This document shows, in pieces, positions 1-64,000 of a DNA stretch of 64,000 nt. Under the pieces are notes generated by a model. It was not told the origin of the DNA and searched no databases. It saw only the letters and a list, made by a program, of their open reading frames with translations. How positions within the stretch are numbered: the stretch's first letter is position 1; every line of letters begins with the position of its first letter. Position numbers and translations under genes: made by a program. The stretch is from Botryobacter ruber (GTDB lineage Bacteria > Bacteroidota > Bacteroidia > Cytophagales > Hymenobacteraceae), in contig NZ_QCZK02000024.1 in assembly GCF_003347595.2 (NCBI RefSeq), positions 434,001 through 498,000 on the forward strand, in the 5' to 3' direction.

Positions 1-360
1 ACAGAGTACCTACTGGACGAAGGAAGAATAGACGATGTTCCCGCTGTTTTTGACAACAAGTTTAGTTTTGTAAGGCTTTTCCCGGAGCGTAAAACGTTTC
101 ATATTTCTGAAATAGCGGATTTTAACTACGCCATGGCGGAATATTTTCTTGCAAAGAAAGATGTACGCGCAGCTAACACTTACTTAGATATTTTAGAAGA
201 ATTGGATAGTAATGGCCCAAACAAGGGCAGTGTTCCATTAAGCTCCATGCTATTTTTTACTGTTAAAGCAGCTGTAATACAAGAAATGGAGCCGGTGCTG
301 CGCGAAGCAAAACAGGACGAAGTTAAAAAGCTGCAGCTGATTGCCAAGCTGGTGAAATGA
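1..360 (+). CDS. C-terminal 119 residues of an unrecognised protein (5' truncated by window)
   Basis: The reading frame is open from base 1 to the TGA at 358-360, so the start lies upstream of the window. An internal ATG at 133 is in the same frame but is unlikely to be the true start, because the frame before it is continuous and protein-like. The visible part is mixed alpha/beta then helical, rich in Leu, Lys and Glu, with no cysteine motif, signal peptide or membrane segment. I do not recognise the family. It could be a helical (TPR-like) C-terminus, but no repeat is clear. It converges on the next gene, with a terminator-like hairpin between them. Confidence 0.7.
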   Translation, partial: TEYLLDEGRIDDVPAVFDNKFSFVRLFPERKTFHISEIADFNYAMAEYFLAKKDVRAANTYLDILEELDSNGPNKGSVPLSSMLFFTVKAAVIQEMEPVLREAKQDEVKKLQLIAKLVK

Positions 361-422
361 TTGTCTGAACCTCAGAATAAGCAGATTTAAGGATGGCGCA
401 AATTTTCCGAAACAGCTTTAAT

Positions 423-460
423 AATGTAAAGCCGGTTTACTATCGAAACGGCTTTACATT
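423..460. terminator. Convergent hairpin between two genes
   Basis: A perfect 12-bp inverted repeat (423-434 with 449-460) lies between the end of the plus-strand gene at 360 and the end of the minus-strand gene at 517. There is no long T tract, so termination is plausible rather than certain. Confidence 0.5.
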
Positions 461-516
461 CTGCTGTCCCTGCCTGTATAGCTTTGTACTTCTGTTTCAG
501 TGTCTGGTTTATACAG

Positions 517-1659
517 TTACTTCAGGTAAAAACCTATAAAAAGCTGTAAGGACGAGCTTTGAAGACCTACCATATCAACTTCATTGTCGTAATAACTTTT
601 ATCTGCACGAAGCTCAACTTCCAAACCTTTTAACATATTTGGAAAGTAAATACCTGCGCCTCCTGAAACACCATATATCAATTCTATATTACTTCCAGGT
701 TCATCGAAAGTATCGTTGTATGTAAATCCATGAGGAGTTCTTTTTATCTGGCTCTTAAAGGCTGTACCAACATGAGGCCCAAATGACAGATAAGGTCTGT
801 ATCCCTTGGATGCGAAAGAATAACGGATCAGAACAGGTAACTGTAAGAAATTGGAAGAAATGTTTGCATCTACAGTGGTAAAACTATTAAGAGGAACCTT
901 TAATGTAGCCTCTCCTTCTCTATGAATAAATTGAAGTCCAGGCTGTAAAGCAAAGCCTATATCTTTTCCCAATAATTTTGCAGATATACCTGCCGCAAAG
1001 CCTAACGTATGACCAAAAGTTCCACCAGAATTATACTTATTGCTATTACCAAGCCGGAATTGATGCGCATCTAAAGCCAAATTAATTACAGGCTTAACAG
1101 AAAACTTCTCAGGAACATAGCTAATAACTTGATTCGCTTTGTGTCCCGTACATGTATTATAGTAGTCTACAAACTCTGATAAGTCATTTAATGTGTACTT
1201 GTACTGTTGCTTAGAATTTTTATTACTTAGACTATCACCTGTTTTACATTCTGCTGAAAGGTAGGAGACGAAACTCAAAAAATTAGTAGGGGTAACAACA
1301 AATAGGGTATCATTTCGCTTCAAAAAGAAATTTTCTTTTGTATTAGCATACTTTTGCCTGTATAAGCTCAGATAACCCGTTATTATTTCCTGGAAGTATT
1401 TATCATGCCCCATTATACCGTGAACAGAAAAATATTTTCCGTCAGTAAATGCTGCTTTTATAGTAGAAGGGGTGTAAAGTTCTTTTTTAAATTGGCTATT
1501 CTCAAAAAGAAGAAGAGAATCGTTTTTAATGGCTACCTTCCCTCTTAAAGTATCATTTTGAATTGTTACTATATATCCTTCCATAAGCCTTTTCTGACCA
1601 TAAGCTTGAAAAGAAATAAAAAAGATAAAAGGAAAAATAAGCTTAGCTACTATATTCAC
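517..1659 (-). CDS. Outer-membrane beta-barrel family protein (porin-like), GTG start
   Basis: A 380-residue protein with an N-terminal signal peptide ending near QAYGQ (about residue 22). Next is a domain with the pattern GYIVTIQNDTLRGKV, then two cysteines about 40 residues apart (ECKTGD and YNTCTG), then a C-terminal half with beta-barrel character ending in a Phe-rich strand (FIGFYLK). It is a clear relative of the genes at 51055 and 52285, which share the NDT...G opening and the Cys pair. Frame analysis gives GTG at 1657-1659 as the only start that keeps the signal peptide; an in-frame stop lies 12 bases upstream. It is predicted to sit in the outer membrane. Ligand and role are unknown. 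Confidence 0.75.
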   Translation of the reverse strand: MNIVAKLIFPFIFFISFQAYGQKRLMEGYIVTIQNDTLRGKVAIKNDSLLLFENSQFKKELYTPSTIKAAFTDGKYFSVHGIMGHDKYFQEIITGYLSLYRQKYANTKENFFLKRNDTLFVVTPTNFLSFVSYLSAECKTGDSLSNKNSKQQYKYTLNDLSEFVDYYNTCTGHKANQVISYVPEKFSVKPVINLALDAHQFRLGNSNKYNSGGTFGHTLGFAAGISAKLLGKDIGFALQPGLQFIHREGEATLKVPLNSFTTVDANISSNFLQLPVLIRYSFASKGYRPYLSFGPHVGTAFKSQIKRTPHGFTYNDTFDEPGSNIELIYGVSGGAGIYFPNMLKGLEVELRADKSYYDNEVDMVGLQSSSLQLFIGFYLK

Positions 1660-1701
1660 TGCTGTTGGTTATGAATGAAAATATACAAAAAATAATATTC
1701 G

Positions 1702-1709
1702 CAAAGGTA
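1702..1709 (-). promoter_or_regulatory. Putative Bacteroidota -7 box (TACCTTTG)
   Basis: On the minus strand TACCTTTG fits TAnnTTTG and lies about 43 bases before the GTG start at 1659. No good -33 TTTG element was found at the usual distance. Confidence 0.35.
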
Positions 1710-1781
1710 AATTAATTTATGGAATAGAATAATGCATGAGAAATTTAATATTAAAGAATCTTATTTCATTTGTATTTGAAT

Positions 1782-3611
1782 TCATACCATTCCTGCCCGC
1801 ATCGCCTCCCGCTTCTGCTGCGCGGCCATAATGTCTTCGGGCTCGCCTTTCGGGATGGCGCTGATGAGGGTGCGGGTATACTCCTGCTGCGGGTTGCGGT
1901 ACATCTGTTCGGGCGTACCGCTCTCCACGATCTGCCCTTTGCTCATGACCAGTATCCGGTCCGACATGTATTTGGCAACGGAGAGGTCGTGGGTAATGAA
2001 GATGTAGGTCATCCGGAACTCCTGCTTTAGCTTGTTGAGCAAATTAAGCACCTGCGCCTGCACCGACACATCCAGGGCCGATACCGATTCGTCGCAGATG
2101 ATGCACTTCGGCTGCAGTGCCAGTGCCCTTGCAATACAGATTCGCTGCCGCTGACCGCCCGAAAACTCGTGTGGATAACGCTGAAAGTGTTCCGGTAGAA
2201 GTCCCACCTTCTCAAGCAGTTCCATCGCTTTTCCACGGCGTTCTTTTTCGTTGGCATAGAGCTTATGCACACGCATCGGCTCTATAATGGCATCGCCAAC
2301 GGTATGCATCGGGTTGAGCGAGGCGTACGGGTCCTGGAAAATCATCTGGAAGTGGCGGCGGCCTTTTCGCATTTCTTCTGAACTCAGTTGGGCAATGTCG
2401 CGCCCGTCGAAGATGATGTTGCCGGAAGTCGGCTCCACAAGGCGCAGGAGTGTGCGGCCAAGCGTGGTTTTGCCACAACCCGACTCGCCAACAAGGCCGA
2501 TGGTTTCGCCCGGGTACACATCGAAGCTCACACCGTCTACCGCCTTCACGTAATCGGTGGTGCGGGAAAAGAAGCCTTTTTTGATGGGGAAGTACACCTT
2601 CAGGTTTTTTACCTGTAGCAGAGGTGGCTTCTGCCGGTTTTCCTGCTGCTGCTTAATACTCGTAACAGTGCCTACATATTCGTTTACTACATCCACCAGC
2701 GACGGCTCATATACCTGCGGTTTCTTTTCCACAATCCTTCCGTCCGGCGTTTCCTCCATAAAATCCGATACTGTAGGCAGAATAGACTGCGGCTTGGCCG
2801 TTAGTTTAGGGCGGCAGGCCAGCAGGCCTTTCGTGTAGGGGTGCTGCGGATTGGTGAAGATATCGAGCACCCTCCCCTGCTCTACCAGCTTGCCTTTGTA
2901 CATCACCAGGATGCGGTCGGCTATCTCGGCTACTACGCCCAGGTCGTGGGTGATGAACAGCACGGCGGTGTTTTCTTTTACCCGCAGCTCGTCAATCAAT
3001 TCCAACATGCGCGCCTGCACCGTAACATCTAAGGCAGTGGTGGGTTCGTCAGCAATTAACAAAGAAGGCTCGCAGGCCATGGCCATGGCTATCATTACAC
3101 GCTGCTTCTGCCCCCCGGATATTTCGTGTGGATAAGCATCGTAAATCTTCTCCGGTCGCGGCAGCCTTGCCTTCTCAAAAAGGACAATGGTGCGTTCCTT
3201 GGCCTCTTTTTCGGATAAATCCGTGTGCAGCAGTAACACCTCCGCCACCTGTTTTCCACAGGTATACACCGGATTCAGCGACGACATCGGCTCCTGGAAA
3301 ATCATGGAAATTTCATTGCCACGCACCTGCTGCATCTGCTTCTCCGAGAGTTGAAACAAATCCACCTGCCCCAGCCGCTCCGACTGGAAGATAGCCGTTC
3401 CGCCTGCTATCTTTCCCGGCGGGGTATTGATCAGCCGCATCACCGACAGCGACGTTACCGACTTGCCAGAACCCGACTCTCCTACGATCGCCACCGTCTC
3501 GCCCGGGTATATCTCAAACGATACCCTGTCCACGGCCTTGGTGGTGCCGCGGTGTGTGGAAAAAACCGTTTCCAGGTTCCGGACCTGGAGAATGGGAGCA
3601 GGTGTAGCCAA
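1782..3611 (-). CDS. Dipeptide/oligopeptide ABC transporter, fused tandem ATPase (DppD-DppF type)
   Basis: A 609-residue protein with two complete ABC ATPase domains. Domain 1 has Walker A GESGSGKS (44-51), signature SGGQ (165-168) and Walker B LLIADE (184-189). Domain 2 has GESGCGKT (375-382), SGGQ (484-487) and CIICDE (503-508). Each domain ends with the oligopeptide-type extension (NPQHPYT, NPQQEYT). This is the DppD+DppF/OppD+OppF fusion seen in GsiA-like proteins, and it would energise peptide uptake at the inner membrane. No permease or binding-protein gene is adjacent. The start is TTG at 3609-3611: an in-frame stop is 12 bases upstream and the first ATG falls after Walker A. The substrate is not shown by the sequence. 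Confidence 0.93.
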   Translation of the reverse strand: MATPAPILQVRNLETVFSTHRGTTKAVDRVSFEIYPGETVAIVGESGSGKSVTSLSVMRLINTPPGKIAGGTAIFQSERLGQVDLFQLSEKQMQQVRGNEISMIFQEPMSSLNPVYTCGKQVAEVLLLHTDLSEKEAKERTIVLFEKARLPRPEKIYDAYPHEISGGQKQRVMIAMAMACEPSLLIADEPTTALDVTVQARMLELIDELRVKENTAVLFITHDLGVVAEIADRILVMYKGKLVEQGRVLDIFTNPQHPYTKGLLACRPKLTAKPQSILPTVSDFMEETPDGRIVEKKPQVYEPSLVDVVNEYVGTVTSIKQQQENRQKPPLLQVKNLKVYFPIKKGFFSRTTDYVKAVDGVSFDVYPGETIGLVGESGCGKTTLGRTLLRLVEPTSGNIIFDGRDIAQLSSEEMRKGRRHFQMIFQDPYASLNPMHTVGDAIIEPMRVHKLYANEKERRGKAMELLEKVGLLPEHFQRYPHEFSGGQRQRICIARALALQPKCIICDESVSALDVSVQAQVLNLLNKLKQEFRMTYIFITHDLSVAKYMSDRILVMSKGQIVESGTPEQMYRNPQQEYTRTLISAIPKGEPEDIMAAQQKREAMRAGMV

Positions 3612-3691
3612 AAGTTGTACAGGTTATGCTTCTGGTAAAAATAAGGGTTTACAAAATAGAGAAAAAATGTTATTTTAATTAAATAAATCTG

Positions 3692-3721
3692 TTTAGCTTG
3701 TAATAAAATTATTTATATTTG
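3692..3721 (+). promoter_or_regulatory. Putative promoter of the lipoprotein-protease gene
   Basis: TATATTTG at 3714-3721 fits the Bacteroidota -7 consensus TAnnTTTG, with a TTTA element 18 bases upstream (3692-3695). Transcription would begin near 3728 and leave a leader of about 105 bases. Confidence 0.4.
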
Positions 3722-3833
3722 CAACCGTATAGTACTCGCTAATATACATTTAGTTGCCCCTACCTATCTCCGCTCCGAAAGGAAGAAATAAAACTTGATT
3801 CAGTAGCTGAAATAATCTTTTTATACTTCATAA

Positions 3834-5414
3834 ATGAAAAAAAATCTACTAATTCCAAGTATGTTCCTGGTGCCAATGCTGCTGTTTTCCGGTTGTGCAT
3901 CTATGTTAAATTCAAAATACCAGAAGCTGAATATCACTACCAGTAACACTTCGGCCAAGGTTTATGTTAATAAGGACTTTGCCGGACAGGGCAAGGTTGT
4001 TCCTGTTAAGCTGGAAAGGAACTTTAAAGTACAACAGCTTAGGGTAGAGCAGGAAGGTTACAAGCCTGAGTATAAAGTGGCCCTTCAGTCAAAAAGATCG
4101 CCGCTTTACATCCTGTCGTGGCTTCCGTTAGGCTCTGTGTTTGTTGTGCCGACTTATGGTATTTTCTCTCTCATGATACCATATTTAGATATGGGGGCTA
4201 AAAGCTTCAATTACAAAAAGGATGATATCAATATAAAGCCTGCTTCTAACATTATTGCCAGAAAGGAGAACAACAAATTTATTTACCTTGAGAGCACCTC
4301 CTTTAATGTAGGCAAGGAAGATCTGGTTTTTAAGAGCTACAGAAATCACGAAGACTACTACAAAGGGAAGAAAGAAACTTCTTCTACCAAAGGCAAAAGC
4401 GACATTAAGTTAGACAACACCATTTTTTCGGACGCCCTAACAGATGTGCTAACCAAATACGGTTACACCGACACTACACGATCTATCTTACGAAACAGGA
4501 CTAACACGCTGTATATGAGTGCTGAGGTAAAGAACCTTCAGTTTGTGGACCTGTTCAATTATAAAAGAAAAAGAGCCCAAAGCTATTCTATAGGAGAGGC
4601 AACTATCGACTGGACCTTTTACGATGTATACGGTCAGAAAAAGTATCAAAAAACAATCACATCAAAATCAGGTGAATTCAGCCCGGACTTTTATGAGGAG
4701 CCACAGGACTTTGTTGTTAACATTCTTGAAGACGCTATCACGGCATCTTTTTTTGAGGTACTGAAAGCAAAAGAAGTGCAGACGCTTTTAAATGAAGAAG
4801 TAAAAGAAAAGCCTGCTTACCAGCCGCTTGCCATTAAAAAAAGTAACGTATCCTCGCTGGTGAAAACAATAGCCGATGCGCAAAATGCTACCGTAACCAT
4901 TGCAAGCAAAGACGGGCATGGCAGTGGCATTGTGATAAACAACGAAGGCTATATTTTAACTAACTTTCATGTAATAGCTAACCAAAAGGACAACCTGAAG
5001 GTAATATTAAAAGGGGGCGAAAAACTTACCTGCAATGTTGTACGAGTAAACGAATTTGCTGATTTAGCGCTACTTAAAGTAGATAAAGAACTCACCTCTT
5101 CTTTTGATTTACCCGACGTGTCTGATTATACTCCAGGAATGGATGTTTTTGCAATCGGAACACCTAAGTCTATCGAACTTGGTCAGACTTTGTCAAAAGG
5201 CATTATTTCTGGCATCAGGAATGATAAAGAGTCTGAATGGATACAGACCGATGTGAGCATTAACCCTGGTAACAGCGGCGGTGCGTTGATAGACAAAAAT
5301 GGTAAACTGATCGGGATTGTAAATTCAAAAGTTACCGGCTTTGGTGTAGAAGGAATCGCTTTTTGTATACCAGCATATAAGGTTACCCAGTTCCTGGCAC
5401 TAAGTTATGAATAG
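3834..5414 (+). CDS. Lipoprotein with PEGA-like N-terminus and C-terminal trypsin-like serine protease
   Basis: A 526-residue protein. The signal peptide ends in lipobox FSGC (lipidated Cys21). Residues about 30-80 resemble a PEGA-type surface domain (KVYVNKDFAGQG...VEQEGY). A hydrophobic stretch follows near 90-115, then a domain I do not recognise (about 120-330). The C-terminus is a chymotrypsin-fold S1C protease with an intact predicted triad: His379 (TNFHV), Asp410 (DLALL) and Ser481 (NPGNSGGA). No PDZ domain follows, unlike DegP/HtrA. It is monocistronic with its own terminator. The likely site is the periplasmic face of a membrane, possibly in envelope quality control; that role is inferred. 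Confidence 0.85.
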   Translation: MKKNLLIPSMFLVPMLLFSGCASMLNSKYQKLNITTSNTSAKVYVNKDFAGQGKVVPVKLERNFKVQQLRVEQEGYKPEYKVALQSKRSPLYILSWLPLGSVFVVPTYGIFSLMIPYLDMGAKSFNYKKDDINIKPASNIIARKENNKFIYLESTSFNVGKEDLVFKSYRNHEDYYKGKKETSSTKGKSDIKLDNTIFSDALTDVLTKYGYTDTTRSILRNRTNTLYMSAEVKNLQFVDLFNYKRKRAQSYSIGEATIDWTFYDVYGQKKYQKTITSKSGEFSPDFYEEPQDFVVNILEDAITASFFEVLKAKEVQTLLNEEVKEKPAYQPLAIKKSNVSSLVKTIADAQNATVTIASKDGHGSGIVINNEGYILTNFHVIANQKDNLKVILKGGEKLTCNVVRVNEFADLALLKVDKELTSSFDLPDVSDYTPGMDVFAIGTPKSIELGQTLSKGIISGIRNDKESEWIQTDVSINPGNSGGALIDKNGKLIGIVNSKVTGFGVEGIAFCIPAYKVTQFLALSYE

Positions 5415-5449
5415 CATGCTGTAATTTTTTAGAGTAACAGTAACAAAAG

Positions 5450-5477
5450 CGGCTGCTCCACCTGGGCAGCCGTTTTT
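5450..5477 (+). terminator. Rho-independent terminator
   Basis: A perfect 7-bp stem CGGCTGC/GCAGCCG with a 9-base loop is followed by TTTTT, 35 bases after the protease gene stop. Confidence 0.85.
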
Positions 5478-5554
5478 GTTTTTACACTCTTTTTGTTCTT
5501 GTTTGCGACAGAAGAACATAGCTGTTAACTTTAATACTTAAATTTTCATCGACG

Positions 5555-6163
5555 ATGACCACCAATACCATTATTTTCGATTTAGGTGCTGTTTTAATAG
5601 ACTGGCACCCGCACCACCTGTACAAGAAGATTTTCGATAACGAAGAGGATATGCACTACTTCCTCGCCAACATCTGCACCCCGGAATGGAACGAGGAACA
5701 AGACGCTGGACGCACCTGGGAAGAAGCCACCAACCTCCTGCTGGCCCAATACCCCGAGCACGAAGCCAACATCCGGGCCTACAGCGAACGCTGGATAGAA
5801 ATGATTGGCGGCCCCATTGAAGGCACTGTCGAAATTTTCCGGGAGCTAAAGGAAAGCAGCCTTTACAAAATCTACGCGCTTACCAACTGGTCGCATGAAA
5901 CTTTCCCGCTGATGCTGGAGCGCTACGAGTTCCTGCAGTGGTTCGATGGCATTGTGATGTCGGGTGAAGAAAAAGACCGCAAACCTTTTCCGAGCTTTTA
6001 CCAGCTGCTCCTCGACCGCTACCAGGTAAAGCCAAAAGAAGCGGTGTTTATCGATGATAACCTCCGTAATATACACGCTGCAGAACAGATTGGCATTCCT
6101 TCTGTTCATTTTACTTCGCCTGAGGAGCTAAGGGAGAAGCTCGTAGAGCGGGGGGTGTTTTAG
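5555..6163 (+). CDS. HAD superfamily hydrolase, YihX-like subfamily
   Basis: A 202-residue haloacid-dehalogenase-fold hydrolase. Motif I is FDLGAVLIDWH with nucleophile Asp9; the usual second Asp is Gly, as in the YihX branch. Motif II is ALTNWS, motif III is the Lys in DRKPF, and motif IV is VFIDDN. The cap lies between motifs I and II and is alpha-helical (HAD-IA type). The likely activity is a small-molecule phosphatase, with sugar phosphates as the usual substrates in this subfamily. The substrate is not deducible here. It stands alone between two terminators. Confidence 0.88.
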   Translation: MTTNTIIFDLGAVLIDWHPHHLYKKIFDNEEDMHYFLANICTPEWNEEQDAGRTWEEATNLLLAQYPEHEANIRAYSERWIEMIGGPIEGTVEIFRELKESSLYKIYALTNWSHETFPLMLERYEFLQWFDGIVMSGEEKDRKPFPSFYQLLLDRYQVKPKEAVFIDDNLRNIHAAEQIGIPSVHFTSPEELREKLVERGVF

Positions 6164-6170
6164 ATAGTAT

Positions 6171-6319
6171 GACCTCGCAGCGTCTTTCAGACCTGCGAGC
6201 GTCTTGCTCGCTACAAAGCAAAGAAGATTTCTCCGCTTCAACAGTTCTAATTTTTATGTCTTTCCTGTAGTATCAGCTATCCCGGAGACGCTCGCAGGTC
6301 TTGGAGACGCTGCGAGGTC
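6171..6319. repeat. Long imperfect inverted repeat of tandem 16-mers
   Basis: The left arm (6171-6205) and right arm (6284-6319) are near-perfect reverse complements separated by about 78 bases. Each arm is itself a tandem of two 16-19-base units (GACCTCGCAGCGTCTT and GACCTGCGAGCGTCTT) that differ mainly by inversion of five central bases. The element lies between the HAD gene and the lspA terminator. Confidence 0.8.
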
Positions 6320-6330
6320 TGTGCAAATAA

Positions 6331-6366
6331 AAAAAGGGGCTGCTCCACATGGAACAGCCCCTTTTT
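6331..6366. terminator. Bidirectional terminator downstream of lspA
   Basis: GGGGCTG (6336-6342) pairs with CAGCCCC (6355-6361), flanked by A and T runs on either side, so it can act on both strands. It lies just past the lspA stop. Confidence 0.85.
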
Positions 6367-6368
6367 GT

Positions 6369-6995
6369 TTATAAACCCTGCCGCCTCTCGGCTGGCGTAT
6401 GATTTTCTGGGTGGTGATGGTGCTCGCCGAAGAAACGCTTCTGGTTGAGGAGTATCAGCACTACGCCTATGAAAATGGCCGAATCTGCTACGTTGAAGAT
6501 GGGCCACAGCGACATGGGTCTGCCGCCGAAAATGGGTACCCAATGCGGAATGATGCCTTCCCAGATGTCAACGTAGAACATATCGATTACCTGTCCGTGG
6601 AACCAGGGCGTGGAGGAGCCATAGGGGGCGTTGTCGAACCAGACGCCGTAGAAGGTGCTATCGATGAGGTTGCCGATGGCGCCGCCGAGGATGAGGGCGA
6701 TGCACCAGACAAGGCCTTTCGGAGCTTTGTGCCTTACCAGGTAGTACAGGTAATAGCCTATACCAAACATGGCCACGAGCCGGAACAGCGTCAGGATGAG
6801 TTTGCCGTAGTCGGAGCCCAGTTCTACCCCGAAGGCCATACCCGGGTTCAGGGTGTAGTGCAGCTTCAGCCAATCGCCGATGAGCTTAATCTCGCCTGGC
6901 AAACCCATTTCCATGTTGTAGTGCACGATAAGCTTTACCGCCTGGTCGACCAGGATGACAAGCAAGCTCACCAGGTAATATTTCCAGTATTTCAT
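6369..6995 (-). CDS. lspA: Lipoprotein signal peptidase (signal peptidase II)
   Basis: A 208-residue inner-membrane aspartyl protease that removes signal peptides from prolipoproteins after lipidation. It has four predicted membrane helices. Conserved blocks are VDQAVK (16-21), NPGMAFG (50-56), GGAIGNLIDS, GQVIDMF with predicted catalytic Asp138, and FNVADSAI with predicted catalytic Asp171. The segment between GNLIDS and GQVIDM is about 14 residues longer than in E. coli, and the C-terminus carries a His-rich tail (EHHHH). It lies 138 bases downstream of ileS on the same strand, the classical ileS-lspA order. Confidence 0.95.
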   Translation of the reverse strand: MKYWKYYLVSLLVILVDQAVKLIVHYNMEMGLPGEIKLIGDWLKLHYTLNPGMAFGVELGSDYGKLILTLFRLVAMFGIGYYLYYLVRHKAPKGLVWCIALILGGAIGNLIDSTFYGVWFDNAPYGSSTPWFHGQVIDMFYVDIWEGIIPHWVPIFGGRPMSLWPIFNVADSAIFIGVVLILLNQKRFFGEHHHHPENHTPAERRQGL

Positions 6996-7008
6996 ATGGT
7001 TAAATTAG

Positions 7009-7037
7009 GCAGCGCATGCACCGGGTGCATGCGCTGC
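7009..7037. repeat. Perfect 29-base palindrome between ileS and lspA
   Basis: Two 14-base arms (7009-7022 and 7024-7037) are exact reverse complements around a single G, with GCATGCACC/GGTGCATGC at the centre. There is no T tract, so it is not an ordinary terminator. It lies 14 bases upstream of the lspA start and could be a protein-binding site or an mRNA hairpin. Confidence 0.8.
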
Positions 7038-7095
7038 TGTAAGTTTATCAACTCTGCTAAGGGTAGTATGGTTCAGAAAAATGCGTTAAAACTGT

Positions 7096-7124
7096 TCTGC
7101 ACCACCCACCACAGCCTTAGCTCC
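7096..7124 (-). repeat. GC-rich interspersed repeat, copy 1
   Basis: Carries CCCACCACAGCCTTAGC, the reverse form of the repeat family with core GGCTGTGGTGGC. It lies just downstream of the ileS stop. Confidence 0.6.
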
Positions 7125-7133
7125 TTTAGCTAC

Positions 7134-10100
7134 CTAGGCTGTAGCTCCTGCTTTTGCATCTATCAGGATGTACACCTGGTACTCGTCGATATCCAGGAGC
7201 GTGCCATTTGGCAGCTCGTCGGCAAAACTGATGCTGAACGCCTGCGTTTCGGTGGCGATGTAGTCCTGGTAGTTTTCTATTGCGGCGTTTACTTCAGGGG
7301 CTGCTTTGGCAAAGGTAATATTTATCTTGTCCTGCACCTCCAGGTTGCTGTCTTTGCGCAGGTTCTGGATGCGGTTTACGAGGTCGCGGGCAATGCCTTC
7401 CTGCTTCAGCTCTTCGGTGATGGTGATGTCCAGCGCCACCGTCAGCCTTCCTTCGCTTGCCACGAGCCAACCCGGGATGTCTTCCGAGGTGATTTCCACA
7501 TCTTCTGGCGTCAGTACGGCTGTATCGTCTTCAGCCAGCTGGATGTTGAAACCGCCTTCGCGCTCCAGGGTAGCAATGTCTTCCTGGCCCATCTTCTGAA
7601 CTGCAGCAGCTACGAGTTTCATCTTCGGACCGAACACCTGGCCCAGCTTTTTAAAGTTCGGCTTGATTTTCTTCACCAGGATGCCGGACGTATCATCGAT
7701 GTACTCGATGGTTTTCACGTTCACTTCGCTCATGATGAGGTCTTCTACCGCCTGTACCTGCTCTTTTGTTTTCTCGTTGAGCACCGGGATGAGAATGCGC
7801 TGCAAGGGCTGACGCACTTTTATCATGTGCTTTTTACGCAGCGAGTGCACCAGCGACGATACCGTCTGCGCCAGTTGCATGCGTTCTTCCAGGTCTTTAT
7901 CGATAGCGCCTTCGGCTACTTCAGGGTAATCAGCCAAATGCACAGACTCTACGCTGTTACGGCCGCTCACGCTGTTGAGGTCGCGGAACAGCTGCTCGGT
8001 GTAGAATGGTGCGATAGGCGAAGCCAGCTTGGCAATGGTTTCGAGACAGGTATAAAGCGTTTGGTAAGCGGCTACTTTGTCTTCGTTGTACTCGCCTTTC
8101 CAGAAGCGTTTGCGGTTCAGGCGCACGTACCAGTTGCTCAGGTCGTCTACCACGAAATCCTGGATGGCGCGGGCGGCACGGGTTGGGTCGTAGTCGGCGA
8201 GGTTGCTGTCTACGTCCTGCACCAGCGTGTTCAGTTTGGAGATGATCCAGCGGTCGCTTTCGGTTCTGCGCTTAAGTGGAATCTCGTCGCCTTCGAACGT
8301 GAAGTTGTCGAGGTTGGCGTAGAGCGCGAAGAACGAGTAAGTGTTCTGCAGCGTGCCGAAGAAACGGCGTTGCGTCTCCACCACCCCTTCCGGGTTGAAT
8401 TTCAGGTTGTCCCAAGGCGGTGCGTTGGCAATCATGTACCAGCGCACGGCATCGGGACCGTACTGGCCTATCATCTCGAACGGGTCGATGGCGTTGCCGA
8501 GGCGCTTGCTCATCTTGTTGCCGTTCTTGTCGAGTACCAGTCCGTTGGCGATTACGTTTTTGTAAGCCACGCTGTCTTCGAGCATCACGGCAAGCGCGTG
8601 CAGTGTAAAGAACCAGCCGCGGGTTTGGTCTACACCTTCGGCAATATAATCGGCCGGAAAGTTTTTCTCGAATATTTCCTTGTTCTCGAGCGGGTAGTGC
8701 CACTGTGCATAAGGCATAGCGCCGGAGTCGAACCAAACGTCGATAAGGTCTGGTTCTCTGTGCATTGGCTTCCCGGATTTGCTCAGCAGCACGATGTTGT
8801 CCACATACGGGCGGTGCAGGTCGTTCAGCTCTATGCCCGCTTCCATTACACCTGCATCCACAGCTTTCGCTATCTCTTTGTTCAGTTGCTCAATAGAACC
8901 GATGCAGATTTCTTCGTCGCCGTCTTCGGTGCGCCAGATAGGCAGCGGGGTACCCCAGTAGCGGGAGCGTGACAGGTTCCAGTCTACCAGGTTTTCGAGC
9001 CAGTTGCCAAAACGGCCGGTACCGGTAGATTCAGGTTTCCAGTTGATGGTTTTGTTCAGCTCTATCATCCGTTCTTTTACGGCAGTGGTTTTGATGAACC
9101 AGCTGTCGAGCGGATAATAAAGCACCGGCTTATCCGTGCGCCAGCAGTGTGGGTAGGTGTGCTCGTATTTTTCTACTTTAAACGCCTTGCCCTGCTCTTT
9201 GAGCATGATAGCAATTTTAACATCGGTCGTTTTATATTCTACATGCGTTTCGTCTTCGCCTGTGTAGTTTTTCACATACTGGCCGGCGAAGTCGGTTACC
9301 TGCGGCACGAACCTGCCCTGCTTGTCAACCAGCGGCATCGGTTTTCCGTTCTCGTCCTGCACAAGCAGTGCCGGGATATCATTCTGGGCTGCCACTCTAA
9401 AGTCGTCTGAACCGAAGGTTGGCGCGATGTGTACGATACCGGTACCGTCTTCTGTCGTTACGAAGTCGCCTATCAGCACTCTGAACGCAGGCTTCTCGGG
9501 CTGCACGTACGGCATGAGCTGGTGGAACTCCACGCCTTCGAGGTCGCGGCCTTCAAATTCCTCCACTACCTTATAAGGAATCAGCCTGTCGCCGGGGCTG
9601 TAGGCTTCCACATCCAGGTCGGCAGCTTTGGGGTTGAAGTAGCGGCTTACAAGGTCTTTAGCCAGGATAACAGAAACCGGCTCGAAGGTGTAAGGGTTGT
9701 AGGTTTTAACCTTTACATATTTGATGCCTTTGCCAACAGCAAGCGCAGTGTTGGAAGGAAGCGTCCAGGGGGTAGTCGTCCAGGCGAGGAAGCAGACTTT
9801 TTCGTTCTCGTTGTCGAACAGGAACATGTTGCGCGTGATGCGCTTCACTTCAAACTGCGCCACGATGGTCGTGTCTTTTACCATTTTGTAGCAGCCTGGC
9901 TGGTTCAGTTCGTGTGAGCTGAGACCGGTACCTGCACCTGGTGAGTACGGCTGAATGGTGTAGCCTTTGTACAAGTAGCCCATATCATAGAGGCGCTTGA
10001 GCAAAGCCCAGCACGACTCGATGTAGTCGTTCTCGAAGGTGATGTACGGGTTGTCGAGGTCTACCCAGTAGCCCATCTTCTCAGTAAGGTCGTCCCACTG

Positions 10101-10490
10101 GTTTTTGAAACGCATTACCGTTTCGCGGCAGCGCTGGTTGTATTCCTCTACCGTTATTTTCTTGCCGATATCTTCCTTGGTGATACCCAGCTCTTTTTCT
10201 ACCTGCAGCTCTACCGGCAGGCCGTGGGTGTCCCAGCCGCCCTTGCGGTTTACCTGGTAACCTTTCAGGGTTTTGTAGCGGCAGAAAATGTCTTTCACGG
10301 CACGGGCCATCACGTGGTGAATACCAGGTGTACCGTTGGCAGAAGGTGGTCCTTCGTAAAACACGAAGGGTTTGTTGCCTTCGCGTGTCGCTACTGATTT
10401 TTCGAAAATGCCGTTCTGTTTCCAGAAAGCCAGTATTTCTTCGCCCAGTTTGGCGTAATTCAGGTTTTTATACTCGTTATACTTTACCAT
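7134..10490 (-). CDS. ileS: Isoleucyl-tRNA synthetase (eukaryotic-like type)
   Basis: A 1118-residue class I synthetase that charges tRNA-Ile in the cytoplasm. The HIGH-equivalent is GIHH (56-59) after PPSANGTP. The editing domain has WTTTPWTLPSN (237-247). DQTRGWF is at 621-627, and the KMSKS loop reads KMSKR (659-663). The length, the KMSKR motif and the long C-terminal region match the eukaryote-like (type II) IleRS group, which in other bacteria is linked to low mupirocin sensitivity. The start ATG at 10490 overlaps the 3' end of the upstream MMPL gene by 14 bases, so the two are co-transcribed and probably translationally coupled. Confidence 0.97.
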   Translation of the reverse strand: MVKYNEYKNLNYAKLGEEILAFWKQNGIFEKSVATREGNKPFVFYEGPPSANGTPGIHHVMARAVKDIFCRYKTLKGYQVNRKGGWDTHGLPVELQVEKELGITKEDIGKKITVEEYNQRCRETVMRFKNQWDDLTEKMGYWVDLDNPYITFENDYIESCWALLKRLYDMGYLYKGYTIQPYSPGAGTGLSSHELNQPGCYKMVKDTTIVAQFEVKRITRNMFLFDNENEKVCFLAWTTTPWTLPSNTALAVGKGIKYVKVKTYNPYTFEPVSVILAKDLVSRYFNPKAADLDVEAYSPGDRLIPYKVVEEFEGRDLEGVEFHQLMPYVQPEKPAFRVLIGDFVTTEDGTGIVHIAPTFGSDDFRVAAQNDIPALLVQDENGKPMPLVDKQGRFVPQVTDFAGQYVKNYTGEDETHVEYKTTDVKIAIMLKEQGKAFKVEKYEHTYPHCWRTDKPVLYYPLDSWFIKTTAVKERMIELNKTINWKPESTGTGRFGNWLENLVDWNLSRSRYWGTPLPIWRTEDGDEEICIGSIEQLNKEIAKAVDAGVMEAGIELNDLHRPYVDNIVLLSKSGKPMHREPDLIDVWFDSGAMPYAQWHYPLENKEIFEKNFPADYIAEGVDQTRGWFFTLHALAVMLEDSVAYKNVIANGLVLDKNGNKMSKRLGNAIDPFEMIGQYGPDAVRWYMIANAPPWDNLKFNPEGVVETQRRFFGTLQNTYSFFALYANLDNFTFEGDEIPLKRRTESDRWIISKLNTLVQDVDSNLADYDPTRAARAIQDFVVDDLSNWYVRLNRKRFWKGEYNEDKVAAYQTLYTCLETIAKLASPIAPFYTEQLFRDLNSVSGRNSVESVHLADYPEVAEGAIDKDLEERMQLAQTVSSLVHSLRKKHMIKVRQPLQRILIPVLNEKTKEQVQAVEDLIMSEVNVKTIEYIDDTSGILVKKIKPNFKKLGQVFGPKMKLVAAAVQKMGQEDIATLEREGGFNIQLAEDDTAVLTPEDVEITSEDIPGWLVASEGRLTVALDITITEELKQEGIARDLVNRIQNLRKDSNLEVQDKINITFAKAAPEVNAAIENYQDYIATETQAFSISFADELPNGTLLDIDEYQVYILIDAKAGATA

Positions 10491-12978
10491 TTTCAGGTTT
10501 GTCTTGTTCTAACTCTTTGCGCAGCTGCTCCAGGTCGATATCATCGTCGTCGTCAGCTGTCTCTTCATAGTATTCTTCGTAATCGTCAATCAGCGCATCC
10601 GGCTCGTCTACCACGTACCGGCCACTGTCGAAGCTCATCAGCAAGGTAGGCAATATAATCAGGTTTGTTAACATGGCAATCAGCAGGCTGAAAGACATAA
10701 GCAAACCCAAGGCTTTGGTACCCCCGAACTCCGAAAAGGCGAAGATAACAAATCCAAAGAACAGAATCATGGACGTGTATATCATACTCGTGCCCGTTTC
10801 CTGTATCGTAGTCGTAATGGCCCTGCTTACCTGGAAGCCATTGGCCAGCAACTCGTGCCTGTACTTAGCCAGGAAGTGCACCGAATCGTCGACGGCAATG
10901 CCCAGCGCAATACTGAATACCAGCGCCGTGCTGGGCTTGAGCGGGATGTTGAAAAGTCCCATCAGGCCACCTGCAATGATGAGCGGTACCATGTTCGGTA
11001 TCAGCGAGATAACCACCACACGCACCGACTTAAACAGCAGCGCAATGGTGATAGATACCAACACAAAGGCCAGCAGCAGGCTCGTCTTCAGGTTGTTGAT
11101 AAGGTATTCGTTGCCTTTGATGAAAAGCAGCGTTGTACCTGTCAAGGTTACTGCCTGTTTGTTGTCGCTGTCTTCGCGGCTGAAGGTGGTGGTATTACCT
11201 TCTTCTGCTACCTGTACGTCCTCACCTCCCCATATCTTCTCGATCTCCGGCTTCACCTTTTTCAGGATAAGCGTGTCGAGCTGCCGTGAACCTACATCTG
11301 CCACCTTCAACGATATACGTGCCAGTTGGCCTGTACTATCTACAAAAGAGCGCAACAACCGCTGATTTGCCCCCTCGTTCTGTTTTGCAAGATAGCTAAA
11401 AATGAAATTGCGTTCGGTATTGTCGGGCAGTCGATACGAGGAAGGGTCGCCTTCGTAAAAAGCCTGCGTTGCTGTTTTTACCAGACCGGCCACCGAAATA
11501 GGCGCCGACAGGATGGGCTGCGTGCGCAGGAAATTCTCCAGCCGCTCAATTTTTGCCAGGTTCGGCAGTCGCATCACCCCCTGCTTCACACCCGTGTCAA
11601 TAATCACCTCCAGTGGCATTACCCCGTTGAAATGCTGTTCGAAAAAGGCAAGGTCGGCGTTTACGCTGCTCTCGGCCGGCAGGTCGTCGACCATATACGA
11701 GACCGTCTTCACCTTATAAATGCCCCAGAACGACAGCGCCAGCACCAGCGCCATGAAAAAATAGACCAAGTGGCGCTTGCGGTGCACGATAAAATCGAAG
11801 AACTCTAATAATTTGTTCAGCGGCTTCGCATCCAGGTGGCGCAGCTGGCGTGGCGTTGGTGCCGGCAGGTAAGAAAACACCGCCGGTATCAGAATCATGC
11901 TGATCAGGAACGTCACAAAAATGTTGATACCTGCTATCACACCAAACTCATACAGGATGGCAATATGCGTGAAGGTAAACACGATAAAGCCGATGGCCGT
12001 AGTCGCATTGTTGATAAGTGTCACGAGGCCAATCTTCTTCACCACCCGCGTGAGCGCCAGAATTTTGTTTCCGTGCTTGCGGTAGTCGAGGTGGTAGCGG
12101 GCCAGCAGGTAGGTAGAGTTCGGAATGCCGATAACCACAATGATTGACGGGATGAGGCCCGTGAGCAGCGATATCTTGTAGCCCAGCAACGAAATGGAAC
12201 CCAGCACCCACACCACCACCACACTGATAACCAGGATAGGGAAAAGCACCGCGTAGAACGACCGGAAGAACAGGAATAAACTGACGGCAGTTACCAGCAG
12301 TGCCAGCACCAGGAAGAGCTTCATTTCGGCAGCTACCTTGGTCGTCATGACGGCGCGCACAAAGGGCAGGCCCGCGTGGTGCAGTTTAATGCCTGTTTTT
12401 TTCGAGAAGCTTTCGGTCCAGCCCGTAATGTTGTTCATCACCTCTACCCTGCGCGACGAGTTCAGGTATTCGGGTGCTACGGTAACAGCTAAGAGCGTGG
12501 CTCCTGTTTTAGGATTAATGATTTGCCCGTCGTAGAATTGCAGGTCCCGGACCTCCTGCAGCAGCGAGTCGAGCTGCTCCTGCGTCTGGGGGAAAGGTTC
12601 AAAAACCTGTTTTGTTACAAACTTGCGTTCGGCAGTGTCTTTGGCGACGCGCACCAGGTTGGGGAGCGAAATTACCGCCTTCACCCCTTCTACCTGCTCC
12701 AACTCTTCGGTTAGCTGCCGAAGTTCCTGGAAATTTTTTAGTTCGTACACGCGGTCGTCCTGCATGCCCACCACCAGTATGTTTCCGTCCTCACCAAACG
12801 TTTGTTTAAAGCGACGGAAGTACTGCATGTCCGGGTCGTCCTGCGATACCACGTTGGCAAAGTCGTAGGACATTTCCACGTCTTTGGCATGGTAGGCCAT
12901 AAACGCCGTAAGAACAGCTAGTAAAATAATCAGGCGAAGCCTGTTTTTGATAATAAAGATTCCTATTCTAGTCCACAT
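10477..12978 (-). CDS. RND/MMPL family transporter (HAE3-like)
   Basis: An 833-residue inner-membrane protein with the duplicated RND plan: one N-terminal helix, a periplasmic domain, a block of about five helices, then the same again. Typical segments are AVSLFLFFRSF, VIGIPNSTYLLARYH and, in the second half, GIAVDDSVHFLAKYRHEL. The last is the GxxxDD motif of the proton relay. The tail is acidic (EEYYEETADDDDD). The cargo is unknown; related proteins move hydrophobic or lipid-like molecules. It is the first gene of the group with ileS and lspA. Confidence 0.9.
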   Translation of the reverse strand: MWTRIGIFIIKNRLRLIILLAVLTAFMAYHAKDVEMSYDFANVVSQDDPDMQYFRRFKQTFGEDGNILVVGMQDDRVYELKNFQELRQLTEELEQVEGVKAVISLPNLVRVAKDTAERKFVTKQVFEPFPQTQEQLDSLLQEVRDLQFYDGQIINPKTGATLLAVTVAPEYLNSSRRVEVMNNITGWTESFSKKTGIKLHHAGLPFVRAVMTTKVAAEMKLFLVLALLVTAVSLFLFFRSFYAVLFPILVISVVVVWVLGSISLLGYKISLLTGLIPSIIVVIGIPNSTYLLARYHLDYRKHGNKILALTRVVKKIGLVTLINNATTAIGFIVFTFTHIAILYEFGVIAGINIFVTFLISMILIPAVFSYLPAPTPRQLRHLDAKPLNKLLEFFDFIVHRKRHLVYFFMALVLALSFWGIYKVKTVSYMVDDLPAESSVNADLAFFEQHFNGVMPLEVIIDTGVKQGVMRLPNLAKIERLENFLRTQPILSAPISVAGLVKTATQAFYEGDPSSYRLPDNTERNFIFSYLAKQNEGANQRLLRSFVDSTGQLARISLKVADVGSRQLDTLILKKVKPEIEKIWGGEDVQVAEEGNTTTFSREDSDNKQAVTLTGTTLLFIKGNEYLINNLKTSLLLAFVLVSITIALLFKSVRVVVISLIPNMVPLIIAGGLMGLFNIPLKPSTALVFSIALGIAVDDSVHFLAKYRHELLANGFQVSRAITTTIQETGTSMIYTSMILFFGFVIFAFSEFGGTKALGLLMSFSLLIAMLTNLIILPTLLMSFDSGRYVVDEPDALIDDYEEYYEETADDDDDIDLEQLRKELEQDKPENGKV

Positions 12979-13137
12979 GCTCGGCTACAATTCGGCAAAG
13001 GTACGGAATTAATGTGCTAATTATTTAATGTGCTGATGTGTTAATTGCTAATTGGCTGAAATGTTTGCGGGTTGAGGTGAGGAAAGATGTTTGTCTTGAC
13101 CTTTGATTTTTGTGATTAGATTGATTTATCTGATTTT

Positions 13138-13180
13138 GTCTGAATCAGGATTTACAGAATTTTAGAATTTTCAGGATTCA
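13138..13180 (+). repeat. 'caggatt' block of the modular composite
   Basis: Begins TCTGAATCAGGATTTACAG and continues with near-heptad iterations of ggattt/gaattt. The same block recurs at 42815, 61400 and (reversed) 33935, 60880 and 61310. Confidence 0.7.
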
Positions 13181-13278
13181 ATAGGCTGAATTATTTTAAA
13201 ATTCTGTCATTCTGGAAGAATCTTGTGGGCAAGTCTCAGAAACGCTTACTAACAGCATCTCTCAACTATTATAGAACA

Positions 13279-13305
13279 GCAGCAGAGGCTGTGGTGGCAG
13301 GTGCA
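13279..13305 (+). repeat. GC-rich interspersed repeat, copy 2
   Basis: Near-consensus copy with GAGGCTGTGGTGGCAGGTGC, intergenic. Confidence 0.8.
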
Positions 13306-13398
13306 ACAAAGCTAAAAATGCTGTTTTAGGAAGCAGCCAAAACATCAGAACCAAATCAAGCCGATCAATTCAATCACAAAAATCAAAGATCGAGACAA

Positions 13399-15027
13399 CT
13401 ACTGCTGCACCTGTTCCACGCGGAACGGCGGGGCCTGGTAATCCTGCGGGAGGTAATCTGCCGGAATGGTAGTGGCATTGCCGTCGCGTTGGGCGCGGTA
13501 GTGCGGCGACAGAATTTCGATACCTGCTTCGTTAAACTTGTCCTGGATGTTCTGGTGAATGCCGGAGTAAATGACTGCCATTTTTTGAGCAGAATAAGTA
13601 TAGGCGTTCAGCTGGTAGCTTACATAAAAATCGTCGAGGCTGGTTTGCAGAACAAATGGCGACGGCTCCTGCAACACCAGGTCTGTGGCAAGGGCGGCAT
13701 CTATCAGCGCCTGCTGCACTTTTGGCCAGGGCACGTCGTAGCCAATAGTCACGGTGGTGTGGAGAACTACTCCCCGCTGCTGTTCACAACAGGTGGTGTA
13801 GTTGGTCGTGTGGCTGTTGAGAATCATGGCATTTGGAATGGTGATGTCTTCGTTCTTGATGGTGCGCACCCGGGTTACCAACAGTGTCTTTTCCACCACA
13901 TCACCGGAAATATCGCCTATCTTGATGCGGTCGCCCAGCTTAAACGACCGCATGTAGGTAATTACCAATCCTGCCACCATGTTGGCAATGGCCGACGAAG
14001 AGCCAAGTGAAAACAGGATACCTAAAAACACCGAAACGCCTTTAAAGATATCGGAATCGGAACCTGGCAGGTAGGGCCAGATTACTACAAACATAAAGGC
14101 ATACAGCAGAAAACGGACAATATTATAAGTCGGCCTGGCCCAGTCGTTGTAAAAGCCGGGGACTTCCAGTTTGCCTGTCTCTATTTCACCGGCTAAAAAG
14201 CGCAGCAGTTTTACAGCATAGTGCGTTACCACCACAATTACCAGGATGGCAAGTAAGTTGGGGATGTACCCGATAATGCCGAGGCCTATTTTACGGAGCG
14301 GGGTAAGTATGTAGTGCAGCAGGGTATCGGCGTAGCCTTCGGTCCAGGGGAAGATGCTGAACAGCACCGGCAGCAGGAAGTAGACCAGCAGAAAAAGCAC
14401 CAGCACCCTTATAAACTTTGCCAGCACCAGCACCATGTACACCACCCGCTTGGGCGTGAGCAGTTCGTAGTCTTTTACCTTTACCCCCTTCAGCCGTTTG
14501 TTCTGCTGGCGTTTTATTTTTACAAAGATGTACCGGAACAGCTTGTTTATATACCTGAACAGCAAATAGAAGACGAGCAGCGCAATGATGGCCAAGCCAA
14601 TCTCGAGCAGGATGCTTTCCAGGCTGTGCTGTTGCGCCGACTCCAGCACACTTTCTTTTATCCTGGCACTATAAATATTAGCCAGTTCCTCTTGCGACTT
14701 TTCTGCTAGTTCGGCATCAGGTTTTGTAACGCTCATCAGTACCAGGTCGCCGTACACCACATCCGTAGACAATGCATGCTCCACCACCTTTACCGAATCT
14801 GCTTTAAAAAACCGGTCGTCGGCCAGTTTCCGAATACGTGCGCTTACCGCATCGGCACGTTCTTCTTTCGTGAAAGAACCAACCGGGTTATAGAGCAGGA
14901 AGAGCGTGTCGTTGTAAAGCACGACCGGAGCACCAGCAGGAGTAGCACGCGTGGTATCAGCAGTCTGAGCAAACGTAGCTGTAGTTGTAAAATAAGCTAA
15001 TATCCATACCAGGAGTTTTAACTTCAT
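13399..15027 (-). CDS. Mechanosensitive ion channel, MscS family, with signal peptide
   Basis: A 542-residue protein from the preferred ATG at 15027, which gives a clean signal peptide (KLLVWILAYF...TFAQ). An upstream in-frame ATG at 15072 would add 15 residues and bury it. The periplasmic N-terminal domain has the DTLF/YGDLVLMSV pattern. About four membrane helices follow between residues 140 and 340. The MscS core contains GLGIIGYIPNLLAI, SSSAIANMVAGLVI (pore-lining helix) and FKLGDRIKIGDISGDV (beta domain). It is expected to release solutes on hypo-osmotic shock. A second, shorter MscS homologue is at 59225. Confidence 0.9.
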   Translation of the reverse strand: MKLKLLVWILAYFTTTATFAQTADTTRATPAGAPVVLYNDTLFLLYNPVGSFTKEERADAVSARIRKLADDRFFKADSVKVVEHALSTDVVYGDLVLMSVTKPDAELAEKSQEELANIYSARIKESVLESAQQHSLESILLEIGLAIIALLVFYLLFRYINKLFRYIFVKIKRQQNKRLKGVKVKDYELLTPKRVVYMVLVLAKFIRVLVLFLLVYFLLPVLFSIFPWTEGYADTLLHYILTPLRKIGLGIIGYIPNLLAILVIVVVTHYAVKLLRFLAGEIETGKLEVPGFYNDWARPTYNIVRFLLYAFMFVVIWPYLPGSDSDIFKGVSVFLGILFSLGSSSAIANMVAGLVITYMRSFKLGDRIKIGDISGDVVEKTLLVTRVRTIKNEDITIPNAMILNSHTTNYTTCCEQQRGVVLHTTVTIGYDVPWPKVQQALIDAALATDLVLQEPSPFVLQTSLDDFYVSYQLNAYTYSAQKMAVIYSGIHQNIQDKFNEAGIEILSPHYRAQRDGNATTIPADYLPQDYQAPPFRVEQVQQ

Positions 15028-15514
15028 GAAGCAGGTAACAATAGGTTTATTGATGAAATTACTAAAAAACATCTTACTGAACAGAAAGTTTTGCAGTTTT
15101 CGGCAAAATTAATTGCGGTAATGTGGGATCAAACAGCTGTTGCTATTATACCTTTTTGCTGTTTCAGATAGTTAATTTTTGTGCAGATGAAGTAGTGTAT
15201 TTTCTTTTACTAACAATTTTTCGCTTTCTCCACTTGCTCTAGCCTATATAGCTCTTGCTTTAATCTGTGGATAATTCCTTTTGCACTGCTGTTTATATCT
15301 CTAAGTTTTTTACCTTTTTTCTTTTCTATAGCTGTAATTAGCGGATTTCTGGCCTTTGTTTTCCATACTCTTCCCTCTCTTAAATACTGCGATTATACAC
15401 AAAAGACTCTTTGCTTTATTTTACATAACATTTAAACTATTCAACTAAACGCAAGAGATTATTCATGTAGCAATGAGCTGACAGTTGTTTCAATCTAGAT
15501 TCAGGAAAGGCTTT

Positions 15515-15671
15515 ATTCCAAATAGTAAAAAGGATCTTACATTACGATTCTGCTTTTAGCAGATGTTTCTGCAGCTAGCCCACACGATCCCCCGAACCAA
15601 GTTCGGGTTTTTCAACCTCCGGGATGACAGGTGGGAGAAACATTTATATGGAAGCGAATAAATACTATGTG
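15515..15671 (-). repeat. Diverged copy of the MITE-like palindromic element
   Basis: Read on the minus strand it follows the element at 23438-23644 block by block: ATAGTATTTATTC, TTCCA, TTCTCC, TGTCATCCC..AGG, GGGATC.TGTGG, then (A)CTGCA, ending TTACTATTTGGAAT. It also has an internal hairpin CCCGAAC/GTTCGGG. Confidence 0.6.
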
Positions 15672-15722
15672 CTATAATCTGTGAAATCCCTAAATCTGTT
15701 TACTTCTGGTTCAGACAATCTA

Positions 15723-15752
15723 CTGCAGCAGCCACCACAGCCTTTGCTGCTG
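15723..15752 (-). repeat. GC-rich interspersed repeat, copy 3
   Basis: Contains GCAGCCACCACAGCCTTTGC, the reverse orientation of the family core. Confidence 0.75.
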
Positions 15753-15889
15753 ATATTAACTTAAATGCCAGGACTTATTTCGGCAGATGATGAATCAGGA
15801 GGAGGTAAGTGAGGCTGCTGTGGGAGCAACTAATTTTATTCAGGATTAGCAGCTATTTTACGCATCCTCTCTTACCCAGTAGGATAAAT

Positions 15890-15922
15890 AAAAAAGGCAG
15901 TAAGACTTAACATCCTACTGCC
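15890..15922 (-). terminator. Terminator of the glycyl-tRNA synthetase gene
   Basis: GGCAGTA (15896-15902) pairs with TACTGCC (15916-15922). On the minus strand six T residues follow the stem. Confidence 0.8.
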
Positions 15923-15944
15923 TCTCCTTTTCTGACAGGTTTAC

Positions 15945-17447
15945 TTATGCCAGCTTCTCAAAAATGTTTTTGAAGCTAACAGCCTTCTCAATATAAGCTT
16001 TCAGTTCGCTGATTGGCATACGTACCTGCTCGCGTGTGTCGCGGTCGCGGACGGTAACGGTATCGTTTTCCAGCGTTTCGTAATCTACTGCTATACAGAA
16101 CGGCGTTCCGATCAGGTCCTGGCGGGTGTAGCGTTTACCGATGGCATCGCGCTCTTCGTACACCAGGTTGAAGTCGTACTTCAGTGCATCGAAAATTTCG
16201 GTTGCTTTTTCCGGTAAGCCGCCTTTCTTCACGAGTGGGAAGATGGCAGCTTTTACAGGAGCTAAAGCCGGATGCAGTTTCAGGAAAGTACGCTTTTTGG
16301 TTTCTTCGCCATCTGTTACCTCTTCTTCGGTATAGGCATTGCACAGCGTCATCAGGAACAGGCGGTCGGCACCTACCGATGTTTCTACCACATAAGGTAC
16401 GTAGTTGCCATACGGTTTGCCATTTTCGTTCAGGTCGTTGTCGAAGTACTGGATTTTCTTTTTGCTTAGCTCCTGGTGCTGCGTCAGGTCGAAGTCGCTG
16501 CGGGAGTGGATGCCTTCTACTTCTTTAAAGCCGAACGGGAACTGGTACTCGATATCAACAGCAGCTTTGGCATAGTGCGCCAGCTTTTCGTGGTCGTGGT
16601 AACGGAGCTTATCGGTTGGTATACCCAGTGCTTCGTGCCATTTCCGGCGGGTTTCTTTCCACTTGTTGTACCACTCGTCTTCAGTGCCAGGGCGCACAAA
16701 GAACTGCATCTCCATCTGCTCAAACTCCCGCATCCTGAAAATAAACTGGCGGGCCACGATCTCGTTCCGGAAGGCTTTACCAATCTGCGCAATACCAAAA
16801 GGCACTTTCATGCGACCCGTTTTCTGCACGTTCAGGAAGTTTACGAAAATACCCTGGGCCGTTTCGGGGCGCAGGTAAATGGTGCTCGACTCGTCGGCAA
16901 CGGAACCTACCTGTGTGGAAAACATCAGGTTGAACTGGCGCACTTCGGTCCAGTTGGAGGTGCCGGAGATGGGGCATTTGATTCCTTCTTTGATGATGAG
17001 TTCACGGACAGCATCCAGTTCTTCGGCTCCCAGCAGGCGGCCCATTTCCACAAGCAGTTCTTTGGCTTTGTCGTAATGGCCTTCGGCTTCGTACTGCGCT
17101 GCCTTCTCCTCCAGCAGCACATCGGCACGGTAACGTTTCTTGGAATCCTTGTTATCGATCATCGGATCGTTGAAGCTATCCACGTGCCCGGAAGCCTTCC
17201 AGGTAAGCGGGTGCATGAATATGGCCGCATCTATACCCACTACGTTCTGGTTTAGCTGCGTCATACTTTTCCACCACAGGTTCTTGATATTGTTCTTCAA
17301 CTCCACGCCCATCTGCCCATAGTCGTAAACGGCCTGTAAGCCATCGTACACCTCGCTGGACGGAAAAACGAATCCATACTCTTTCGCGTGCGAAATAATA
17401 TCTTTCAGTTGTGTGTTCTCTACAGTTGTTTTCTCTTGTGTCGCCAT
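15945..17447 (-). CDS. glyS: Glycyl-tRNA synthetase, single-chain homodimeric type
   Basis: A 500-residue class II synthetase of the alpha2 type found in eukaryotes, archaea and some bacteria, not the split GlyQ/GlyS type. It charges tRNA-Gly. It opens MATQEKTT, then FVFPSSEVYDG and the family block GQMGVELKNNIK. Class II motif 2 is FRNEIVARQFIFRMREFEQ, and motif 3 includes ETSVGADRLFL. The C-terminal anticodon-binding domain contains ERDAIGKRYTRQD and IGTPFCIAVD. The frame is open to 17600, but the upstream extension is AT-rich and unlike the family, so ATG 17447 is chosen. It is monocistronic with its own terminator. Confidence 0.95.
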   Translation of the reverse strand: MATQEKTTVENTQLKDIISHAKEYGFVFPSSEVYDGLQAVYDYGQMGVELKNNIKNLWWKSMTQLNQNVVGIDAAIFMHPLTWKASGHVDSFNDPMIDNKDSKKRYRADVLLEEKAAQYEAEGHYDKAKELLVEMGRLLGAEELDAVRELIIKEGIKCPISGTSNWTEVRQFNLMFSTQVGSVADESSTIYLRPETAQGIFVNFLNVQKTGRMKVPFGIAQIGKAFRNEIVARQFIFRMREFEQMEMQFFVRPGTEDEWYNKWKETRRKWHEALGIPTDKLRYHDHEKLAHYAKAAVDIEYQFPFGFKEVEGIHSRSDFDLTQHQELSKKKIQYFDNDLNENGKPYGNYVPYVVETSVGADRLFLMTLCNAYTEEEVTDGEETKKRTFLKLHPALAPVKAAIFPLVKKGGLPEKATEIFDALKYDFNLVYEERDAIGKRYTRQDLIGTPFCIAVDYETLENDTVTVRDRDTREQVRMPISELKAYIEKAVSFKNIFEKLA

Positions 17448-17451
17448 ATCG

Positions 17452-17459
17452 CAAAGATA
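17452..17459 (-). promoter_or_regulatory. Putative -7 box of glyS (TATCTTTG)
   Basis: TATCTTTG on the minus strand fits TAnnTTTG but lies only 4 bases before the ATG, implying a very short or absent leader. No clear -33 element. Confidence 0.3.
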
Positions 17460-17674
17460 ATTATTTCGGAATGTATTATGCCATAGGTAATTTACTGTTT
17501 TTAGGTTCTTCTTTGCCGGTTGCTTACAACAAAAGCTTTTTATGTTTAGAATCCACTGATTTTCTGACAATATTTGTAAGGGAACAGGAAGAGGTAACAA
17601 TTTCTTAACATTGGCTTTTCCCTCCGGCTGTGCATTTTATTTTAACTTGCGCAGTTTTTCATTTTCAGCAAAAT

Positions 17675-18826
17675 ATGGTCAAAATGGCTAAGCGTAAAAA
17701 AGGCAGTACCAAAAGAATTGTAGTCCCCACCCAACCCTATAAGTTCAGAAAGCGATTCGGCCTTTTTGACATTCTGATTGAGAAAGAAAAAAAATTCCTG
17801 TATTTCATTGCCTTCTCCCTCATTCTGGCCGGTGTTATTTATCCCTATGCTTCTATTGCGATGTGGGTAGGTTTTGCTTTTGCAGGTTACTCTGCCATTG
17901 CCAACGACAGTATACAGACCATCGGTACCTTTATCGTTTCCAATGAAGATAAGAAATGGTACTGGCAGTGGCTGTTTATGGGTTCCATATTTTTGGGCAC
18001 TGTTTTTTACAGCTGGTACATGTTTAACGGCGATGTAACCTACCAGCGGCTTGCCTCCAAAGGCTTCGACCAAAATCCGGACAACTTCGTGTTTCTGCAG
18101 CTGGCGGCTCCTATCATCCTGATGCTGCTTACCCGCTTCCGTATTCCGGTGTCTACCACCTTCATGCTGTTAAGTGTGTTTACGGTGAGTTCCGGTGCCA
18201 TTCTAAGCATGATCAATAAAAGTTTGATGGGCTACATTGCTGCTTTTGTTGCTGCCTTGCTTATTTACCTGGCCCTTTCGGGCTTATTAAAGCGCCTCAT
18301 CAAAGGCGAAGCACATGGCGCCTGGGTTGTAGCGCAGTGGGTAATCAGTGGTTTCCTGTGGCACACCTGGCTGGCGCAGGATTTGGCCAACGTGGCAGTA
18401 TACCTGCCCCGCAGTTTGTCCACCGGCGAGTTTACTGCTTTTGCAGCTTATATTTTCCTGGGCATGGGTTTCCTCTTCTACATGAAGGGCGATAAAATCC
18501 AGCACATCATCAACGAAAAGTCGGAGGTGCGGGATGTCCGAAGCGCCACCATCATTGACCTTGTTTACTCCATCATTCTTTATTACTTTAAAGAAGTTAA
18601 CAACATCCCAATGAGTACTACCTGGGTGTTTGTGGGCTTGCTTGCCGGACGTGAGCTGGGTATCCGTATCCGCTCGCAGGACAGCACAACCAAGTTTGCA
18701 AAAACCTTCAGCCTGATTGGCCGCGATATTTTGTCTGTCGCAATTGGTTTGATTATCTCTATTATTTTAGCTGTTGCGATCAATCCTGTTATTCAGCAGG
18801 AGATTAAAGATTTCCTTTTTAAGTAA
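17675..18826 (+). CDS. Divergent PiT-like (inorganic phosphate transporter family) membrane protein
   Basis: A 383-residue inner-membrane protein with a basic N-terminus (MVKMAKRKKGSTKR) and about ten hydrophobic helices. Two segments resemble the duplicated PiT signature: AFAGYSAIANDSIQTIGTF (about 70-86; compare GANDxANAxGT) and NIPMSTTWVFVGLLAGRELG (about 311-330; compare PVSTTHALVG). A third, PVSTTFMLLSVFTVSSGA, is near 170. This supports a sodium- or proton-coupled anion transporter. It lacks the classical GANDVANA sequence, so the substrate may not be phosphate. The start is ATG 17675 or 17684; a GTG-started extension to 17630 is less likely. Confidence 0.7.
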   Translation: MVKMAKRKKGSTKRIVVPTQPYKFRKRFGLFDILIEKEKKFLYFIAFSLILAGVIYPYASIAMWVGFAFAGYSAIANDSIQTIGTFIVSNEDKKWYWQWLFMGSIFLGTVFYSWYMFNGDVTYQRLASKGFDQNPDNFVFLQLAAPIILMLLTRFRIPVSTTFMLLSVFTVSSGAILSMINKSLMGYIAAFVAALLIYLALSGLLKRLIKGEAHGAWVVAQWVISGFLWHTWLAQDLANVAVYLPRSLSTGEFTAFAAYIFLGMGFLFYMKGDKIQHIINEKSEVRDVRSATIIDLVYSIILYYFKEVNNIPMSTTWVFVGLLAGRELGIRIRSQDSTTKFAKTFSLIGRDILSVAIGLIISIILAVAINPVIQQEIKDFLFK

Positions 18827-18840
18827 TTCCTTTTCTGAAA

Positions 18841-18886
18841 CAGAAACAAGAAGAGCCGGGTATTTATCCGGCTCTTCTTGTTTCTG
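18841..18886 (+). terminator. Very strong hairpin terminator
   Basis: A perfect 19-bp stem (18841-18859 with 18868-18886) and an 8-9 base loop, 14 bases after the stop of the PiT-like gene. Confidence 0.85.
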
Positions 18887-19106
18887 CACTTTCCTTGTTT
18901 TAATTTCTGTGAATAACACGGCTGTCCCTCCATCCATTTCCGGAAATGATTTTCTTCAATAGGGCTACCAGAAGCCTTTTTCCTGCTGTTTATTCACTTC
19001 ACCTGGAGTTATTCCTTTGGCTATTTTACACACAGTCTGTCTGCCGTTCTTCTGACCTTTTCCGCTCTGTTTCTGCTCTCCTTTTAACCCTGCTGAGCAA
19101 TTTTTA

Positions 19107-19138
19107 GCAGAAGCAGTGGCTATGGTCGCAGCAGCAGT
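19107..19138 (+). repeat. GC-rich interspersed repeat, copy 4
   Basis: Contains GCAGTGGCTATGGTCGCAGC, two changes from the family core. Confidence 0.65.
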
Positions 19139-19236
19139 AAAGTCGTTTATTGCCTGAACCGGCCTTTGAAACAGACAGCAGCTTTTACCGGGTGCCCGGG
19201 ACCTGATCACAGGAAGATGTGGTTACTGTTTTTGTT

Positions 19237-19266
19237 CTGCTGCGCCAGCCACCACAGCCTCTGCTG
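19237..19266 (-). repeat. GC-rich interspersed repeat, copy 5
   Basis: Contains CCAGCCACCACAGCCTCTGC, reverse orientation and inverted relative to copy 4. Confidence 0.75.
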
Positions 19267-19282
19267 TTAAGTACCAGTTACA

Positions 19283-19318
19283 AAAAAAATCCCGGCCAGC
19301 ATTGCAGCCGGTCGGGAT
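19283..19318 (-). terminator. Terminator of the acidic hypothetical gene
   Basis: ATCCCGGCC pairs with GGTCGGGAT (one G-T pair), followed on the minus strand by a run of T. Confidence 0.8.
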
Positions 19319-19342
19319 GAGTTAAATGTATGTAGTGGTAAA

Positions 19343-19801
19343 TTATTTCTCGGGCCAGATAACATCCAGGTTATCGTTGATAAACACACCGAAATTTACT
19401 GCTATCAACTGGTCATCGTCAAAATACAGATCGATCATTTCCTTTTCGTAAGAAACGCGGGTTTCGCCGGTTTCCATCTCTTCTTCATCCAGATCGGAGA
19501 TATCATTATCGGCAAAGAGTTGTTTTACCTGCTCAGGACTCATTTCGAAAATCCGTTCGCCCCAAAGCTGCACTTCCCGGTTTGCTGTTTCTATACAGCT
19601 AAGCCTGTAATCATCTTCTTTATCAAAGTAAAGCGAATAACCTTCTTCCCAGTAGTTCCAGGCTTCGTGTTCAAACTCATCTTCCTCTTCTGACTCTTCT
19701 ATTTCTTCGGGATCTCCTATCAGGTCTTTTACTTCTTCCATTGTTAGGCCAAACTTGATCTTACCAAGTCCTTTACCCAACCTGATGTCTTTGTTAATCA
19801 T
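19343..19801 (-). CDS. Small very acidic cytoplasmic hypothetical protein
   Basis: A 152-residue protein without signal peptide or membrane segment, with about a third Asp/Glu. The N-terminal block LGKIKFGLTMEEVKDLIGDP resembles the helix-turn-proline opening of BamE/SmpA-like and other small beta-sheet folds (G.T.eEV..LlG.P). The central part is an acidic run (EEIEESEEEDEFEHE) before WNYWEEGYSLYFD, and a second D-rich stretch precedes YFDDDQLIAVNFG. I do not recognise a named family and assign no function. It is monocistronic with a good promoter and terminator, so it is very likely expressed. Confidence 0.8.
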   Translation of the reverse strand: MINKDIRLGKGLGKIKFGLTMEEVKDLIGDPEEIEESEEEDEFEHEAWNYWEEGYSLYFDKEDDYRLSCIETANREVQLWGERIFEMSPEQVKQLFADNDISDLDEEEMETGETRVSYEKEMIDLYFDDDQLIAVNFGVFINDNLDVIWPEK

Positions 19802-19828
19802 GATATTATGCTATGTTTCTTATTAATG

Positions 19829-19858
19829 CAAAGATAATTGAAATCCTAATTTTGCAAA
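19829..19858 (-). promoter_or_regulatory. Canonical Bacteroidota promoter
   Basis: On the minus strand TTTG (19855-19858) is followed 18 bases later by TATCTTTG (19829-19836), matching the TTTG-N17-23-TAnnTTTG consensus. Transcription would start about 20 bases before the ATG at 19801. This is the best promoter match in the window. Confidence 0.65.
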
Positions 19859-19968
19859 TTCGTTAGCAAGCAATTTACCATTTTTCAGTTTTTTTCATAC
19901 CTGTTTCTGCTTTAAAAGTTTCGCAGGTGCTTTGGGTTACCTCTTTTTTCGTGCTTTGTTTTCTGGTC

Positions 19969-22032
19969 TTATACTTTCTCGCCCTTGTTGCTGGCAGCTT
20001 TTACCTGGCTGTCGTTGTATACCACGGGGTATTGCTCCGGATATACAATGATAAAACTGTTATGCTTGTAGTTCCGCGAAAGTACCCGTGGCACGTAATC
20101 CATGTTGCTGTTGTACGATACTGTTCCTCTCCTGCCCAATATCACCACTACCATATCGTCCTTTACTATTTCCGAATTCTTGTTTTCGAAATCGCGCATG
20201 CCCCCAAAAAGCTGGTAATCTACTTCCACTTCCGGCTTGTTAGCTTTTACTGCACTTTTCAGCTTGTTTAGCGACCTTCTGTTGGATTGGAACACGATTC
20301 TGGCCCCCACCTGATGCGCCAGCAGCTTCATTGCGCGTACCCACCTTAAAAAGCCCCGTTCGAGCTCTGCATTTTTCGGTACGACTATCACAATCCGCTG
20401 CGTGGTGTTGAGTGGCTGCATTAGTTTGCACACCAGGATCATCTGCTCCGTATTCTCAAGCAGGCTATCCAGTATGGTTCCGAATATTCTGTCGCGGGTT
20501 GTTATTTTAGCGTTCCATCCCAGGATAACTTCGGTTATCATCAATTCCTTTATAGCCCGCAATATTCCGCTGGCTATGTTGATGTCGATTTTCGAAACCA
20601 GCTGCACGTCGCTGTCTGTGGCTGAAGCGTATTTTAAAGCCTCCTGCAGCATTTTGTTTTTCTGATATATCTCTTCTTCGGCCTGGTCGTTATCTATGAC
20701 CACAGCCAGCGGATAAATGGGCTGCTTGTAATCGGGGTTCTTGAGCATGATAGCCAGATCGATCAGGTTCTCTATCGTTTCCGGATTGGCAATCGGCACC
20801 AGTATCCTGTCGGGTTTTTCGCTCAGGTTGGGTTTTCGCCTGCTCTCGATAATGGCCAGCTTTCTGGCTGTTTTTTCTGTTGCAAACGAACTGACCACAC
20901 TCGAAACTAAAATCAGCACGACAGCTCCGTTCAGGGCGCTTTCGCCAATCAGCCCTATCTCGTAGCCAGCCAGTACTACTGCCAGTGTTGCGGCTGCATG
21001 GGCGCTGCTTAAGCCAAAAATCAGGTTGCGCTGCAGAATGCTGAACTTAAATATTTTTTGTGTCAGAAAAGCGGCTGCATATTTAGCCAGCGGAGCCAGT
21101 ACAACGATCGTTCCCGCAATAAGCATAGCGTTGGTATCTGTAAACAGTTCCGTTACGTCTACGAGCATGCCTGTACTGATCAGGAAGAAGGGAATAAAGA
21201 TGTTGTTGCCCACAAACTCAATCCTGTTCATGAGCGCCGATGTGTGCGGAATCAGCGGGTTCATGGCAAGGCCTGCCAGGAACGCCCCGATGATAGGTTC
21301 CATTCCTGCCAGTTCCGAAAGAAAAGCTGCCGCAAATATCACAGTCAGTACAAAGATATACTGCGCTCCTTTTTCACTTTCCAGCTGCTTAAACATCCAT
21401 TTCGCCATTTTCGGAAACAGCCACAGTACCACCACCACAAATATGATCATCTCTATAACCATAAATACCCAGAACCACATGCCTGTGTCGCCGTGGGTTG
21501 TATTGATGATAACTGCCAGTACAAACAGTACTGCTGTATCTGTTACCAGTGTGCCTCCAATGGTTAAGGTTACTGCTTCATTTTTGCTTAAGCCCAGCCT
21601 GCTTACGATGGGGTAAGCCAGCAGGGTATGTGGCGAGAACATGCTGGCCAGTAATATTGCTGGTTTTATCTGGTAGCCGTGCAGGTAGAAAAATACGGCT
21701 GTTCCCAGTAATATGGGTATCAGAAAGGTTAGTGCTCCAAATACGATACTTCTAATTTTATACTTTTTAAAATCAATCATATCGATTTCGAGCCCTGCCT
21801 GGAACATTATGTACAGGAGCCCTACTGTTCCGAACAGAACAATACTTGCATCGCGTTCCAGCACGCCGAAACCGTTTGGTCCCAAAATCACCCCCGCCAG
21901 TATCAGCCCCACTATTCCTGGTATTCTGAGCCTGTTCAACACGATTGGCGCAACCAGAATAATGAGCAGCACCAACGTGAATATCAGGATCGGATCTTCG
22001 AAGGGTAATGTCAGCTTTAATAAATATATCAT
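19969..22032 (-). CDS. Cation:proton antiporter, CPA2/Kef type, with C-terminal USP-like domain
   Basis: A 687-residue protein. Residues about 1-390 form 12-13 membrane helices of the Na+/H+ exchanger fold, with GLILAGVILGPNGFG near residue 38, MFQAGLEID (half-helix with acidic ion-binding residue), ELAGMEPIIGAFLAGLAMN and SSAHAAATLAVVLAG. Residues about 400-560 look like a cytoplasmic universal-stress-protein module (ILVPIANPETIENLIDLA), and a second one may follow near 560. The likely job is exchange of K+ or Na+ for protons in pH or osmotic control. The ion is not shown by the sequence. It is monocistronic, preceded by the 1.7 kb gene-free region. Confidence 0.9.
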   Translation of the reverse strand: MIYLLKLTLPFEDPILIFTLVLLIILVAPIVLNRLRIPGIVGLILAGVILGPNGFGVLERDASIVLFGTVGLLYIMFQAGLEIDMIDFKKYKIRSIVFGALTFLIPILLGTAVFFYLHGYQIKPAILLASMFSPHTLLAYPIVSRLGLSKNEAVTLTIGGTLVTDTAVLFVLAVIINTTHGDTGMWFWVFMVIEMIIFVVVVLWLFPKMAKWMFKQLESEKGAQYIFVLTVIFAAAFLSELAGMEPIIGAFLAGLAMNPLIPHTSALMNRIEFVGNNIFIPFFLISTGMLVDVTELFTDTNAMLIAGTIVVLAPLAKYAAAFLTQKIFKFSILQRNLIFGLSSAHAAATLAVVLAGYEIGLIGESALNGAVVLILVSSVVSSFATEKTARKLAIIESRRKPNLSEKPDRILVPIANPETIENLIDLAIMLKNPDYKQPIYPLAVVIDNDQAEEEIYQKNKMLQEALKYASATDSDVQLVSKIDINIASGILRAIKELMITEVILGWNAKITTRDRIFGTILDSLLENTEQMILVCKLMQPLNTTQRIVIVVPKNAELERGFLRWVRAMKLLAHQVGARIVFQSNRRSLNKLKSAVKANKPEVEVDYQLFGGMRDFENKNSEIVKDDMVVVILGRRGTVSYNSNMDYVPRVLSRNYKHNSFIIVYPEQYPVVYNDSQVKAASNKGEKV

Positions 22033-22334
22033 AGTTTAGTTTCTGCTGCGTGTGCTTTATGATCTAAATATACACTTCTTTTTTTTTGAATTTCCTCTTC
22101 CAGGCTTCTCTTTTCTCTCCCCTTTTCCTCCTTTCCACATTTTCAACTTTCTATTTATTTTAAAAAACTTAAACTTTTAAATATTCTTTCTTTCATTATT
22201 TAGGCTGTTTATAAGTTGATAAGTTGCCCCTTCTGGTCCTTCTGCGCATAACTTGTTCATACTTTTCCTTTATTCACTTTTCTTCCCACAGCTTTCCTTT
22301 TTCCTTTTTTCTCACTTCCAGTTCTTTACTTCAC

Positions 22335-22517
22335 TTATACACTTTTCCATATTCTGTGTGTATTACGTTATACACGCTGCACATATAAGTGGATAATAGG
22401 TTTTGTTGCTCATATTTGTGCACCTCTTTCCACTTTTTGCATGTTTCACGGCCGTTCTCCCCTCCTCTTGCCTCTGGTGTTTCTGAGTTATCAGAATCTT
22501 GTTCACATTTATCCACA
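22335..22517. promoter_or_regulatory. Cluster of four DnaA-box-like 9-mers
   Basis: TTATACACT (22335-22343), TTATACACG (22368-22376), TTATCCACT on the minus strand (22388-22396) and an exact TTATCCACA (22509-22517). Three have one mismatch to TTATNCACA, in the last base. An AT-rich stretch lies 100-250 bases to the left. Confidence 0.4.
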
Positions 22518-22992
22518 GTTTTCCCCCAGCAGCTGTTGATTAATCTGGCCTTGTTTCTGAATTCGCTTTTTTTCTTCCTGATGAAGATTTCTCATACGTG
22601 TATTCCGGAAATTTTTTCCCAGAAAGTGGTAATTAAGTTTTCCTGCTGCACTTGTTTTTACTCATTTGTTATTGTGGCAGGAAGTACTTGCCCAGGTTGG
22701 CTGTGAAAGAACTTCAGACTGGATATACTCCTTTAAATTTGCTTCCGTGGCCAGCAGTGGCTATGCAGCAGTGGGAGAATCTTGTGCACCAAAAGTGTTA
22801 CGGTTTACAAGAAGGTGAAATTTCATCGGCTGATTTTTGGTGAAGGAATTTGAAGTCAGAGCAGGTTTCATTTAGCTCCTTCTGCCTGATCAGTTTCTAT
22901 TGTTGTAGCTGTAAGCCTGGCTTAGTATTATAGGTCTCCCGTTTTTTCAGCGGGTAAAGAAGCTATACTATCACAAGCCTTTCTTCCTGGTT

Positions 22993-23021
22993 GTGCAGTA
23001 ACTGTGGTGGCTGGTGCAGAA
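22993..23021 (+). repeat. GC-rich interspersed repeat, copy 6
   Basis: Contains AACTGTGGTGGCTGGTGCAG. Confidence 0.65.
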
Positions 23022-23382
23022 GATTGATGGTAGGATAAATGAAGCTGGGGAAGTAGGTAGAGGTAAGGATAAGCTTTATCGCGCTTCGGTTCTTCTGATG
23101 CTGCAGTTACGTTGCAGCTGCTCGTTCAGGGTTAGTTTGTAGTCTGGCTCTGGAGGTGCAGGTGAGGAAATGGTGGCAGTAGCTGCAGAACATTTCTGGT
23201 TTCTTTGCAGCTGCCAGATTTGCTTTCTTATTACCACCGGTACAAGCGATAAGCTTTGTCTTCTGCTGCTGTTTATAAAGCTGGATTTAGAGCGGCTGTT
23301 GCTGTTAATAAACCTTGCTGTATGCTTTCGGAAGCTACTGATATCCTTTTTGGGGATTGTTTGTCCACAGCTGTTATGGTTT

Positions 23383-23413
23383 GGAGCAGAGGGTGTGGTG
23401 GCAGCTGCAGCAG
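23383..23413 (+). repeat. GC-rich interspersed repeat, copy 7
   Basis: Contains GAGGGTGTGGTGGCAGCTGC, directly left of the long palindromic element. Confidence 0.7.
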
Positions 23414-23437
23414 ACTTTTTAATTCAATTTTTAACTT

Positions 23438-23644
23438 ATACCAAATAGTATTTACTCAGTTCCACAAACCATTCTCCTTTGTCATCCCAAAGGGATCTTG
23501 TGGTCGAACTGCACATTGGTTAGCTAAAATGATCTTTCATTTTAAACCTACTTATAGCTGGCCTAAGTGCAGCTTGCTCACGAGATCCCTTCGGGATGAC
23601 AAAAGGAGTGTTTTTTGTGGAATAGGTTATTTGCTATTTGGTAT
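23438..23644. mobile_element. MITE-like 207-bp palindromic element, no coding capacity
   Basis: Starts ATACCAAATAG and ends CTATTTGGTAT. The arms (about 23438-23520 and 23562-23644) are reverse complements with scattered changes along nearly their whole length, sharing blocks TTCCACAAA, GTCATCCC.AAGGGATCT and GCTGCAC/ACTGCAC. No open frame and no clear target-site duplication. A diverged relative lies at 15515-15671. Confidence 0.7.
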
Positions 23645-23705
23645 TACCTGTGCATATTTCATGGGAGTTGAGCTTCTGCAGGCGGTCTTCAAAAGCCGCA
23701 TGAAC

Positions 23706-23729
23706 AAAAAAAGGAGCCGTGGTGGCTCC
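23706..23729 (-). terminator. Terminator of the Ig-like lipoprotein gene
   Basis: GGAGCC (23713-23718) pairs with GGCTCC (23724-23729) around GTGGT, followed on the minus strand by seven T. Confidence 0.75.
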
Positions 23730-23762
23730 TTTCATTATTTTCTGCATTTGCTTCTACTCCTG

Positions 23763-25382
23763 CTAAAACACTAGCCTTACATCATCCAGGTCCCAGTTGG
23801 CTCTTATTTCAATTGGTTTTGGGTACATGTACACCTTCTCCGGTTCCTGGCGAAGCTTTGGATCCCCGGATCGCCATTTGCCATTATTGTCTTCGTCTAC
23901 CAATACCCTGATGGCATAGGCACCAGGCTCCAGGTTCCGGAAGTGGAATGTTTTCTGGTTCTGGACTTCCTTTAAAAGTTGCCCTTCGGAGTTCAGCAGC
24001 TGTATAAAATAAGATTTGTAGTCGGAAACAACAGCGCCTTTCACACTTCCTGTGCCTTTTTCTTCGGCTTTGATGATGGTAAGGTTAGGTAGTTGGAGAG
24101 GTGCACCTTGTACAGGAACTATGGCTGTACTATCTAATTTTACGATCAACTGGTTTATTTTATTGTTTGTAGCAGGCAGTGTAAAAGTTAATTCGGTAGC
24201 TGTTTTGTCCAGGGTGATTTGTTCCGGGTACTTTATGTTCTGTACTACCACAGAGTCTGCCAACAATGCGATGGGTTCCGGGCCTGTTACTTTAACGGGT
24301 GTCTGCATTTCTATGGTTACCGGCTGTCCTTTCCGATAGGTTGCAGTTGTACCGCCCTTGCCTCCTGCTACTTTAAAAGCTGCTCCCCGAATCAGTTGAG
24401 ATCGCTTGCCTTCAAATGCCACTGTTAACGAATCTACGGACTGGTTGCCTGCAGAGTCTGCTACCGAAAACACGGCTCTACCTCCTGTAAAGCCATTTCC
24501 GGCGAAGATATGCACAATCTTTCCGTCTTCTTGCATCTTATAAAGAATGGAATCTTTTGGGTTTTCCACAGGTGTTCCTTTAATGCTTGTCAGGCCTTCG
24601 TTATAGGTTAGCAGCACTCTGTCCTGGAACTGCTCCCGCCTTGGAGGCAGTGGTTTCTTGGTATCGATGCGCACGGTCTGGAGTAATACCGAATCTGTTG
24701 TTGGGGTAACGCTGATCGGATTTTCCTTATAGCCTATCCGCTCGCTTTCGTTGTCGTAGTAGCTGTTTTTGTTTTTATCGATAAGGGCAAACAGCCTGTA
24801 CTCCCCTTCTTTGATATTCTCGAAACTGAACTCCCCTGCCTCGTTAGTCATGGCCTGGTAGTACGGTGGATTTTTCCGGATGTTCAACGTATCAGTTATG
24901 GGATAAAGTGCTACGATGGCTTCTTTTTCGGGGGTCTGGGTAAGGAGCTGCATTACTTTTCCACTTACCCTGCTGGAGTCTATATAATTGCCGGTACTAA
25001 ATGTAAGCCGCAGGTCTTTTGCAGGATTTTTCTCGGTGATGTCCTGTACGCCCTCTCTGAAGTTAAGGGTGTAAGTTGTATTTTCTTCCAGCGGTTTCTC
25101 AAATGTAAGCTGCAGCCGTTCTCTCTTAGACAACACCGTAAACTTATTATCTACATTGGGTGTAATGAGGAGTTCCGAATTCAGTTTATTTGGCTGCACT
25201 TCCTCATCAAAATCTAAAGTTATTACCTGGGTTTTTACATTCAGTTCTCCCTGGGTTGGTGTGCTGCTAACCAGTGATGGATTTGTTTCGTCTTTTGGTC
25301 CGCCTTCGGGTGAACTTACCGATGCACATGCACCCAGTATGCCTGTGGTTGCCGCCGTTAGTAGTAAGTGGGCTAACTTCAT
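23763..25382 (-). CDS. Ig-like domain lipoprotein (Big_5 type) with carboxypeptidase-regulatory-like repeats
   Basis: A 539-residue lipoprotein with lipobox LGAC (Cys19), then the family-typical SPEGGPKDETNP. The N-terminal domain (about 35-130) has the Big_5 pattern VITLDFDEEV...TYTLNF..GV.D. A beta-sandwich of carboxypeptidase-regulatory type follows at about 135-235 (GEFSFENIKEGEYRLFALID). Another unit lies near the C-terminus (FHFRNLEPGAYAIRVLVDED). Such proteins occur widely in Bacteroidota envelopes and their function is unknown. It is the last gene of the minus-strand block that includes mnmG, 84 bases after the methyltransferase. Confidence 0.85.
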   Translation of the reverse strand: MKLAHLLLTAATTGILGACASVSSPEGGPKDETNPSLVSSTPTQGELNVKTQVITLDFDEEVQPNKLNSELLITPNVDNKFTVLSKRERLQLTFEKPLEENTTYTLNFREGVQDITEKNPAKDLRLTFSTGNYIDSSRVSGKVMQLLTQTPEKEAIVALYPITDTLNIRKNPPYYQAMTNEAGEFSFENIKEGEYRLFALIDKNKNSYYDNESERIGYKENPISVTPTTDSVLLQTVRIDTKKPLPPRREQFQDRVLLTYNEGLTSIKGTPVENPKDSILYKMQEDGKIVHIFAGNGFTGGRAVFSVADSAGNQSVDSLTVAFEGKRSQLIRGAAFKVAGGKGGTTATYRKGQPVTIEMQTPVKVTGPEPIALLADSVVVQNIKYPEQITLDKTATELTFTLPATNNKINQLIVKLDSTAIVPVQGAPLQLPNLTIIKAEEKGTGSVKGAVVSDYKSYFIQLLNSEGQLLKEVQNQKTFHFRNLEPGAYAIRVLVDEDNNGKWRSGDPKLRQEPEKVYMYPKPIEIRANWDLDDVRLVF

Positions 25383-25466
25383 TTAGTCTGGTAGGTTTTA
25401 AATTAAAAGAGGCAAACTTTCGTCTGCCTTCTATGGTTGTTAAGCTTTAACAGCTTTTAGATTTGT

Positions 25467-26354
25467 TTATTTCCGTTTTGCTACAAATATGAGGCTGGAA
25501 TAATCGTTCCCGTTTTTCTCTGCATAACTATTCGATTTTAAGCCACTCAGTACGCTGCTGATCATTTTTGTTTTACCCTCCTTATGTTTTTCGCTAAGCA
25601 TGCTTACATAATAAGCGTCAAACTTCATCGGGAGTACTTCTTCCAGCACCATTTTATGCTTCTTCAGCAAACGCTTCATGGTGGGTTGTGTGAAGTGGTA
25701 CAGGTGACGCGGAACGTCGTAGGCCGCCCAGTCTTCCCGGTACTGCTGGGCATCGTGCGAGTCGGCATTGGGCACTGCTATGATCAAGGTTCCATCTTCC
25801 TGAAGCAGCGACAGTATTTGTTCCAGCGTTTCGTTCAGCCTGTGAATATGTTCCAGTACATGCCACAGCGTAATCACCTCAAACTTTTCGCCCTCTATTT
25901 CATCCAGTGATTTTGCGATAATCTCACCTGTTTGCTCCGATGCTATTGCCCTGGCTTTCGCATTTGGTTCTACTCCTCTTATTTCCCAACCGTCTTTTTT
26001 TGCTGCTGTCAGGAAAATACCGGTGCCACAGCCATAGTCCAGCAAGCTTCCTTTTCCGTGTGAGTACCTGTTGATAAGATCTACTTTCTGACGGGTAGTA
26101 ATAGAGCGCACCATGTGGTACGCTCTGTTAATAATGCCGGTTTTTATGTTGCTGTGCGAGATGTAATCATCTGATTCGTAGTAGGCTCCTATGCTTGCCT
26201 CGTCGGGTCTGGGGTTCGTAAATTTGAAACTGCAGTTCTCGCATTCCACAATTACGAAACTCTCTTTAGATACAGCGTTGTCAGTTACTACTAAAAAATT
26301 TTTGAACTCTTGTTTGCCACAGATCGGGCAGTTTTCCAGTCTTTCGTAGCTCAT
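25467..26354 (-). CDS. SAM-dependent methyltransferase with N-terminal zinc-ribbon
   Basis: A 295-residue class I methyltransferase. The N-terminus carries two CxxC pairs (CPICGKQ and CENCSF) that should bind zinc. The SAM site motif I is LLDYGCGTGIFL, with the acidic post-I residue in GVEPNAKA and motif IV-like ITLWHVLEHI. It resembles the Methyltransf_23 group, often acting on small metabolites, lipids or sugars. The substrate is unknown. Its ATG directly abuts the stop of mnmG with no gap, so translation is probably coupled. Confidence 0.88.
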   Translation of the reverse strand: MSYERLENCPICGKQEFKNFLVVTDNAVSKESFVIVECENCSFKFTNPRPDEASIGAYYESDDYISHSNIKTGIINRAYHMVRSITTRQKVDLINRYSHGKGSLLDYGCGTGIFLTAAKKDGWEIRGVEPNAKARAIASEQTGEIIAKSLDEIEGEKFEVITLWHVLEHIHRLNETLEQILSLLQEDGTLIIAVPNADSHDAQQYREDWAAYDVPRHLYHFTQPTMKRLLKKHKMVLEEVLPMKFDAYYVSMLSEKHKEGKTKMISSVLSGLKSNSYAEKNGNDYSSLIFVAKRK

Positions 26355-28217
26355 TTATTTTCCTAGGTATACCATTAGCACTGAAATATCGGCTGGCGAA
26401 ACACCACTTATGCGCGATGCCTGCCCTATTGTTTCCGGGTTTACTTTGAGTAATTTCTCCCGTGCTTCTGCCGATAAGGCAGGTATTTTTCTGTAATCGA
26501 TTCGTTCTTTGATGATGTAGTTTTCCAGCTCGCCCATTTTAGCAGCCATCAGATGCTCTTTGTCAATATAGCTTTCGTACTTCACAGCTATTTCAGCTTG
26601 TTCGATGCTATCGACTTTGAACTTCTTCAGGAACTCTGCTACAGCCGGTACTGCTGCTGCCAAGTATTTAATTTCTACATTAGGCCGTTTCAGCAGTTGC
26701 CCTGCCCGTTGCTTTTCTACAATTGGCGCCGACCCCAGGCTCTCCAGCATGCTGTTGATTTCTCCGGCTTCAATTGGCTTGTTCTGTAAGTATTGAATGA
26801 TTTCGGCTGTTTCGGCAATTTTGTTTTCCACATCTTTTAACCGGCTTTCATCGGCCAGGCCAAGGTCGTAACCAAGTTTGGTCAGGCGGATATCGGCGTT
26901 GTCCTGGCGCAACAGAATTCTGTGTTCGGCACGCGACGTAAACATACGGTAAGGCTCTTCTGTGCCTTTGTTTACCAGGTCGTCTATTAAAACACCAATG
27001 TAAGCCTCCGAACGTTTTAGTACAAACGGCTCTTTGTTGTTGATCTTGTTGTGTGCATTGATGCCGGCCATCAGTCCCTGGCAGGCTGCTTCTTCGTAGC
27101 CTGTTGTTCCGTTTATCTGGCCTGCAAAGTAAAGGTTTTCTACCAGCTTTGTTTCCAGAGTCAGGTTCAGCTGTGTTGGCGGGAAGAAGTCGTACTCGAT
27201 GGCATAGCCCGGGCGGAACATCTTTGCATTCTCAAATCCAACAATTTTACGAAGCGCTTTGAGCTGTACATCTTCCGGCAAGGAACTGGAGAAACCGTTT
27301 ACATACACTTCCACGGTATTCCATCCTTCCGGCTCCACAAAAATCTGGTGACGGTCGCGGTCAGCAAAGCGGTTAATTTTATCTTCTATCGACGGGCAAT
27401 AGCGTGGGCCAAGGCCTTGTATACGTCCCTGGAACATCGGCGATTTTTCGAAGCCGGTTTTCAGGATTTCGTGTACTTCGGAGTTGGTATAGGTAATAAA
27501 GCAGCTGCGTTGTTTTGCCAGCGGCTCTGTTTCGGTATAAGAGAATTTAGAAGGATTCTCGTCGCCGAACTGTTCTTCCATACGGCTGTAGTCGAGCGAG
27601 CGACCATCTACGCGCGGAGGTGTTCCGGTCTTCATGCGGCCTGCTTCAAAGCCTAGTTCAATCAGCTGCTCTGTCAGGCCTTTGGCTGATTTTTCGGCGG
27701 CTCTTCCTCCTCCCAGCTGCTTCTCCCCTATGTGGATAATGCCATTCAAAAACGTGCCGTTTGTAAGCACAACCGCTTTTGCACGTATGGTTATCCCCAG
27801 GCTGGTGCGTACGCCTGCTACTTTTCCATTCTCTACAACCAGCCCCACGACCATCTCCTGCCAGAAGTCTACGTTCTCTGTTTGTTCCAGCGAGAGGCGC
27901 CATGCTTCGGCAAACCGCATGCGGTCGCTTTGTGCGCGCGGGCTCCACATAGCAGGTCCTTTCGATTTGTTCAGCATGCGGAATTGGATCATGGTCTGGT
28001 CGGTAATGATTCCGCTCATGCCTCCCAGTGCATCCACTTCGCGTACTATCTGTCCTTTGGCCACGCCACCCATTGCAGGGTTGCAGGACATTTGGGCAAT
28101 TGTATTCATGTTCATGGTTGCCAGCAGCACCTTTGAACCCATTTTTGCTGCAGCTGCCGCGGCTTCACAGCCTGCATGCCCGGCACCAACAACTATAATA
28201 TCGTATTCAGCAAACAT
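26355..28217 (-). CDS. mnmG: tRNA uridine-5-carboxymethylaminomethyl modification enzyme
   Basis: A 620-residue FAD enzyme that, with MnmE, installs the cmnm5 group on wobble U34 of tRNAs. The dinucleotide-binding motif is [14 protein letters not shown] near the N-terminus, followed by [59 protein letters not shown] and [16 protein letters not shown]. The C-terminal helical domain has ISGVSPADI. The frame is open to 28253, but the 12 extra residues are encoded by a parS palindrome and do not match the family, so ATG 28217 is preferred. Formerly gidA, a frequent neighbour of bacterial origins. Confidence 0.97.
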
Positions 28218-28234
28218 GTATTTTCGATTTAAAT

Positions 28235-28254
28235 GATGTTTCACGTGAAACATC
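28235..28254. promoter_or_regulatory. parS: parS site (ParB-binding centromere)
   Basis: GATGTTTCACGTGAAACATC is a perfect 20-base palindrome whose inner 16 bases (28237-28252) match the bacterial parS consensus TGTTNCACGTGAAACA exactly. It lies in the 66-base gap between ybeY and mnmG. ParB-parS complexes drive origin segregation, and parS sites usually lie near oriC. Confidence 0.9.
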
Positions 28255-28283
28255 AGAAAGAGAAGGTATAATTCCTTTAGTGA

Positions 28284-28712
28284 TTAAAAATTACGCAAAG
28301 ATAAGGAAGAATCTTCTTGTTTACGCATTTGCTCTGCCTCCTTCTTTGTTTTGTCTTTGAAACCAAGCAGGTGAAGAATGCCATGTATCATGACGCGGTG
28401 CAGTTCGTCTTCGAAAGACAAGCCAAGGGATTGGGCATTGTCGCGCACGCGATCTATGCTTATAAAAATATCACCTTCAATGATGCCCTCTTCGTCGGCA
28501 TTATTGAAGGTGATGATATCTGTGAGTGTGTCGTGATCGAGGTACTCCAGGTTAATGTTGTGCAGGTAATCGTCGGAGCAAAAAATGTAAGTTACTATTC
28601 CTAACTCCTGCTTATGCTGCTCTATTACCCTGGTAATCCATTTTGCAATCTGTTCTGGGTTTGTAAGCGCGAAGTCGATGTCTTCGCTTACAAACTCAAT
28701 TTGATGATCCAT
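28284..28712 (-). CDS. ybeY: rRNA maturation RNase / endoribonuclease YbeY
   Basis: A 142-residue metal-dependent single-strand endoribonuclease needed for 16S rRNA 3' maturation and ribosome quality control. The family block HGILHLLGFKDKTKKEAEQM is present. Its third metal position, normally His (LGYDH), is Asp here (LGFKD), a change I recall as usual in Bacteroidota YbeY. DTLTDIITF precedes it. The start ATG at 28712 lies inside the 3' end of the upstream ATPase gene (17-base overlap); a further upstream start at 28739 is possible but fits the family less well. Confidence 0.93.
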   Translation of the reverse strand: MDHQIEFVSEDIDFALTNPEQIAKWITRVIEQHKQELGIVTYIFCSDDYLHNINLEYLDHDTLTDIITFNNADEEGIIEGDIFISIDRVRDNAQSLGLSFEDELHRVMIHGILHLLGFKDKTKKEAEQMRKQEDSSLSLRNF

Positions 28713-29121
28713 TCTGTGGCGCTGTGATGTTAAATACAAGTTGAACTCTTTTGCCGTTCTCCATAAAGTTTACCTCATCGCAAAGGTTCTGCATTAAGAA
28801 GATACCACGGCCACCGGGACTTTCGAGATTTTCGGGTGCGGTTGGATCCGGAAGATTGTTGTAATCAAAACCAGGACCTTCGTCTTCAACTTCAAACTTT
28901 AATAGATTATCTTCTACCTGGAGTGTGAGGTAAACATTTTTATCCTTGTCGAATTTATTGCCATGGCGGATAGCGTTGTTAACCGTTTCGGTAACAGCTA
29001 CCATTATGTTCCCATAAATATCATCCTCAAACTCGAATTCTTCCTTAGAGTTATCGATAAAGCTCTCGATCACTCTAATGTTCTCGATCAGGGAAGGAAT
29101 CTGAATTTTAACTTGATTCAT
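28696..29121 (-). CDS. Anti-sigma-type serine kinase / GHKL ATP-binding protein
   Basis: A 141-residue single-domain HATPase of the RsbW/SpoIIAB type. The N box is TVNNAIRHGNK, the G1 box DEGPGFD and the G2 box GGRGIFLM. There is no phospho-acceptor or membrane domain. In the family such proteins bind a sigma factor and phosphorylate an anti-sigma antagonist. Neither partner is adjacent. It sits between the DUF4175 gene (30 bases upstream) and ybeY (17-base overlap), so it is expressed with them. The role is inferred from the fold only. Confidence 0.85.
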   Translation of the reverse strand: MNQVKIQIPSLIENIRVIESFIDNSKEEFEFEDDIYGNIMVAVTETVNNAIRHGNKFDKDKNVYLTLQVEDNLLKFEVEDEGPGFDYNNLPDPTAPENLESPGGRGIFLMQNLCDEVNFMENGKRVQLVFNITAPQNGSSN

Positions 29122-29151
29122 AATAAAAAGTGTATGGCTGTTGGTGCGTAA

Positions 29152-32100
29152 TTAAATATCAGTTTTTTGAAAATACTCATTTACCTTTTGCTTATAGTAG
29201 GGCGACAACGACGGTGGCACTGTTTTAAGCAATTCGGTTTGTTTTTCTTTTGCTTTTAAATAACGTTCAAAAGATTCCGGTACTTTTCGCGGAATATCCT
29301 GCGCGGTTCTGGCTTCACGTTTGTTGTCCAGTTCCCGCTCCTTCATGGAGTTTTCGGCTTCGAGTAAACGCGTCAGTATTTCCCGTTGTCTCATAAGCGT
29401 TTGCTCAGTCAGTCGTTTATTAACGAGATCAGTTTCGGTTTGTTCCATCATCTTGCTAATATTTCCCATGTCGCCGTTCTTGCCGTTTTCGCCGGGTTTC
29501 TGACCTTGCTGCTCCATCTCTTTCAAGGCATTTCGGAGGGCTTCCTGCTCTGCAGCCAATTTAGCTAATTCTTCAGAAAGTGCCTTGCCTGACTGGTTGC
29601 CTTTTTTCAATTCTTCTATCTTTTTATTCAGTTGCTGCTGCATTTGCCCTAAATCGCCGGGTTTTGGTTTGTTCCCTTTCTGTTTTCCAGACTTGCTGCC
29701 CGGCATCTGCTGCTGCATCGCTTCCTGCATTTGCTTGAGGGCATCGTTGAGCATCAGGGCCAGATTGTTCATCGAGGTCATGGCCATTTGCTGCTGCGCC
29801 GTGGCACGGCCCACATTCCGGTCTTTGAGTTCTTTCATGCTGTTGTCCATGCTCTGGTTCATTTGCGACACTTCGCGCGTTACAAACGACTGCAGCTGGA
29901 ATACCTTTTTGGCCAATGCAAACAAGCTGTCTTCAATTACCTTGGCGTTGTCGCGGAGGTTGAGCTGCTGTTGCGATAAGGTAACAAAACGCGGATCGCT
30001 CTGGTTAACACCCCGGAACGACTTCATGAGCGCTTCCTGGTCGAATGATAGCTTGATCAGGTTTTCGAGGATGTCGCGGAGGTTGTCGAGGTTCTGCGCC
30101 TGGTTTTCCTGGCTCATGCTGCTCTGCATCTCCTGCATTTTCTGAGCCATCTGCTGCATCTTCTGCCCTGCCTTCTGCTGCGACTCGCTCGCCTTTTTGT
30201 TCTGTTGTTTCTCAAGCTGTTCCTGGCCTTTCTCCATGTCCTGTTCTATCTGCTGCTCCATCTGGTCCTGCTGTTCCTGGTCCATCTGGTTCGGTTGTTC
30301 CAGTTTATCGTTCAGGTCTTTTAGCTCGTCCATCTCCTTTTTCAGGTCTTCGAACTCCTGCTTTATCTCTTCCTGTTGCTGCTGCAGTTGCTCGTTGTTC
30401 TCTTTCTTTTCCTGCTTCGTATCGGTCTCTTCGGTTTTCTGAGCCAGGTCCTTTTGCTCTTTGGCCAGCTCATCCAGCTTCTTGGTTACGTTGTCGAGCT
30501 TCTGCTCAAACTGGAGCTGCTTAAATAATTCTAGCGCTCGCTCCAGCTCCTTCTCCAGGTTACGTTCCTTGTTGTCGAGCTGGCTCAGTAGTTTTTGCAG
30601 TTCGGGGTCGTTAGGGCGCTGCTCCTGCAGGAGTTTCTCCAGTTCTTCGTAAAGCTTCTTCGTTTCCTCATCCAGCAGGTTCTCCATCAGCTTCTGAAGT
30701 TCCTTTGCTTTTTCGGCCAGCTGCTTGTCCTGCTCCGACATCATGTTCTGCTTCTGGTTGAGCTGGTCGAAGAGCTCTTTCATGGAATTAATATCCTGCT
30801 CCAGCTGCTTTTTCTTTGCCACCAGGTCTTCCAGCTTCTTCTTGTCCTGCCAGGTCATGTCGCGCTTGGTCTTCATCTTCTCCTCTGTTCGGGCCAACTC
30901 CTGCTGGAGCTGGGTAGCCTTCTGGAGCGACTTGCTTATCTGGCCCTCCACCGACTGCGCATTATTTGCCAGCTCTTTTTCCAGGTCTTTTTTGGTAGGG
31001 ACCTTAAACTCGAAAGAGCGGGTGCGGGCGTTCTTGCGGCCATGGATGCCGTCGTTGTCCCAGACCTGTACGAAGTACTCCAGCTTGTCGCCGGGTGCCA
31101 GGTTCAGACTGCTCGTGTTCCATTGGTAGTAATAGGTCTGGCTAAGCTGCTGCTTGTTGAGCGGCAGCGGTATGCTTTTGTATTTGGCATCCTGTGCCGA
31201 TTTATCGTTGCTGACACGGTACTTGAGGGTCAGGGCGGTGAGGCCATAGTCGTCAGACACGTCCCCTCCTACTACCAGGAACCGGAACAGAGCTGTATCC
31301 CGGAACTGCTCGATTGTAATCTGCGGATGGCGGTCCGGGATGGTGTTGATCTGGTAGCTGATGTCTTCTTTGTTGGTGCTGTGCGCATTCTGCAGCTTAA
31401 TAGAGTAAGCCTGGCTTTGGTTGAACTGCTTGCTGGCCGTGAAAACATTTCCATTTTCTTCTGCTTCTATAGTTTGAGCAGGCTCCGGAAATGACAGGTT
31501 TATGCTTTCGGTTTCGGTAGCATCGAAGCTCCAGTTCAGGGTGCTACCTTCGGGAATGGTGGCATTGCCGGTGTTTTTTACTACTTCAGGTTTACGTCCT
31601 AGATAAGAAGGATATACCACCTCCATCTGGAAATTTTTCAGGTTGGGGCGCGAAAGCAGTTGCAGGTTATATTCATCCGACATAAACCCGGACCCTTCCA
31701 GCTGGAATTCTACCGGCTTCTGAAGTTGCTTGAAGGTATAGCTGTACTGGTTGCTGTTCTTGTTCTTTACCAGCTTCTGTCTGCGCCCGTTGTAGTGGAT
31801 GAATACCTCGTTGGGGAGAGCACGACCTTCAATATCAACTTTCAGTTCAAAGTCTTCTCCCCTGTATGTCCTGAGTTCATCGTTCAGCACATTGAACTCG
31901 AAAGGCGCAGCCGGCGCATAATGCTTGTCGTAGTTGATGATGCGCTCGGTGCCCTGTACAAAAATGGTCGGATACACTAAAGCAATCAGCAGGGCAACGA
32001 CGGTGGGCAGGGCAATATACTTGAGAAGCGGCTTGTTCTCTTTGTACGTAACGGCATCTGTAAACCGGAAGGGCAGCAACTGGCTTGAGCGCTGTTCGAT

Positions 32101-32490
32101 ACTCGCTGCTATCAGTTCGTTTGTTTTATCGAGGTCGCGCAGCTGGATGGCGTTCAGGAGCTTGTCCTTTATCTGGGGATAATGCCGGCCCACCCGGAGA
32201 GCTGCCTGCTCATCAGAAAGCAAGCGCTTCAGGTTGGCAAGCGCTGTAAGGGGTAGTACAATCCAGCGTACAAACACATACACCACTATCCCGACAAACG
32301 AAAACAGCAGTATCGCCCGTACCACCTCCGGAAAGTAAAACATGTACTCCAACAGGCTGAAAACGATGTAGATAGACAGGAGAAGCCCGACAGCAAAGAT
32401 GCTGCCTCTCAGTAACATATTCAGATAAAACTTCTTCTTGAACTCCTGAAGCTGATTCATCAGCTTGTCTAAAGCGCCATTCTTTTCCAT
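29152..32490 (-). CDS. DUF4175 family membrane-anchored coiled-coil protein
   Basis: A 1112-residue protein. Two or three membrane helices lie in the first 90 residues and one near 155-175 (YIALPTVVALLIALVYPTIF). A large beta-rich extracytoplasmic region follows (about 190-510), then some 550 residues dominated by Gln, Glu, Lys and Leu with strong heptad periodicity (LEKELERALELFKQLQFEQ), interrupted by Met/Gln-rich stretches. It matches DUF4175-type proteins, common and often conserved next to ybeY/mnmG in Bacteroidota. The function is unknown; the form suggests an envelope-spanning scaffold. It lies 30 bases upstream of the anti-sigma-type gene. Confidence 0.85.
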   Translation of the reverse strand: MEKNGALDKLMNQLQEFKKKFYLNMLLRGSIFAVGLLLSIYIVFSLLEYMFYFPEVVRAILLFSFVGIVVYVFVRWIVLPLTALANLKRLLSDEQAALRVGRHYPQIKDKLLNAIQLRDLDKTNELIAASIEQRSSQLLPFRFTDAVTYKENKPLLKYIALPTVVALLIALVYPTIFVQGTERIINYDKHYAPAAPFEFNVLNDELRTYRGEDFELKVDIEGRALPNEVFIHYNGRRQKLVKNKNSNQYSYTFKQLQKPVEFQLEGSGFMSDEYNLQLLSRPNLKNFQMEVVYPSYLGRKPEVVKNTGNATIPEGSTLNWSFDATETESINLSFPEPAQTIEAEENGNVFTASKQFNQSQAYSIKLQNAHSTNKEDISYQINTIPDRHPQITIEQFRDTALFRFLVVGGDVSDDYGLTALTLKYRVSNDKSAQDAKYKSIPLPLNKQQLSQTYYYQWNTSSLNLAPGDKLEYFVQVWDNDGIHGRKNARTRSFEFKVPTKKDLEKELANNAQSVEGQISKSLQKATQLQQELARTEEKMKTKRDMTWQDKKKLEDLVAKKKQLEQDINSMKELFDQLNQKQNMMSEQDKQLAEKAKELQKLMENLLDEETKKLYEELEKLLQEQRPNDPELQKLLSQLDNKERNLEKELERALELFKQLQFEQKLDNVTKKLDELAKEQKDLAQKTEETDTKQEKKENNEQLQQQQEEIKQEFEDLKKEMDELKDLNDKLEQPNQMDQEQQDQMEQQIEQDMEKGQEQLEKQQNKKASESQQKAGQKMQQMAQKMQEMQSSMSQENQAQNLDNLRDILENLIKLSFDQEALMKSFRGVNQSDPRFVTLSQQQLNLRDNAKVIEDSLFALAKKVFQLQSFVTREVSQMNQSMDNSMKELKDRNVGRATAQQQMAMTSMNNLALMLNDALKQMQEAMQQQMPGSKSGKQKGNKPKPGDLGQMQQQLNKKIEELKKGNQSGKALSEELAKLAAEQEALRNALKEMEQQGQKPGENGKNGDMGNISKMMEQTETDLVNKRLTEQTLMRQREILTRLLEAENSMKERELDNKREARTAQDIPRKVPESFERYLKAKEKQTELLKTVPPSLSPYYKQKVNEYFQKTDI

Positions 32491-32634
32491 GCGTTTCCTT
32501 CCCCAGATTTGTGATTACATACGGGCTTTGCTATAGGTAAAGTTTCAGTTCTTAAACCTCTGACTTTTAATTCATAAGACGTACGTAGTTTAACTTAAAT
32601 TATAAACTTAAATTTACTCATTTTAGTATGTATT

Positions 32635-33399
32635 TCAATGCGCTATTTCCAATAAAACAGGGCAATGATCGGAATGTAAGGCATCTTTCAGGATAGCAGC
32701 CCGCTGCAAGCGCTCCCGCAGGTTCTCCGTTACCATATTATAATCAATACGCCAGCCCAGATTTTTGTTGCGTGCTCCTGCACGATAACTCCACCAGGTA
32801 TAATTATGCGGCTCCTGGTTAAAGTGCCGGAAGGTATCTATAAATCCGCTCCCGATAAATTTGCTCATCCAGCTGCGCTCTTCCGGCAGGAAGCCCGAGC
32901 TGTTTGCATTGGCTTTCGGATTATGAATATCAATAGGCTGGTGGCAGATATTGTAGTCGCCGCTAATTACCAGCCCGGGCAGTGTCTGCTTCAGCTGACC
33001 GATATAATCGTAAAAGTCGTCAAGCCACTGCATCTTGAAATCCTGACGCGTTTCGCCACTAGACCCTGAAGGCATATATACGCTCATTACCGAAAAATTA
33101 TCATAGTCGGCTCTTAAAACCCGGCCCTCCATGTCGTAGCACTCTATGCCGCAGCCTACCTGCACGTGGTTGGGTTCTGTTTTAGAAAGGATGGCTACCC
33201 CACTATACCCTTTCTTGAGGGCCGGGTGCAGGTATACGTTATAGCCCAGTTCCTGGAATACGGCTTTGTCGAACTTGGTTTCGTCTGCTTTAATTTCCTG
33301 CAGGCAGAGCACGTCGGGGTTCGCAGCGCGCAGCCAATCCTGGAAACCTTTGGAGAGGGCGGCGCGGATGCCGTTTACATTGTAAGAGATAATTTTCAT
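32635..33399 (-). CDS. xth: Exodeoxyribonuclease III / AP endonuclease
   Basis: A 254-residue EEP-fold nuclease acting in base-excision repair: it cuts at abasic sites and trims 3' ends. It begins MKIISYNVNGIRAAL, then has LCLQEIKADE (metal-binding Glu), GYSGVAILSK, SGDYNICHQPID, GWRIDYNMV and the catalytic C-terminal SDHCPVLLEI. Its length fits the family. It follows a small hypothetical gene by 3 bases, so the pair is an operon. A gap of 144 bases separates it from the DUF4175 gene. Confidence 0.95.
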   Translation of the reverse strand: MKIISYNVNGIRAALSKGFQDWLRAANPDVLCLQEIKADETKFDKAVFQELGYNVYLHPALKKGYSGVAILSKTEPNHVQVGCGIECYDMEGRVLRADYDNFSVMSVYMPSGSSGETRQDFKMQWLDDFYDYIGQLKQTLPGLVISGDYNICHQPIDIHNPKANANSSGFLPEERSWMSKFIGSGFIDTFRHFNQEPHNYTWWSYRAGARNKNLGWRIDYNMVTENLRERLQRAAILKDALHSDHCPVLLEIAH

Positions 33400-33402
33400 T
33401 TT

Positions 33403-33750
33403 TTAAATTTCATTCATCCGGTTGAAATACTCGAGTATGTGCCACTTGAGCATTTGTTCCTGTTCTTTAAGATTGGTAAAAGGAATAGGTTTAACAGATT
33501 TATAATGAGGCCAGCCGTCTTCGTCGAGGCCCGTTAACTCGTAGTAGCCCGACAGGCTGAATACTTTGCAGGTGGCAATGTGCATCAGGTCCTGCTTCTG
33601 TTCTTTGGTAAAGTCGCTGATGCCCTGCCCCAGTTCCTGAATGCCTATCAGAAACAGGATAGCATTGAGGTCAGGCTTCTTGCCAAACTGCTTCATCAGT
33701 TCGGCCCGCAGGTTTGCCCACCTATGATCGAGATTAGAGGATTCTTCCAT
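33403..33750 (-). CDS. Small conserved-looking hypothetical protein upstream of xth
   Basis: A 115-residue soluble protein with no signal or membrane segment. Features are WANLRAELMKQFGKKPDLNAILFLIGIQELG, a mid region KQDLMHIATCKVFSLSGYYE with one Cys, and a C-terminal DGWPHYK...LKWHILEYFN. It is mostly helical. I believe similar proteins occur in other Bacteroidota but cannot name a family. Its stop is 3 bases before the xth ATG, implying co-expression. Confidence 0.8.
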   Translation of the reverse strand: MEESSNLDHRWANLRAELMKQFGKKPDLNAILFLIGIQELGQGISDFTKEQKQDLMHIATCKVFSLSGYYELTGLDEDGWPHYKSVKPIPFTNLKEQEQMLKWHILEYFNRMNEI

Positions 33751-34170
33751 ATTAATAAGTTAGAAAGTTTAGAAGTTAGAAAGGTAAAAAGGTAGAAAGT
33801 TAGAAAGGTAGAAAGTAAGAATTTGTAGGGGTTGAACATTTTCAACCCTTTCAGGGAGTTTGAGATTGCAACATGCATTTTTGTTGTAGAGACGCAGGCA
33901 CCGCGTCTCCTGCACGAACCACAAACAAACCTAATCCTGAAAATCCTAAAATTCTGCAAATCCTGATTCAGAAAAACAATCCTGTTGATCCTTCAATCAT
34001 TTAATTGTGTTCAGACAAACTTAAAATTACAGAAATCATTCCATCCTGCCATCAACGGTTCAGACAAGCAGCAGAGGCTGTGGTGGCAGGTGCAGAAAAG
34101 AAATTGTAGGGTTGAAAACATTCAACCCTACAAAATGTCTACCTCTCTACCTCCTAAACTCCCAAACTTT
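33751..34170. repeat. Modular composite repeat, full bidirectional copy
   Basis: The whole gap between two genes is repeat-derived. Left to right: polypurine 'ttagaaag/gtagaaag' iterations (33757-33825); hairpin block GGGGTTGAA...TTCAACCC; GAGACGC...GCGTCTC block with TCCTGCACGAACCAC; reversed 'caggatt' block; the GC-rich repeat (34068-34095); then GGGTTGAA...TTCAACCC and polypyrimidine iterations in opposite orientation up to the CMD gene stop. No gene. Confidence 0.75.
34068..34095 (+). repeat. GC-rich interspersed repeat, copy 8
   Basis: Consensus copy with GAGGCTGTGGTGGCAGGTGC inside the composite at 33751-34170. Confidence 0.8.
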
Positions 34171-34518
34171 CTAACTCTCTAACTTTAACAGTTCTTCCCA
34201 ATACTCCACTGCCCGGCGGAAGTGAGGAATCACGATGGAGCCGCCAACCAGGTTGGCGATGGCGAATACTTCCATTACCTCCTCGGTACTTACCCCCTGC
34301 TCATAGCATTTGCCCAAGTGGTACTTAATGCAGTCGTCGCAGCGCAACACCATGGAAGCCACCAGTCCCAGCATTTCCTTTGTCTTCACATCAAGGGCAC
34401 CCTCCATATAGGTATTGGTGTCGAGGTTGAAGAAGCGTTTGATTACTTTGTTATCGTACGACATAATGCGCTCGTTCATACGTTCGCGGTAGTCGTTGAA
34501 TTCTTTCACTATGCTCAT
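34171..34518 (-). CDS. Carboxymuconolactone decarboxylase (CMD/AhpD-like) family protein
   Basis: A 115-residue all-helical protein from ATG 34518; an upstream in-frame start at 34575 would add 19 residues that do not fit. The redox motif RCDDCIKYH (CxxC with nearby His) is the AhpD-type active site, and the rest fits the single-domain CMD fold (MLGLVASMVL...EVMEVFAIANLVGG). Such proteins often act as alkylhydroperoxidase-like reductases. The substrate is unknown. It may share the 93-base intergenic region with divergent comF. Confidence 0.88.
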   Translation of the reverse strand: MSIVKEFNDYRERMNERIMSYDNKVIKRFFNLDTNTYMEGALDVKTKEMLGLVASMVLRCDDCIKYHLGKCYEQGVSTEEVMEVFAIANLVGGSIVIPHFRRAVEYWEELLKLES

Positions 34519-34572
34519 TGTTGTTCTTCCGTTAGAAATTAACTTAACAGGTGCATCACCTTTTACTATTTG

Positions 34573-34580
34573 CAAAGTTA
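34573..34580 (-). promoter_or_regulatory. Putative -7 box for the CMD gene (TAACTTTG)
   Basis: TAACTTTG on the minus strand fits TAnnTTTG and lies about 55 bases before the ATG at 34518. The -33 element is weak. Confidence 0.35.
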
Positions 34581-34610
34581 CTAAGATTAAGCCTGAATAA
34601 ATTGCTGCTT

Positions 34611-35297
34611 ATGCTACACGACCTGCTCTCGCTGCTGTTTCCGGAAGTTTGTTATGCCTGCGATGGCGTGCTGGCGCGTGGCGAGAAGTATATTTGTACC
34701 GGTTGTAACGTAAAGCTGCCCTATACCGATTTTCATGCGCACGGTGCTACCGAACTAAATACATTGCAGCGGCGGTTCTGGGGCAAAGTGCCGGTGCGGT
34801 TTGCTTTTGCTTACCTGCACTTCAGGGCCAAAGGCCGGGTGCAGCGCCTGTTGCACCGGCTCAAGTACAAGGGGGCCCAGGAACTGGGCGAGCACCTGGG
34901 ACTAAGATACGGCTCCCTCCTTTCCGAGTACCACTATCCTACCGAGTTTGACCTGGTACTGCCGGTGCCCCTGCACAAGACCAAGCTCCGGAAGCGCGGC
35001 TACAACCAGTCCGATAGTTTTGCCAAAGGCATAGCTGGAGCTATGAAGCTACCCTGGAACAATAACACCCTTGTCCGTACTACCAATACCGAAACCCAGA
35101 CCCGCAAGAACAGGCTGGCCCGCTGGCAAAATGTGGAGGAGGTGTTCCGGGTGGCGAAGCCGGAGGCGGTTAAAGGAAAACGGGTGCTGCTGGTAGACGA
35201 TGTGCTTACCACAGGTGCTACCTTAGAGGCATGTGCCGTGGTTCTGCTGGCGGCCGGATGTGCTGAAGTGAGTGTGGTGACTATTGCAGCAGCGTAA
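34611..35297 (+). CDS. ComF family phosphoribosyltransferase-like protein
   Basis: A 228-residue protein. The N-terminal zinc-ribbon has CYACDG and CTGC, and the C-terminal half is a PRTase domain with the PRPP loop VLLVDDVLTTGATLEAC. The conserved LVLPVPLHKTKLRKRGYNQS block is present. ComF proteins take part in uptake of transforming DNA in naturally competent bacteria; the enzymatic reaction is not established. ATG 34611 is chosen because the upstream extension to 34551 is hydrophobic and unlike the family, which begins just before the zinc-ribbon. Confidence 0.9.
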   Translation: MLHDLLSLLFPEVCYACDGVLARGEKYICTGCNVKLPYTDFHAHGATELNTLQRRFWGKVPVRFAFAYLHFRAKGRVQRLLHRLKYKGAQELGEHLGLRYGSLLSEYHYPTEFDLVLPVPLHKTKLRKRGYNQSDSFAKGIAGAMKLPWNNNTLVRTTNTETQTRKNRLARWQNVEEVFRVAKPEAVKGKRVLLVDDVLTTGATLEACAVVLLAAGCAEVSVVTIAAA

Positions 35298-35305
35298 ATT
35301 AGTCT

Positions 35306-35334
35306 TCTGCACCTGCCACCACTCCCTCTCCTGC
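35306..35334 (-). repeat. GC-rich interspersed repeat, copy 9
   Basis: CTGCACCTGCCACCACTCCC: the right half of the reverse core has changed (CACTCC in place of CACAGC). Confidence 0.6.
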
Positions 35335-35381
35335 TCTTTTTGTAGAAGAAAAGAAAAGATGCTGTAGCAAAGATTTTTTTG

Positions 35382-35514
35382 CTGGTGCGAGCTTGTAGCT
35401 CGTACTTACATGCCACGAAGTAAAGCATGATGTAACGATTCGCAATGCTAGTGTAGGTAGAAATGCAGCAATTTTGATTGGGAAATTAAAGTACGAGCTG
35501 CAAGCTCGCACCAG
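35382..35514. repeat. Inverted-repeat element with 24-bp arms
   Basis: The arms 35382-35405 and 35491-35514 are reverse complements with one mismatch. Each arm contains a small internal palindrome (GAGCT..AGCTC). The 85-base centre has no open frame. It looks like a small non-autonomous element. Confidence 0.75.
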
Positions 35515-35705
35515 TGCACCCATTTCAGGTTTTTCCTTACAAGATTAGCTCCTGCTGCCTGAACCGTTGATGGTAGGTTGAAATGAGACTGCTGATAGTA
35601 GTAATGGAATGACGGGTGTGATTTTACATTTTCTCCAACAATTTAACAATTCAGCCATTAAACCACTCCCCCATTAGCACATCAACACATTAAAAAATTA
35701 GCACA

Positions 35706-36176
35706 TTACCCCTCCGTCTGCTCCCGGTGCCTTTCCGACAGGCTGGGCTCTGCGTATTCAATCAGTTCCTGTTCCTCCAGTTCGTCGAGCCGCTGCTTGA
35801 TTGGTTTGTAGTCTGCTGCTGCGGGTACTTCCATGGCAAAGAAGTAATCGTTCATTTTTTCTGATACACAGCCATACTCCATAAAGCTTTGCCTGATTTC
35901 TTCAATGTCAGGAGCATCGTCTGCCAGAACAACATGTATGATGGAGTTGCCAGAGAAGGTTACGGTTTTCTGGTACACCAGGTGCTCTTCCTCCGGATCG
36001 TATACTGCCTGCACCACATCATCAGAGGCAATCATAGGTACATAAAAAGGAAGGCTGTCGATCCGGTAAAACTCCTGTGCTTTGTCAGTTTCTACTGCCC
36101 ATAGCACTTCTGTCATTTCCTGCTCGAATGTATCGCTGTAAAAGCGGAATAAAATTTCAGTGTGTTGTGCTGCCAT
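35706..36176 (-). CDS. DUF4265 domain protein
   Basis: A 156-residue soluble protein. The pattern ILFRFYSD...EVLWAVETD..QEFYRIDSLPFYVPMIASDDVVQA followed by FSGNSIIHVVL fits DUF4265, a small family with no assigned function. The C-terminal third has a low-complexity acidic linker (LDELEEQELIEYAEPSL). It may have an ACT- or BOF-like alpha/beta fold. It is transcribed in the same direction as gldJ, behind its terminator, so it probably has its own promoter. Confidence 0.8.
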   Translation of the reverse strand: MAAQHTEILFRFYSDTFEQEMTEVLWAVETDKAQEFYRIDSLPFYVPMIASDDVVQAVYDPEEEHLVYQKTVTFSGNSIIHVVLADDAPDIEEIRQSFMEYGCVSEKMNDYFFAMEVPAAADYKPIKQRLDELEEQELIEYAEPSLSERHREQTEG

Positions 36177-36188
36177 GCTGTTTTATGT

Positions 36189-36231
36189 AAAAAGCAAAAA
36201 GCCTGGAACATCTCCAGGCTTTTTGCTTTTT
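36189..36231 (-). terminator. Strong terminator of the gldJ-like gene
   Basis: A perfect 19-bp inverted repeat (36189-36207 with 36213-36231) with a 5-base loop, AGCCTGGA/TCCAGGCT at the core and T-rich 3' arm. Confidence 0.88.
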
Positions 36232-36249
36232 AATATTTCTGTTTAATGC

Positions 36250-37476
36250 TTATCTGTTAGAACCTGTATTGATCATGGCACAACGGAAACCGATAGTAGC
36301 AGTAGCAGAATCCTGTGTCAGGAATCTTCTGGTGCCCGGAGACAGCCAGTATGCTACATCTTTCCAGGAGCCGCCTTTGTATACACGCACCTCGTCGTTT
36401 ATAAGCGAGTGGAAGCCTGCATTGGAATCATAGTTTTCACTCTCATCCAGGAAGCCGTCTCTACGGAAAGGGTTAAGGTCTTCTACATCCTGGTACGAAA
36501 GCGGACGGTACAGGTCCTGTACCCATTCGTTTACGTTTCCAGCCATGTTATACAAACCAAAGTCGTTTGGCGGGTAGTTGTAAACATAGTCTGTAATCAT
36601 GGCGCCGTCGTTCAGGGCGCCGGCTATACCGGCATAGTCGCCGCGGCCACGCTTGAAGTTTGCCATAAACAAGCCCATTTGCTTGCCGTGCGGGTTGCGC
36701 AGTTGGTGGCCATCCCACGGATACAGTCTGCGGTTGTTCTGGTTTTCGTCTTCGGAATACTGCGTTCCGATCATAGCCTGGGCTGCATATTCCCATTCAG
36801 CTTCTGTAGGCAGGCGGTAATTCGGAAGCACATAGCCGGACTCGATAGAAAGGGCATTCACAGTAGTTTCTTCAGGCTCGTTTCTTCTTCTCCTTCTTCC
36901 GCCGCCCATTTCTTCCTGGGCCAGCTTTGCCAGGTTTTCGTTAACCTTGGCTGTACGCCACAAGCAGAAATCGGTAGCCTGCAGCCAGCTAACACCTACT
37001 ACCGGGAAAAACCGGAAGCCAGGGTAGCGCAGGTAATAGGTAACATAAGGGTCGTTGAAAGATAACTGGCGTGACCAGACAGTGGTATCCGGCAAAGCAG
37101 CCTGGTATACTTCCGGTACGGAGTCGCGCTTCAGGTAGTGCAGGTACTCCAGCCAGTGGATGTTGGCCACTTCGGTTTCGTCCATATAGAAAGATGCTAC
37201 CGTAACGGTACGCTCCATATTGTCGCGTGTTAAGGCGATATCTTCTTCCATGGAGCCTAAAACGGTCCGGCCACCTTCTATAAACACCAGGCCGGGGCCC
37301 TGTGGTGTCTCTATATAGTCTGCAACCTGGAAGCCATCTTCTTCTTCATTATAAATAGTACCGGTCGTAGTACTTTCCCAGCCGGGATCGGTACTGGTTG
37401 GCCGGCGGTTTCTAGAACAAGCGCTTAGGAGAAGAACTCCCATGAACAGGACCAAAAATAGCTTATTAAGATTCAT
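36250..37476 (-). CDS. gldJ: Gliding motility / type IX secretion lipoprotein, GldJ-like (SUMF1 fold)
   Basis: A 408-residue lipoprotein with lipobox LSAC (Cys20). After a Ser/Thr-rich linker comes a formylglycine-generating-enzyme-like fold: GPGLVFIEGG, VASFYMDETEVANIHWLEYL, FPVVGVSWLQATDFCLWR, NYRLPTEAEWEYAAQ, YNMAGNVNEWVQDLY, and VYKGGSWKD...TIGFRCA. The order ALPDTTVW...YLRYPGF points to GldJ rather than GldK. The paired catalytic cysteines of the real enzyme are not evident, so a structural role is expected. GldJ-type proteins are needed for T9SS function and gliding in the periplasm or outer membrane. It lies 63 bases downstream of porP. Confidence 0.8.
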   Translation of the reverse strand: MNLNKLFLVLFMGVLLLSACSRNRRPTSTDPGWESTTTGTIYNEEEDGFQVADYIETPQGPGLVFIEGGRTVLGSMEEDIALTRDNMERTVTVASFYMDETEVANIHWLEYLHYLKRDSVPEVYQAALPDTTVWSRQLSFNDPYVTYYLRYPGFRFFPVVGVSWLQATDFCLWRTAKVNENLAKLAQEEMGGGRRRRRNEPEETTVNALSIESGYVLPNYRLPTEAEWEYAAQAMIGTQYSEDENQNNRRLYPWDGHQLRNPHGKQMGLFMANFKRGRGDYAGIAGALNDGAMITDYVYNYPPNDFGLYNMAGNVNEWVQDLYRPLSYQDVEDLNPFRRDGFLDESENYDSNAGFHSLINDEVRVYKGGSWKDVAYWLSPGTRRFLTQDSATATIGFRCAMINTGSNR

Positions 37477-37539
37477 AAAATAGTACCTAAATTAGATAAG
37501 GTTCTCGTAAGGTAATTTAACATGCAATTATAACTAAAT

Positions 37540-38553
37540 TCAGAACGACGGACAAGCAATTAGCGAGTTTAATTTCCCATTATTCCTGCTTCCGGAAAAA
37601 TTACTTAAATCCAGTTGCTCAAATACCAGCGAAATTTCGTTTGCGCCACCTGCCTGTTTGCTAAACCCTTTAAGGCCAGCATCGTGACTGAAGCCGATTT
37701 TGATTTTTTCGAGTTTTAAACCTACAACTACGGCTAATGCCTGGTCTTGGTTCGTGTTACCGGTTACTGGTAACCCTTTGTACATTAAACCTAACGTAAG
37801 CGGCGTATAAATAGTATAAATTCCAACGTCGGTTCTTCTGAAATTTTGCTGTTGCGTATAGGTAACAGCCGGGCTGACGCTTAACTCAAACAGCTGACCC
37901 TGTTGCTCATAGGACCGTAAGTAAAATTTGTAACCGGTATTAACCGTAAAACGGAGTGGCAGTTCTGTTGCCTCGTTAAAGCCATAAGCTGGCTGGTTCA
38001 TATTGGCGGCAGTTAAACCGAACCAGAACTGGCTGGAATAAACCAGTCCGCCTGCTGTAAAGCTAACATAACTTTCAGGATTAAAGTTGTTGACTTCTGC
38101 AGAGCTTAGCGCCGTTTGGCCGTTGTCGGTTAATTGGTCGCCAAAAACGAGGTTGTCAAAATTAACACGAAGCGCAGCTATGCTAGGTTGTAAGGCTGCC
38201 GAAAAGACCCATTTATCGGAAATATTGGTCTGGTAAGCATAAATGGCGCTGGCCTGCAGCTTTTGCAGTCCGCCCACGCCTGCCCTGTCCTGTTGCAGTA
38301 CCAGCCCAAAAGAGCTTTTTTTACCGGGCATCCTGTAATCGGCTGCAAACTGGTTGGTAATAAAGGAGCCGTTTAAGGCAGGCCACTGGTTCCGGTGTGT
38401 GGCAGACAGGCTCCAGTCGTGGTTAAGGCCGGCAAAAGCAGGATTCAGGTACAGCCGGTTTGCGTACTGTTGCGTAAACGCAGCATCCTGGGCTGTAACG
38501 GTATAAACCCACAGGCAAAAGAAACAGTAGCAAACAATTATTTTTCCCGGCAT
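37540..38553 (-). CDS. PorP/SprF family type IX secretion outer-membrane protein
   Basis: A 337-residue protein with a signal peptide ending at VTAQ (about residue 21). The PorP/SprF hallmark QQYANRLYLNPAFAGLNHDWSL follows, then ATHRNQWPAL and a 12-16-strand beta-barrel pattern (SFGLVLQQDRAGVGG, KWVFSAALQPSIAALR, NFDNLVFGDQ). The C-terminal part is LVFEQLDLSNFSG rather than a terminal Phe. These proteins attach secreted or cell-surface T9SS substrates at the outer membrane. It shares a 112-base divergent intergenic region with the AsmA-like gene and probably leads the porP-gldJ operon. Confidence 0.9.
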   Translation of the reverse strand: MPGKIIVCYCFFCLWVYTVTAQDAAFTQQYANRLYLNPAFAGLNHDWSLSATHRNQWPALNGSFITNQFAADYRMPGKKSSFGLVLQQDRAGVGGLQKLQASAIYAYQTNISDKWVFSAALQPSIAALRVNFDNLVFGDQLTDNGQTALSSAEVNNFNPESYVSFTAGGLVYSSQFWFGLTAANMNQPAYGFNEATELPLRFTVNTGYKFYLRSYEQQGQLFELSVSPAVTYTQQQNFRRTDVGIYTIYTPLTLGLMYKGLPVTGNTNQDQALAVVVGLKLEKIKIGFSHDAGLKGFSKQAGGANEISLVFEQLDLSNFSGSRNNGKLNSLIACPSF

Positions 38554-38607
38554 CCTATACTAAATAACCACAAATAAACGGTTAACCAATAAATACTAGT
38601 ATGATAA

Positions 38608-38639
38608 TTGCAAATGTTTTAATTATGTAAATAGTTTCG
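38608..38639 (+). promoter_or_regulatory. Weak promoter-like sequence before the AsmA-like gene
   Basis: TTG (38608-38610), a 21-base spacer, then TAGTTTCG (38632-38639), one change from TAnnTTTG. It lies about 27 bases before the ATG at 38666. Confidence 0.3.
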
Positions 38640-38665
38640 CCCAACAGAAATATCAAACCAACAAC

Positions 38666-41600
38666 ATGAAAAAACTAGTAATCGGCTTTTTTGTCTTTGT
38701 GCTGCTGCTTATAGCGTTGGCAGCATTGGTGCCCGTATTGTTCAAAGATAAAATTAAAGAAGCCCTCGATAAAGAAATTGCCAAAAACATTAACGCTACG
38801 GTTATCTACGAAACCGATGACGTCAGCCTTTCTATTTTCCGCGACTTTCCGGATATTTCGCTGGGCGTGGATAACCTGACCATTGTGGGGCAGGATTCCT
38901 TTAAACTGGATACACTGGCCCAGGTTCCGGCTTTCCGGCTCGGGCTAAACCTGATGAGCGTCATCAGCGGCGATGAGCTGAAGGTAAACAAAGTAGTGCT
39001 CGACGAGCCTGTTATCCGGCTGGTCGTACTCAAAAGCGGCAAAGCCAACTGGGATATTTTTGTACCCGACACGGCTGCCACTGCACCCGGCGATACGGCA
39101 GCCAGCGATTTTAAAATGGCGATCAAAGGCTGGGAAGTTAATAACGGCACCCTCTACTACGACGACCTCAGCATCCCTTTCGGACTGGCAGGTTATAATG
39201 TGAACCACGAAGGCAGCGGCGATTTCGAGAAAAGCGTGTTCGATATGAAGTCCACCACCACCGCCGACCGCTTTACCATGACCTATGCCGGCACCAATTA
39301 CATCCAGAACGCAAAACTGAACGCCGATGTGACCATGGAGATGGACCTCGATAAGTACAGGTACACCTTTAAAGACAACAACATCCGCATCAACGAATTT
39401 CCTTTCCAGTTTGCGGGTACCATTCTCATGCCCGATGAGAACATCGACATGGACCTGACCTTTAAGGCAACCGAAACCGAGTTCCGGAATGTGCTGTCGG
39501 TGGTGCCGGGCATGTACACCGAGGAGTTTAAAGACATCAAAACAGAAGGAAAGTTAAGCTTCGACGGTTACCTGAAAGGCCGCATGAACGACAGCCTGAT
39601 GCCAGGCTTTGGCACCGACCTCAAAATTATTGACGGCATGTTCAAGTACCCCGACCTGCCGCAGGCGGCCCGCAACATTAACGTAGATATGAGCATTGCC
39701 AACAAAGACGGCAACGTGGACAACACGAATATTGATGTGCGCCGGTTCCACATGGACCTGGGCAAAAACCCCGTAGATGCGAAGGTGCTGATACAGGGGC
39801 TGGAGCCGATGAAGGTAAACGGCAACGTAAAAGCTAACATCGACCTGGATGAAATGACGAAAGTTTTCCCGGTGGAAGGCATGACGCTGCGCGGCCTGCT
39901 GAAAGTGGACGCCGACGCCAAAGGTACCTACTCCGAGAAAAGTATGCCGGTGATAAATGCCGATATGCGCCTGACCAACGGCTATGTGAAATCCAAAGAC
40001 TTCCCGGCGCCTATCCAGAACCTGAACATGGTGGCCAACATCCTCAACACCACCGGCAACACCGACGACACCCGCATCAACATCCAAAACTTTAACATGA
40101 CCCTGGATGGCGAGCCGCTGGAGGGGCGCGTGCTGGTGCAGGGTATTGACCAGCCGGCTTTCGATGCCAACATAAAAGGTATCCTCGACCTGACAAAGCT
40201 TACCAAGATTTTCCCGCTGGAGAATACCACTCTCTCGGGCCGCATCAATGCCAATGTGGCTGCCAAAGGCAAGATGAGCGACATTGAGGCTGAAAAATAC
40301 AGCAACGTAACCGCCAACGGAAACATGGCCATCAGCAACCTGAGCTATGTGAGCACTGACCTGCCGCAGGGTATCCGGATTACCAAAGCCGATGCCGTAT
40401 TTAATAATGAGCGTGTTCAGCTCCAGAACATGTCGGGTTTCCTGGGCAAAAGCGACATACAGGCCGCCGGTACGGTTTCGAACTACCTGGGCTATGCGCT
40501 GGCAGAGAACCAGTCGTTGCGCGGGAATTTCAACATCAGCTCCAACCGCTTTAATGTGAACGAGTGGATGGTGGACGAGAACACCGGTCAGCCGACTTCT
40601 GCTGAGCAGGAGGCGCAGGGCGTGGTGGAGGTACCGGCCAACCTCGATGTAACGCTGAACGTGGATGCCAAAGAAGTGCTCTACGACAACCTGAACCTGA
40701 AAAACCTGAGCGGAAAAGTGCTGGTGAAGGACAAGGTAGCCCGACTGCAGGAGGTAACTTTCAACACGCTTGGTGGCACCTTCGCCACCAGCGGCAGTTA
40801 CAATACACAGAACCTGCAGCAGCCGCTTTTCGATTTTAACCTCGACATCAAAAACCTGCAGTTCAAAGAGGCTTTCAACGCCTTTAGTACCATAAAAGCG
40901 CTGGCGCCCATTGCCGGTTTGCTGGAAGGTACCTTCTCCACGAAGTTTAATTTTGCCGGTGAAATTGGCCAGGACATGATGCCTGTGCTCTCGTCGCTGG
41001 ATGGCAGAGGTGTGATAGATGTGGTGAAAGCAGCAGTACGGAATATGGAGGTGCTCAACAAGATCAGCAACCTGACCAACCTTGCTGAACTGAAGAGCTT
41101 GATAGTAGAGAACAGGCGCATCGATGCTCAGATAGTAGATGGCAGCCTGGTAGTAAGTCCGTTCGACGTGCAGGTGGGTAATATAGACATGACCGTGGGC
41201 GGAAGCAACAAGCCAAACGGTGAAATAGACTACGTTACGGCCCTGAACGTGCCTACCGGAAAAGTTGGTCGCGAACTGAACTCCCGCCTGGCTGGCCTGG
41301 TGGGGGGCGATCAGCTGAAGGCAGCCGAGCGGGTTACGCTTAACCTGAACATCGGCGGTACCCTGACCAGTCCAAAAGTATCGCTGGCAGGCGGCAGTGT
41401 GAAGGCACAGGCGAAAGACATTGTAAAGGAAGCTGTTCAAACCAAGCTCGACGATGCCAAGGCCAAGCTGGAGGAGCGCAAACAGCAGGTGCAGGACAGC
41501 ATCACCAACGAGCTGAACCGCCGCAAACTGGAAGCAGAACAGAAAGCCCGTGCCGAACTGGAGAAGAAGCGCCTGGAGGCTGAGCAGCAGTTAAAGCAAA

Positions 41601-41701
41601 AAGCAGCCGATAAGCTTGGCGGTTTCCTGAAGTCGAAGACGCAGCCACAACCGCAGCCTGCAGCAAAACCAGATACAGCAAAGGCAGCGCCCAACCAGTA
41701 A
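38666..41701 (+). CDS. AsmA-like / DUF748-type inner-membrane-anchored lipid-transfer-like protein
   Basis: A 1011-residue protein with a single N-terminal membrane helix (VIGFFVFVLLLIALAALVPVLF), followed by the AsmA start pattern KEALDKEIAKNINATVIYETDDVSLSIFRDFPDISLGVDNL. A very long beta-rich periplasmic region contains at least two similar units (MRLTNGYVKSKDFPAPIQNL; FKYPDLPQAARNINV). The AsmA C-terminal motif region (TFSTKFNFAGEIGQDM...LDGRGVIDVVKAAVRN) is near 750-800. The tail is a charged coiled coil (about 920-1011). AsmA-like proteins are thought to bridge inner and outer membranes for phospholipid transport. Confidence 0.88.
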   Translation: MKKLVIGFFVFVLLLIALAALVPVLFKDKIKEALDKEIAKNINATVIYETDDVSLSIFRDFPDISLGVDNLTIVGQDSFKLDTLAQVPAFRLGLNLMSVISGDELKVNKVVLDEPVIRLVVLKSGKANWDIFVPDTAATAPGDTAASDFKMAIKGWEVNNGTLYYDDLSIPFGLAGYNVNHEGSGDFEKSVFDMKSTTTADRFTMTYAGTNYIQNAKLNADVTMEMDLDKYRYTFKDNNIRINEFPFQFAGTILMPDENIDMDLTFKATETEFRNVLSVVPGMYTEEFKDIKTEGKLSFDGYLKGRMNDSLMPGFGTDLKIIDGMFKYPDLPQAARNINVDMSIANKDGNVDNTNIDVRRFHMDLGKNPVDAKVLIQGLEPMKVNGNVKANIDLDEMTKVFPVEGMTLRGLLKVDADAKGTYSEKSMPVINADMRLTNGYVKSKDFPAPIQNLNMVANILNTTGNTDDTRINIQNFNMTLDGEPLEGRVLVQGIDQPAFDANIKGILDLTKLTKIFPLENTTLSGRINANVAAKGKMSDIEAEKYSNVTANGNMAISNLSYVSTDLPQGIRITKADAVFNNERVQLQNMSGFLGKSDIQAAGTVSNYLGYALAENQSLRGNFNISSNRFNVNEWMVDENTGQPTSAEQEAQGVVEVPANLDVTLNVDAKEVLYDNLNLKNLSGKVLVKDKVARLQEVTFNTLGGTFATSGSYNTQNLQQPLFDFNLDIKNLQFKEAFNAFSTIKALAPIAGLLEGTFSTKFNFAGEIGQDMMPVLSSLDGRGVIDVVKAAVRNMEVLNKISNLTNLAELKSLIVENRRIDAQIVDGSLVVSPFDVQVGNIDMTVGGSNKPNGEIDYVTALNVPTGKVGRELNSRLAGLVGGDQLKAAERVTLNLNIGGTLTSPKVSLAGGSVKAQAKDIVKEAVQTKLDDAKAKLEERKQQVQDSITNELNRRKLEAEQKARAELEKKRLEAEQQLKQKAADKLGGFLKSKTQPQPQPAAKPDTAKAAPNQ

Positions 41702-41749
41702 CAACCATTATCAGCAGATATTACAACCTGATAATTAGTCGGTTACCTG

Positions 41750-41790
41750 TAGCCCATGTGCCTGAAATGGTACATGGGCTATTTAATTTT
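41750..41790 (+). terminator. Terminator of the AsmA-like gene
   Basis: TAGCCCATGT (41750-41759) pairs perfectly with ACATGGGCTA (41772-41781), followed by a T-rich tract. Confidence 0.8.
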
Positions 41791-41862
41791 AAAAATTTTT
41801 TTATCCGATTATATACTTTTTCTGATGTTCGAGCGTATTAAGGGGGCTAATCATTAAACAAT

Positions 41863-42663
41863 ATGAAGAATACACGCATGAAGACAAATTTCATTTTACC
41901 TCTGTTGCTCCTTTGCCTTGTTTGTTTCAGCGCCTGCGACGACGGTAAGGAAAGTACAGGAACTGCCAGAATGCAGGTACGCCTGACAGACTCACCCGGC
42001 GATTTTGAAGAAGTGAACATCGACATCAGATCCGTGCAGATTCACCGCGAAGAAACAGACAATGGCACCGACTGGATCACGCTCGGCGAAATAAACCCGG
42101 GGGTTTACAACCTGCTCGACTTCGCCAACGGAGCAGACACCCTGTTAGCCAGCCACAGCCTGCCCGCCGGTAAAATTTCGCAGATACGCCTGGTACTCGG
42201 CGATAACAACACCCTGAAGCTGAAAGATGGTACAGTGGTAGACCTGAAAACGCCAAGCGGCCAGACATCGGGGGTAAAACTGGATATTGATGCGGTACTG
42301 GAGGCAGATGTAACCTACATGGTGCTGCTCGACTTTGATGCTGCCAAATCGGTAGTGGCCAGAGGAAACGGACAATATAACCTGAAGCCGGTGGTGCGCA
42401 CCATCACGCAGGCGATTGCAGGAGGCATTAAGGGTAAGGTAACACCTGCTGAATACAAGCCGGGCATTTATGTTATCTCTGCTGCTAACGATACCTTAGG
42501 AGGTTTTGCCAACGAGAACGGCGATTTCCTGATAAAAGGTGTGCCGGCCGGAACTTACACGGTTAAGTTCTACACCGAGGACGATGCCCACAATAAAACA
42601 GTTGAGAACGTAAGCGTAACCCAGAACCAGATAAAAGACTTAGGTACAGTTGAGTTACCATAA
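41863..42663 (+). CDS. DUF4382 domain lipoprotein
   Basis: A 266-residue lipoprotein with lipobox FSAC (Cys25), or Cys20 if translation starts at the second Met (41878). Residues about 35-180 match DUF4382: ARMQVRLTDSPGDFEEVNIDIRSV (opening), LPAGKISQIRLVLGDNN and DIDAVLEADVTYMVLLDFDA. A C-terminal carboxypeptidase-regulatory-like fold follows (GFANENGDFLIKGVPAGTYTVKF). The function is unknown; the beta-sandwich domains suggest a surface or periplasmic binding role. It is followed by an excellent terminator. Confidence 0.9.
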   Translation: MKNTRMKTNFILPLLLLCLVCFSACDDGKESTGTARMQVRLTDSPGDFEEVNIDIRSVQIHREETDNGTDWITLGEINPGVYNLLDFANGADTLLASHSLPAGKISQIRLVLGDNNTLKLKDGTVVDLKTPSGQTSGVKLDIDAVLEADVTYMVLLDFDAAKSVVARGNGQYNLKPVVRTITQAIAGGIKGKVTPAEYKPGIYVISAANDTLGGFANENGDFLIKGVPAGTYTVKFYTEDDAHNKTVENVSVTQNQIKDLGTVELP

Positions 42664-42680
42664 GCAGGTAGCACAGTCCT

Positions 42681-42725
42681 AAAAAAAACAGGCAGCTTTC
42701 GATAAGAAAGCTGCCTGTTTTTTTT
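42681..42725. terminator. Bidirectional strong terminator
   Basis: ACAGGCAGCTTTC/GAAAGCTGCCTGT stem flanked by eight A and eight T, with a 5-base loop. Confidence 0.9.
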
Positions 42726-42734
42726 ATGCTATTG

Positions 42735-42763
42735 AGCAGCAGCGGCTGTGGTGGCTGCTGCAG
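42735..42763 (+). repeat. GC-rich interspersed repeat, copy 10
   Basis: Contains AGCGGCTGTGGTGGCTGCTG. It starts the composite that fills 42735-43047. Confidence 0.75.
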
Positions 42764-43049
42764 TAATGCTTTTTTGTCTGAACCGCTGATTCTTGTGATT
42801 ATTTGTCTGAATCAGGATTTACAGAATTTTAGAATTTCCAGGATTAGGTTTGTCTGAACAAGATTGAGAAGATTTAAGGATTAACAGGATTGGATTTGTC
42901 TGTGGTTCGTGCAGGAGACGCGGGCACCGCGTCTCTACAGCCATACCCTTAACCTTTCTACCTCTCTGTTACAGGGTTGAAAATCTTCAACCCCTACAAA
43001 ATTCCTACCTCTTTACCTCCTAAACTCTCTAACTCTCTAACTCCCAAAC
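42764..43049. repeat. Modular composite repeat (single-orientation copy)
   Basis: Blocks in order after the GC-rich repeat: 'caggatt' block (42815-42850), TTTGTCTGAAC...GGATTAACAGGATT, GAGACGCGGGCACCGCGTCTC hairpin (42914 region), GGGTTGAA...TTCAACCCC block, then polypyrimidine 'ctaactct/ctacctct' iterations ending near the DinB stop codon. This is the reverse complement of the arrangement at 60659-60947. No gene. Confidence 0.75.
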
Positions 43050-43526
43050 TTAATACACCTGCCCCATGAGCTCGCGCACATAGGTTACATAATCGGTGTT
43101 GGGTGGGGTGTGGCCGTTTTTGCGCAGGTCTGTGGCGGTCTGGGCGCGGTGATAGGTGGCATGGTTAAAGGCATGCGTCAGGATGTCGAGCACGCGGGTG
43201 CTGTACCGGTTGCCCAGGCTGTTGCTGTAGTCGATCAGGCGGTTGAATTCTGCTTCGTCGGCGTTGGCTACTAACTTTGCAAGGCCATAGGAAGAATGCT
43301 CGTGCAGCTTCTTCAGCTCGTCCAGGTTGTGCTCCTGCCACACTTTTACCGGGCTTTCGGTGCCTGTGATACGGGCAATCCAGATCGCCTGCGCATTTAA
43401 GGCATGGCTGAAAAGGCGGGCCGCGTTAGCGGGTATTTCCGGCAACGATGAAAATACATCCAGCATCGTTTTGTTGGCCCAGATGTTATACTCCGAAAGG
43501 TTTTTTAGTACGTCGTTTCCTGTCAT
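43050..43526 (-). CDS. DinB family protein
   Basis: A 158-residue four-helix bundle of the DinB/YfiT type. The expected metal-binding histidines are visible: LFSHALNAQAIW (N-terminal helix) and HAFNHATYHRAQ (helix near 117-128). DinB-like proteins act on thiol or small-molecule cofactors in various bacteria, and the name comes from a DNA-damage-inducible gene. The reaction here is unknown. It stands alone, with the composite repeat directly at its 3' end. Confidence 0.88.
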   Translation of the reverse strand: MTGNDVLKNLSEYNIWANKTMLDVFSSLPEIPANAARLFSHALNAQAIWIARITGTESPVKVWQEHNLDELKKLHEHSSYGLAKLVANADEAEFNRLIDYSNSLGNRYSTRVLDILTHAFNHATYHRAQTATDLRKNGHTPPNTDYVTYVRELMGQVY

Positions 43527-43595
43527 TTTACGATATCATTTAAGTGATACATCTTTCTAAACTGAATTGCTGCAGTACCGGTTATAAAAACTGTA

Positions 43596-43668
43596 CTGCA
43601 CCTGCCACCACAGCCACTGCTGCTGTATAAGCCTGCAGACAGAGCAGAGGCTGTGGTGGCAGGTGCAG
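43596..43668. repeat. Two GC-rich repeats (copies 11 and 12) arranged head to head
   Basis: The minus-orientation copy (43596-43625) and the plus-orientation copy (43641-43668) are reverse complements over about 26 bases with one or two mismatches, separated by about 16 bases. They can form a long GC-rich hairpin in the 196-base gap between the DinB and diacylglycerol kinase genes. Confidence 0.8.
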
Positions 43669-43722
43669 TTAGCTGCCGGGGCTTCGCCAAAGGTACTAAA
43701 CCCGTACCTGTAAATAAAATGT

Positions 43723-44100
43723 TTACACCAAACTGTTGATGTAGCGTAGCAAATAAGGTAGAAAAATAATAGCGCCTATTACAGCTGCCGTTGCTGCTGC
43801 CATCAGTACCGCGCCAGCCGCCAGATCTTTCGCTTTGCCGGCCAGCGGGTGCCACTCCGGCGACACCAAATTCGTTAGCGTTTCGATGGCTGTGTTAAAC
43901 ACCTCCGCCATAATCACCAGACCGATACACCCGGCCAGCAGGCACCACTCCACGCGGGTAATGCCAAAAAAGAAACCGGCTACCACCACCGCTACCGCCG
44001 ACAAAATGTGCAGGCGCATGTGCGGCTCCGAGCGCAAAGCAGAAATTAACCCACGGAAGGCGAAGGTAAAGCTGTTGTAGCGTTTCTTAAAGTAAGTCAA
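43723..44100 (-). CDS. Diacylglycerol/undecaprenol kinase family protein
   Basis: A 125-residue integral membrane kinase of the DgkA fold: FTFAFRGLISALRSEPHMRLH, three membrane helices, and the catalytic block EVFNTAIETLTNLV...AKDLAAGAV. In many bacteria without E. coli-type lipid cycling the relatives phosphorylate undecaprenol. The start is TTG at 44098-44100: the family N-terminus (RYNSFTFAFRG) begins here, an in-frame stop is 9 bases upstream, and the next ATG would delete the first conserved helix. Confidence 0.9.
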   Translation of the reverse strand: MTYFKKRYNSFTFAFRGLISALRSEPHMRLHILSAVAVVVAGFFFGITRVEWCLLAGCIGLVIMAEVFNTAIETLTNLVSPEWHPLAGKAKDLAAGAVLMAAATAAVIGAIIFLPYLLRYINSLV

Positions 44101-44195
44101 GTGGCGCAGTTATTTTTGGAAAGGTATACCCCGCGTAGGCGCTTTGGGTTAAGTTAAGCTGAATGCCGGTAGAAAAGCAACTTCTGCAGCCTTAT

Positions 44196-44513
44196 TTATT
44201 TTGTGCTTTCGGTTAAATTAATCGAATCTGCATTAATGCAGTACCGGACATGGGTTGGCGTGCGGGCATCGTCGAACAGGTGGCCCAGGTGCAGTCCGCA
44301 GGTGTGGCAGAGCAGCTGAATGCGGTTTCTGCCGTAGGTATCGAGCGGCTTTTGATCTACATTGTTGGCGATATGTGCCCAGAAGCTCGGGAAGCCGGAA
44401 CCCACCTCAAACTTCTTGCTGGCTTCAAACAAAGCAGTGCCACAGCGGGCGCAGGTGTAAGTGCCCCGCTCCTGCTCACGGGCGGCAGGGTTAATCTTCT
44501 GGTTTCGGAGCAT
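44196..44513 (-). CDS. msrB: Peptide-methionine (R)-S-oxide reductase, short form
   Basis: A 105-residue MsrB. Zinc-binding cysteines are C21/C24 and C69/C72, and the catalytic Cys92 is in RYCINADS. The region VGSGFPSFW has Gly where the neighbouring paralogue has a potential resolving Cys (HCGWPSF), so recycling probably uses a different Cys or direct thioredoxin attack. It reduces Met-R-sulfoxide in oxidised proteins. No secretion signal is seen. It lies 28 bases downstream of the second msrB. Confidence 0.93.
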   Translation of the reverse strand: MLRNQKINPAAREQERGTYTCARCGTALFEASKKFEVGSGFPSFWAHIANNVDQKPLDTYGRNRIQLLCHTCGLHLGHLFDDARTPTHVRYCINADSINLTESTK

Positions 44514-44541
44514 ACACCTACGGCAGAACTTCCTTTTGCTG

Positions 44542-44943
44542 CTAGGCTTCCTTCTCTACCTGCTCTATCGGCATAAAAGTAAGCGACAGGGAATTTACGC
44601 AGTGGCGGACATTTTTGGGTGTCAGGTATTCGCCCTCAAACACGTGCCCCAGGTGCGCGCCGCAGTTGGCGCAGACAATCTCGGTACGGCGACCATCGGG
44701 GTCCGGAATCCGTTTTACAGCCCCGGTAATCTCATCGTCAAAGCTGGGCCAGCCGCAGTGCGATTCAAACTTATACTCAGAGGTATAGAGCGGGGCGTTG
44801 CAGCGCTTGCACAGGTACACGCCTTCTGCCTTAAAGTTGTTATACTTGCCTGTGCCCGGAAACTCTGTTCCTTTCTGAACAATAATTCTTTCTTCTTCCG
44901 GGGTAAGCTTATTATACTCAGATGGGTCTTTCGCTATTTTCAT
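44542..44943 (-). CDS. msrB: Peptide-methionine (R)-S-oxide reductase, second copy
   Basis: A 133-residue MsrB with an N-terminal charged extension ([16 protein letters not shown]). It has zinc cysteines C45/C48 and C91/C94, a likely resolving Cys63 in HCGWPSF and the catalytic Cys115 in RHCVNSLS. Same strand as the shorter msrB 28 bases downstream, which suggests a tandem operon. The two proteins are clearly diverged rather than a recent duplication. Probable cytoplasmic repair enzyme. Confidence 0.94.
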
Positions 44944-45070
44944 GGCTGATGTTTGGTTTGCTCTTTTATACGTGTGGTTTCAGGAAGAGAGAATACAGAA
45001 AAAAGTTTTATGAGTGCCTTTGAGAATAAAACTAACATCCTGCTATCTATTTAAAGCGAATCATGAAAAG

Positions 45071-45096
45071 AAAAAAGCAGCCCCAACCGGAGCTGC
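45071..45096 (-). terminator. Terminator of fumC
   Basis: GCAGCCCC (45077-45084) pairs with GGAGCTGC (45089-45096) with one mismatch, followed on the minus strand by a T run. Confidence 0.75.
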
Positions 45097-45129
45097 CTTT
45101 CTTCTTTTTATCTGAAAGTAAATTAAAAA

Positions 45130-46524
45130 CTATTTCAAGCTGCCAATCATATCGCCCGGCTTTACCCACTCGTCGTACTGCTCGCTGGTGAGCAGGCCGA
45201 GCTCGATAGCTGCCTGGCGAAGGGTAGTACCTTCTTTGTGTGCTTTTTTGGCAATTTTAGCGGCGTTGTCGTAGCCGATGTGCGGGTTCAGGGCTGTTAC
45301 CAGCATGAGCGAGTTCTCCAGGTTGTTTTTGATAACCGGGTGGTTTGGCTCAATGCCCACGGCACAGTGCTTGTCGAAAGAGTCGCAGGCATCGCCGATC
45401 AGCTGGGCGCTCATGAGCAGGTTGTAAATCATTACCGGCTTGAACACGTTCAGTTCGAAATGGCCGTTCATGCCGCCAACCGATATGGCTACGTCGTTAC
45501 CGATTACCTGGGCGCACACCATCGTCATAGCTTCGGCTTGCGTAGGGTTTACCTTGCCTGGCATGATAGAAGAGCCCGGCTCGTTTTCCGGGATCAGGAT
45601 TTCGGCAATACCCGAGCGCGGTCCGGAGGCCAGCAAACGGATGTCGTTGGCGATTTTCATCAGGCTTACGGCCAGCTGCTTCAGGGCGCCGGAGGTTTCT
45701 ACCATGGCATCGTGTGCTGCCAGGGCTTCGAATTTGTTTGGTGCCGTGCGGAACTCATGACCGGCAAATTCAGAAATTTTCGTGGCTACCAGTTCGGCAT
45801 AACCTTTTGGTGTATTCAGGCCGGTACCAACGGCAGAACCGCCCAGGGCAAGGTCTTTCAGGTGGTCGAGGGTGTTGGTAAGGGCTTTCATGCCGTATTC
45901 CAGCTGCTTCACGTAACCAGACAGCTCCTGGCCCAATGTGAGCGGCGTAGCGTCCATCAGGTGCGTGCGGCCGATTTTTACCACATCCATAAACTGCTCC
46001 GATTTGCTGTGCAGCGTGTCGCGCAGCTTCTCTACCATCGGCAGCGTGTGCTCTACTACTTTCTTGTAAGCAGCAATGTGCATAGCCGTCGGGAAGGTGT
46101 CGTTAGAAGACTGCGACTTGTTTACATCGTCGTTCGGGTGGATCTTCTTTTTCTCGTCCTGCAGGTCGCCGCCCAGCAGCACGTGTGCGCGATTCGCCAC
46201 CACCTCGTTCACGTTCATGTTCGATTGCGTACCGGAACCTGTCTGCCACACCACCAGCGGAAACTGGTCGTCGAGTTTGCCTTCCAGGATCTCGTCGCAC
46301 ACGGTACCGATAATTTCGGCTTTCTCCTGTGGCAGCACGCCCAGTTCGGCATTGGCAAAAGCTGCAGACTTTTTGAGAATGGCAAAGGCCTGCACCACCT
46401 CTTTCGGCATCAGCTGTCCGCCAATGGTAAAGTTTTGTTTAGAGCGTTGCGTTTGCGCTCCCCAGTACTTATCTGCAGGCACCTCTACAGGGCCCATGGT
46501 ATCTTTCTCTACACGAACTTGCAT
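45130..46524 (-). CDS. fumC: Fumarate hydratase, class II
   Basis: A 464-residue iron-independent fumarase that interconverts fumarate and L-malate in the TCA cycle. The class signature [15 protein letters not shown] is near residue 318. [19 protein letters not shown] and [18 protein letters not shown] are also clear. It fits the superfamily closely and is more like FumC than aspartase (DVSSSMPGKVNP would be aspartase-like in part). It is monocistronic with its own terminator. Its antisense strand carries a long but spurious frame. Confidence 0.96.
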
Positions 46525-46735
46525 ATAGGTTTATATTTAATTTTGATAAAAATCTTCCGGAACAAATCTATAAAATAATTCAATACAATGTGGTGTCGTC
46601 TGCTAATGCCTGCTAGTTCGCTGCTAAAAAAACTGCAACTGCAGCTGTTGCACCCTCTCCGGCACACCCTTTCTCTTTATTGAAAGCCTTTTTCCTTTGC
46701 AGGGGGCTGTTATTCTGATACGACAACGCTCCTAA

Positions 46736-47452
46736 TTACCGTATCACCCGCGTTCCCGACCGTTCTGCCAGCAGGGCAATCATCTCCAGGTTTACCGGCT
46801 TCAGGTAAGCGGTGTTGATGGAGGTCTGGTCGGTAAAGGAAATGAGGTACTCCCCTTCTTTGCCCAGGTAGCGGATCTCTTTGATAGCCTCCAGGCGGTA
46901 GGTGCTTTCCTGCTGCAGCAGGTTGGTTATTGTTAGCTCCTTTGCCGATACCACCACATGCCAGCGGAGCGCAAACCAGGCAGCAACACAGGACAGCACG
47001 AGCATGATAACCAGCAGCACGTAATACGCCCGTACGGAGTTGGCGCCTTCCTGCTGGCGCATGTAGGTTTTATACAGGTCGTACTCCTGGCCAAGCAGGC
47101 TCTTTTGTGCAGCACGCAGAGGCAATGTGGCCAGCGTAAGCCCCAGCAGCAGCCCCGGTGCAAACATGGCCCTGAAATTAGGGGTGAGCACGTACAGGTG
47201 CTCCCGCGACATATGGATGATGCTCGAAAGCAGCGCCAGTCCACCAGTGCAGATCACGGCCAGGATACAGGCAAAAATGTAGTAGAAAAACGTAAGCTTA
47301 CGGTCCTGTTTCTGTGCGTAAGCCACTTCATCGGGGCTCAGCGCCGGTACGTTTCCGGCAGGCGACATCCTGCGAAGAGCGTACCGAACTACGGGTAACA
47401 GCACTGCTACCACCACAAAGCTGATCAGCAGGCTTTTCAAAATATCAAACAT
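46736..47452 (-). CDS. Unrecognised integral membrane protein
   Basis: A 238-residue protein with about five hydrophobic helices: FDILKSLLISFVVVAVLLPVV, FFYYIFACILAVICTGGLALL, a region near 95-115 and YYVLLVIMLVLSCVAAWFA. The C-terminal soluble part (about 165-238) is beta-rich (STYRLEAIKEIRYLGKEGEYLISFTD) and looks like a PH-like domain. No family recognised and no function assigned. The start is ATG 47452; a TTG two codons further upstream is in frame but less likely. Confidence 0.75.
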   Translation of the reverse strand: MFDILKSLLISFVVVAVLLPVVRYALRRMSPAGNVPALSPDEVAYAQKQDRKLTFFYYIFACILAVICTGGLALLSSIIHMSREHLYVLTPNFRAMFAPGLLLGLTLATLPLRAAQKSLLGQEYDLYKTYMRQQEGANSVRAYYVLLVIMLVLSCVAAWFALRWHVVVSAKELTITNLLQQESTYRLEAIKEIRYLGKEGEYLISFTDQTSINTAYLKPVNLEMIALLAERSGTRVIR

Positions 47453-47548
47453 AGGCAAAAATTAATGCTGCAAAGGTAATACAGTATTGGCAGTTTTACC
47501 CCGTTGCGGCAGCGAATGCAGCAGGTGCTGCGCTGAAATACAACTAAT

Positions 47549-47585
47549 GCAGCAGGAGCAGTGGCTATGGTGGCAACTGCAGCAG
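47549..47585 (+). repeat. GC-rich interspersed repeat, copy 13
   Basis: Contains GCAGTGGCTATGGTGGCAAC followed by TGCAGCAG. Confidence 0.7.
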
Positions 47586-47660
47586 AACAAAATGCACCGG
47601 AAAAGCTGCCAAAATAGTTACAGTACCAGCCACTGTTTTACCTGTAGCCTGTTTTGATTT

Positions 47661-47696
47661 GCTGCAGCTGCCACCACAGCCACTGCGCCTGCTGCT
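47661..47696 (-). repeat. GC-rich interspersed repeat, copy 14
   Basis: Contains GCTGCCACCACAGCCACTGC, reverse orientation. Confidence 0.75.
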
Positions 47697-47745
47697 TTGA
47701 TTAAGTTTTTGTAAGCAGACTATAACTGAAGCGTTTAAGAGTATA

Positions 47746-47770
47746 CTGCAGCTGCCACCATTGCTGCTGC
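47746..47770 (-). repeat. GC-rich interspersed repeat, copy 15 (shortened)
   Basis: Contains GCAGCTGCCACCATTGCTGC, reverse orientation with the centre shortened. Confidence 0.6.
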
Positions 47771-48083
47771 TAAAACAATCCGGGCAGTTTTTCGTTTTGA
47801 TAAAGCTGTTAGTATCTGAAACCGGAGCGGCTTGGGTTTTAGCAGTTTTTTTATATATTTGAACCTGGACCTTGTTTGGATTATAATTTGTTAGTGTTTT
47901 CTGCAGGAACCTGCGATAGCTTTTTTTACGTTCGTTCCATTGTGCTTCGGCAGTCGCTGGGCCTGCTTCAGAAAAAAAATTAAAACGGGTTTGAAGGTAT
48001 TCCTGAAGAAATTATCGGCAGCCTCACTTTTCCTGTTGCTGAAACAGCGGAAAGCTTACCCGATTTGCCATAACAGATAACGC

Positions 48084-51011
48084 ATGAAACTTGCCAGACT
48101 GGCTTCCTTTGTAAGAGATTACCTTCTTGCGGTCGCATCTTTTTTCCTTATTTTCCTGCTAACGCTGATCGTGTTTACCGAAACAAAGCGCAAGGCAGAA
48201 GAAAGGAACGAAAAAGTGTTTGAGCTGAAGGCCATGCAGGCTACCAGGTCTATTGAACTCCGCATGCGCGACTACCTGCAAATCCTGATCGGGGCAAAAG
48301 GCTTGTTTATTGCCTCAGACACCGTGGAGCGGGAGGCCTGGCAGCGGTACTATAAAAACCTGAATCTGGAGAAAAGATATCCGGGCATACAGGGCATTGG
48401 CTATGCTGTTTTTATCAAATCAGAAGATTTAAAGAAACACGAAAACCTCGTCCGGCGCAAAGGCTTTCCCGATTACCGGGTATGGCCGGAAGGTAAACGC
48501 GATGTTTACACTTCCATCATTTACCTGGAGCCCTTCACAGGCCGGAACCTGCGTGCTTTCGGGTACGACATGTTCAGCGAACCTATCCGGAAGTCGGCCA
48601 TGCAGATTGCCCGCGATACCAGGCAGGCTACCATGAGCAGCAAAGTCCGGCTGGTGCAGGAAACAGGGCAGGATGAGCAGAACGGTTTCCTGATGTACCT
48701 GCCCATCTACCAGAACGGCTCCGAACCGGTTTCTATCCAGGACCGGCAGCAGCAAATCAAAGGCTTTGTGTACAGCCCTTTCCGGGCAAAAGACCTGATG
48801 GAAGCCATTCTCGGCGATAATTTTAACGACATCGATATTGAAGTTTACGATGGCGCCACTCCATCCGCAGAATCCGTGCTGTTCAGCACCGATTCCACAT
48901 TATATTACGGGCGCACCAGGGTCAGGCCATTCCAGAAGTTAAGTACCATCAACATCGGGAACCACACCTGGCGCATCTTAAGCTCTGCCAATCCCCTGTT
49001 TTTCCGGTCAGCCGACAATGCCCTGCCTTACTTTATCCTGGCAGGCGGTACCATCATGAGTTTCCTGATGTTCTTTATCATCTGGTCGCTCTCCAACTCC
49101 AGGCGCTCCAACAAAATAAAACAAAGCATAACCGACAATGCCACCGCAGCGCTGTTTATGATGGATACCGACGGCTACTGCACCTTTATGAACCCGGCGG
49201 CAGAGGAAATGACGGGCTATACCTTCGAGGAAATATCGCAGAAGCCGCTGCACGATATGATCCACCACACCCACCCGGACGGTACACCTTACCCGCGCAG
49301 CGAATGCCCGATTACCAAAGCGCTGCCTACCTACACCACCCTTCGCGCGCACGAAGATGTGTTTATCCGGAAAGATGGCTCCTTCTTCCAGGTTACCTGT
49401 GCGGCCCGCCCCATCATTGTACATGGGCTGCCAAACGCTACCATACTCGAAGTGCGCGATATTACCGACGAAAAGCGGGCCCAGCAGGCCATTATCGAGA
49501 GCGAAGCCCGTTTCCGGACCATGGCCGACAATGCGCCTGTTATGATCTGGGTGGCCGATGCCTGGGGCCAGTGCCTGTATGTAAACAAGCAATGGATTGA
49601 TTTTACGGGGCAGCCGTTCGAGAAAAGCATCAACTTTGGCTGGCACCAGGCCATAGAACCGGCAGATATGGCTGCTTTTGATTCCGTTTACAAAAAAGCG
49701 GCCACCGAGGCTTCCTCTTTTAAAACAGAGCTTCGCATTCTGCGCCACGACGGGCAATCGCGCTGGGTTATCTGTACCGGAACGCCTCGCTTTGGCGCCA
49801 ACAACGAGTTTTTAGGCCACATCGGTTCTATCATCGATATATCAGAGATAAAAGAAGCTGAACGCAAGGTAAAACAGAACGCAGACCTGATCCAAAAGCT
49901 GTTCCTGGAGGTGCCGGCGCTAGTCGGGCTGGTACGGGCGCCGGACCAGCAGTATGTACTGGCAAACCCATCGTACCGGAAGCTTTACGGCAACAGGCAG
50001 CTGGTAGGCAAAACCGTACAGGAAGCACACCCCGGCTCGGAAGGGCGCGACTTTATAGAGCGGCTGAATACGGTTTTCTCCTCCGGGAAGTCTTTTGTAG
50101 GCAAAGAAGTGCCGGCCGTTATCGACCGGGAGAACAATGGCGTATTGCAGCCCTGCTACTTTAATTTGGTGTACCAGCCGCTTGTGGATGGCAATGGCAG
50201 CGTAGAAGCGGTGCTGGTGTTTGCGGTGGAGGTGACAGAACTTGTGGATGCCCGTAAAAAGCTGGTTTTTACCAACGAGAAGCTTAGCCAGAAGAACGAC
50301 GAGCTGCTGCGCATAAACGACGACCTCGACAGCTTTGTGTATACCGCCTCCCATGACCTGAAGTCGCCTATTGCCAACATGGAAGGGCTTGTGACACTGC
50401 TACGCGATATCCTGAACGGCAAACTGAACGAGGAAGATGCGCAGCTGCTGGATATGGTGGCTTCGTCTATCAACAAACTCAAGCAGACCATTGCCGACCT
50501 GACCGAGATCACCAAAGTGCAGAAGGACCTGCAGTCTTCCCTGGAGCCACTCTCCTTTTACGAGGTGTTGGAAAATGTAACAGGAGATATTAACGCCCTG
50601 CTCCAGGAAACGGAAGCGACTGTTACAACCGATTTTGAGGTACCGGGCATTATGTATGCCCGCAAGAACCTCCGCAGCATCATCTATAACCTGGTGTCGA
50701 ACGGCATAAAGTACCGCTCCCCTGACAGAACGCCGCAGGTACACATCAGAACCTTTAAGCAAAATGATTATGTGGTGCTGCAGGTAAAGGATAACGGCCT
50801 GGGAATAAAAGACGAGCAGTTACACAAACTGTTTGCCATGTTCAGGCGCCTCCACACGCACGTAGAAGGTACGGGCATCGGCTTGTACATCGTGAAACGC
50901 ATCATTGAGAATAACGGCGGCCGCATTGAGGTAACAAGCAAGCTGGGTGAGGGTACTACCTTTACGGTGTACTTTAAGCAGGAGCCCATTGCTGTGGCTA
51001 CCAGTGTGTAG
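48084..51011 (+). CDS. CHASE-PAS sensor histidine kinase
   Basis: A 975-residue membrane sensor kinase. TM1 is at about 10-32 and TM2 at about 313-335. Between them is an extracytoplasmic CHASE domain (RSIELRMRDYLQILIGAKGL, FGYDMFSEP). Three PAS/PAC segments follow (about 345-455, 465-585, 595-715), linked to a coiled coil. The kinase core has the H box FVYTASHDLKSP with phospho-acceptor His757, N box NLVSNGIKYRS, G1 VKDNGLGI and G2 GTGIGLYIVKRI. No receiver domain is fused and no response-regulator gene is adjacent, so it is an orphan kinase. The ligand and partner are unknown. Confidence 0.93.
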   Translation: MKLARLASFVRDYLLAVASFFLIFLLTLIVFTETKRKAEERNEKVFELKAMQATRSIELRMRDYLQILIGAKGLFIASDTVEREAWQRYYKNLNLEKRYPGIQGIGYAVFIKSEDLKKHENLVRRKGFPDYRVWPEGKRDVYTSIIYLEPFTGRNLRAFGYDMFSEPIRKSAMQIARDTRQATMSSKVRLVQETGQDEQNGFLMYLPIYQNGSEPVSIQDRQQQIKGFVYSPFRAKDLMEAILGDNFNDIDIEVYDGATPSAESVLFSTDSTLYYGRTRVRPFQKLSTINIGNHTWRILSSANPLFFRSADNALPYFILAGGTIMSFLMFFIIWSLSNSRRSNKIKQSITDNATAALFMMDTDGYCTFMNPAAEEMTGYTFEEISQKPLHDMIHHTHPDGTPYPRSECPITKALPTYTTLRAHEDVFIRKDGSFFQVTCAARPIIVHGLPNATILEVRDITDEKRAQQAIIESEARFRTMADNAPVMIWVADAWGQCLYVNKQWIDFTGQPFEKSINFGWHQAIEPADMAAFDSVYKKAATEASSFKTELRILRHDGQSRWVICTGTPRFGANNEFLGHIGSIIDISEIKEAERKVKQNADLIQKLFLEVPALVGLVRAPDQQYVLANPSYRKLYGNRQLVGKTVQEAHPGSEGRDFIERLNTVFSSGKSFVGKEVPAVIDRENNGVLQPCYFNLVYQPLVDGNGSVEAVLVFAVEVTELVDARKKLVFTNEKLSQKNDELLRINDDLDSFVYTASHDLKSPIANMEGLVTLLRDILNGKLNEEDAQLLDMVASSINKLKQTIADLTEITKVQKDLQSSLEPLSFYEVLENVTGDINALLQETEATVTTDFEVPGIMYARKNLRSIIYNLVSNGIKYRSPDRTPQVHIRTFKQNDYVVLQVKDNGLGIKDEQLHKLFAMFRRLHTHVEGTGIGLYIVKRIIENNGGRIEVTSKLGEGTTFTVYFKQEPIAVATSV

Positions 51012-51054
51012 GGGCACTGCTAGGAATACTGTTGGGTTTCCTGATGTCCTTCCC

Positions 51055-52206
51055 TTAGAGGGTGAAGCCGGTCGTTACCTGGAAGCCTGAGAAAAAAACG
51101 GTGCTGCTGTACTGGAAATCCAGCAGCAGACGGTTACGGCTTGTGATATTGTAGTACAAGCCCGCACCTCCCACAAAACCATTTGACCAGTTTCTAACGC
51201 CCTCTGTTATTGTTTTCGAGTTTCTGGTAGCATCGTCTTCAGCGTATTTTATTTCGTGCACGATTACCGGATCAAACAAATGCGTAAAGCTAAGCCCTGC
51301 ATTCAGGTATGGCTGTGTTTTAAGCAGCCGGGGAAGCTTGAACTGGAGGAGAAAGGGCATTTGTATCGCATTTGCTTTAAAATCGAAGGAGCGCGTATAT
51401 CTTGATTCCTGTACCGTATGACTGCTTTTATACTGCTTATACAGCAGTTCTGCCTGGAGCATCAGGTTGCTGCCCGGTTCAGAAATATTAAGAAATACAC
51501 CTGCTGCCAGGCCGGGTGCCAGAGGAACTTTGTTGTTAAAATGCTTTTGAAAAAAGGTGTAGTAGTTCTTGTAAATAATATTGCCAAAGTGGCTGCCGAT
51601 TTGCACCCCAACCAGGTAATTAATTTTTGTTGGTCTGAACAGTATTTCTGAATGCTCATCTGGATGACTGCAGGTGTTGTAGGCATGGATGGTGTTGCTA
51701 AGATGTCCGCCTGAATATTTGTTCTTCCGGGAATTGCTGCTGTTGCTTTCCATTTCGGGGCAGTCGGAAAGCATGTAGTTTAGCTCCGCCAGGTTGTGGC
51801 GTTTCTGTAACTGTACAACCTGCTCCCCGGGCCGCTGCACATAAAATTCGCCTGCACTGCTCAGGTTATCGGCAGCATAGAGCCGTGTAGGTCCGTTTAC
51901 CAGTACTTTTAAGAATACCGGTTGCTCCTCCGCCTTTACCTCCCGGGCTACAAACAGCAGGCTGTCGCCAATGCCATAGGCTTTGATTTGAGCAGGACTA
52001 TAGCTGGTAAAGCTGTTTTCGCCGACAGGTTTAAAGCGAATACTTCGCAGCCGTTTTTTCTCCTTCTGTAGTTTCAGTTCGCCCTGTACGGTGTCGTTGG
52101 CTGTTGTTACAAGGTAGGCCGCTACATTTTTATGTTGCGCATAACCGGAAAAAGCTGTCAGGAGAGCAGGCAGAAAAAAGAAGGCAATCTTAAACTGAAT
52201 GGACAT
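51055..52206 (-). CDS. Outer-membrane beta-barrel protein, paralogue 2 of 3
   Basis: A 383-residue protein with a signal peptide ending near YAQ (residue 24). The N-terminal domain opens AAYLVTTANDTVQGELKLQKEKKRL, followed by SYSPAQIKAYGI. Two cysteines lie in LSDCPEM and YNTCSHP, about 35 residues apart. The C-terminal half is a predicted 8-10-strand barrel ending GFQVTTGFTL. It is clearly homologous to the genes at 52285 (tandem, same strand, 78-base gap) and 517. The second half resembles PorT/outer-membrane beta-barrel domains. The function is unknown. Confidence 0.8.
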   Translation of the reverse strand: MSIQFKIAFFFLPALLTAFSGYAQHKNVAAYLVTTANDTVQGELKLQKEKKRLRSIRFKPVGENSFTSYSPAQIKAYGIGDSLLFVAREVKAEEQPVFLKVLVNGPTRLYAADNLSSAGEFYVQRPGEQVVQLQKRHNLAELNYMLSDCPEMESNSSNSRKNKYSGGHLSNTIHAYNTCSHPDEHSEILFRPTKINYLVGVQIGSHFGNIIYKNYYTFFQKHFNNKVPLAPGLAAGVFLNISEPGSNLMLQAELLYKQYKSSHTVQESRYTRSFDFKANAIQMPFLLQFKLPRLLKTQPYLNAGLSFTHLFDPVIVHEIKYAEDDATRNSKTITEGVRNWSNGFVGGAGLYYNITSRNRLLLDFQYSSTVFFSGFQVTTGFTL

Positions 52207-52284
52207 GAAAAAGTGTGGTAACAGAATTTAATGCAATTTAGGGATGTAATTTTCTTGATAAAAATAAAAGGTTAACTGCAGCTG

Positions 52285-53496
52285 CTAAAGCGTTATTCCG
52301 GTGGTAAGTTGAAGTCCGGAGAATGTAAACCTGCGAGGTCCGGGGCTGCCGATCGGGTCCCGTTGGTATGTCCGCACATAATCGGTGTTATATCGGATAT
52401 CCAGTGCTAGCCGATTCTTACTTGTAAGACTGCGCTGAATTCCTGCTCCTATAGCGTAGCCAAAACTAAAATGTGAAATATCTTCCGTTCTGTTATCAAC
52501 GGAACTGCTGGTATATCTTATTCCATATTTAAAGTTAGAGTTAAAAGTGTAGCTGAAGACAGGACCGGCAATAAAGTAAGGTTGCGCATACTGCTTTCCA
52601 GGCAGTTTGTACTGCAATAGCAGCGGTAACTGCAGCATGTTTGTTTTAAAATTGACAACACGGGTATATGGTACTCCACTTACTCCACCTTCCTCAGCCG
52701 TATAATCTTTTGCGTAACGCTTAAAGAGCAACTCTGCCTGTAGCGCAAATGGCTTGTGTGCTTTAAAAATATTTACAAAGGCACCTCCTGTCACACCTGG
52801 AGCAAGAAAAAACTGTTCTTTAACTTCTCCTCGCGTAAAACCCTGATTTGCCATGTATTCCATACGGCTGAACTGGGTTCCTACTCGCAGGCCGAACCGT
52901 AAAAGAGGTCCATCCTTAAAAAGAAATCTTTGAGAAGGTTCTTGAGGATACCGGCAGGCATTATAGGCATGTACAGCAGAAGAAAGTTTTTCATCTGTAA
53001 ATTTCAGTTTCTTGGCACTCTTATTATCTACCTTAAATTCAGGGCACTCAGAAAGCAGTAAATTTAGCTCTCCCAGGAAAACTTTTTTCCGTAACTGATG
53101 TGGTTTTTCTCCAGGCTTCTGGACCAGGTAAGTATCTCCGTTGCTGAGGTCATCAGTTGCATATAAGTTAACAGGCCCTTTCACCAGCACTTTCATAAAT
53201 ACAGTTTGCTGCAAATCATCTTCCTTTACCTCCTGCGAAACATACTGAATGCTGTCTCTGATGCCATACGCTTTAATTTGGGCCGCACCATAACTGGTAA
53301 AACCGCTTTCGCCTGCAGGTTGAAAGCTGATGCCGCGCAGGCGGTGTTTTTCTTTCTGCTGCTCCAGGAGGCCCTGTATCGTATCGTTGGTAGCCGTTAC
53401 AATGTAAGCATCAATTGTTTTCGTCTGCGCATAACCGGCAGCGGCTGTTAGAATAAGGAACAAAGCGAAGAGGGTAATCTTGAGCCTAAATGACAT
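52285..53496 (-). CDS. Outer-membrane beta-barrel protein, paralogue 3 of 3
   Basis: A 403-residue protein with a signal peptide ending at GYAQ. It is closely similar to the downstream paralogue: DAYIVTATNDTIQGLLEQQKEKHRLRG, SYGAAQIKAYGI, the Cys pair in LSECPEF and YNACRYP, and a C-terminal barrel ending SGLQLTTGITL. The tandem arrangement indicates a local duplication; the common N-terminal domain is the better conserved part. It would be the first gene of the pair. Role unknown. Confidence 0.8.
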   Translation of the reverse strand: MSFRLKITLFALFLILTAAAGYAQTKTIDAYIVTATNDTIQGLLEQQKEKHRLRGISFQPAGESGFTSYGAAQIKAYGIRDSIQYVSQEVKEDDLQQTVFMKVLVKGPVNLYATDDLSNGDTYLVQKPGEKPHQLRKKVFLGELNLLLSECPEFKVDNKSAKKLKFTDEKLSSAVHAYNACRYPQEPSQRFLFKDGPLLRFGLRVGTQFSRMEYMANQGFTRGEVKEQFFLAPGVTGGAFVNIFKAHKPFALQAELLFKRYAKDYTAEEGGVSGVPYTRVVNFKTNMLQLPLLLQYKLPGKQYAQPYFIAGPVFSYTFNSNFKYGIRYTSSSVDNRTEDISHFSFGYAIGAGIQRSLTSKNRLALDIRYNTDYVRTYQRDPIGSPGPRRFTFSGLQLTTGITL

Positions 53497-53631
53497 AAGT
53501 AGGAGGTGTTGAACAATTCATCAGCAAGATAGGACTGGGGACGGAAATAAAAAATTATAAAGAGAGTTCCTGCTCCGAAAGCGGGAGTTTCTGCTCAAAT
53601 TTTTGTATTTTTAATACTTGTTTAACATCGA

Positions 53632-55011
53632 ATGGCTAAAATAAAAACATCCTATTTCTGTCAGAACTGCGGCGCCCAGTCGGCTAAGTGGATTGGCAGG
53701 TGCCCCGCCTGTGGCGAGTGGAATACGTACGTGGAGGAGGTAGTACAGCGCGAGGAGGTAACACCTACCACCGCCTGGAAAGTAGGGAGCACCTCCACAC
53801 AGGTAGCCTCCAAACCCAAACCCATTGCCGATATAAGTTTCCAGGAGCAGCACCGTGTCCAGACGCGGGACCAGGAGCTGAACCGCGTACTGGGCGGCGG
53901 CATAGTACCGGGTTCTATGGTATTGATAGGCGGTGAGCCGGGCATTGGAAAATCTACCCTGATGCTGCAGATCGCGCTGAGCCTGCAGGGGCTGCGGGTG
54001 CTGTACGTGAGCGGCGAGGAAAGCGAACAGCAGATAAAGATGCGGGCCGAACGCCTGCAGGCCCAGACCTCCGACTGCTTTATCCTGACCGAAACCGGTA
54101 CCCAAAACATCTTCAAACAGATTGAGCTCCTGCGACCACAGGTGCTGATCGTAGACTCCATCCAGACGCTACACTCTTCTTTTATAGAGGCCGGGGCAGG
54201 CAGTGTAAGCCAGGTGCGGGAGTGTACGGCCGAGCTGCTGAAGTTTGCTAAGGAGAGCGGCACACCAGTTTTCCTGATCGGGCACATCACCAAAGAAGGT
54301 AACCTGGCAGGCCCCAAGATACTGGAGCACATGGTAGACACGGTGCTGCAGTTCGAAGGCGACCGCCACATGACCTACCGCATTCTGCGCACCACCAAAA
54401 ACCGCTTCGGCTCCACTTCCGAACTGGGCATTTACGAAATGCTGGGCTCCGGCCTGCGCGAAGTCAGCAACCCTTCCGAAATCCTGATCTCGCAGCGCGA
54501 AGATGCCTTCAGCGGCATTGCCATTGGCGCTACTTTAGAAGGAAACCGCCCGCTGCTCATCGAAGTGCAGAGCCTCGTAAGTCCTGCCACCTACGGCACG
54601 CCCCAGCGCACCAGCACCGGCTTCGATGCCAAGCGCCTGAACATGCTGCTGGCCGTGCTCGAGAAAAGAGGCGGCTACAGGCTGGGCAGCCAGGATGTGT
54701 TCCTCAACATTGCAGGCGGCTTAAAAGTAGAAGACCCGGCGCTCGACCTGGCGGTGTGCGCTTCCATCCTTTCGTCGTTCGAAGACCTGGCTGTACCGTC
54801 CACCACAGCCTTTGCTGCCGAAGTGGGGCTGGGAGGCGAGATACGGGCCGTAAACCGGGTGGAGAACCGCATTTCCGAAGCCGAGAAGCTGGGTTTCCAG
54901 GATATCTACATCTCCAAATACAACAAAAAAGGCGTAGACCTGAGCAAGTTCTCCATCAGGATCCATGCCTTCGGAAGGTTAGAGGAAGTTTTTGGGGAGT
55001 TGTTTGGATAA
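53632..55011 (+). CDS. radA: DNA repair protein RadA
   Basis: A 459-residue RecA-like helicase that promotes branch migration in recombination. The N-terminal zinc finger has CQNCG and CPACG. Walker A is GEPGIGKST (101-109). The RadA-specific KNRFG motif is in TTKNRFGSTSE. The C-terminal third is the Lon-protease-like domain without the catalytic serine (GLKVEDPALDLAVCASILSSF). Its length fits the family. It is transcribed away from the outer-membrane pair. No terminator is obvious in the 205-base gap to the next gene. Confidence 0.96.
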   Translation: MAKIKTSYFCQNCGAQSAKWIGRCPACGEWNTYVEEVVQREEVTPTTAWKVGSTSTQVASKPKPIADISFQEQHRVQTRDQELNRVLGGGIVPGSMVLIGGEPGIGKSTLMLQIALSLQGLRVLYVSGEESEQQIKMRAERLQAQTSDCFILTETGTQNIFKQIELLRPQVLIVDSIQTLHSSFIEAGAGSVSQVRECTAELLKFAKESGTPVFLIGHITKEGNLAGPKILEHMVDTVLQFEGDRHMTYRILRTTKNRFGSTSELGIYEMLGSGLREVSNPSEILISQREDAFSGIAIGATLEGNRPLLIEVQSLVSPATYGTPQRTSTGFDAKRLNMLLAVLEKRGGYRLGSQDVFLNIAGGLKVEDPALDLAVCASILSSFEDLAVPSTTAFAAEVGLGGEIRAVNRVENRISEAEKLGFQDIYISKYNKKGVDLSKFSIRIHAFGRLEEVFGELFG

Positions 55012-55216
55012 TAGGATTATTTATAGCTGTTAAATTAAGTATCTCAGGAAGTATTAAATAATTAAGGAATAATGAATTAATTTATTGCGGTGTGTTGTTC
55101 AGGGAAATATCTTGGTAAAGGGCATAGTTAGCCTGTTGCCTCTGGTGTTCTTTAGATTAGTATTTTTATCATTTAACCCATATCTATTACTGAAGCTGAA
55201 CTTCTACCCTTAGTAC

Positions 55217-56638
55217 ATGAAAAGAGTTTCGTTATTCCTGCTGTTGGCGCTCCTGCTGACAACCAATGGCCTGCTGGCCCAGTCCAAAGTGGTTATTACC
55301 GGCAAAGTTACCAAGCCTCTATCCGAGTATGTAACTGTTGTAACCTATCCATCGCCTTTTGTGCCCGAAGAGGTAGAGAACGAGGTAGAACTGCAGGGCG
55401 AGCAGTTCAGGCTGGAAATACCGGTCAGCAAAGCCATGGTGGCAGAACTGGTGCACGGCGACGAAGTGGTGCCGGTGTACCTGGAGCCAGGCTTTGAGCT
55501 AAACCTGTCTTTTAACGGCGGCAAATTCCTGAAAACCATCAAATACGAAGGCAAAGGCGCCAACGAAAACAACTACCTGGCGCAGTCGGTACGCAGGTTC
55601 AGCGAGATTGAAGAATACCAGGTGCTGCCCGATAACGTTAAACTGCGGGAAGGTGAGTTTATCGAGTTCCTGGATTACCGCAAAAATGACCAGGAGAATT
55701 TTTTAGAAAAATTCACGGCAAAAGCTCCTGTGTCGGCTACCTTTAAAAGCTTTGCGCAGGCAGAAATAGATTTTGCCTACGCCGACGACCGCATCACGTA
55801 TTTCGACATCCGGGAGCAGGTGATACGAACAGAAGGCAGGTTAACACCCTCTCCTTCCTATTTCAAGTACCTCGAAACACTGGATATGCAGCGCCAGACC
55901 AACCTGCTGAGCCCGGCCTTTACCAGCTTCCTCCGCAATTACACCACCTATTACACAAAGGCAGCAGGCATACAGGAAACAAACAAAGAGTATTACATAA
56001 CAGGTTATAACCAGGCTAAGAAAAAGCTCACCGCAGAAGTACAGGCGCTGGCCCTTGCCCAGGTACTGAGACAGTCGCTGCAGAAGGGGCACCTGAAATA
56101 CTCTGAAGAAATGCTCCGCGATTTTCTGGCAATAAACAAACATCCAGAGGCGGCAGACTACCTGCAGAAACTGTACGATAAAAATAAAGACTTTGCCATA
56201 GGCAGCCCTGCCCCTAACTTTAAACTGACCAATGCAAACGGAGATACTGTTGCTTTAAGCGACTTTAAAGGCAAAGTTATTTACTTAAGCTTCTGGCGCT
56301 CAGACTGCGGCCTTTGCCTGATAGACCTGCCGCACCTGCAGGACCTTACCTCCAGGCTGGAGAATGAAAGTCTTGTGTTCCTGAACGTAAGTATGGATGA
56401 AGACGCAGCAGCATGGCGTAATGCTGTGGCAAAAAAGCGGCTGCAGGGCGTACAGCTTCACATGAAAGAAATGGATGCCGATCTGGTAAAACGGTATGAA
56501 CTAAAGAATGTGCCGGCTTATTTTCTGATAGATGAAGAAGGCAACCTGATTACAGCCAAACCGCGCCGCCCCAACGACCGGGAAGTAGAGAAAGATTTGC
56601 AGCGCCTGACGGAAAATATACAGGCATCTGCCCGCTGA
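55217..56638 (+). CDS. TlpA-like thioredoxin-fold disulfide reductase
   Basis: A 473-residue secreted protein with a signal peptide (LLALLLTTNGLLAQ). The N-terminal domain is beta-rich (about 25-130), followed by a helical middle. The C-terminal AhpC/TSA-Redoxin domain starts IGSPAPNFKLTNANGD. The redox motif is SDCGLCLIDLP with Cys364 and Cys367, and the cis-Pro is in NVPAYFLID (Pro433). TlpA-type proteins reduce or rearrange disulfides in the periplasm, often for cytochrome maturation. Here the DUF4369-like N-terminus suggests the Bacteroidota branch whose partner is unknown. Confidence 0.88.
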   Translation: MKRVSLFLLLALLLTTNGLLAQSKVVITGKVTKPLSEYVTVVTYPSPFVPEEVENEVELQGEQFRLEIPVSKAMVAELVHGDEVVPVYLEPGFELNLSFNGGKFLKTIKYEGKGANENNYLAQSVRRFSEIEEYQVLPDNVKLREGEFIEFLDYRKNDQENFLEKFTAKAPVSATFKSFAQAEIDFAYADDRITYFDIREQVIRTEGRLTPSPSYFKYLETLDMQRQTNLLSPAFTSFLRNYTTYYTKAAGIQETNKEYYITGYNQAKKKLTAEVQALALAQVLRQSLQKGHLKYSEEMLRDFLAINKHPEAADYLQKLYDKNKDFAIGSPAPNFKLTNANGDTVALSDFKGKVIYLSFWRSDCGLCLIDLPHLQDLTSRLENESLVFLNVSMDEDAAAWRNAVAKKRLQGVQLHMKEMDADLVKRYELKNVPAYFLIDEEGNLITAKPRRPNDREVEKDLQRLTENIQASAR

Positions 56639-56660
56639 TAAAATTTACAGTAGTAACATA

Positions 56661-56700
56661 AGAACCACCTGGTGCTGTTTTGTGCCAGGTGGTTCTTTGT
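56661..56700 (+). terminator. Terminator of the TlpA-like gene
   Basis: AGAACCACCTGG (56661-56672) pairs perfectly with CCAGGTGGTTCT (56685-56696), followed by TTGT and a T-rich tract. Confidence 0.85.
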
Positions 56701-56779
56701 TTTACAGCGGGTCTGCCGGCTAACATACCGGAGTTTAATAACCGTTTTTTTGATCTCTGCGTAATTAAATTCCTACCCC

Positions 56780-56799
56780 CTTCTTATGTTAATAAGAAG
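56780..56799. promoter_or_regulatory. 20-base inverted repeat before the baeRF-like gene
   Basis: CTTCTTA (56780-56786) pairs with TAAGAAG (56793-56799) about 52 bases upstream of the ATG at 56851, followed by TTTTATT. It could be an operator or a weak terminator of upstream transcription. Confidence 0.4.
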
Positions 56800-56850
56800 T
56801 TTTATTGCCGTTCATTTTTTTAATGAAACTCTACTTAACACTATAAAATT

Positions 56851-58026
56851 ATGGCATTGATCAAACAAAAAGACATTGAGAAGCTGATTAATGTACAAAG
56901 TAACACAAACACTTTGTGCATTTCTATCTACCTGCCCACTCACCGTGCCGGTAAAGAGACACTGAATGGTATGGATAGCATCGCGTTCAAAAACCAGATA
57001 CGCGAAACCAGGGAGCTTTTGGAAAAACATGATCTGTCGGAGGCTGAAATAGCTGCTTATCTGAAGCCGGCCGAAGACTTACTGAATGACAATAACTTCT
57101 GGCGCCACCAGGGCGAGGGTCTGGCAGTGTTTATCACCAAAGGCTTCTCTACATACTACACCCTCCCAATCACGATGCCAACCATGGTGTATGTGCTGGA
57201 TCATTTCTACTTTACACCCATATTGCCGCTTCTCAGCCAGAATGGCCGTTACTTTATTCTTTGGCTGTACCGCGAAAAGGTCTGCTTCTACGAGGCTACC
57301 ATCGATAAAATCCGGCAGATTGACATTAGTTCGATCGTGCCCGAAACCATGAACAAAGCGCTTAAGTTTGATGTCAAGGGTCATGACCAGGACTTCACGC
57401 ATTCCAATACTACGGTAAACGGTACTAACATTGTACACGGGCCGGGCGCATCCAAAAGCGACGAGGAGTATGAGCGGGTAAGAGAGTTTATGCTGGAAAT
57501 AGATAACAGCATGCAGCAGATACTGCACGATGCCACAGAGCCGCTGATCCTGGCCGGCGTTGACCACTACTGCAGTATTTACCGCAACATCAGCAAGTAC
57601 AAAAATATTGTACCGAAAAACATCAACATGAACGAGGGGCAGGAAAACATAAACCTGCTGCACGAAAAAGCAGTGGCCATTATGAAACCACTCATGCAGC
57701 AAAGCCACTCCGATTCGCTGGACCGTTATCAGAATGTAGCAGGTACTGGTGTAACGTCTGAAAACATTGCCACCGTGGCGGCAGAAGCTGTTCATGGCCG
57801 TGTAGACACGTTGTTTATTGCGCCAAGCAACCCTGTATGGGGCACCTACGACGAAAAAAGCGCCACCGCGGTGGTGCATGACCAATACCAGCGCGGCGAC
57901 CACGACCTGATAAACCTGGCAGCTATTAAAACCATCTCGCAGGGTGGTAAAGTGTTTGTGAGCGACTACAATGGCCTGTCAGAGGCTGGCGAAGGAGTCA
58001 GTGTGAAAGCGCTTTTCAGGTACTAA
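56851..58026 (+). CDS. Bacterial archaeo-eukaryotic release factor-like protein (baeRF type)
   Basis: A 391-residue cytoplasmic protein. The N-terminus VQSNTNTLCISIYLPTHRAGKE and the central YFILWLYREKVCFYEA resemble the N and Rossmann-like middle domains of the baeRF superfamily, relatives of eRF1 found in bacteria. The C-terminal part (VDTLFIAPSNPVWGTYDEKSA; HDLINLAAIKTISQGGKVFV) matches their last domain, often compared with L7Ae-like folds. No GGQ motif is visible. Family members are suspected to act in ribosome rescue or nucleotide-related stress; the role is not established. It is monocistronic. Confidence 0.75.
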   Translation: MALIKQKDIEKLINVQSNTNTLCISIYLPTHRAGKETLNGMDSIAFKNQIRETRELLEKHDLSEAEIAAYLKPAEDLLNDNNFWRHQGEGLAVFITKGFSTYYTLPITMPTMVYVLDHFYFTPILPLLSQNGRYFILWLYREKVCFYEATIDKIRQIDISSIVPETMNKALKFDVKGHDQDFTHSNTTVNGTNIVHGPGASKSDEEYERVREFMLEIDNSMQQILHDATEPLILAGVDHYCSIYRNISKYKNIVPKNINMNEGQENINLLHEKAVAIMKPLMQQSHSDSLDRYQNVAGTGVTSENIATVAAEAVHGRVDTLFIAPSNPVWGTYDEKSATAVVHDQYQRGDHDLINLAAIKTISQGGKVFVSDYNGLSEAGEGVSVKALFRY

Positions 58027-58058
58027 CAGCAGCAGTGGCTTTGGTGCCGGCAGCAGTA
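58027..58058 (+). repeat. GC-rich interspersed repeat, copy 16
   Basis: Contains GCAGTGGCTTTGGTGCCGGC, two or three changes from the core, directly after the baeRF stop. Confidence 0.6.
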
Positions 58059-58066
58059 ATTATTTT

Positions 58067-58094
58067 GGGGCAGCCTGAACAGCTGCCCCTTTTT
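58067..58094 (+). terminator. Terminator of the baeRF-like gene
   Basis: GGGGCAGC (58067-58074) pairs with GCTGCCCC (58082-58089), then five T. Confidence 0.88.
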
Positions 58095-58158
58095 ATGGTT
58101 TATAAGTTAAATGTGGTGATATTGCCATGTTTTAACTTTTTGCGCTATATTTCAGCAA

Positions 58159-59181
58159 ATGAAGTTTCACCTGACAGATGCCTTTAATTTTCTTTCCAAG
58201 CTAACGCCGCTGCGTGTACTCAACGCCGCTCAGGTTACAGGAAGCTACGTGGTGTCGCGGTTAACAGGCAGGGCCTGGCACTGGGGCGTACCTCTTAGCA
58301 TTTCGTTTGAACCTACTACCTCCTGCAACCTCCGTTGTCCCGAGTGTCCCAGCGGTCTGCGCTCCTTTACCCGCCCCACCGGCATGCTCGAGGATTCGCT
58401 TTTTAAAGCAACTATCGACCAGCTGCACCGGCAGTTGCTCTACCTTATTTTTTACTTCCAGGGCGAGCCCTACCTGCACAAGAACTTCCTGGAACTGGTA
58501 CAGTATGCCTCCCGCAAAGGAATTTACACGGCGACTTCTACCAACGCGCATTACCTGAACGACGAAACCGCCCGGCAGACCGTAGAGTCCGGGCTGGACC
58601 GCCTGATCATTTCAATAGACGGCACCACCCAGGAAACCTATGCTGCTTACCGGGTAGGCGGAAAGCTGGAGAAGGTGCTGGAAGGAACGCGTAACGTAGT
58701 GAAGTGGAAAAAAAAGCTGAAATCGAAAACACCGCACCTCATGTTTCAGTTTTTAGTCGTACGTCCCAACGAGCACCAACTCGAAGACGTACAAAAGCTG
58801 GCAAAAGAGCTCGGTGTAGACGAAGTAGTGTTTAAAACAGCCCAGATCTACGATTACGAAAACGGCTCTTCGCTTATTCCCACCATCGATTATTATTCGA
58901 GGTACAGGAATAACGGCAACGGAACCTACTCCATCAAAAACAAGCTGCTGAACCACTGCTGGAAGATGTGGCACTCCTGCGTGATCACCTGGGATGGCTT
59001 AGTAGTGCCCTGCTGTTTTGATAAAGATGCCGAATACCGGCAGGGCGATCTGAAAAAAGAAACCTTCCGCAGCCTGTGGCGGGGCGCCAGGTACCGAAAC
59101 TTCAGGCAGGCGTTAATTAAGTCGAGGTCGGAAATTGAAATGTGCCGTAACTGTACCGAAGGTACCCGGGTATGGGCCTAA
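58159..59181 (+). CDS. Radical SAM protein with SPASM-like C-terminus
   Basis: A 340-residue enzyme. The radical SAM cluster motif CNLRCPEC gives Cys56, Cys60 and Cys63. GEPYLHKNF, a likely SAM-binding segment, and ISIDGTTQETYAAYR follow. The C-terminal region has CWKMWHSC, VPCCFDKD and CRNC, fitting a SPASM/twitch auxiliary iron-sulfur domain. Relatives modify peptides or activate sulfatases and others. No precursor peptide gene was found nearby, so the substrate is unknown. It lies 43 bases before the MscS gene on the same strand. Confidence 0.9.
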   Translation: MKFHLTDAFNFLSKLTPLRVLNAAQVTGSYVVSRLTGRAWHWGVPLSISFEPTTSCNLRCPECPSGLRSFTRPTGMLEDSLFKATIDQLHRQLLYLIFYFQGEPYLHKNFLELVQYASRKGIYTATSTNAHYLNDETARQTVESGLDRLIISIDGTTQETYAAYRVGGKLEKVLEGTRNVVKWKKKLKSKTPHLMFQFLVVRPNEHQLEDVQKLAKELGVDEVVFKTAQIYDYENGSSLIPTIDYYSRYRNNGNGTYSIKNKLLNHCWKMWHSCVITWDGLVVPCCFDKDAEYRQGDLKKETFRSLWRGARYRNFRQALIKSRSEIEMCRNCTEGTRVWA

Positions 59182-59224
59182 ACCGGCAGGCATTAAGATG
59201 ATGAACATGTAAAAAACAAGCATT

Positions 59225-60148
59225 ATGAATAATCTTGACAGAGCGCTGGAGCTCCTGCTCAGCAAGCTGGAGAATTGGGGGGTTTATATTGTACAGATGT
59301 TGCCCAACTTCTTTGTGGCCATTGTGCTGGTAATTGCTACCTTTTATGTAGCAGGGCTTATCCAGAAAGGGTTAGACAGCATTATCAGCCGGTTCTCCCA
59401 AAGCGCAGCAATCAATAACCTGATTTCTACAATACTATACCTGCTGCTGCTCCTGGTCGGGTTCTTCTTTGCCTTAAGCATTCTGCAGCTCGACAAGGTA
59501 GTAGTTTCGTTGCTGGCCGGTGTCGGTATCATTGGTTTGGCTCTCGGTTTTGCGTTTCAGGACATTGCGGCTAATTTTATTTCGGGGGTTATTATTGCCG
59601 TGCAAAGGCCTTTTAAAGTAGGCGACATGATCCAGACCAACGAGTACGACGGTGTGATCGAGCGTATTACGCTGCGCACCATCGATGTGCGGCAAACCAC
59701 GGGCGAGCTGGTAAAGCTGCCCAACAAGCTGGTGTTTGAAAAGCCGGTAACCAACCTCTCCTACTACAACGCCCGGCGTGTAGACCTTCCGGTAGGCATA
59801 TCCTACTCCGAAGACCTGGAACGGGTACAAGGCATTGTGAAAGAGGCGCTGGAAGATGTGAAGAACCGTATTAAGACACGAGAAGTGGAGGTGATGTACG
59901 ATGAATTTGGCGATAGCTCCATCGTGTTTAAAGCACGCTTTTGGATTACCTATAAGCGGCAGGTTGATTATGTGGGCGCCAAAAGCGATGCTATCATCCG
60001 GATAAAGAAAGCGTTTGACCAGAATAACATCACGATTCCGTTCCCTATCCGGACACTGGAGTTTGGTGGAGAAGACGGCGAGAAACTGTCGGAGAAGCTG
60101 GAGGCCCTGCGGGCATCGGTAAAAGAAGGGAAGCAGAATTTAGAGTAA
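59225..60148 (+). CDS. Small-conductance mechanosensitive channel, MscS type
   Basis: A 307-residue minimal MscS protein. Three membrane helices lie in the first 110 residues. The pore-lining helix VSLLAGVGIIGLALGFAFQDIAANFISG is followed by the beta-domain start QRPFKVGDMIQTNEYDGVIERITLRTIDVR. The C-terminal alpha/beta domain extends to about 285, with a charged tail. It should open on membrane tension and release small solutes. It probably shares transcription with the radical SAM gene 43 bases upstream. Confidence 0.92.
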   Translation: MNNLDRALELLLSKLENWGVYIVQMLPNFFVAIVLVIATFYVAGLIQKGLDSIISRFSQSAAINNLISTILYLLLLLVGFFFALSILQLDKVVVSLLAGVGIIGLALGFAFQDIAANFISGVIIAVQRPFKVGDMIQTNEYDGVIERITLRTIDVRQTTGELVKLPNKLVFEKPVTNLSYYNARRVDLPVGISYSEDLERVQGIVKEALEDVKNRIKTREVEVMYDEFGDSSIVFKARFWITYKRQVDYVGAKSDAIIRIKKAFDQNNITIPFPIRTLEFGGEDGEKLSEKLEALRASVKEGKQNLE

Positions 60149-60183
60149 CCGCAGAGTTAAGAATAATTGATAGGTTGAAATTA

Positions 60184-60220
60184 AAACAGAAAGGGCCGAT
60201 TTGTTCGGCCCTTTCTGTTT
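60184..60220. terminator. Bidirectional terminator between convergent genes
   Basis: A 16-bp perfect stem (60184-60199 with 60205-60220) around TTTGT, with A-rich and T-rich ends. It serves both the MscS gene and the opposing small gene. Confidence 0.88.
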
Positions 60221-60560
60221 ACTTGTCTTTTTTATCAAGGTCTTTCCCTAAATCTTCTACTTGTTTCATAAAAGTATCGATGTTTTCATCGGCATAGGGA
60301 CCATACGAATTGGAAATTGTTCCTTTTAACCCGTTAGTGGTTTCAAGCACATACAAAATAGACATGTCATCGGGATCGCTTTCACCTTCAAACCGGTAGA
60401 AGTCCACGATGCGCACCTGGTCCGGGCGGAAGTCTTCTTTTCCATCCATCGTAGTCAGGCGTCCGTCTTCCGTAACTTTGAAATCAAGGGTACAACCACC
60501 CTCTTTTTTGAGGCGGTTCAACACGTTAACGAGAGATCTTTCTTCAACTTTATCTTGCAT
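60219..60560 (-). CDS. Small conserved hypothetical protein (Bacteroidota-type)
   Basis: A 113-residue soluble protein. The pattern RIVDFYRFEGESDPDDMSILYVLETTNGLKGTISNSYGPYAD is characteristic of a small family widespread in Bacteroidota, sometimes labelled phosphoribosylpyrophosphate synthetase in databases. It lacks the PRTase PRPP loop, so I do not accept that label. One Cys in KEGGCTLDF. The C-terminus is charged (DLGKDLDKKDK). Function unknown. Confidence 0.8.
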   Translation of the reverse strand: MQDKVEERSLVNVLNRLKKEGGCTLDFKVTEDGRLTTMDGKEDFRPDQVRIVDFYRFEGESDPDDMSILYVLETTNGLKGTISNSYGPYADENIDTFMKQVEDLGKDLDKKDK

Positions 60561-60997
60561 AACATATAGATTTTTAGTGATATCATTTGCAGGTATAGAC
60601 CTATACGCAAAAAAGAAGCAAGGATACAGTTTTAGAGCAGAAATTCTGCTGAAGGAGGTTGGGAAGTTAGAGAGTTAGAGAGTTTAGGAGTTTGAGAGGT
60701 AGAAAGGTAGAGAGGTGAAAGTTTTGTAGGGGTTGAAGATTTTCAACCCTGTAACAGAAAGGTAGTAAGGTTAAGGGTATGGCTGTAGAGACGCGGTGCC
60801 CGCGTCTCCTGCACGAACCACAGGCAAATCCAATCCTGTTATGCCTTAAATCTTCTTAATCGTGTTCAGACAACCCCAATCCTGAAAATCCTAAAATTCC
60901 GTAAATCCTGATTCAGACAACAGCAGTGGCTGTGGTGGCAGGAGCAGAAAGGCTTTTTATGGCGAAAGCCATCTTTGGTGATGAGTAGCTACTGTAA
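60561..60997. repeat. Modular composite repeat (single-orientation copy)
   Basis: Within this gap 60659-60947 is built from polypurine 'ttagagag/gtagaaag' iterations, GGGGTTGAAG...TTCAACCC block, GAGACGCGGTGCCCGCGTCTC hairpin, TCCTGCACGAACCAC, reversed 'caggatt' block, then GC-rich repeat copy 17. It is the reverse complement of the layout at 42735-43047. No gene. Confidence 0.75.
60920..60947 (+). repeat. GC-rich interspersed repeat, copy 17
   Basis: Contains AGTGGCTGTGGTGGCAGGAG, one to two changes from consensus. Confidence 0.8.
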
Positions 60998-61189
60998 CTA
61001 CTGCATCTTCTTTTGCAGCTGCTTTTGCTCCAGGTCCTGCTGAATCTTTTTGAAGTCGATGGTAGAACAGGCGCTGCCACAGCCTTTGGCGCAGCCGCTG
61101 CCTTTGCTGCTGAAATTCCTGTACAGCAGGCGTGCCATGTAAGCCGCCGCCGCTATAAAAATGATAAAGATTATTATTTCCTGTATCAT
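60998..61189 (-). CDS. FeoB-associated Cys-rich membrane protein-like small protein
   Basis: A 63-residue protein: a single N-terminal membrane helix (EIIIFIIFIAAAAYMARLLY), then the Cys cluster GCAKGCGSACST, then a short charged helix. This matches the FeoB-associated Cys-rich family (three Cys in a GC-rich loop), which is usually encoded beside feoA/feoB. No Feo gene lies in this window, so it stands alone here. Probable inner-membrane protein linked to ferrous iron uptake; that link is inferred from the family. Confidence 0.8.
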   Translation of the reverse strand: MIQEIIIFIIFIAAAAYMARLLYRNFSSKGSGCAKGCGSACSTIDFKKIQQDLEQKQLQKKMQ

Positions 61190-61697
61190 ATCTCTTTAAA
61201 GTTTAAGAGTTTGGGAGTTAGAGAGTTAGAAAAGTAAAAAGGTAGAGAGGTTGGAGGTCTGGCTGTAGAGACGCGATGCCCGCGTCTCCTGCACGATCCG
61301 CAAACAAACCAAATCCTGAAAATCCATAAATCTGGCGAATCCAAATTCAGACAAAAAACCTTTCTGCTCCTGCCTCCATAGCCTCTCCTCTTCTGCCTGA
61401 ATCAGGATTTACAGAATTTTAGGATTTTCAGGATTTGGTTTGTCTGAACACGATTAAGAAGATTTAAGGAATAACAGGATTAGGTTTGTCTGTGGTTAGT
61501 GCAGGAGACGCGGGCACCGCGTCTCTACAGCCATACCCCCAACCTTACTACCTTTCTGTTACAGGGTTGAAGATTTTCAACCCCTACAAAATCTACCTTT
61601 CTACCTCCTAAACTCTTAAACTCCCAAACTTCTAAACTTTCTAACTTCAATCTCCTCCCCAATAACGAATAACTAACAACCAATAACCAAAACAAGT
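61190..61697. repeat. Composite repeat pair in inverted orientation
   Basis: 61198-61350 runs polypurine iterations, GAGACGCGATGCCCGCGTCTC hairpin, reversed 'caggatt' block. 61364-61395 is GC-rich repeat copy 18 in reverse. 61400-61647 runs 'caggatt', GAGACGCGGGCACCGCGTCTC, GGGTTGAAG...TTCAACCCC and polypyrimidine iterations, ending near the stop of the next gene. The gap is essentially two half-composites facing each other. No gene. Confidence 0.75.
61364..61395 (-). repeat. GC-rich interspersed repeat, copy 18 (diverged)
   Basis: Contains CTCCTGCCTCCATAGCCTCT, several changes from the reverse core. Confidence 0.55.
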
Positions 61698-62498
61698 TTA
61701 AGCTTTCTTCCAGAACTCCGAAATTGTTTCCATTACCTCCGAATGAATATGACCGTTGCTGGCGGCTATTTCGCCTCCGAACAGGTAATCGCCGTTGAGG
61801 TCGGTGAAGGTGGAGATTTTGCCGCCTGCCTCTTTAATCAAAAGTACACCGGCTGCTACGTCCCAGGGGTTCAGGTTGTACTCGAAGAAAGCTTCGAAAC
61901 GGCCTGCTGCCACGTATGCCAGATCGATAGCGGCAGAACCGAGGCGGCGGAAGCCATGCGATTTTGCCAGGAACGACATCAGGATCTGCATGTATTGCTG
62001 CGTGAGGCCCTGCTCCCGGTACGGGAAGCCGGTCGCGATCAGCGCATCTTTCAGGGCAGGCGCTTCCGATACTCTTATAGGCTTGCCGTTCAGGTAGGCG
62101 CCACCGTCTTTCCAGGCATAAAAGCACTCGTCGCGCGACATGTCGTACACCACGCCGGCCACTACCTCGTTGTATTCCATCAGGCCAACGCTGATACAGA
62201 AAATAGGCAGGCCATGCGTAAAGTTGGTCGTGCCATCCACGGGGTCAATTACCCAGTTGTAGCGCTCCTGCTGTGTGCTGTCGGTGCCTTCTTCGGTTAT
62301 GAAGCCAGCCTCAGGTAAGAGCTCGCGCAGCGCAGCCACCAGCTGTACTTCCGCCTCCTTGTCTACATACGACACCAGGTTGTTAAAACCTTTGAGTTCT
62401 ATTCTGCCGCGGTCGAAGTTTTCGGCTTCGTACCGGATAAATTCACCTACTTTTCTGGCAACAGTATTCAGTTTCTGTGAAAGGTGCTCTAAATTCAT
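61698..62498 (-). CDS. Inositol monophosphatase family protein (IMPase/SuhB type)
   Basis: A 266-residue metal-dependent sugar/inositol phosphatase. Signatures: ITEEGTDST (metal-binding Glu), WVIDPVDGTTNFTHGLP and NPWDVAAGVLLIKEAGGKIS. It most resembles SuhB/IMPase rather than CysQ. It dephosphorylates inositol phosphates or related sugar phosphates. It lies 53 bases downstream of the lnt stop on the same strand, so the two may be co-transcribed. Confidence 0.94.
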   Translation of the reverse strand: MNLEHLSQKLNTVARKVGEFIRYEAENFDRGRIELKGFNNLVSYVDKEAEVQLVAALRELLPEAGFITEEGTDSTQQERYNWVIDPVDGTTNFTHGLPIFCISVGLMEYNEVVAGVVYDMSRDECFYAWKDGGAYLNGKPIRVSEAPALKDALIATGFPYREQGLTQQYMQILMSFLAKSHGFRRLGSAAIDLAYVAAGRFEAFFEYNLNPWDVAAGVLLIKEAGGKISTFTDLNGDYLFGGEIAASNGHIHSEVMETISEFWKKA

Positions 62499-62551
62499 AG
62501 TTCGATGTTTAATAGTTTAAGTAAAGCTTCCTGCTTCTGCGGCAGGAAAAA

Positions 62552-64000
62552 TTAAGCAGGCTGCATGTTTTTGGGCCGCTTGCGGCGGATAGCGCCTTTT
62601 ACCACTGTGCCGAGCAGCATGACCAGCGCCAGCGACTGCAGCGTATTGCCAATATACTCCCCGTTGCGGCTGTAAAAAGTTTGCTCCGTATTCGACAGGA
62701 TGGTCTGGCGCAAAGCGGCAGGTACCCACCACCCGGAGCGGTCTGTAATTTCGCCTTTCTGATTGATAAAGCCGGAGATGCCGGTATTGGCAGAGCGGGC
62801 AATGCTGCGGCGGGTTTCGATGGCGCGCAGGGTGGCATATTGCAAATGCTGCCTGTAACCGGGCGAGTCGCTCCACCAGCCGTCGTTGGTAATCACAAAG
62901 ATCAGGCTGGCTCCTTTGCGTACGTACCCCGACACATAATCGCCATACACCGATTCGTAGCAGATTACCGGAGCAGCGCCCATTTCTGCTTGCTGCTGAT
63001 GGAAGAACACGTCGCGCTCCAGTTGGCTGCCCTGGCTGCCCACAGTGCCGCCCAAGTCTATGGCGAAAGGCCCCAGAAATTTAAAGAACTGCGGGTAAGG
63101 CAGCTTCTCGACACCAGGCACCAGTTTCGACTTATGGTAAAGGTCAACCTGGCCGTTGCTGTTGATGTGCATGCCGGTGTTAAAGGAGTCGTAGTAGCCG
63201 AAGCCTTCCATGTAACGGACGGTAGGGCTGGCGTCTTTCCGGTCGCCGTAGAAGGCATAGGTATCGATTCCGGTTACCAGCTCCAGCCCCGGGTGCTGCG
63301 CCAGAAAATCTTTGATCTCCTTGATGTACGGATACACATCGATCGTTTCTTCCCAATAGCCCTGGTCGATACGCAAAGCGGTTTCAGGCCACACCAGGAA
63401 TTTAGTTTCCGGCGTTAGCTGCTGCTCCGACAGGGTAATGAGTCGTTGGAGCTGCTCCGGGTACGGAATAAAGTTGTCGTGGCCCGAGAATTTTTCGTGA
63501 TACGGGTCGATGTTTGGCTGCACCACCACTACCTCCACAGGCTCGCCCTGCTGCTCGTACTTGGCCAGTATCAGGTAAGAGATAAGGATCGGAACAAGTA
63601 GGACAGCCGTTGGCAGCAGCAGTCTTTTCAGCTTCACCGGCTGGTACGGGTAATAGCGAATAGCCCGGTAGATCAGGATATTAACAGCCAGCACCCACAC
63701 CGAACCTCCCAGGAAACCGGTGTACTCATACCACTGCACCCACTGGTTCAGGGTGGCAAAGCCATTGCCCAGCGTCAGCCAGGGCCACGAGAGGTCCCAG
63801 GTCAGGTGCAATTGCTCGAAGGCGATCCAGTAAGCAATAAGTGAAATGTAGCCGATGGTACGGCCGAAGTATTTCTTGGTGTAGAAAAAAGCCATCAGCG
63901 GCATGCTTTGCAGCAGCGCGTTCAGAACCACGGCCGCTATACCGCCGGGCAGCGTGGAGTGCATTACCCACCAGGTGGTAAACAGGTTCCAGAGCAGCAG
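62552..64000 (-). CDS. lnt: Apolipoprotein N-acyltransferase (5' end outside window)
   Basis: The frame is open to the window edge: residues before the internal Met at 63964 read LLLWNLFTTWWV, the usual Lnt N-terminal region, so that Met is not the start. At least 482 residues are visible. Membrane helices are followed by the nitrilase-like domain with triad candidates Glu (WPETALR), Lys (YHKSKLVPGVE) and Cys (PVICYESVYGD). A final helix lies near the C-terminus (LQSLALVMLLGTVV). The enzyme adds the third acyl chain to lipoproteins after LspA. Its presence fits the many lipoproteins seen here. Confidence 0.95.
   Translation of the reverse strand: MLLWNLFTTWWVMHSTLPGGIAAVVLNALLQSMPLMAFFYTKKYFGRTIGYISLIAYWIAFEQLHLTWDLSWPWLTLGNGFATLNQWVQWYEYTGFLGGSVWVLAVNILIYRAIRYYPYQPVKLKRLLLPTAVLLVPILISYLILAKYEQQGEPVEVVVVQPNIDPYHEKFSGHDNFIPYPEQLQRLITLSEQQLTPETKFLVWPETALRIDQGYWEETIDVYPYIKEIKDFLAQHPGLELVTGIDTYAFYGDRKDASPTVRYMEGFGYYDSFNTGMHINSNGQVDLYHKSKLVPGVEKLPYPQFFKFLGPFAIDLGGTVGSQGSQLERDVFFHQQQAEMGAAPVICYESVYGDYVSGYVRKGASLIFVITNDGWWSDSPGYRQHLQYATLRAIETRRSIARSANTGISGFINQKGEITDRSGWWVPAALRQTILSNTEQTFYSRNGEYIGNTLQSLALVMLLGTVVKGAIRRKRPKNMQPA

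Follow-up and report, generated by a model that had tools for sequence, protein, structure and literature searches.

In Bacillus and Pseudomonas, the origin of replication is accompanied by the cluster gidA-gidB-parA-parB, which lies near dnaA; a literature search of partial coverage for this cluster returned no source. The parS consensus reportedly goes back to Livny 2007. It reads TGTTTCACGTGAAACA as used in the available part of PMC10197239, where origins set by parS clusters together with GC skew are not always found with dnaA. For the binding proteins, the accessible portion of PMC7383237 gives R173 and G201 as conserved in all extant ParB, Gln173 and Arg201 as the deciding residues of Noc, and Lys or Arg at position 184 in about 28% of ParB. 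Among flavobacteria, the origins of Mariniflexile litorale (PMC11278836) and Algorimicrobium (PMC12843772) were put at mnmG with Ori-Finder, as far as the available text of these reports goes; in that of Mariniflexile, dnaA misfits the skew and one figure legend calls mnmG ter, contrary to the paper's own text. Here we describe a palindrome beside mnmG.

A palindrome between ybeY and mnmG

In the window (the whole stretch of 64,000 nucleotides analyzed here), direct reading reveals a perfect palindrome of 22 bases, TGATGTTTCACGTGAAACATCA, at 28234..28255 (no strand assigned). An earlier sequence-only reading had described a perfect palindrome of 20 bases; the palindrome stands, whereas its length has to be extended by one base on each side. 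It is the longest in the window, the next longest having 14 bases. Its 16-base core, TGTTTCACGTGAAACA (28237..28252, likewise without strand), agrees with the parS consensus at 0 mismatches, just as that reading had stated, and its further suggestion, given as probable, of a single exact copy in the window was borne out: at up to 3 mismatches from TGTTNCACGTGAAACA, the window holds just two further sites, at 6341 and 13412, each with 3. The whole-genome search that it had proposed likewise returned this core as the sole exact match to TGTTNCACGTGNAACA in 5.84 Mb on 62 contigs, and hence no scatter over the chromosome; base composition predicts about 0.023 such matches per genome. No Rfam match at gathering scores was found within the window and no terminator-like match at the palindrome.

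The palindrome falls within the 66 bases that separate ybeY (28284..28712, minus strand, 142 residues; PF02130, 99.3 bits) from mnmG (26355..28217, minus strand, 620 residues if counted from MFAEYD, the start that conservation makes likely), a spacing that holds given ATG starts at 28712 and 28217, respectively. The in-frame ATG that had been said to prefix MnmG with MFHVKH is present at 28253, and 28218..28253 (minus strand) supplies an extension of 12 residues read from the palindrome. On the other side of ybeY, 29152-32490 encodes a protein of 1112 residues that matches DUF4175 weakly and is rich in Gln, Glu and Lys over a long middle part.

Relaxing the search to at most 2 mismatches from TGTTNCACGTGNAACA yields 30 sites in the genome and 40 for the reversed control pattern; overall, such sites therefore do not exceed background. 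Counting the perfect one, seven of the 30 fall in C17:410-508 kb on the contig of the window. In simulations with 30 uniformly placed sites, at least seven fell in some such window in 0.0002 of the runs, and six of the 29 others clustered alike in 0.003. Seven such sites on C17 were compared with 200 kb from each of two relatives (G002 and G019): one is letter-identical in G019 with 3 mismatches in G002, one aligns with 8 mismatches and for five the alignment does not cover the site. We also observed GATTTCACGTGAAACA, 2 mismatches from parS and in an open frame, at C17:498299, 299 bases past the end of the window; it is identical at G019:C1:3976879 and has 3 mismatches in G002.

ParB and the replication origin

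The ParB homologue that a parS site leads one to expect was found adjoining parA on contig C45: the one ParB_N protein of the genome has 304 residues, and its neighbor, named ParA from a Walker motif and weak ParA-type matches, has 260. Among solved structures, this ParB is closest in sequence to ParB/Spo0J chains, with Noc next. The top NCBIfam model is that of Noc, at 239 bits and under its cut-off of 315, and the ParB model TIGR00180 scores 184 bits, over its cut-off of 58. In an alignment to Noc, mapped by eye, the protein has Arg at Noc's Gln and Gly at Noc's Arg, and the equivalent of residue 184, mapped in the same manner, is Lys. A chromosomal-type ParB with the parS-reading residues (Arg, Gly) is thus present in the genome. 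An SMC protein is encoded on contig C41. More generally, SMC was found in 23 of the 27 genomes searched; the four without an SMC_prok_B match (G174, G190, G226 and G261) belong to one family, f24, and carry both ParB and parS, while the ParB-less G037 and G055 (family f2) both have SMC and mnmG. Loading of SMC at parS is thus not general, given the four parS-bearing f24 genomes. According to the available part of PMC10197239, neither of the two Bacteroidetes studied had a known condensin.

The earlier placement of parS near the replication origin fits the GC skew in three genomes. In the present one, the cumulative skew computed on C17:300001-520487 is lowest at 40102 of the window (C17:474102; no strand), 11.9 kb from parS; this contig has a weak skew and extends 58 kb beyond parS, so that a lower point may lie further on. 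In G002 and G019 the local minimum lies 2.8 and 2.6 kb from parS (200 kb each), and in all three genomes it falls on the ybeY side. The site thus combines rarity (one exact copy) with a skew minimum 2.6-11.9 kb away, marking a candidate origin region. Sampling at the chromosome-wide scale (20 stretches of 20 kb per chromosome) shows a turn to positive skew at 4.05-4.19 Mb in G002, where parS is at 4.20, and a noisy one at 3.5-4.25 Mb in G019, where parS is at 4.02; in both, the opposite turn lies about half a chromosome off.

The genes usually found at such a place are distant. In the eight genomes measured for dnaA, out of 12 (the present draft, G016, G020 and G074 were left out), dnaA lies at least 695 kb from parS in 8/8, and parB lies at least 495 kb from it in 17/17 measured, out of 20 site-bearing genomes, with most chromosome lengths rounded and treated as circular. 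In G002 the distance to parB is 2.62 Mb on a main contig of 5.26 Mb. In the two genomes sampled for skew, G002 and G019, parS and the skew turn are separated from dnaA by 0.75 and 1.06 Mb, and in the present draft both dnaA and parAB are on contigs other than that of parS. A compact origin locus, with parAB and dnaA within tens of kilobases, is usual, if not defining, and is absent here. Three same-genus contigs, G002:C1, G019:C1 and G020:C1, begin 402 bases ahead of the dnaA match, as though dnaA marked the origin. A cluster of DnaA boxes (TTWTNCACA) at about 2170-3560, the densest within reach, was considered as oriC and dropped because it lies inside an ABC-transporter gene (1782-3611; PF00005), two of its strict boxes reading as YPHE codons.

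The site beside mnmG in the genus and across Bacteroidota

The comparison with related genomes that the sequence-only reading had suggested for the conservation of the site and its place came out positive, in the genus and beyond. The exact site occurs in 36 of the 37 same-genus genomes (the present one included), exactly once in 34 of them; a second copy is present in G013 and G021, and G001 lacks an exact site. In the 25 same-genus loci that were read, the site lies just upstream of mnmG, and the 16-mer is unchanged in 24, G001 differing in its last base, so that the palindrome appears as 16 constant letters in a spacer with varying neighbors. The closest named relative among the matches listed, Pontibacter mangrovi (MnmG 88%), has the exact site and suggests the name Pontibacter for this genus.

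Across the phylum, an exact match is present in 223 of 296 genomes as against 4 of 296 for the reversed control pattern, with 1 to 5 exact copies per genome. The genus and phylum surveys together comprise 270 site-bearing genomes, and mnmG was located in 80 of these from 48 families, picked for spread and hence non-random. In 63 of the 80, covering 37 of the 48 families, mnmG has a perfect site no more than 1 kb away; for a random site in a 4-Mb genome, the probability of lying that close to a given gene is about 0.0005. The site is upstream in 49 of the 80 (25 families), and the remainder of the 63 have it downstream or, in G203, inside the gene, which may be due to chance; in some families it is just downstream of mnmG or on both sides. 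In the 17 genomes without a site within 1 kb, it is 7-27 kb away in five, 118 kb away in one and on another contig in eleven, one of which, G275, has both mnmG and the site at contig ends. Likewise, among named loci, namely the best 80 of 589 MnmG relatives, the site within 1 kb is perfect in 49, has one mismatch in 14 and two in 7, making 70 of 80 with at most 2 mismatches; some of these loci are incomplete near mnmG, and the query bore the MFHVKH extension, which may slightly favor site-bearing loci. The ten without a site comprise seven from Saprospiraceae or Lewinella, one Adhaeribacter, one Hymenobacter and one Cytophagales MAG. Within a literature of partial coverage, no account of a parS-mnmG association across Bacteroidota was found; an earlier one may exist.

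Fifteen of the 17 exceptions were retrieved and their neighbors read. In three families (f35, f49 and f62; genomes G071, G165 and G309), murQ adjoins a perfect parS or lies within about 0.4 kb of it (L232:2034-2095; L233:6642 and 8314; L237:2066-2319). In family f25 (L225, L226, L227 and L228), threonine synthase is next to or near parS in two genomes, and a heme-A-synthase-like gene, below the model cut-off, is near it in the two others. In G128 (L223:2033) and G222 (L224:2024), which share the family of the present genome but belong to another genus, g23, parS is 25.5 and 26.6 kb downstream of mnmG; the gene directly adjoining it encodes, in both, a protein of 128 residues that matches HTH_7 weakly. 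Such sites by murQ, threonine synthase and other genes fit a relocatable centromere and speak against a role in mnmG expression.

The genomes without an exact site number 82 in the two surveys (11 + 73, two shared), and 30 of them were examined. In 25 of the 30, a site with 1-2 mismatches, often by changes of the outer bases, is kept within about 250 bases of an end of mnmG. The five without such a near-site are G037 and G055, with no ParB_N match, G048, with only an odd ParB of 646 residues, and G147 and G094, with an ordinary ParB. Hence, within this set, a near-site at mnmG accompanies an ordinary ParB in 25 of 27 genomes versus 0 of 3 without one, a contrast with a hypergeometric probability of about 0.0025 that ignores relatedness, two of the three (G037 and G055) being of one family, f2. 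As background, among 200 same-genus pieces of 3.85 kb, 2 come within 2 mismatches, one of them holding the perfect site itself. In the same ParB search, ParB_N is present in 20 of 20 site-bearing genomes. The site is thus kept in relatives and lost with ParB, as seen in the genus (36/37) and in the set without an exact site, respectively.

A probable chromosomal centromere and its relation to known systems

Taken together, we hold it highly probable that the palindrome is the chromosomal parS site of a ParABS system, and very probable that it serves as the chromosome's main centromere. By analogy with the known family, we advance the following mechanism of action. A ParB dimer, produced from the parA-parB pair elsewhere in the genome, would bind the palindrome, load as a CTP-dependent clamp and spread over the adjacent DNA, upon which ParA would move the replicated origin regions apart. 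In the present genome, parS-bound ParB might load SMC too.

Three other explanations were weighed against this one. The palindrome might be parS-like only in look and serve as an operator for a transcription factor of mnmG or of ybeY-mnmG. Many operators are palindromic, the site is just before mnmG in the genus, and a weak promoter-like match overlaps it on the plus strand (28245-28272), although such matches number 4 versus 2.9 expected. However, elsewhere the same site follows mnmG, lies on both its sides or accompanies other genes; it numbers 1 to 5 per genome; and it is missing at mnmG from the ParB-less genomes. We therefore consider an operator improbable. Even less credence is due to the bases being protein-coding, with MnmG truly beginning at MFHVKH and the palindrome a by-product of the peptide. 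The frame is indeed open from 28253, here and in 6 of the 25 same-genus loci with the present one included; yet in 14 of 25 the site and mnmG are in different frames and in 5 of 25 the site is in frame but followed by a stop, the distance from parS to the GAGHAGCEA codons being 63, 64, 65 or 68 bases, whereas the nucleotide sequence of the site itself is constant in 24 of 25. With 19 of the 25 loci out of frame or stopped, MFHVKH is no conserved protein start, and the MnmG family match (TIGR00136, 852 bits) covers residues 17-630 of the extended frame. The earlier claim of a false N-terminal extension is thereby upheld and, on the evidence of these frames, the extension is itself a by-product of the parS site. 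Finally, short palindromes do arise by chance, and nothing specific was found in support of a chance palindrome without function, which we regard as the least credible of all: it has to contend with the small number of exact matches expected per genome, the excess over the reversed pattern across the phylum and the constancy of 16 letters amid a varying spacer.

Returning to the centromere, the simplest inference is that mnmG with parS represents an origin remnant of an older origin cluster, the site tending to remain by mnmG, on either side, across the phylum. We favor, with some reserve, a scenario wherein the Bacteroidota have kept centromere and origin by mnmG since early in the phylum, whereas dnaA and parAB have moved, sometimes by half a chromosome. 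If true, parS beside mnmG would mark the origin in practice for this phylum, and would do so better than dnaA, with a few lineages carrying centromeres moved to other neighbors, such as murQ in three families. While parS itself is known, a centromere kept beside one housekeeping gene across much of a phylum would make a useful landmark, and the part of wider interest is this anchoring at mnmG with dnaA and parAB far away. It could help correct: (i) origin placement, since the three contigs named above start just ahead of dnaA, with parS and the skew turn 0.75 and 1.06 Mb off in the two sampled; (ii) growth estimates from read coverage; (iii) gene starts placed too far upstream, such as MFHVKH. 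The anchoring further raises the question of why the parS-mnmG pairing persists while ParB and DnaA are encoded far off.

Among described systems, the skew-based origins of Mariniflexile litorale (PMC11278836) and Algorimicrobium (PMC12843772) resemble the present one in adjoining mnmG, but parS sites go unmentioned in the available parts of those reports. The Noc-binding site is alike in belonging to the same binding-protein family and in being a similar 16-base palindrome (PMC7383237, in its accessible portion). It differs in having other bases at positions 1 and 6, where the present site has those of parS; likewise, at the deciding residues the present ParB carries Arg and Gly in place of the Gln and Arg of Noc, and the site is not of the Noc-binding type. 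With known chromosomal parS sites, the locus shares the identical 16-base core, the low copy number, a nearby skew minimum and a partner with ParB-type residues encoded with parA; it departs from them in having one exact copy, by mnmG, with parAB at least 0.49 Mb off in 17 relatives. As in the origin cluster of Bacillus and Pseudomonas, mnmG (gidA) is near parS and near the probable origin; unlike that cluster, the Bacteroidota measured here keep mnmG and parS together with dnaA and parB far away.
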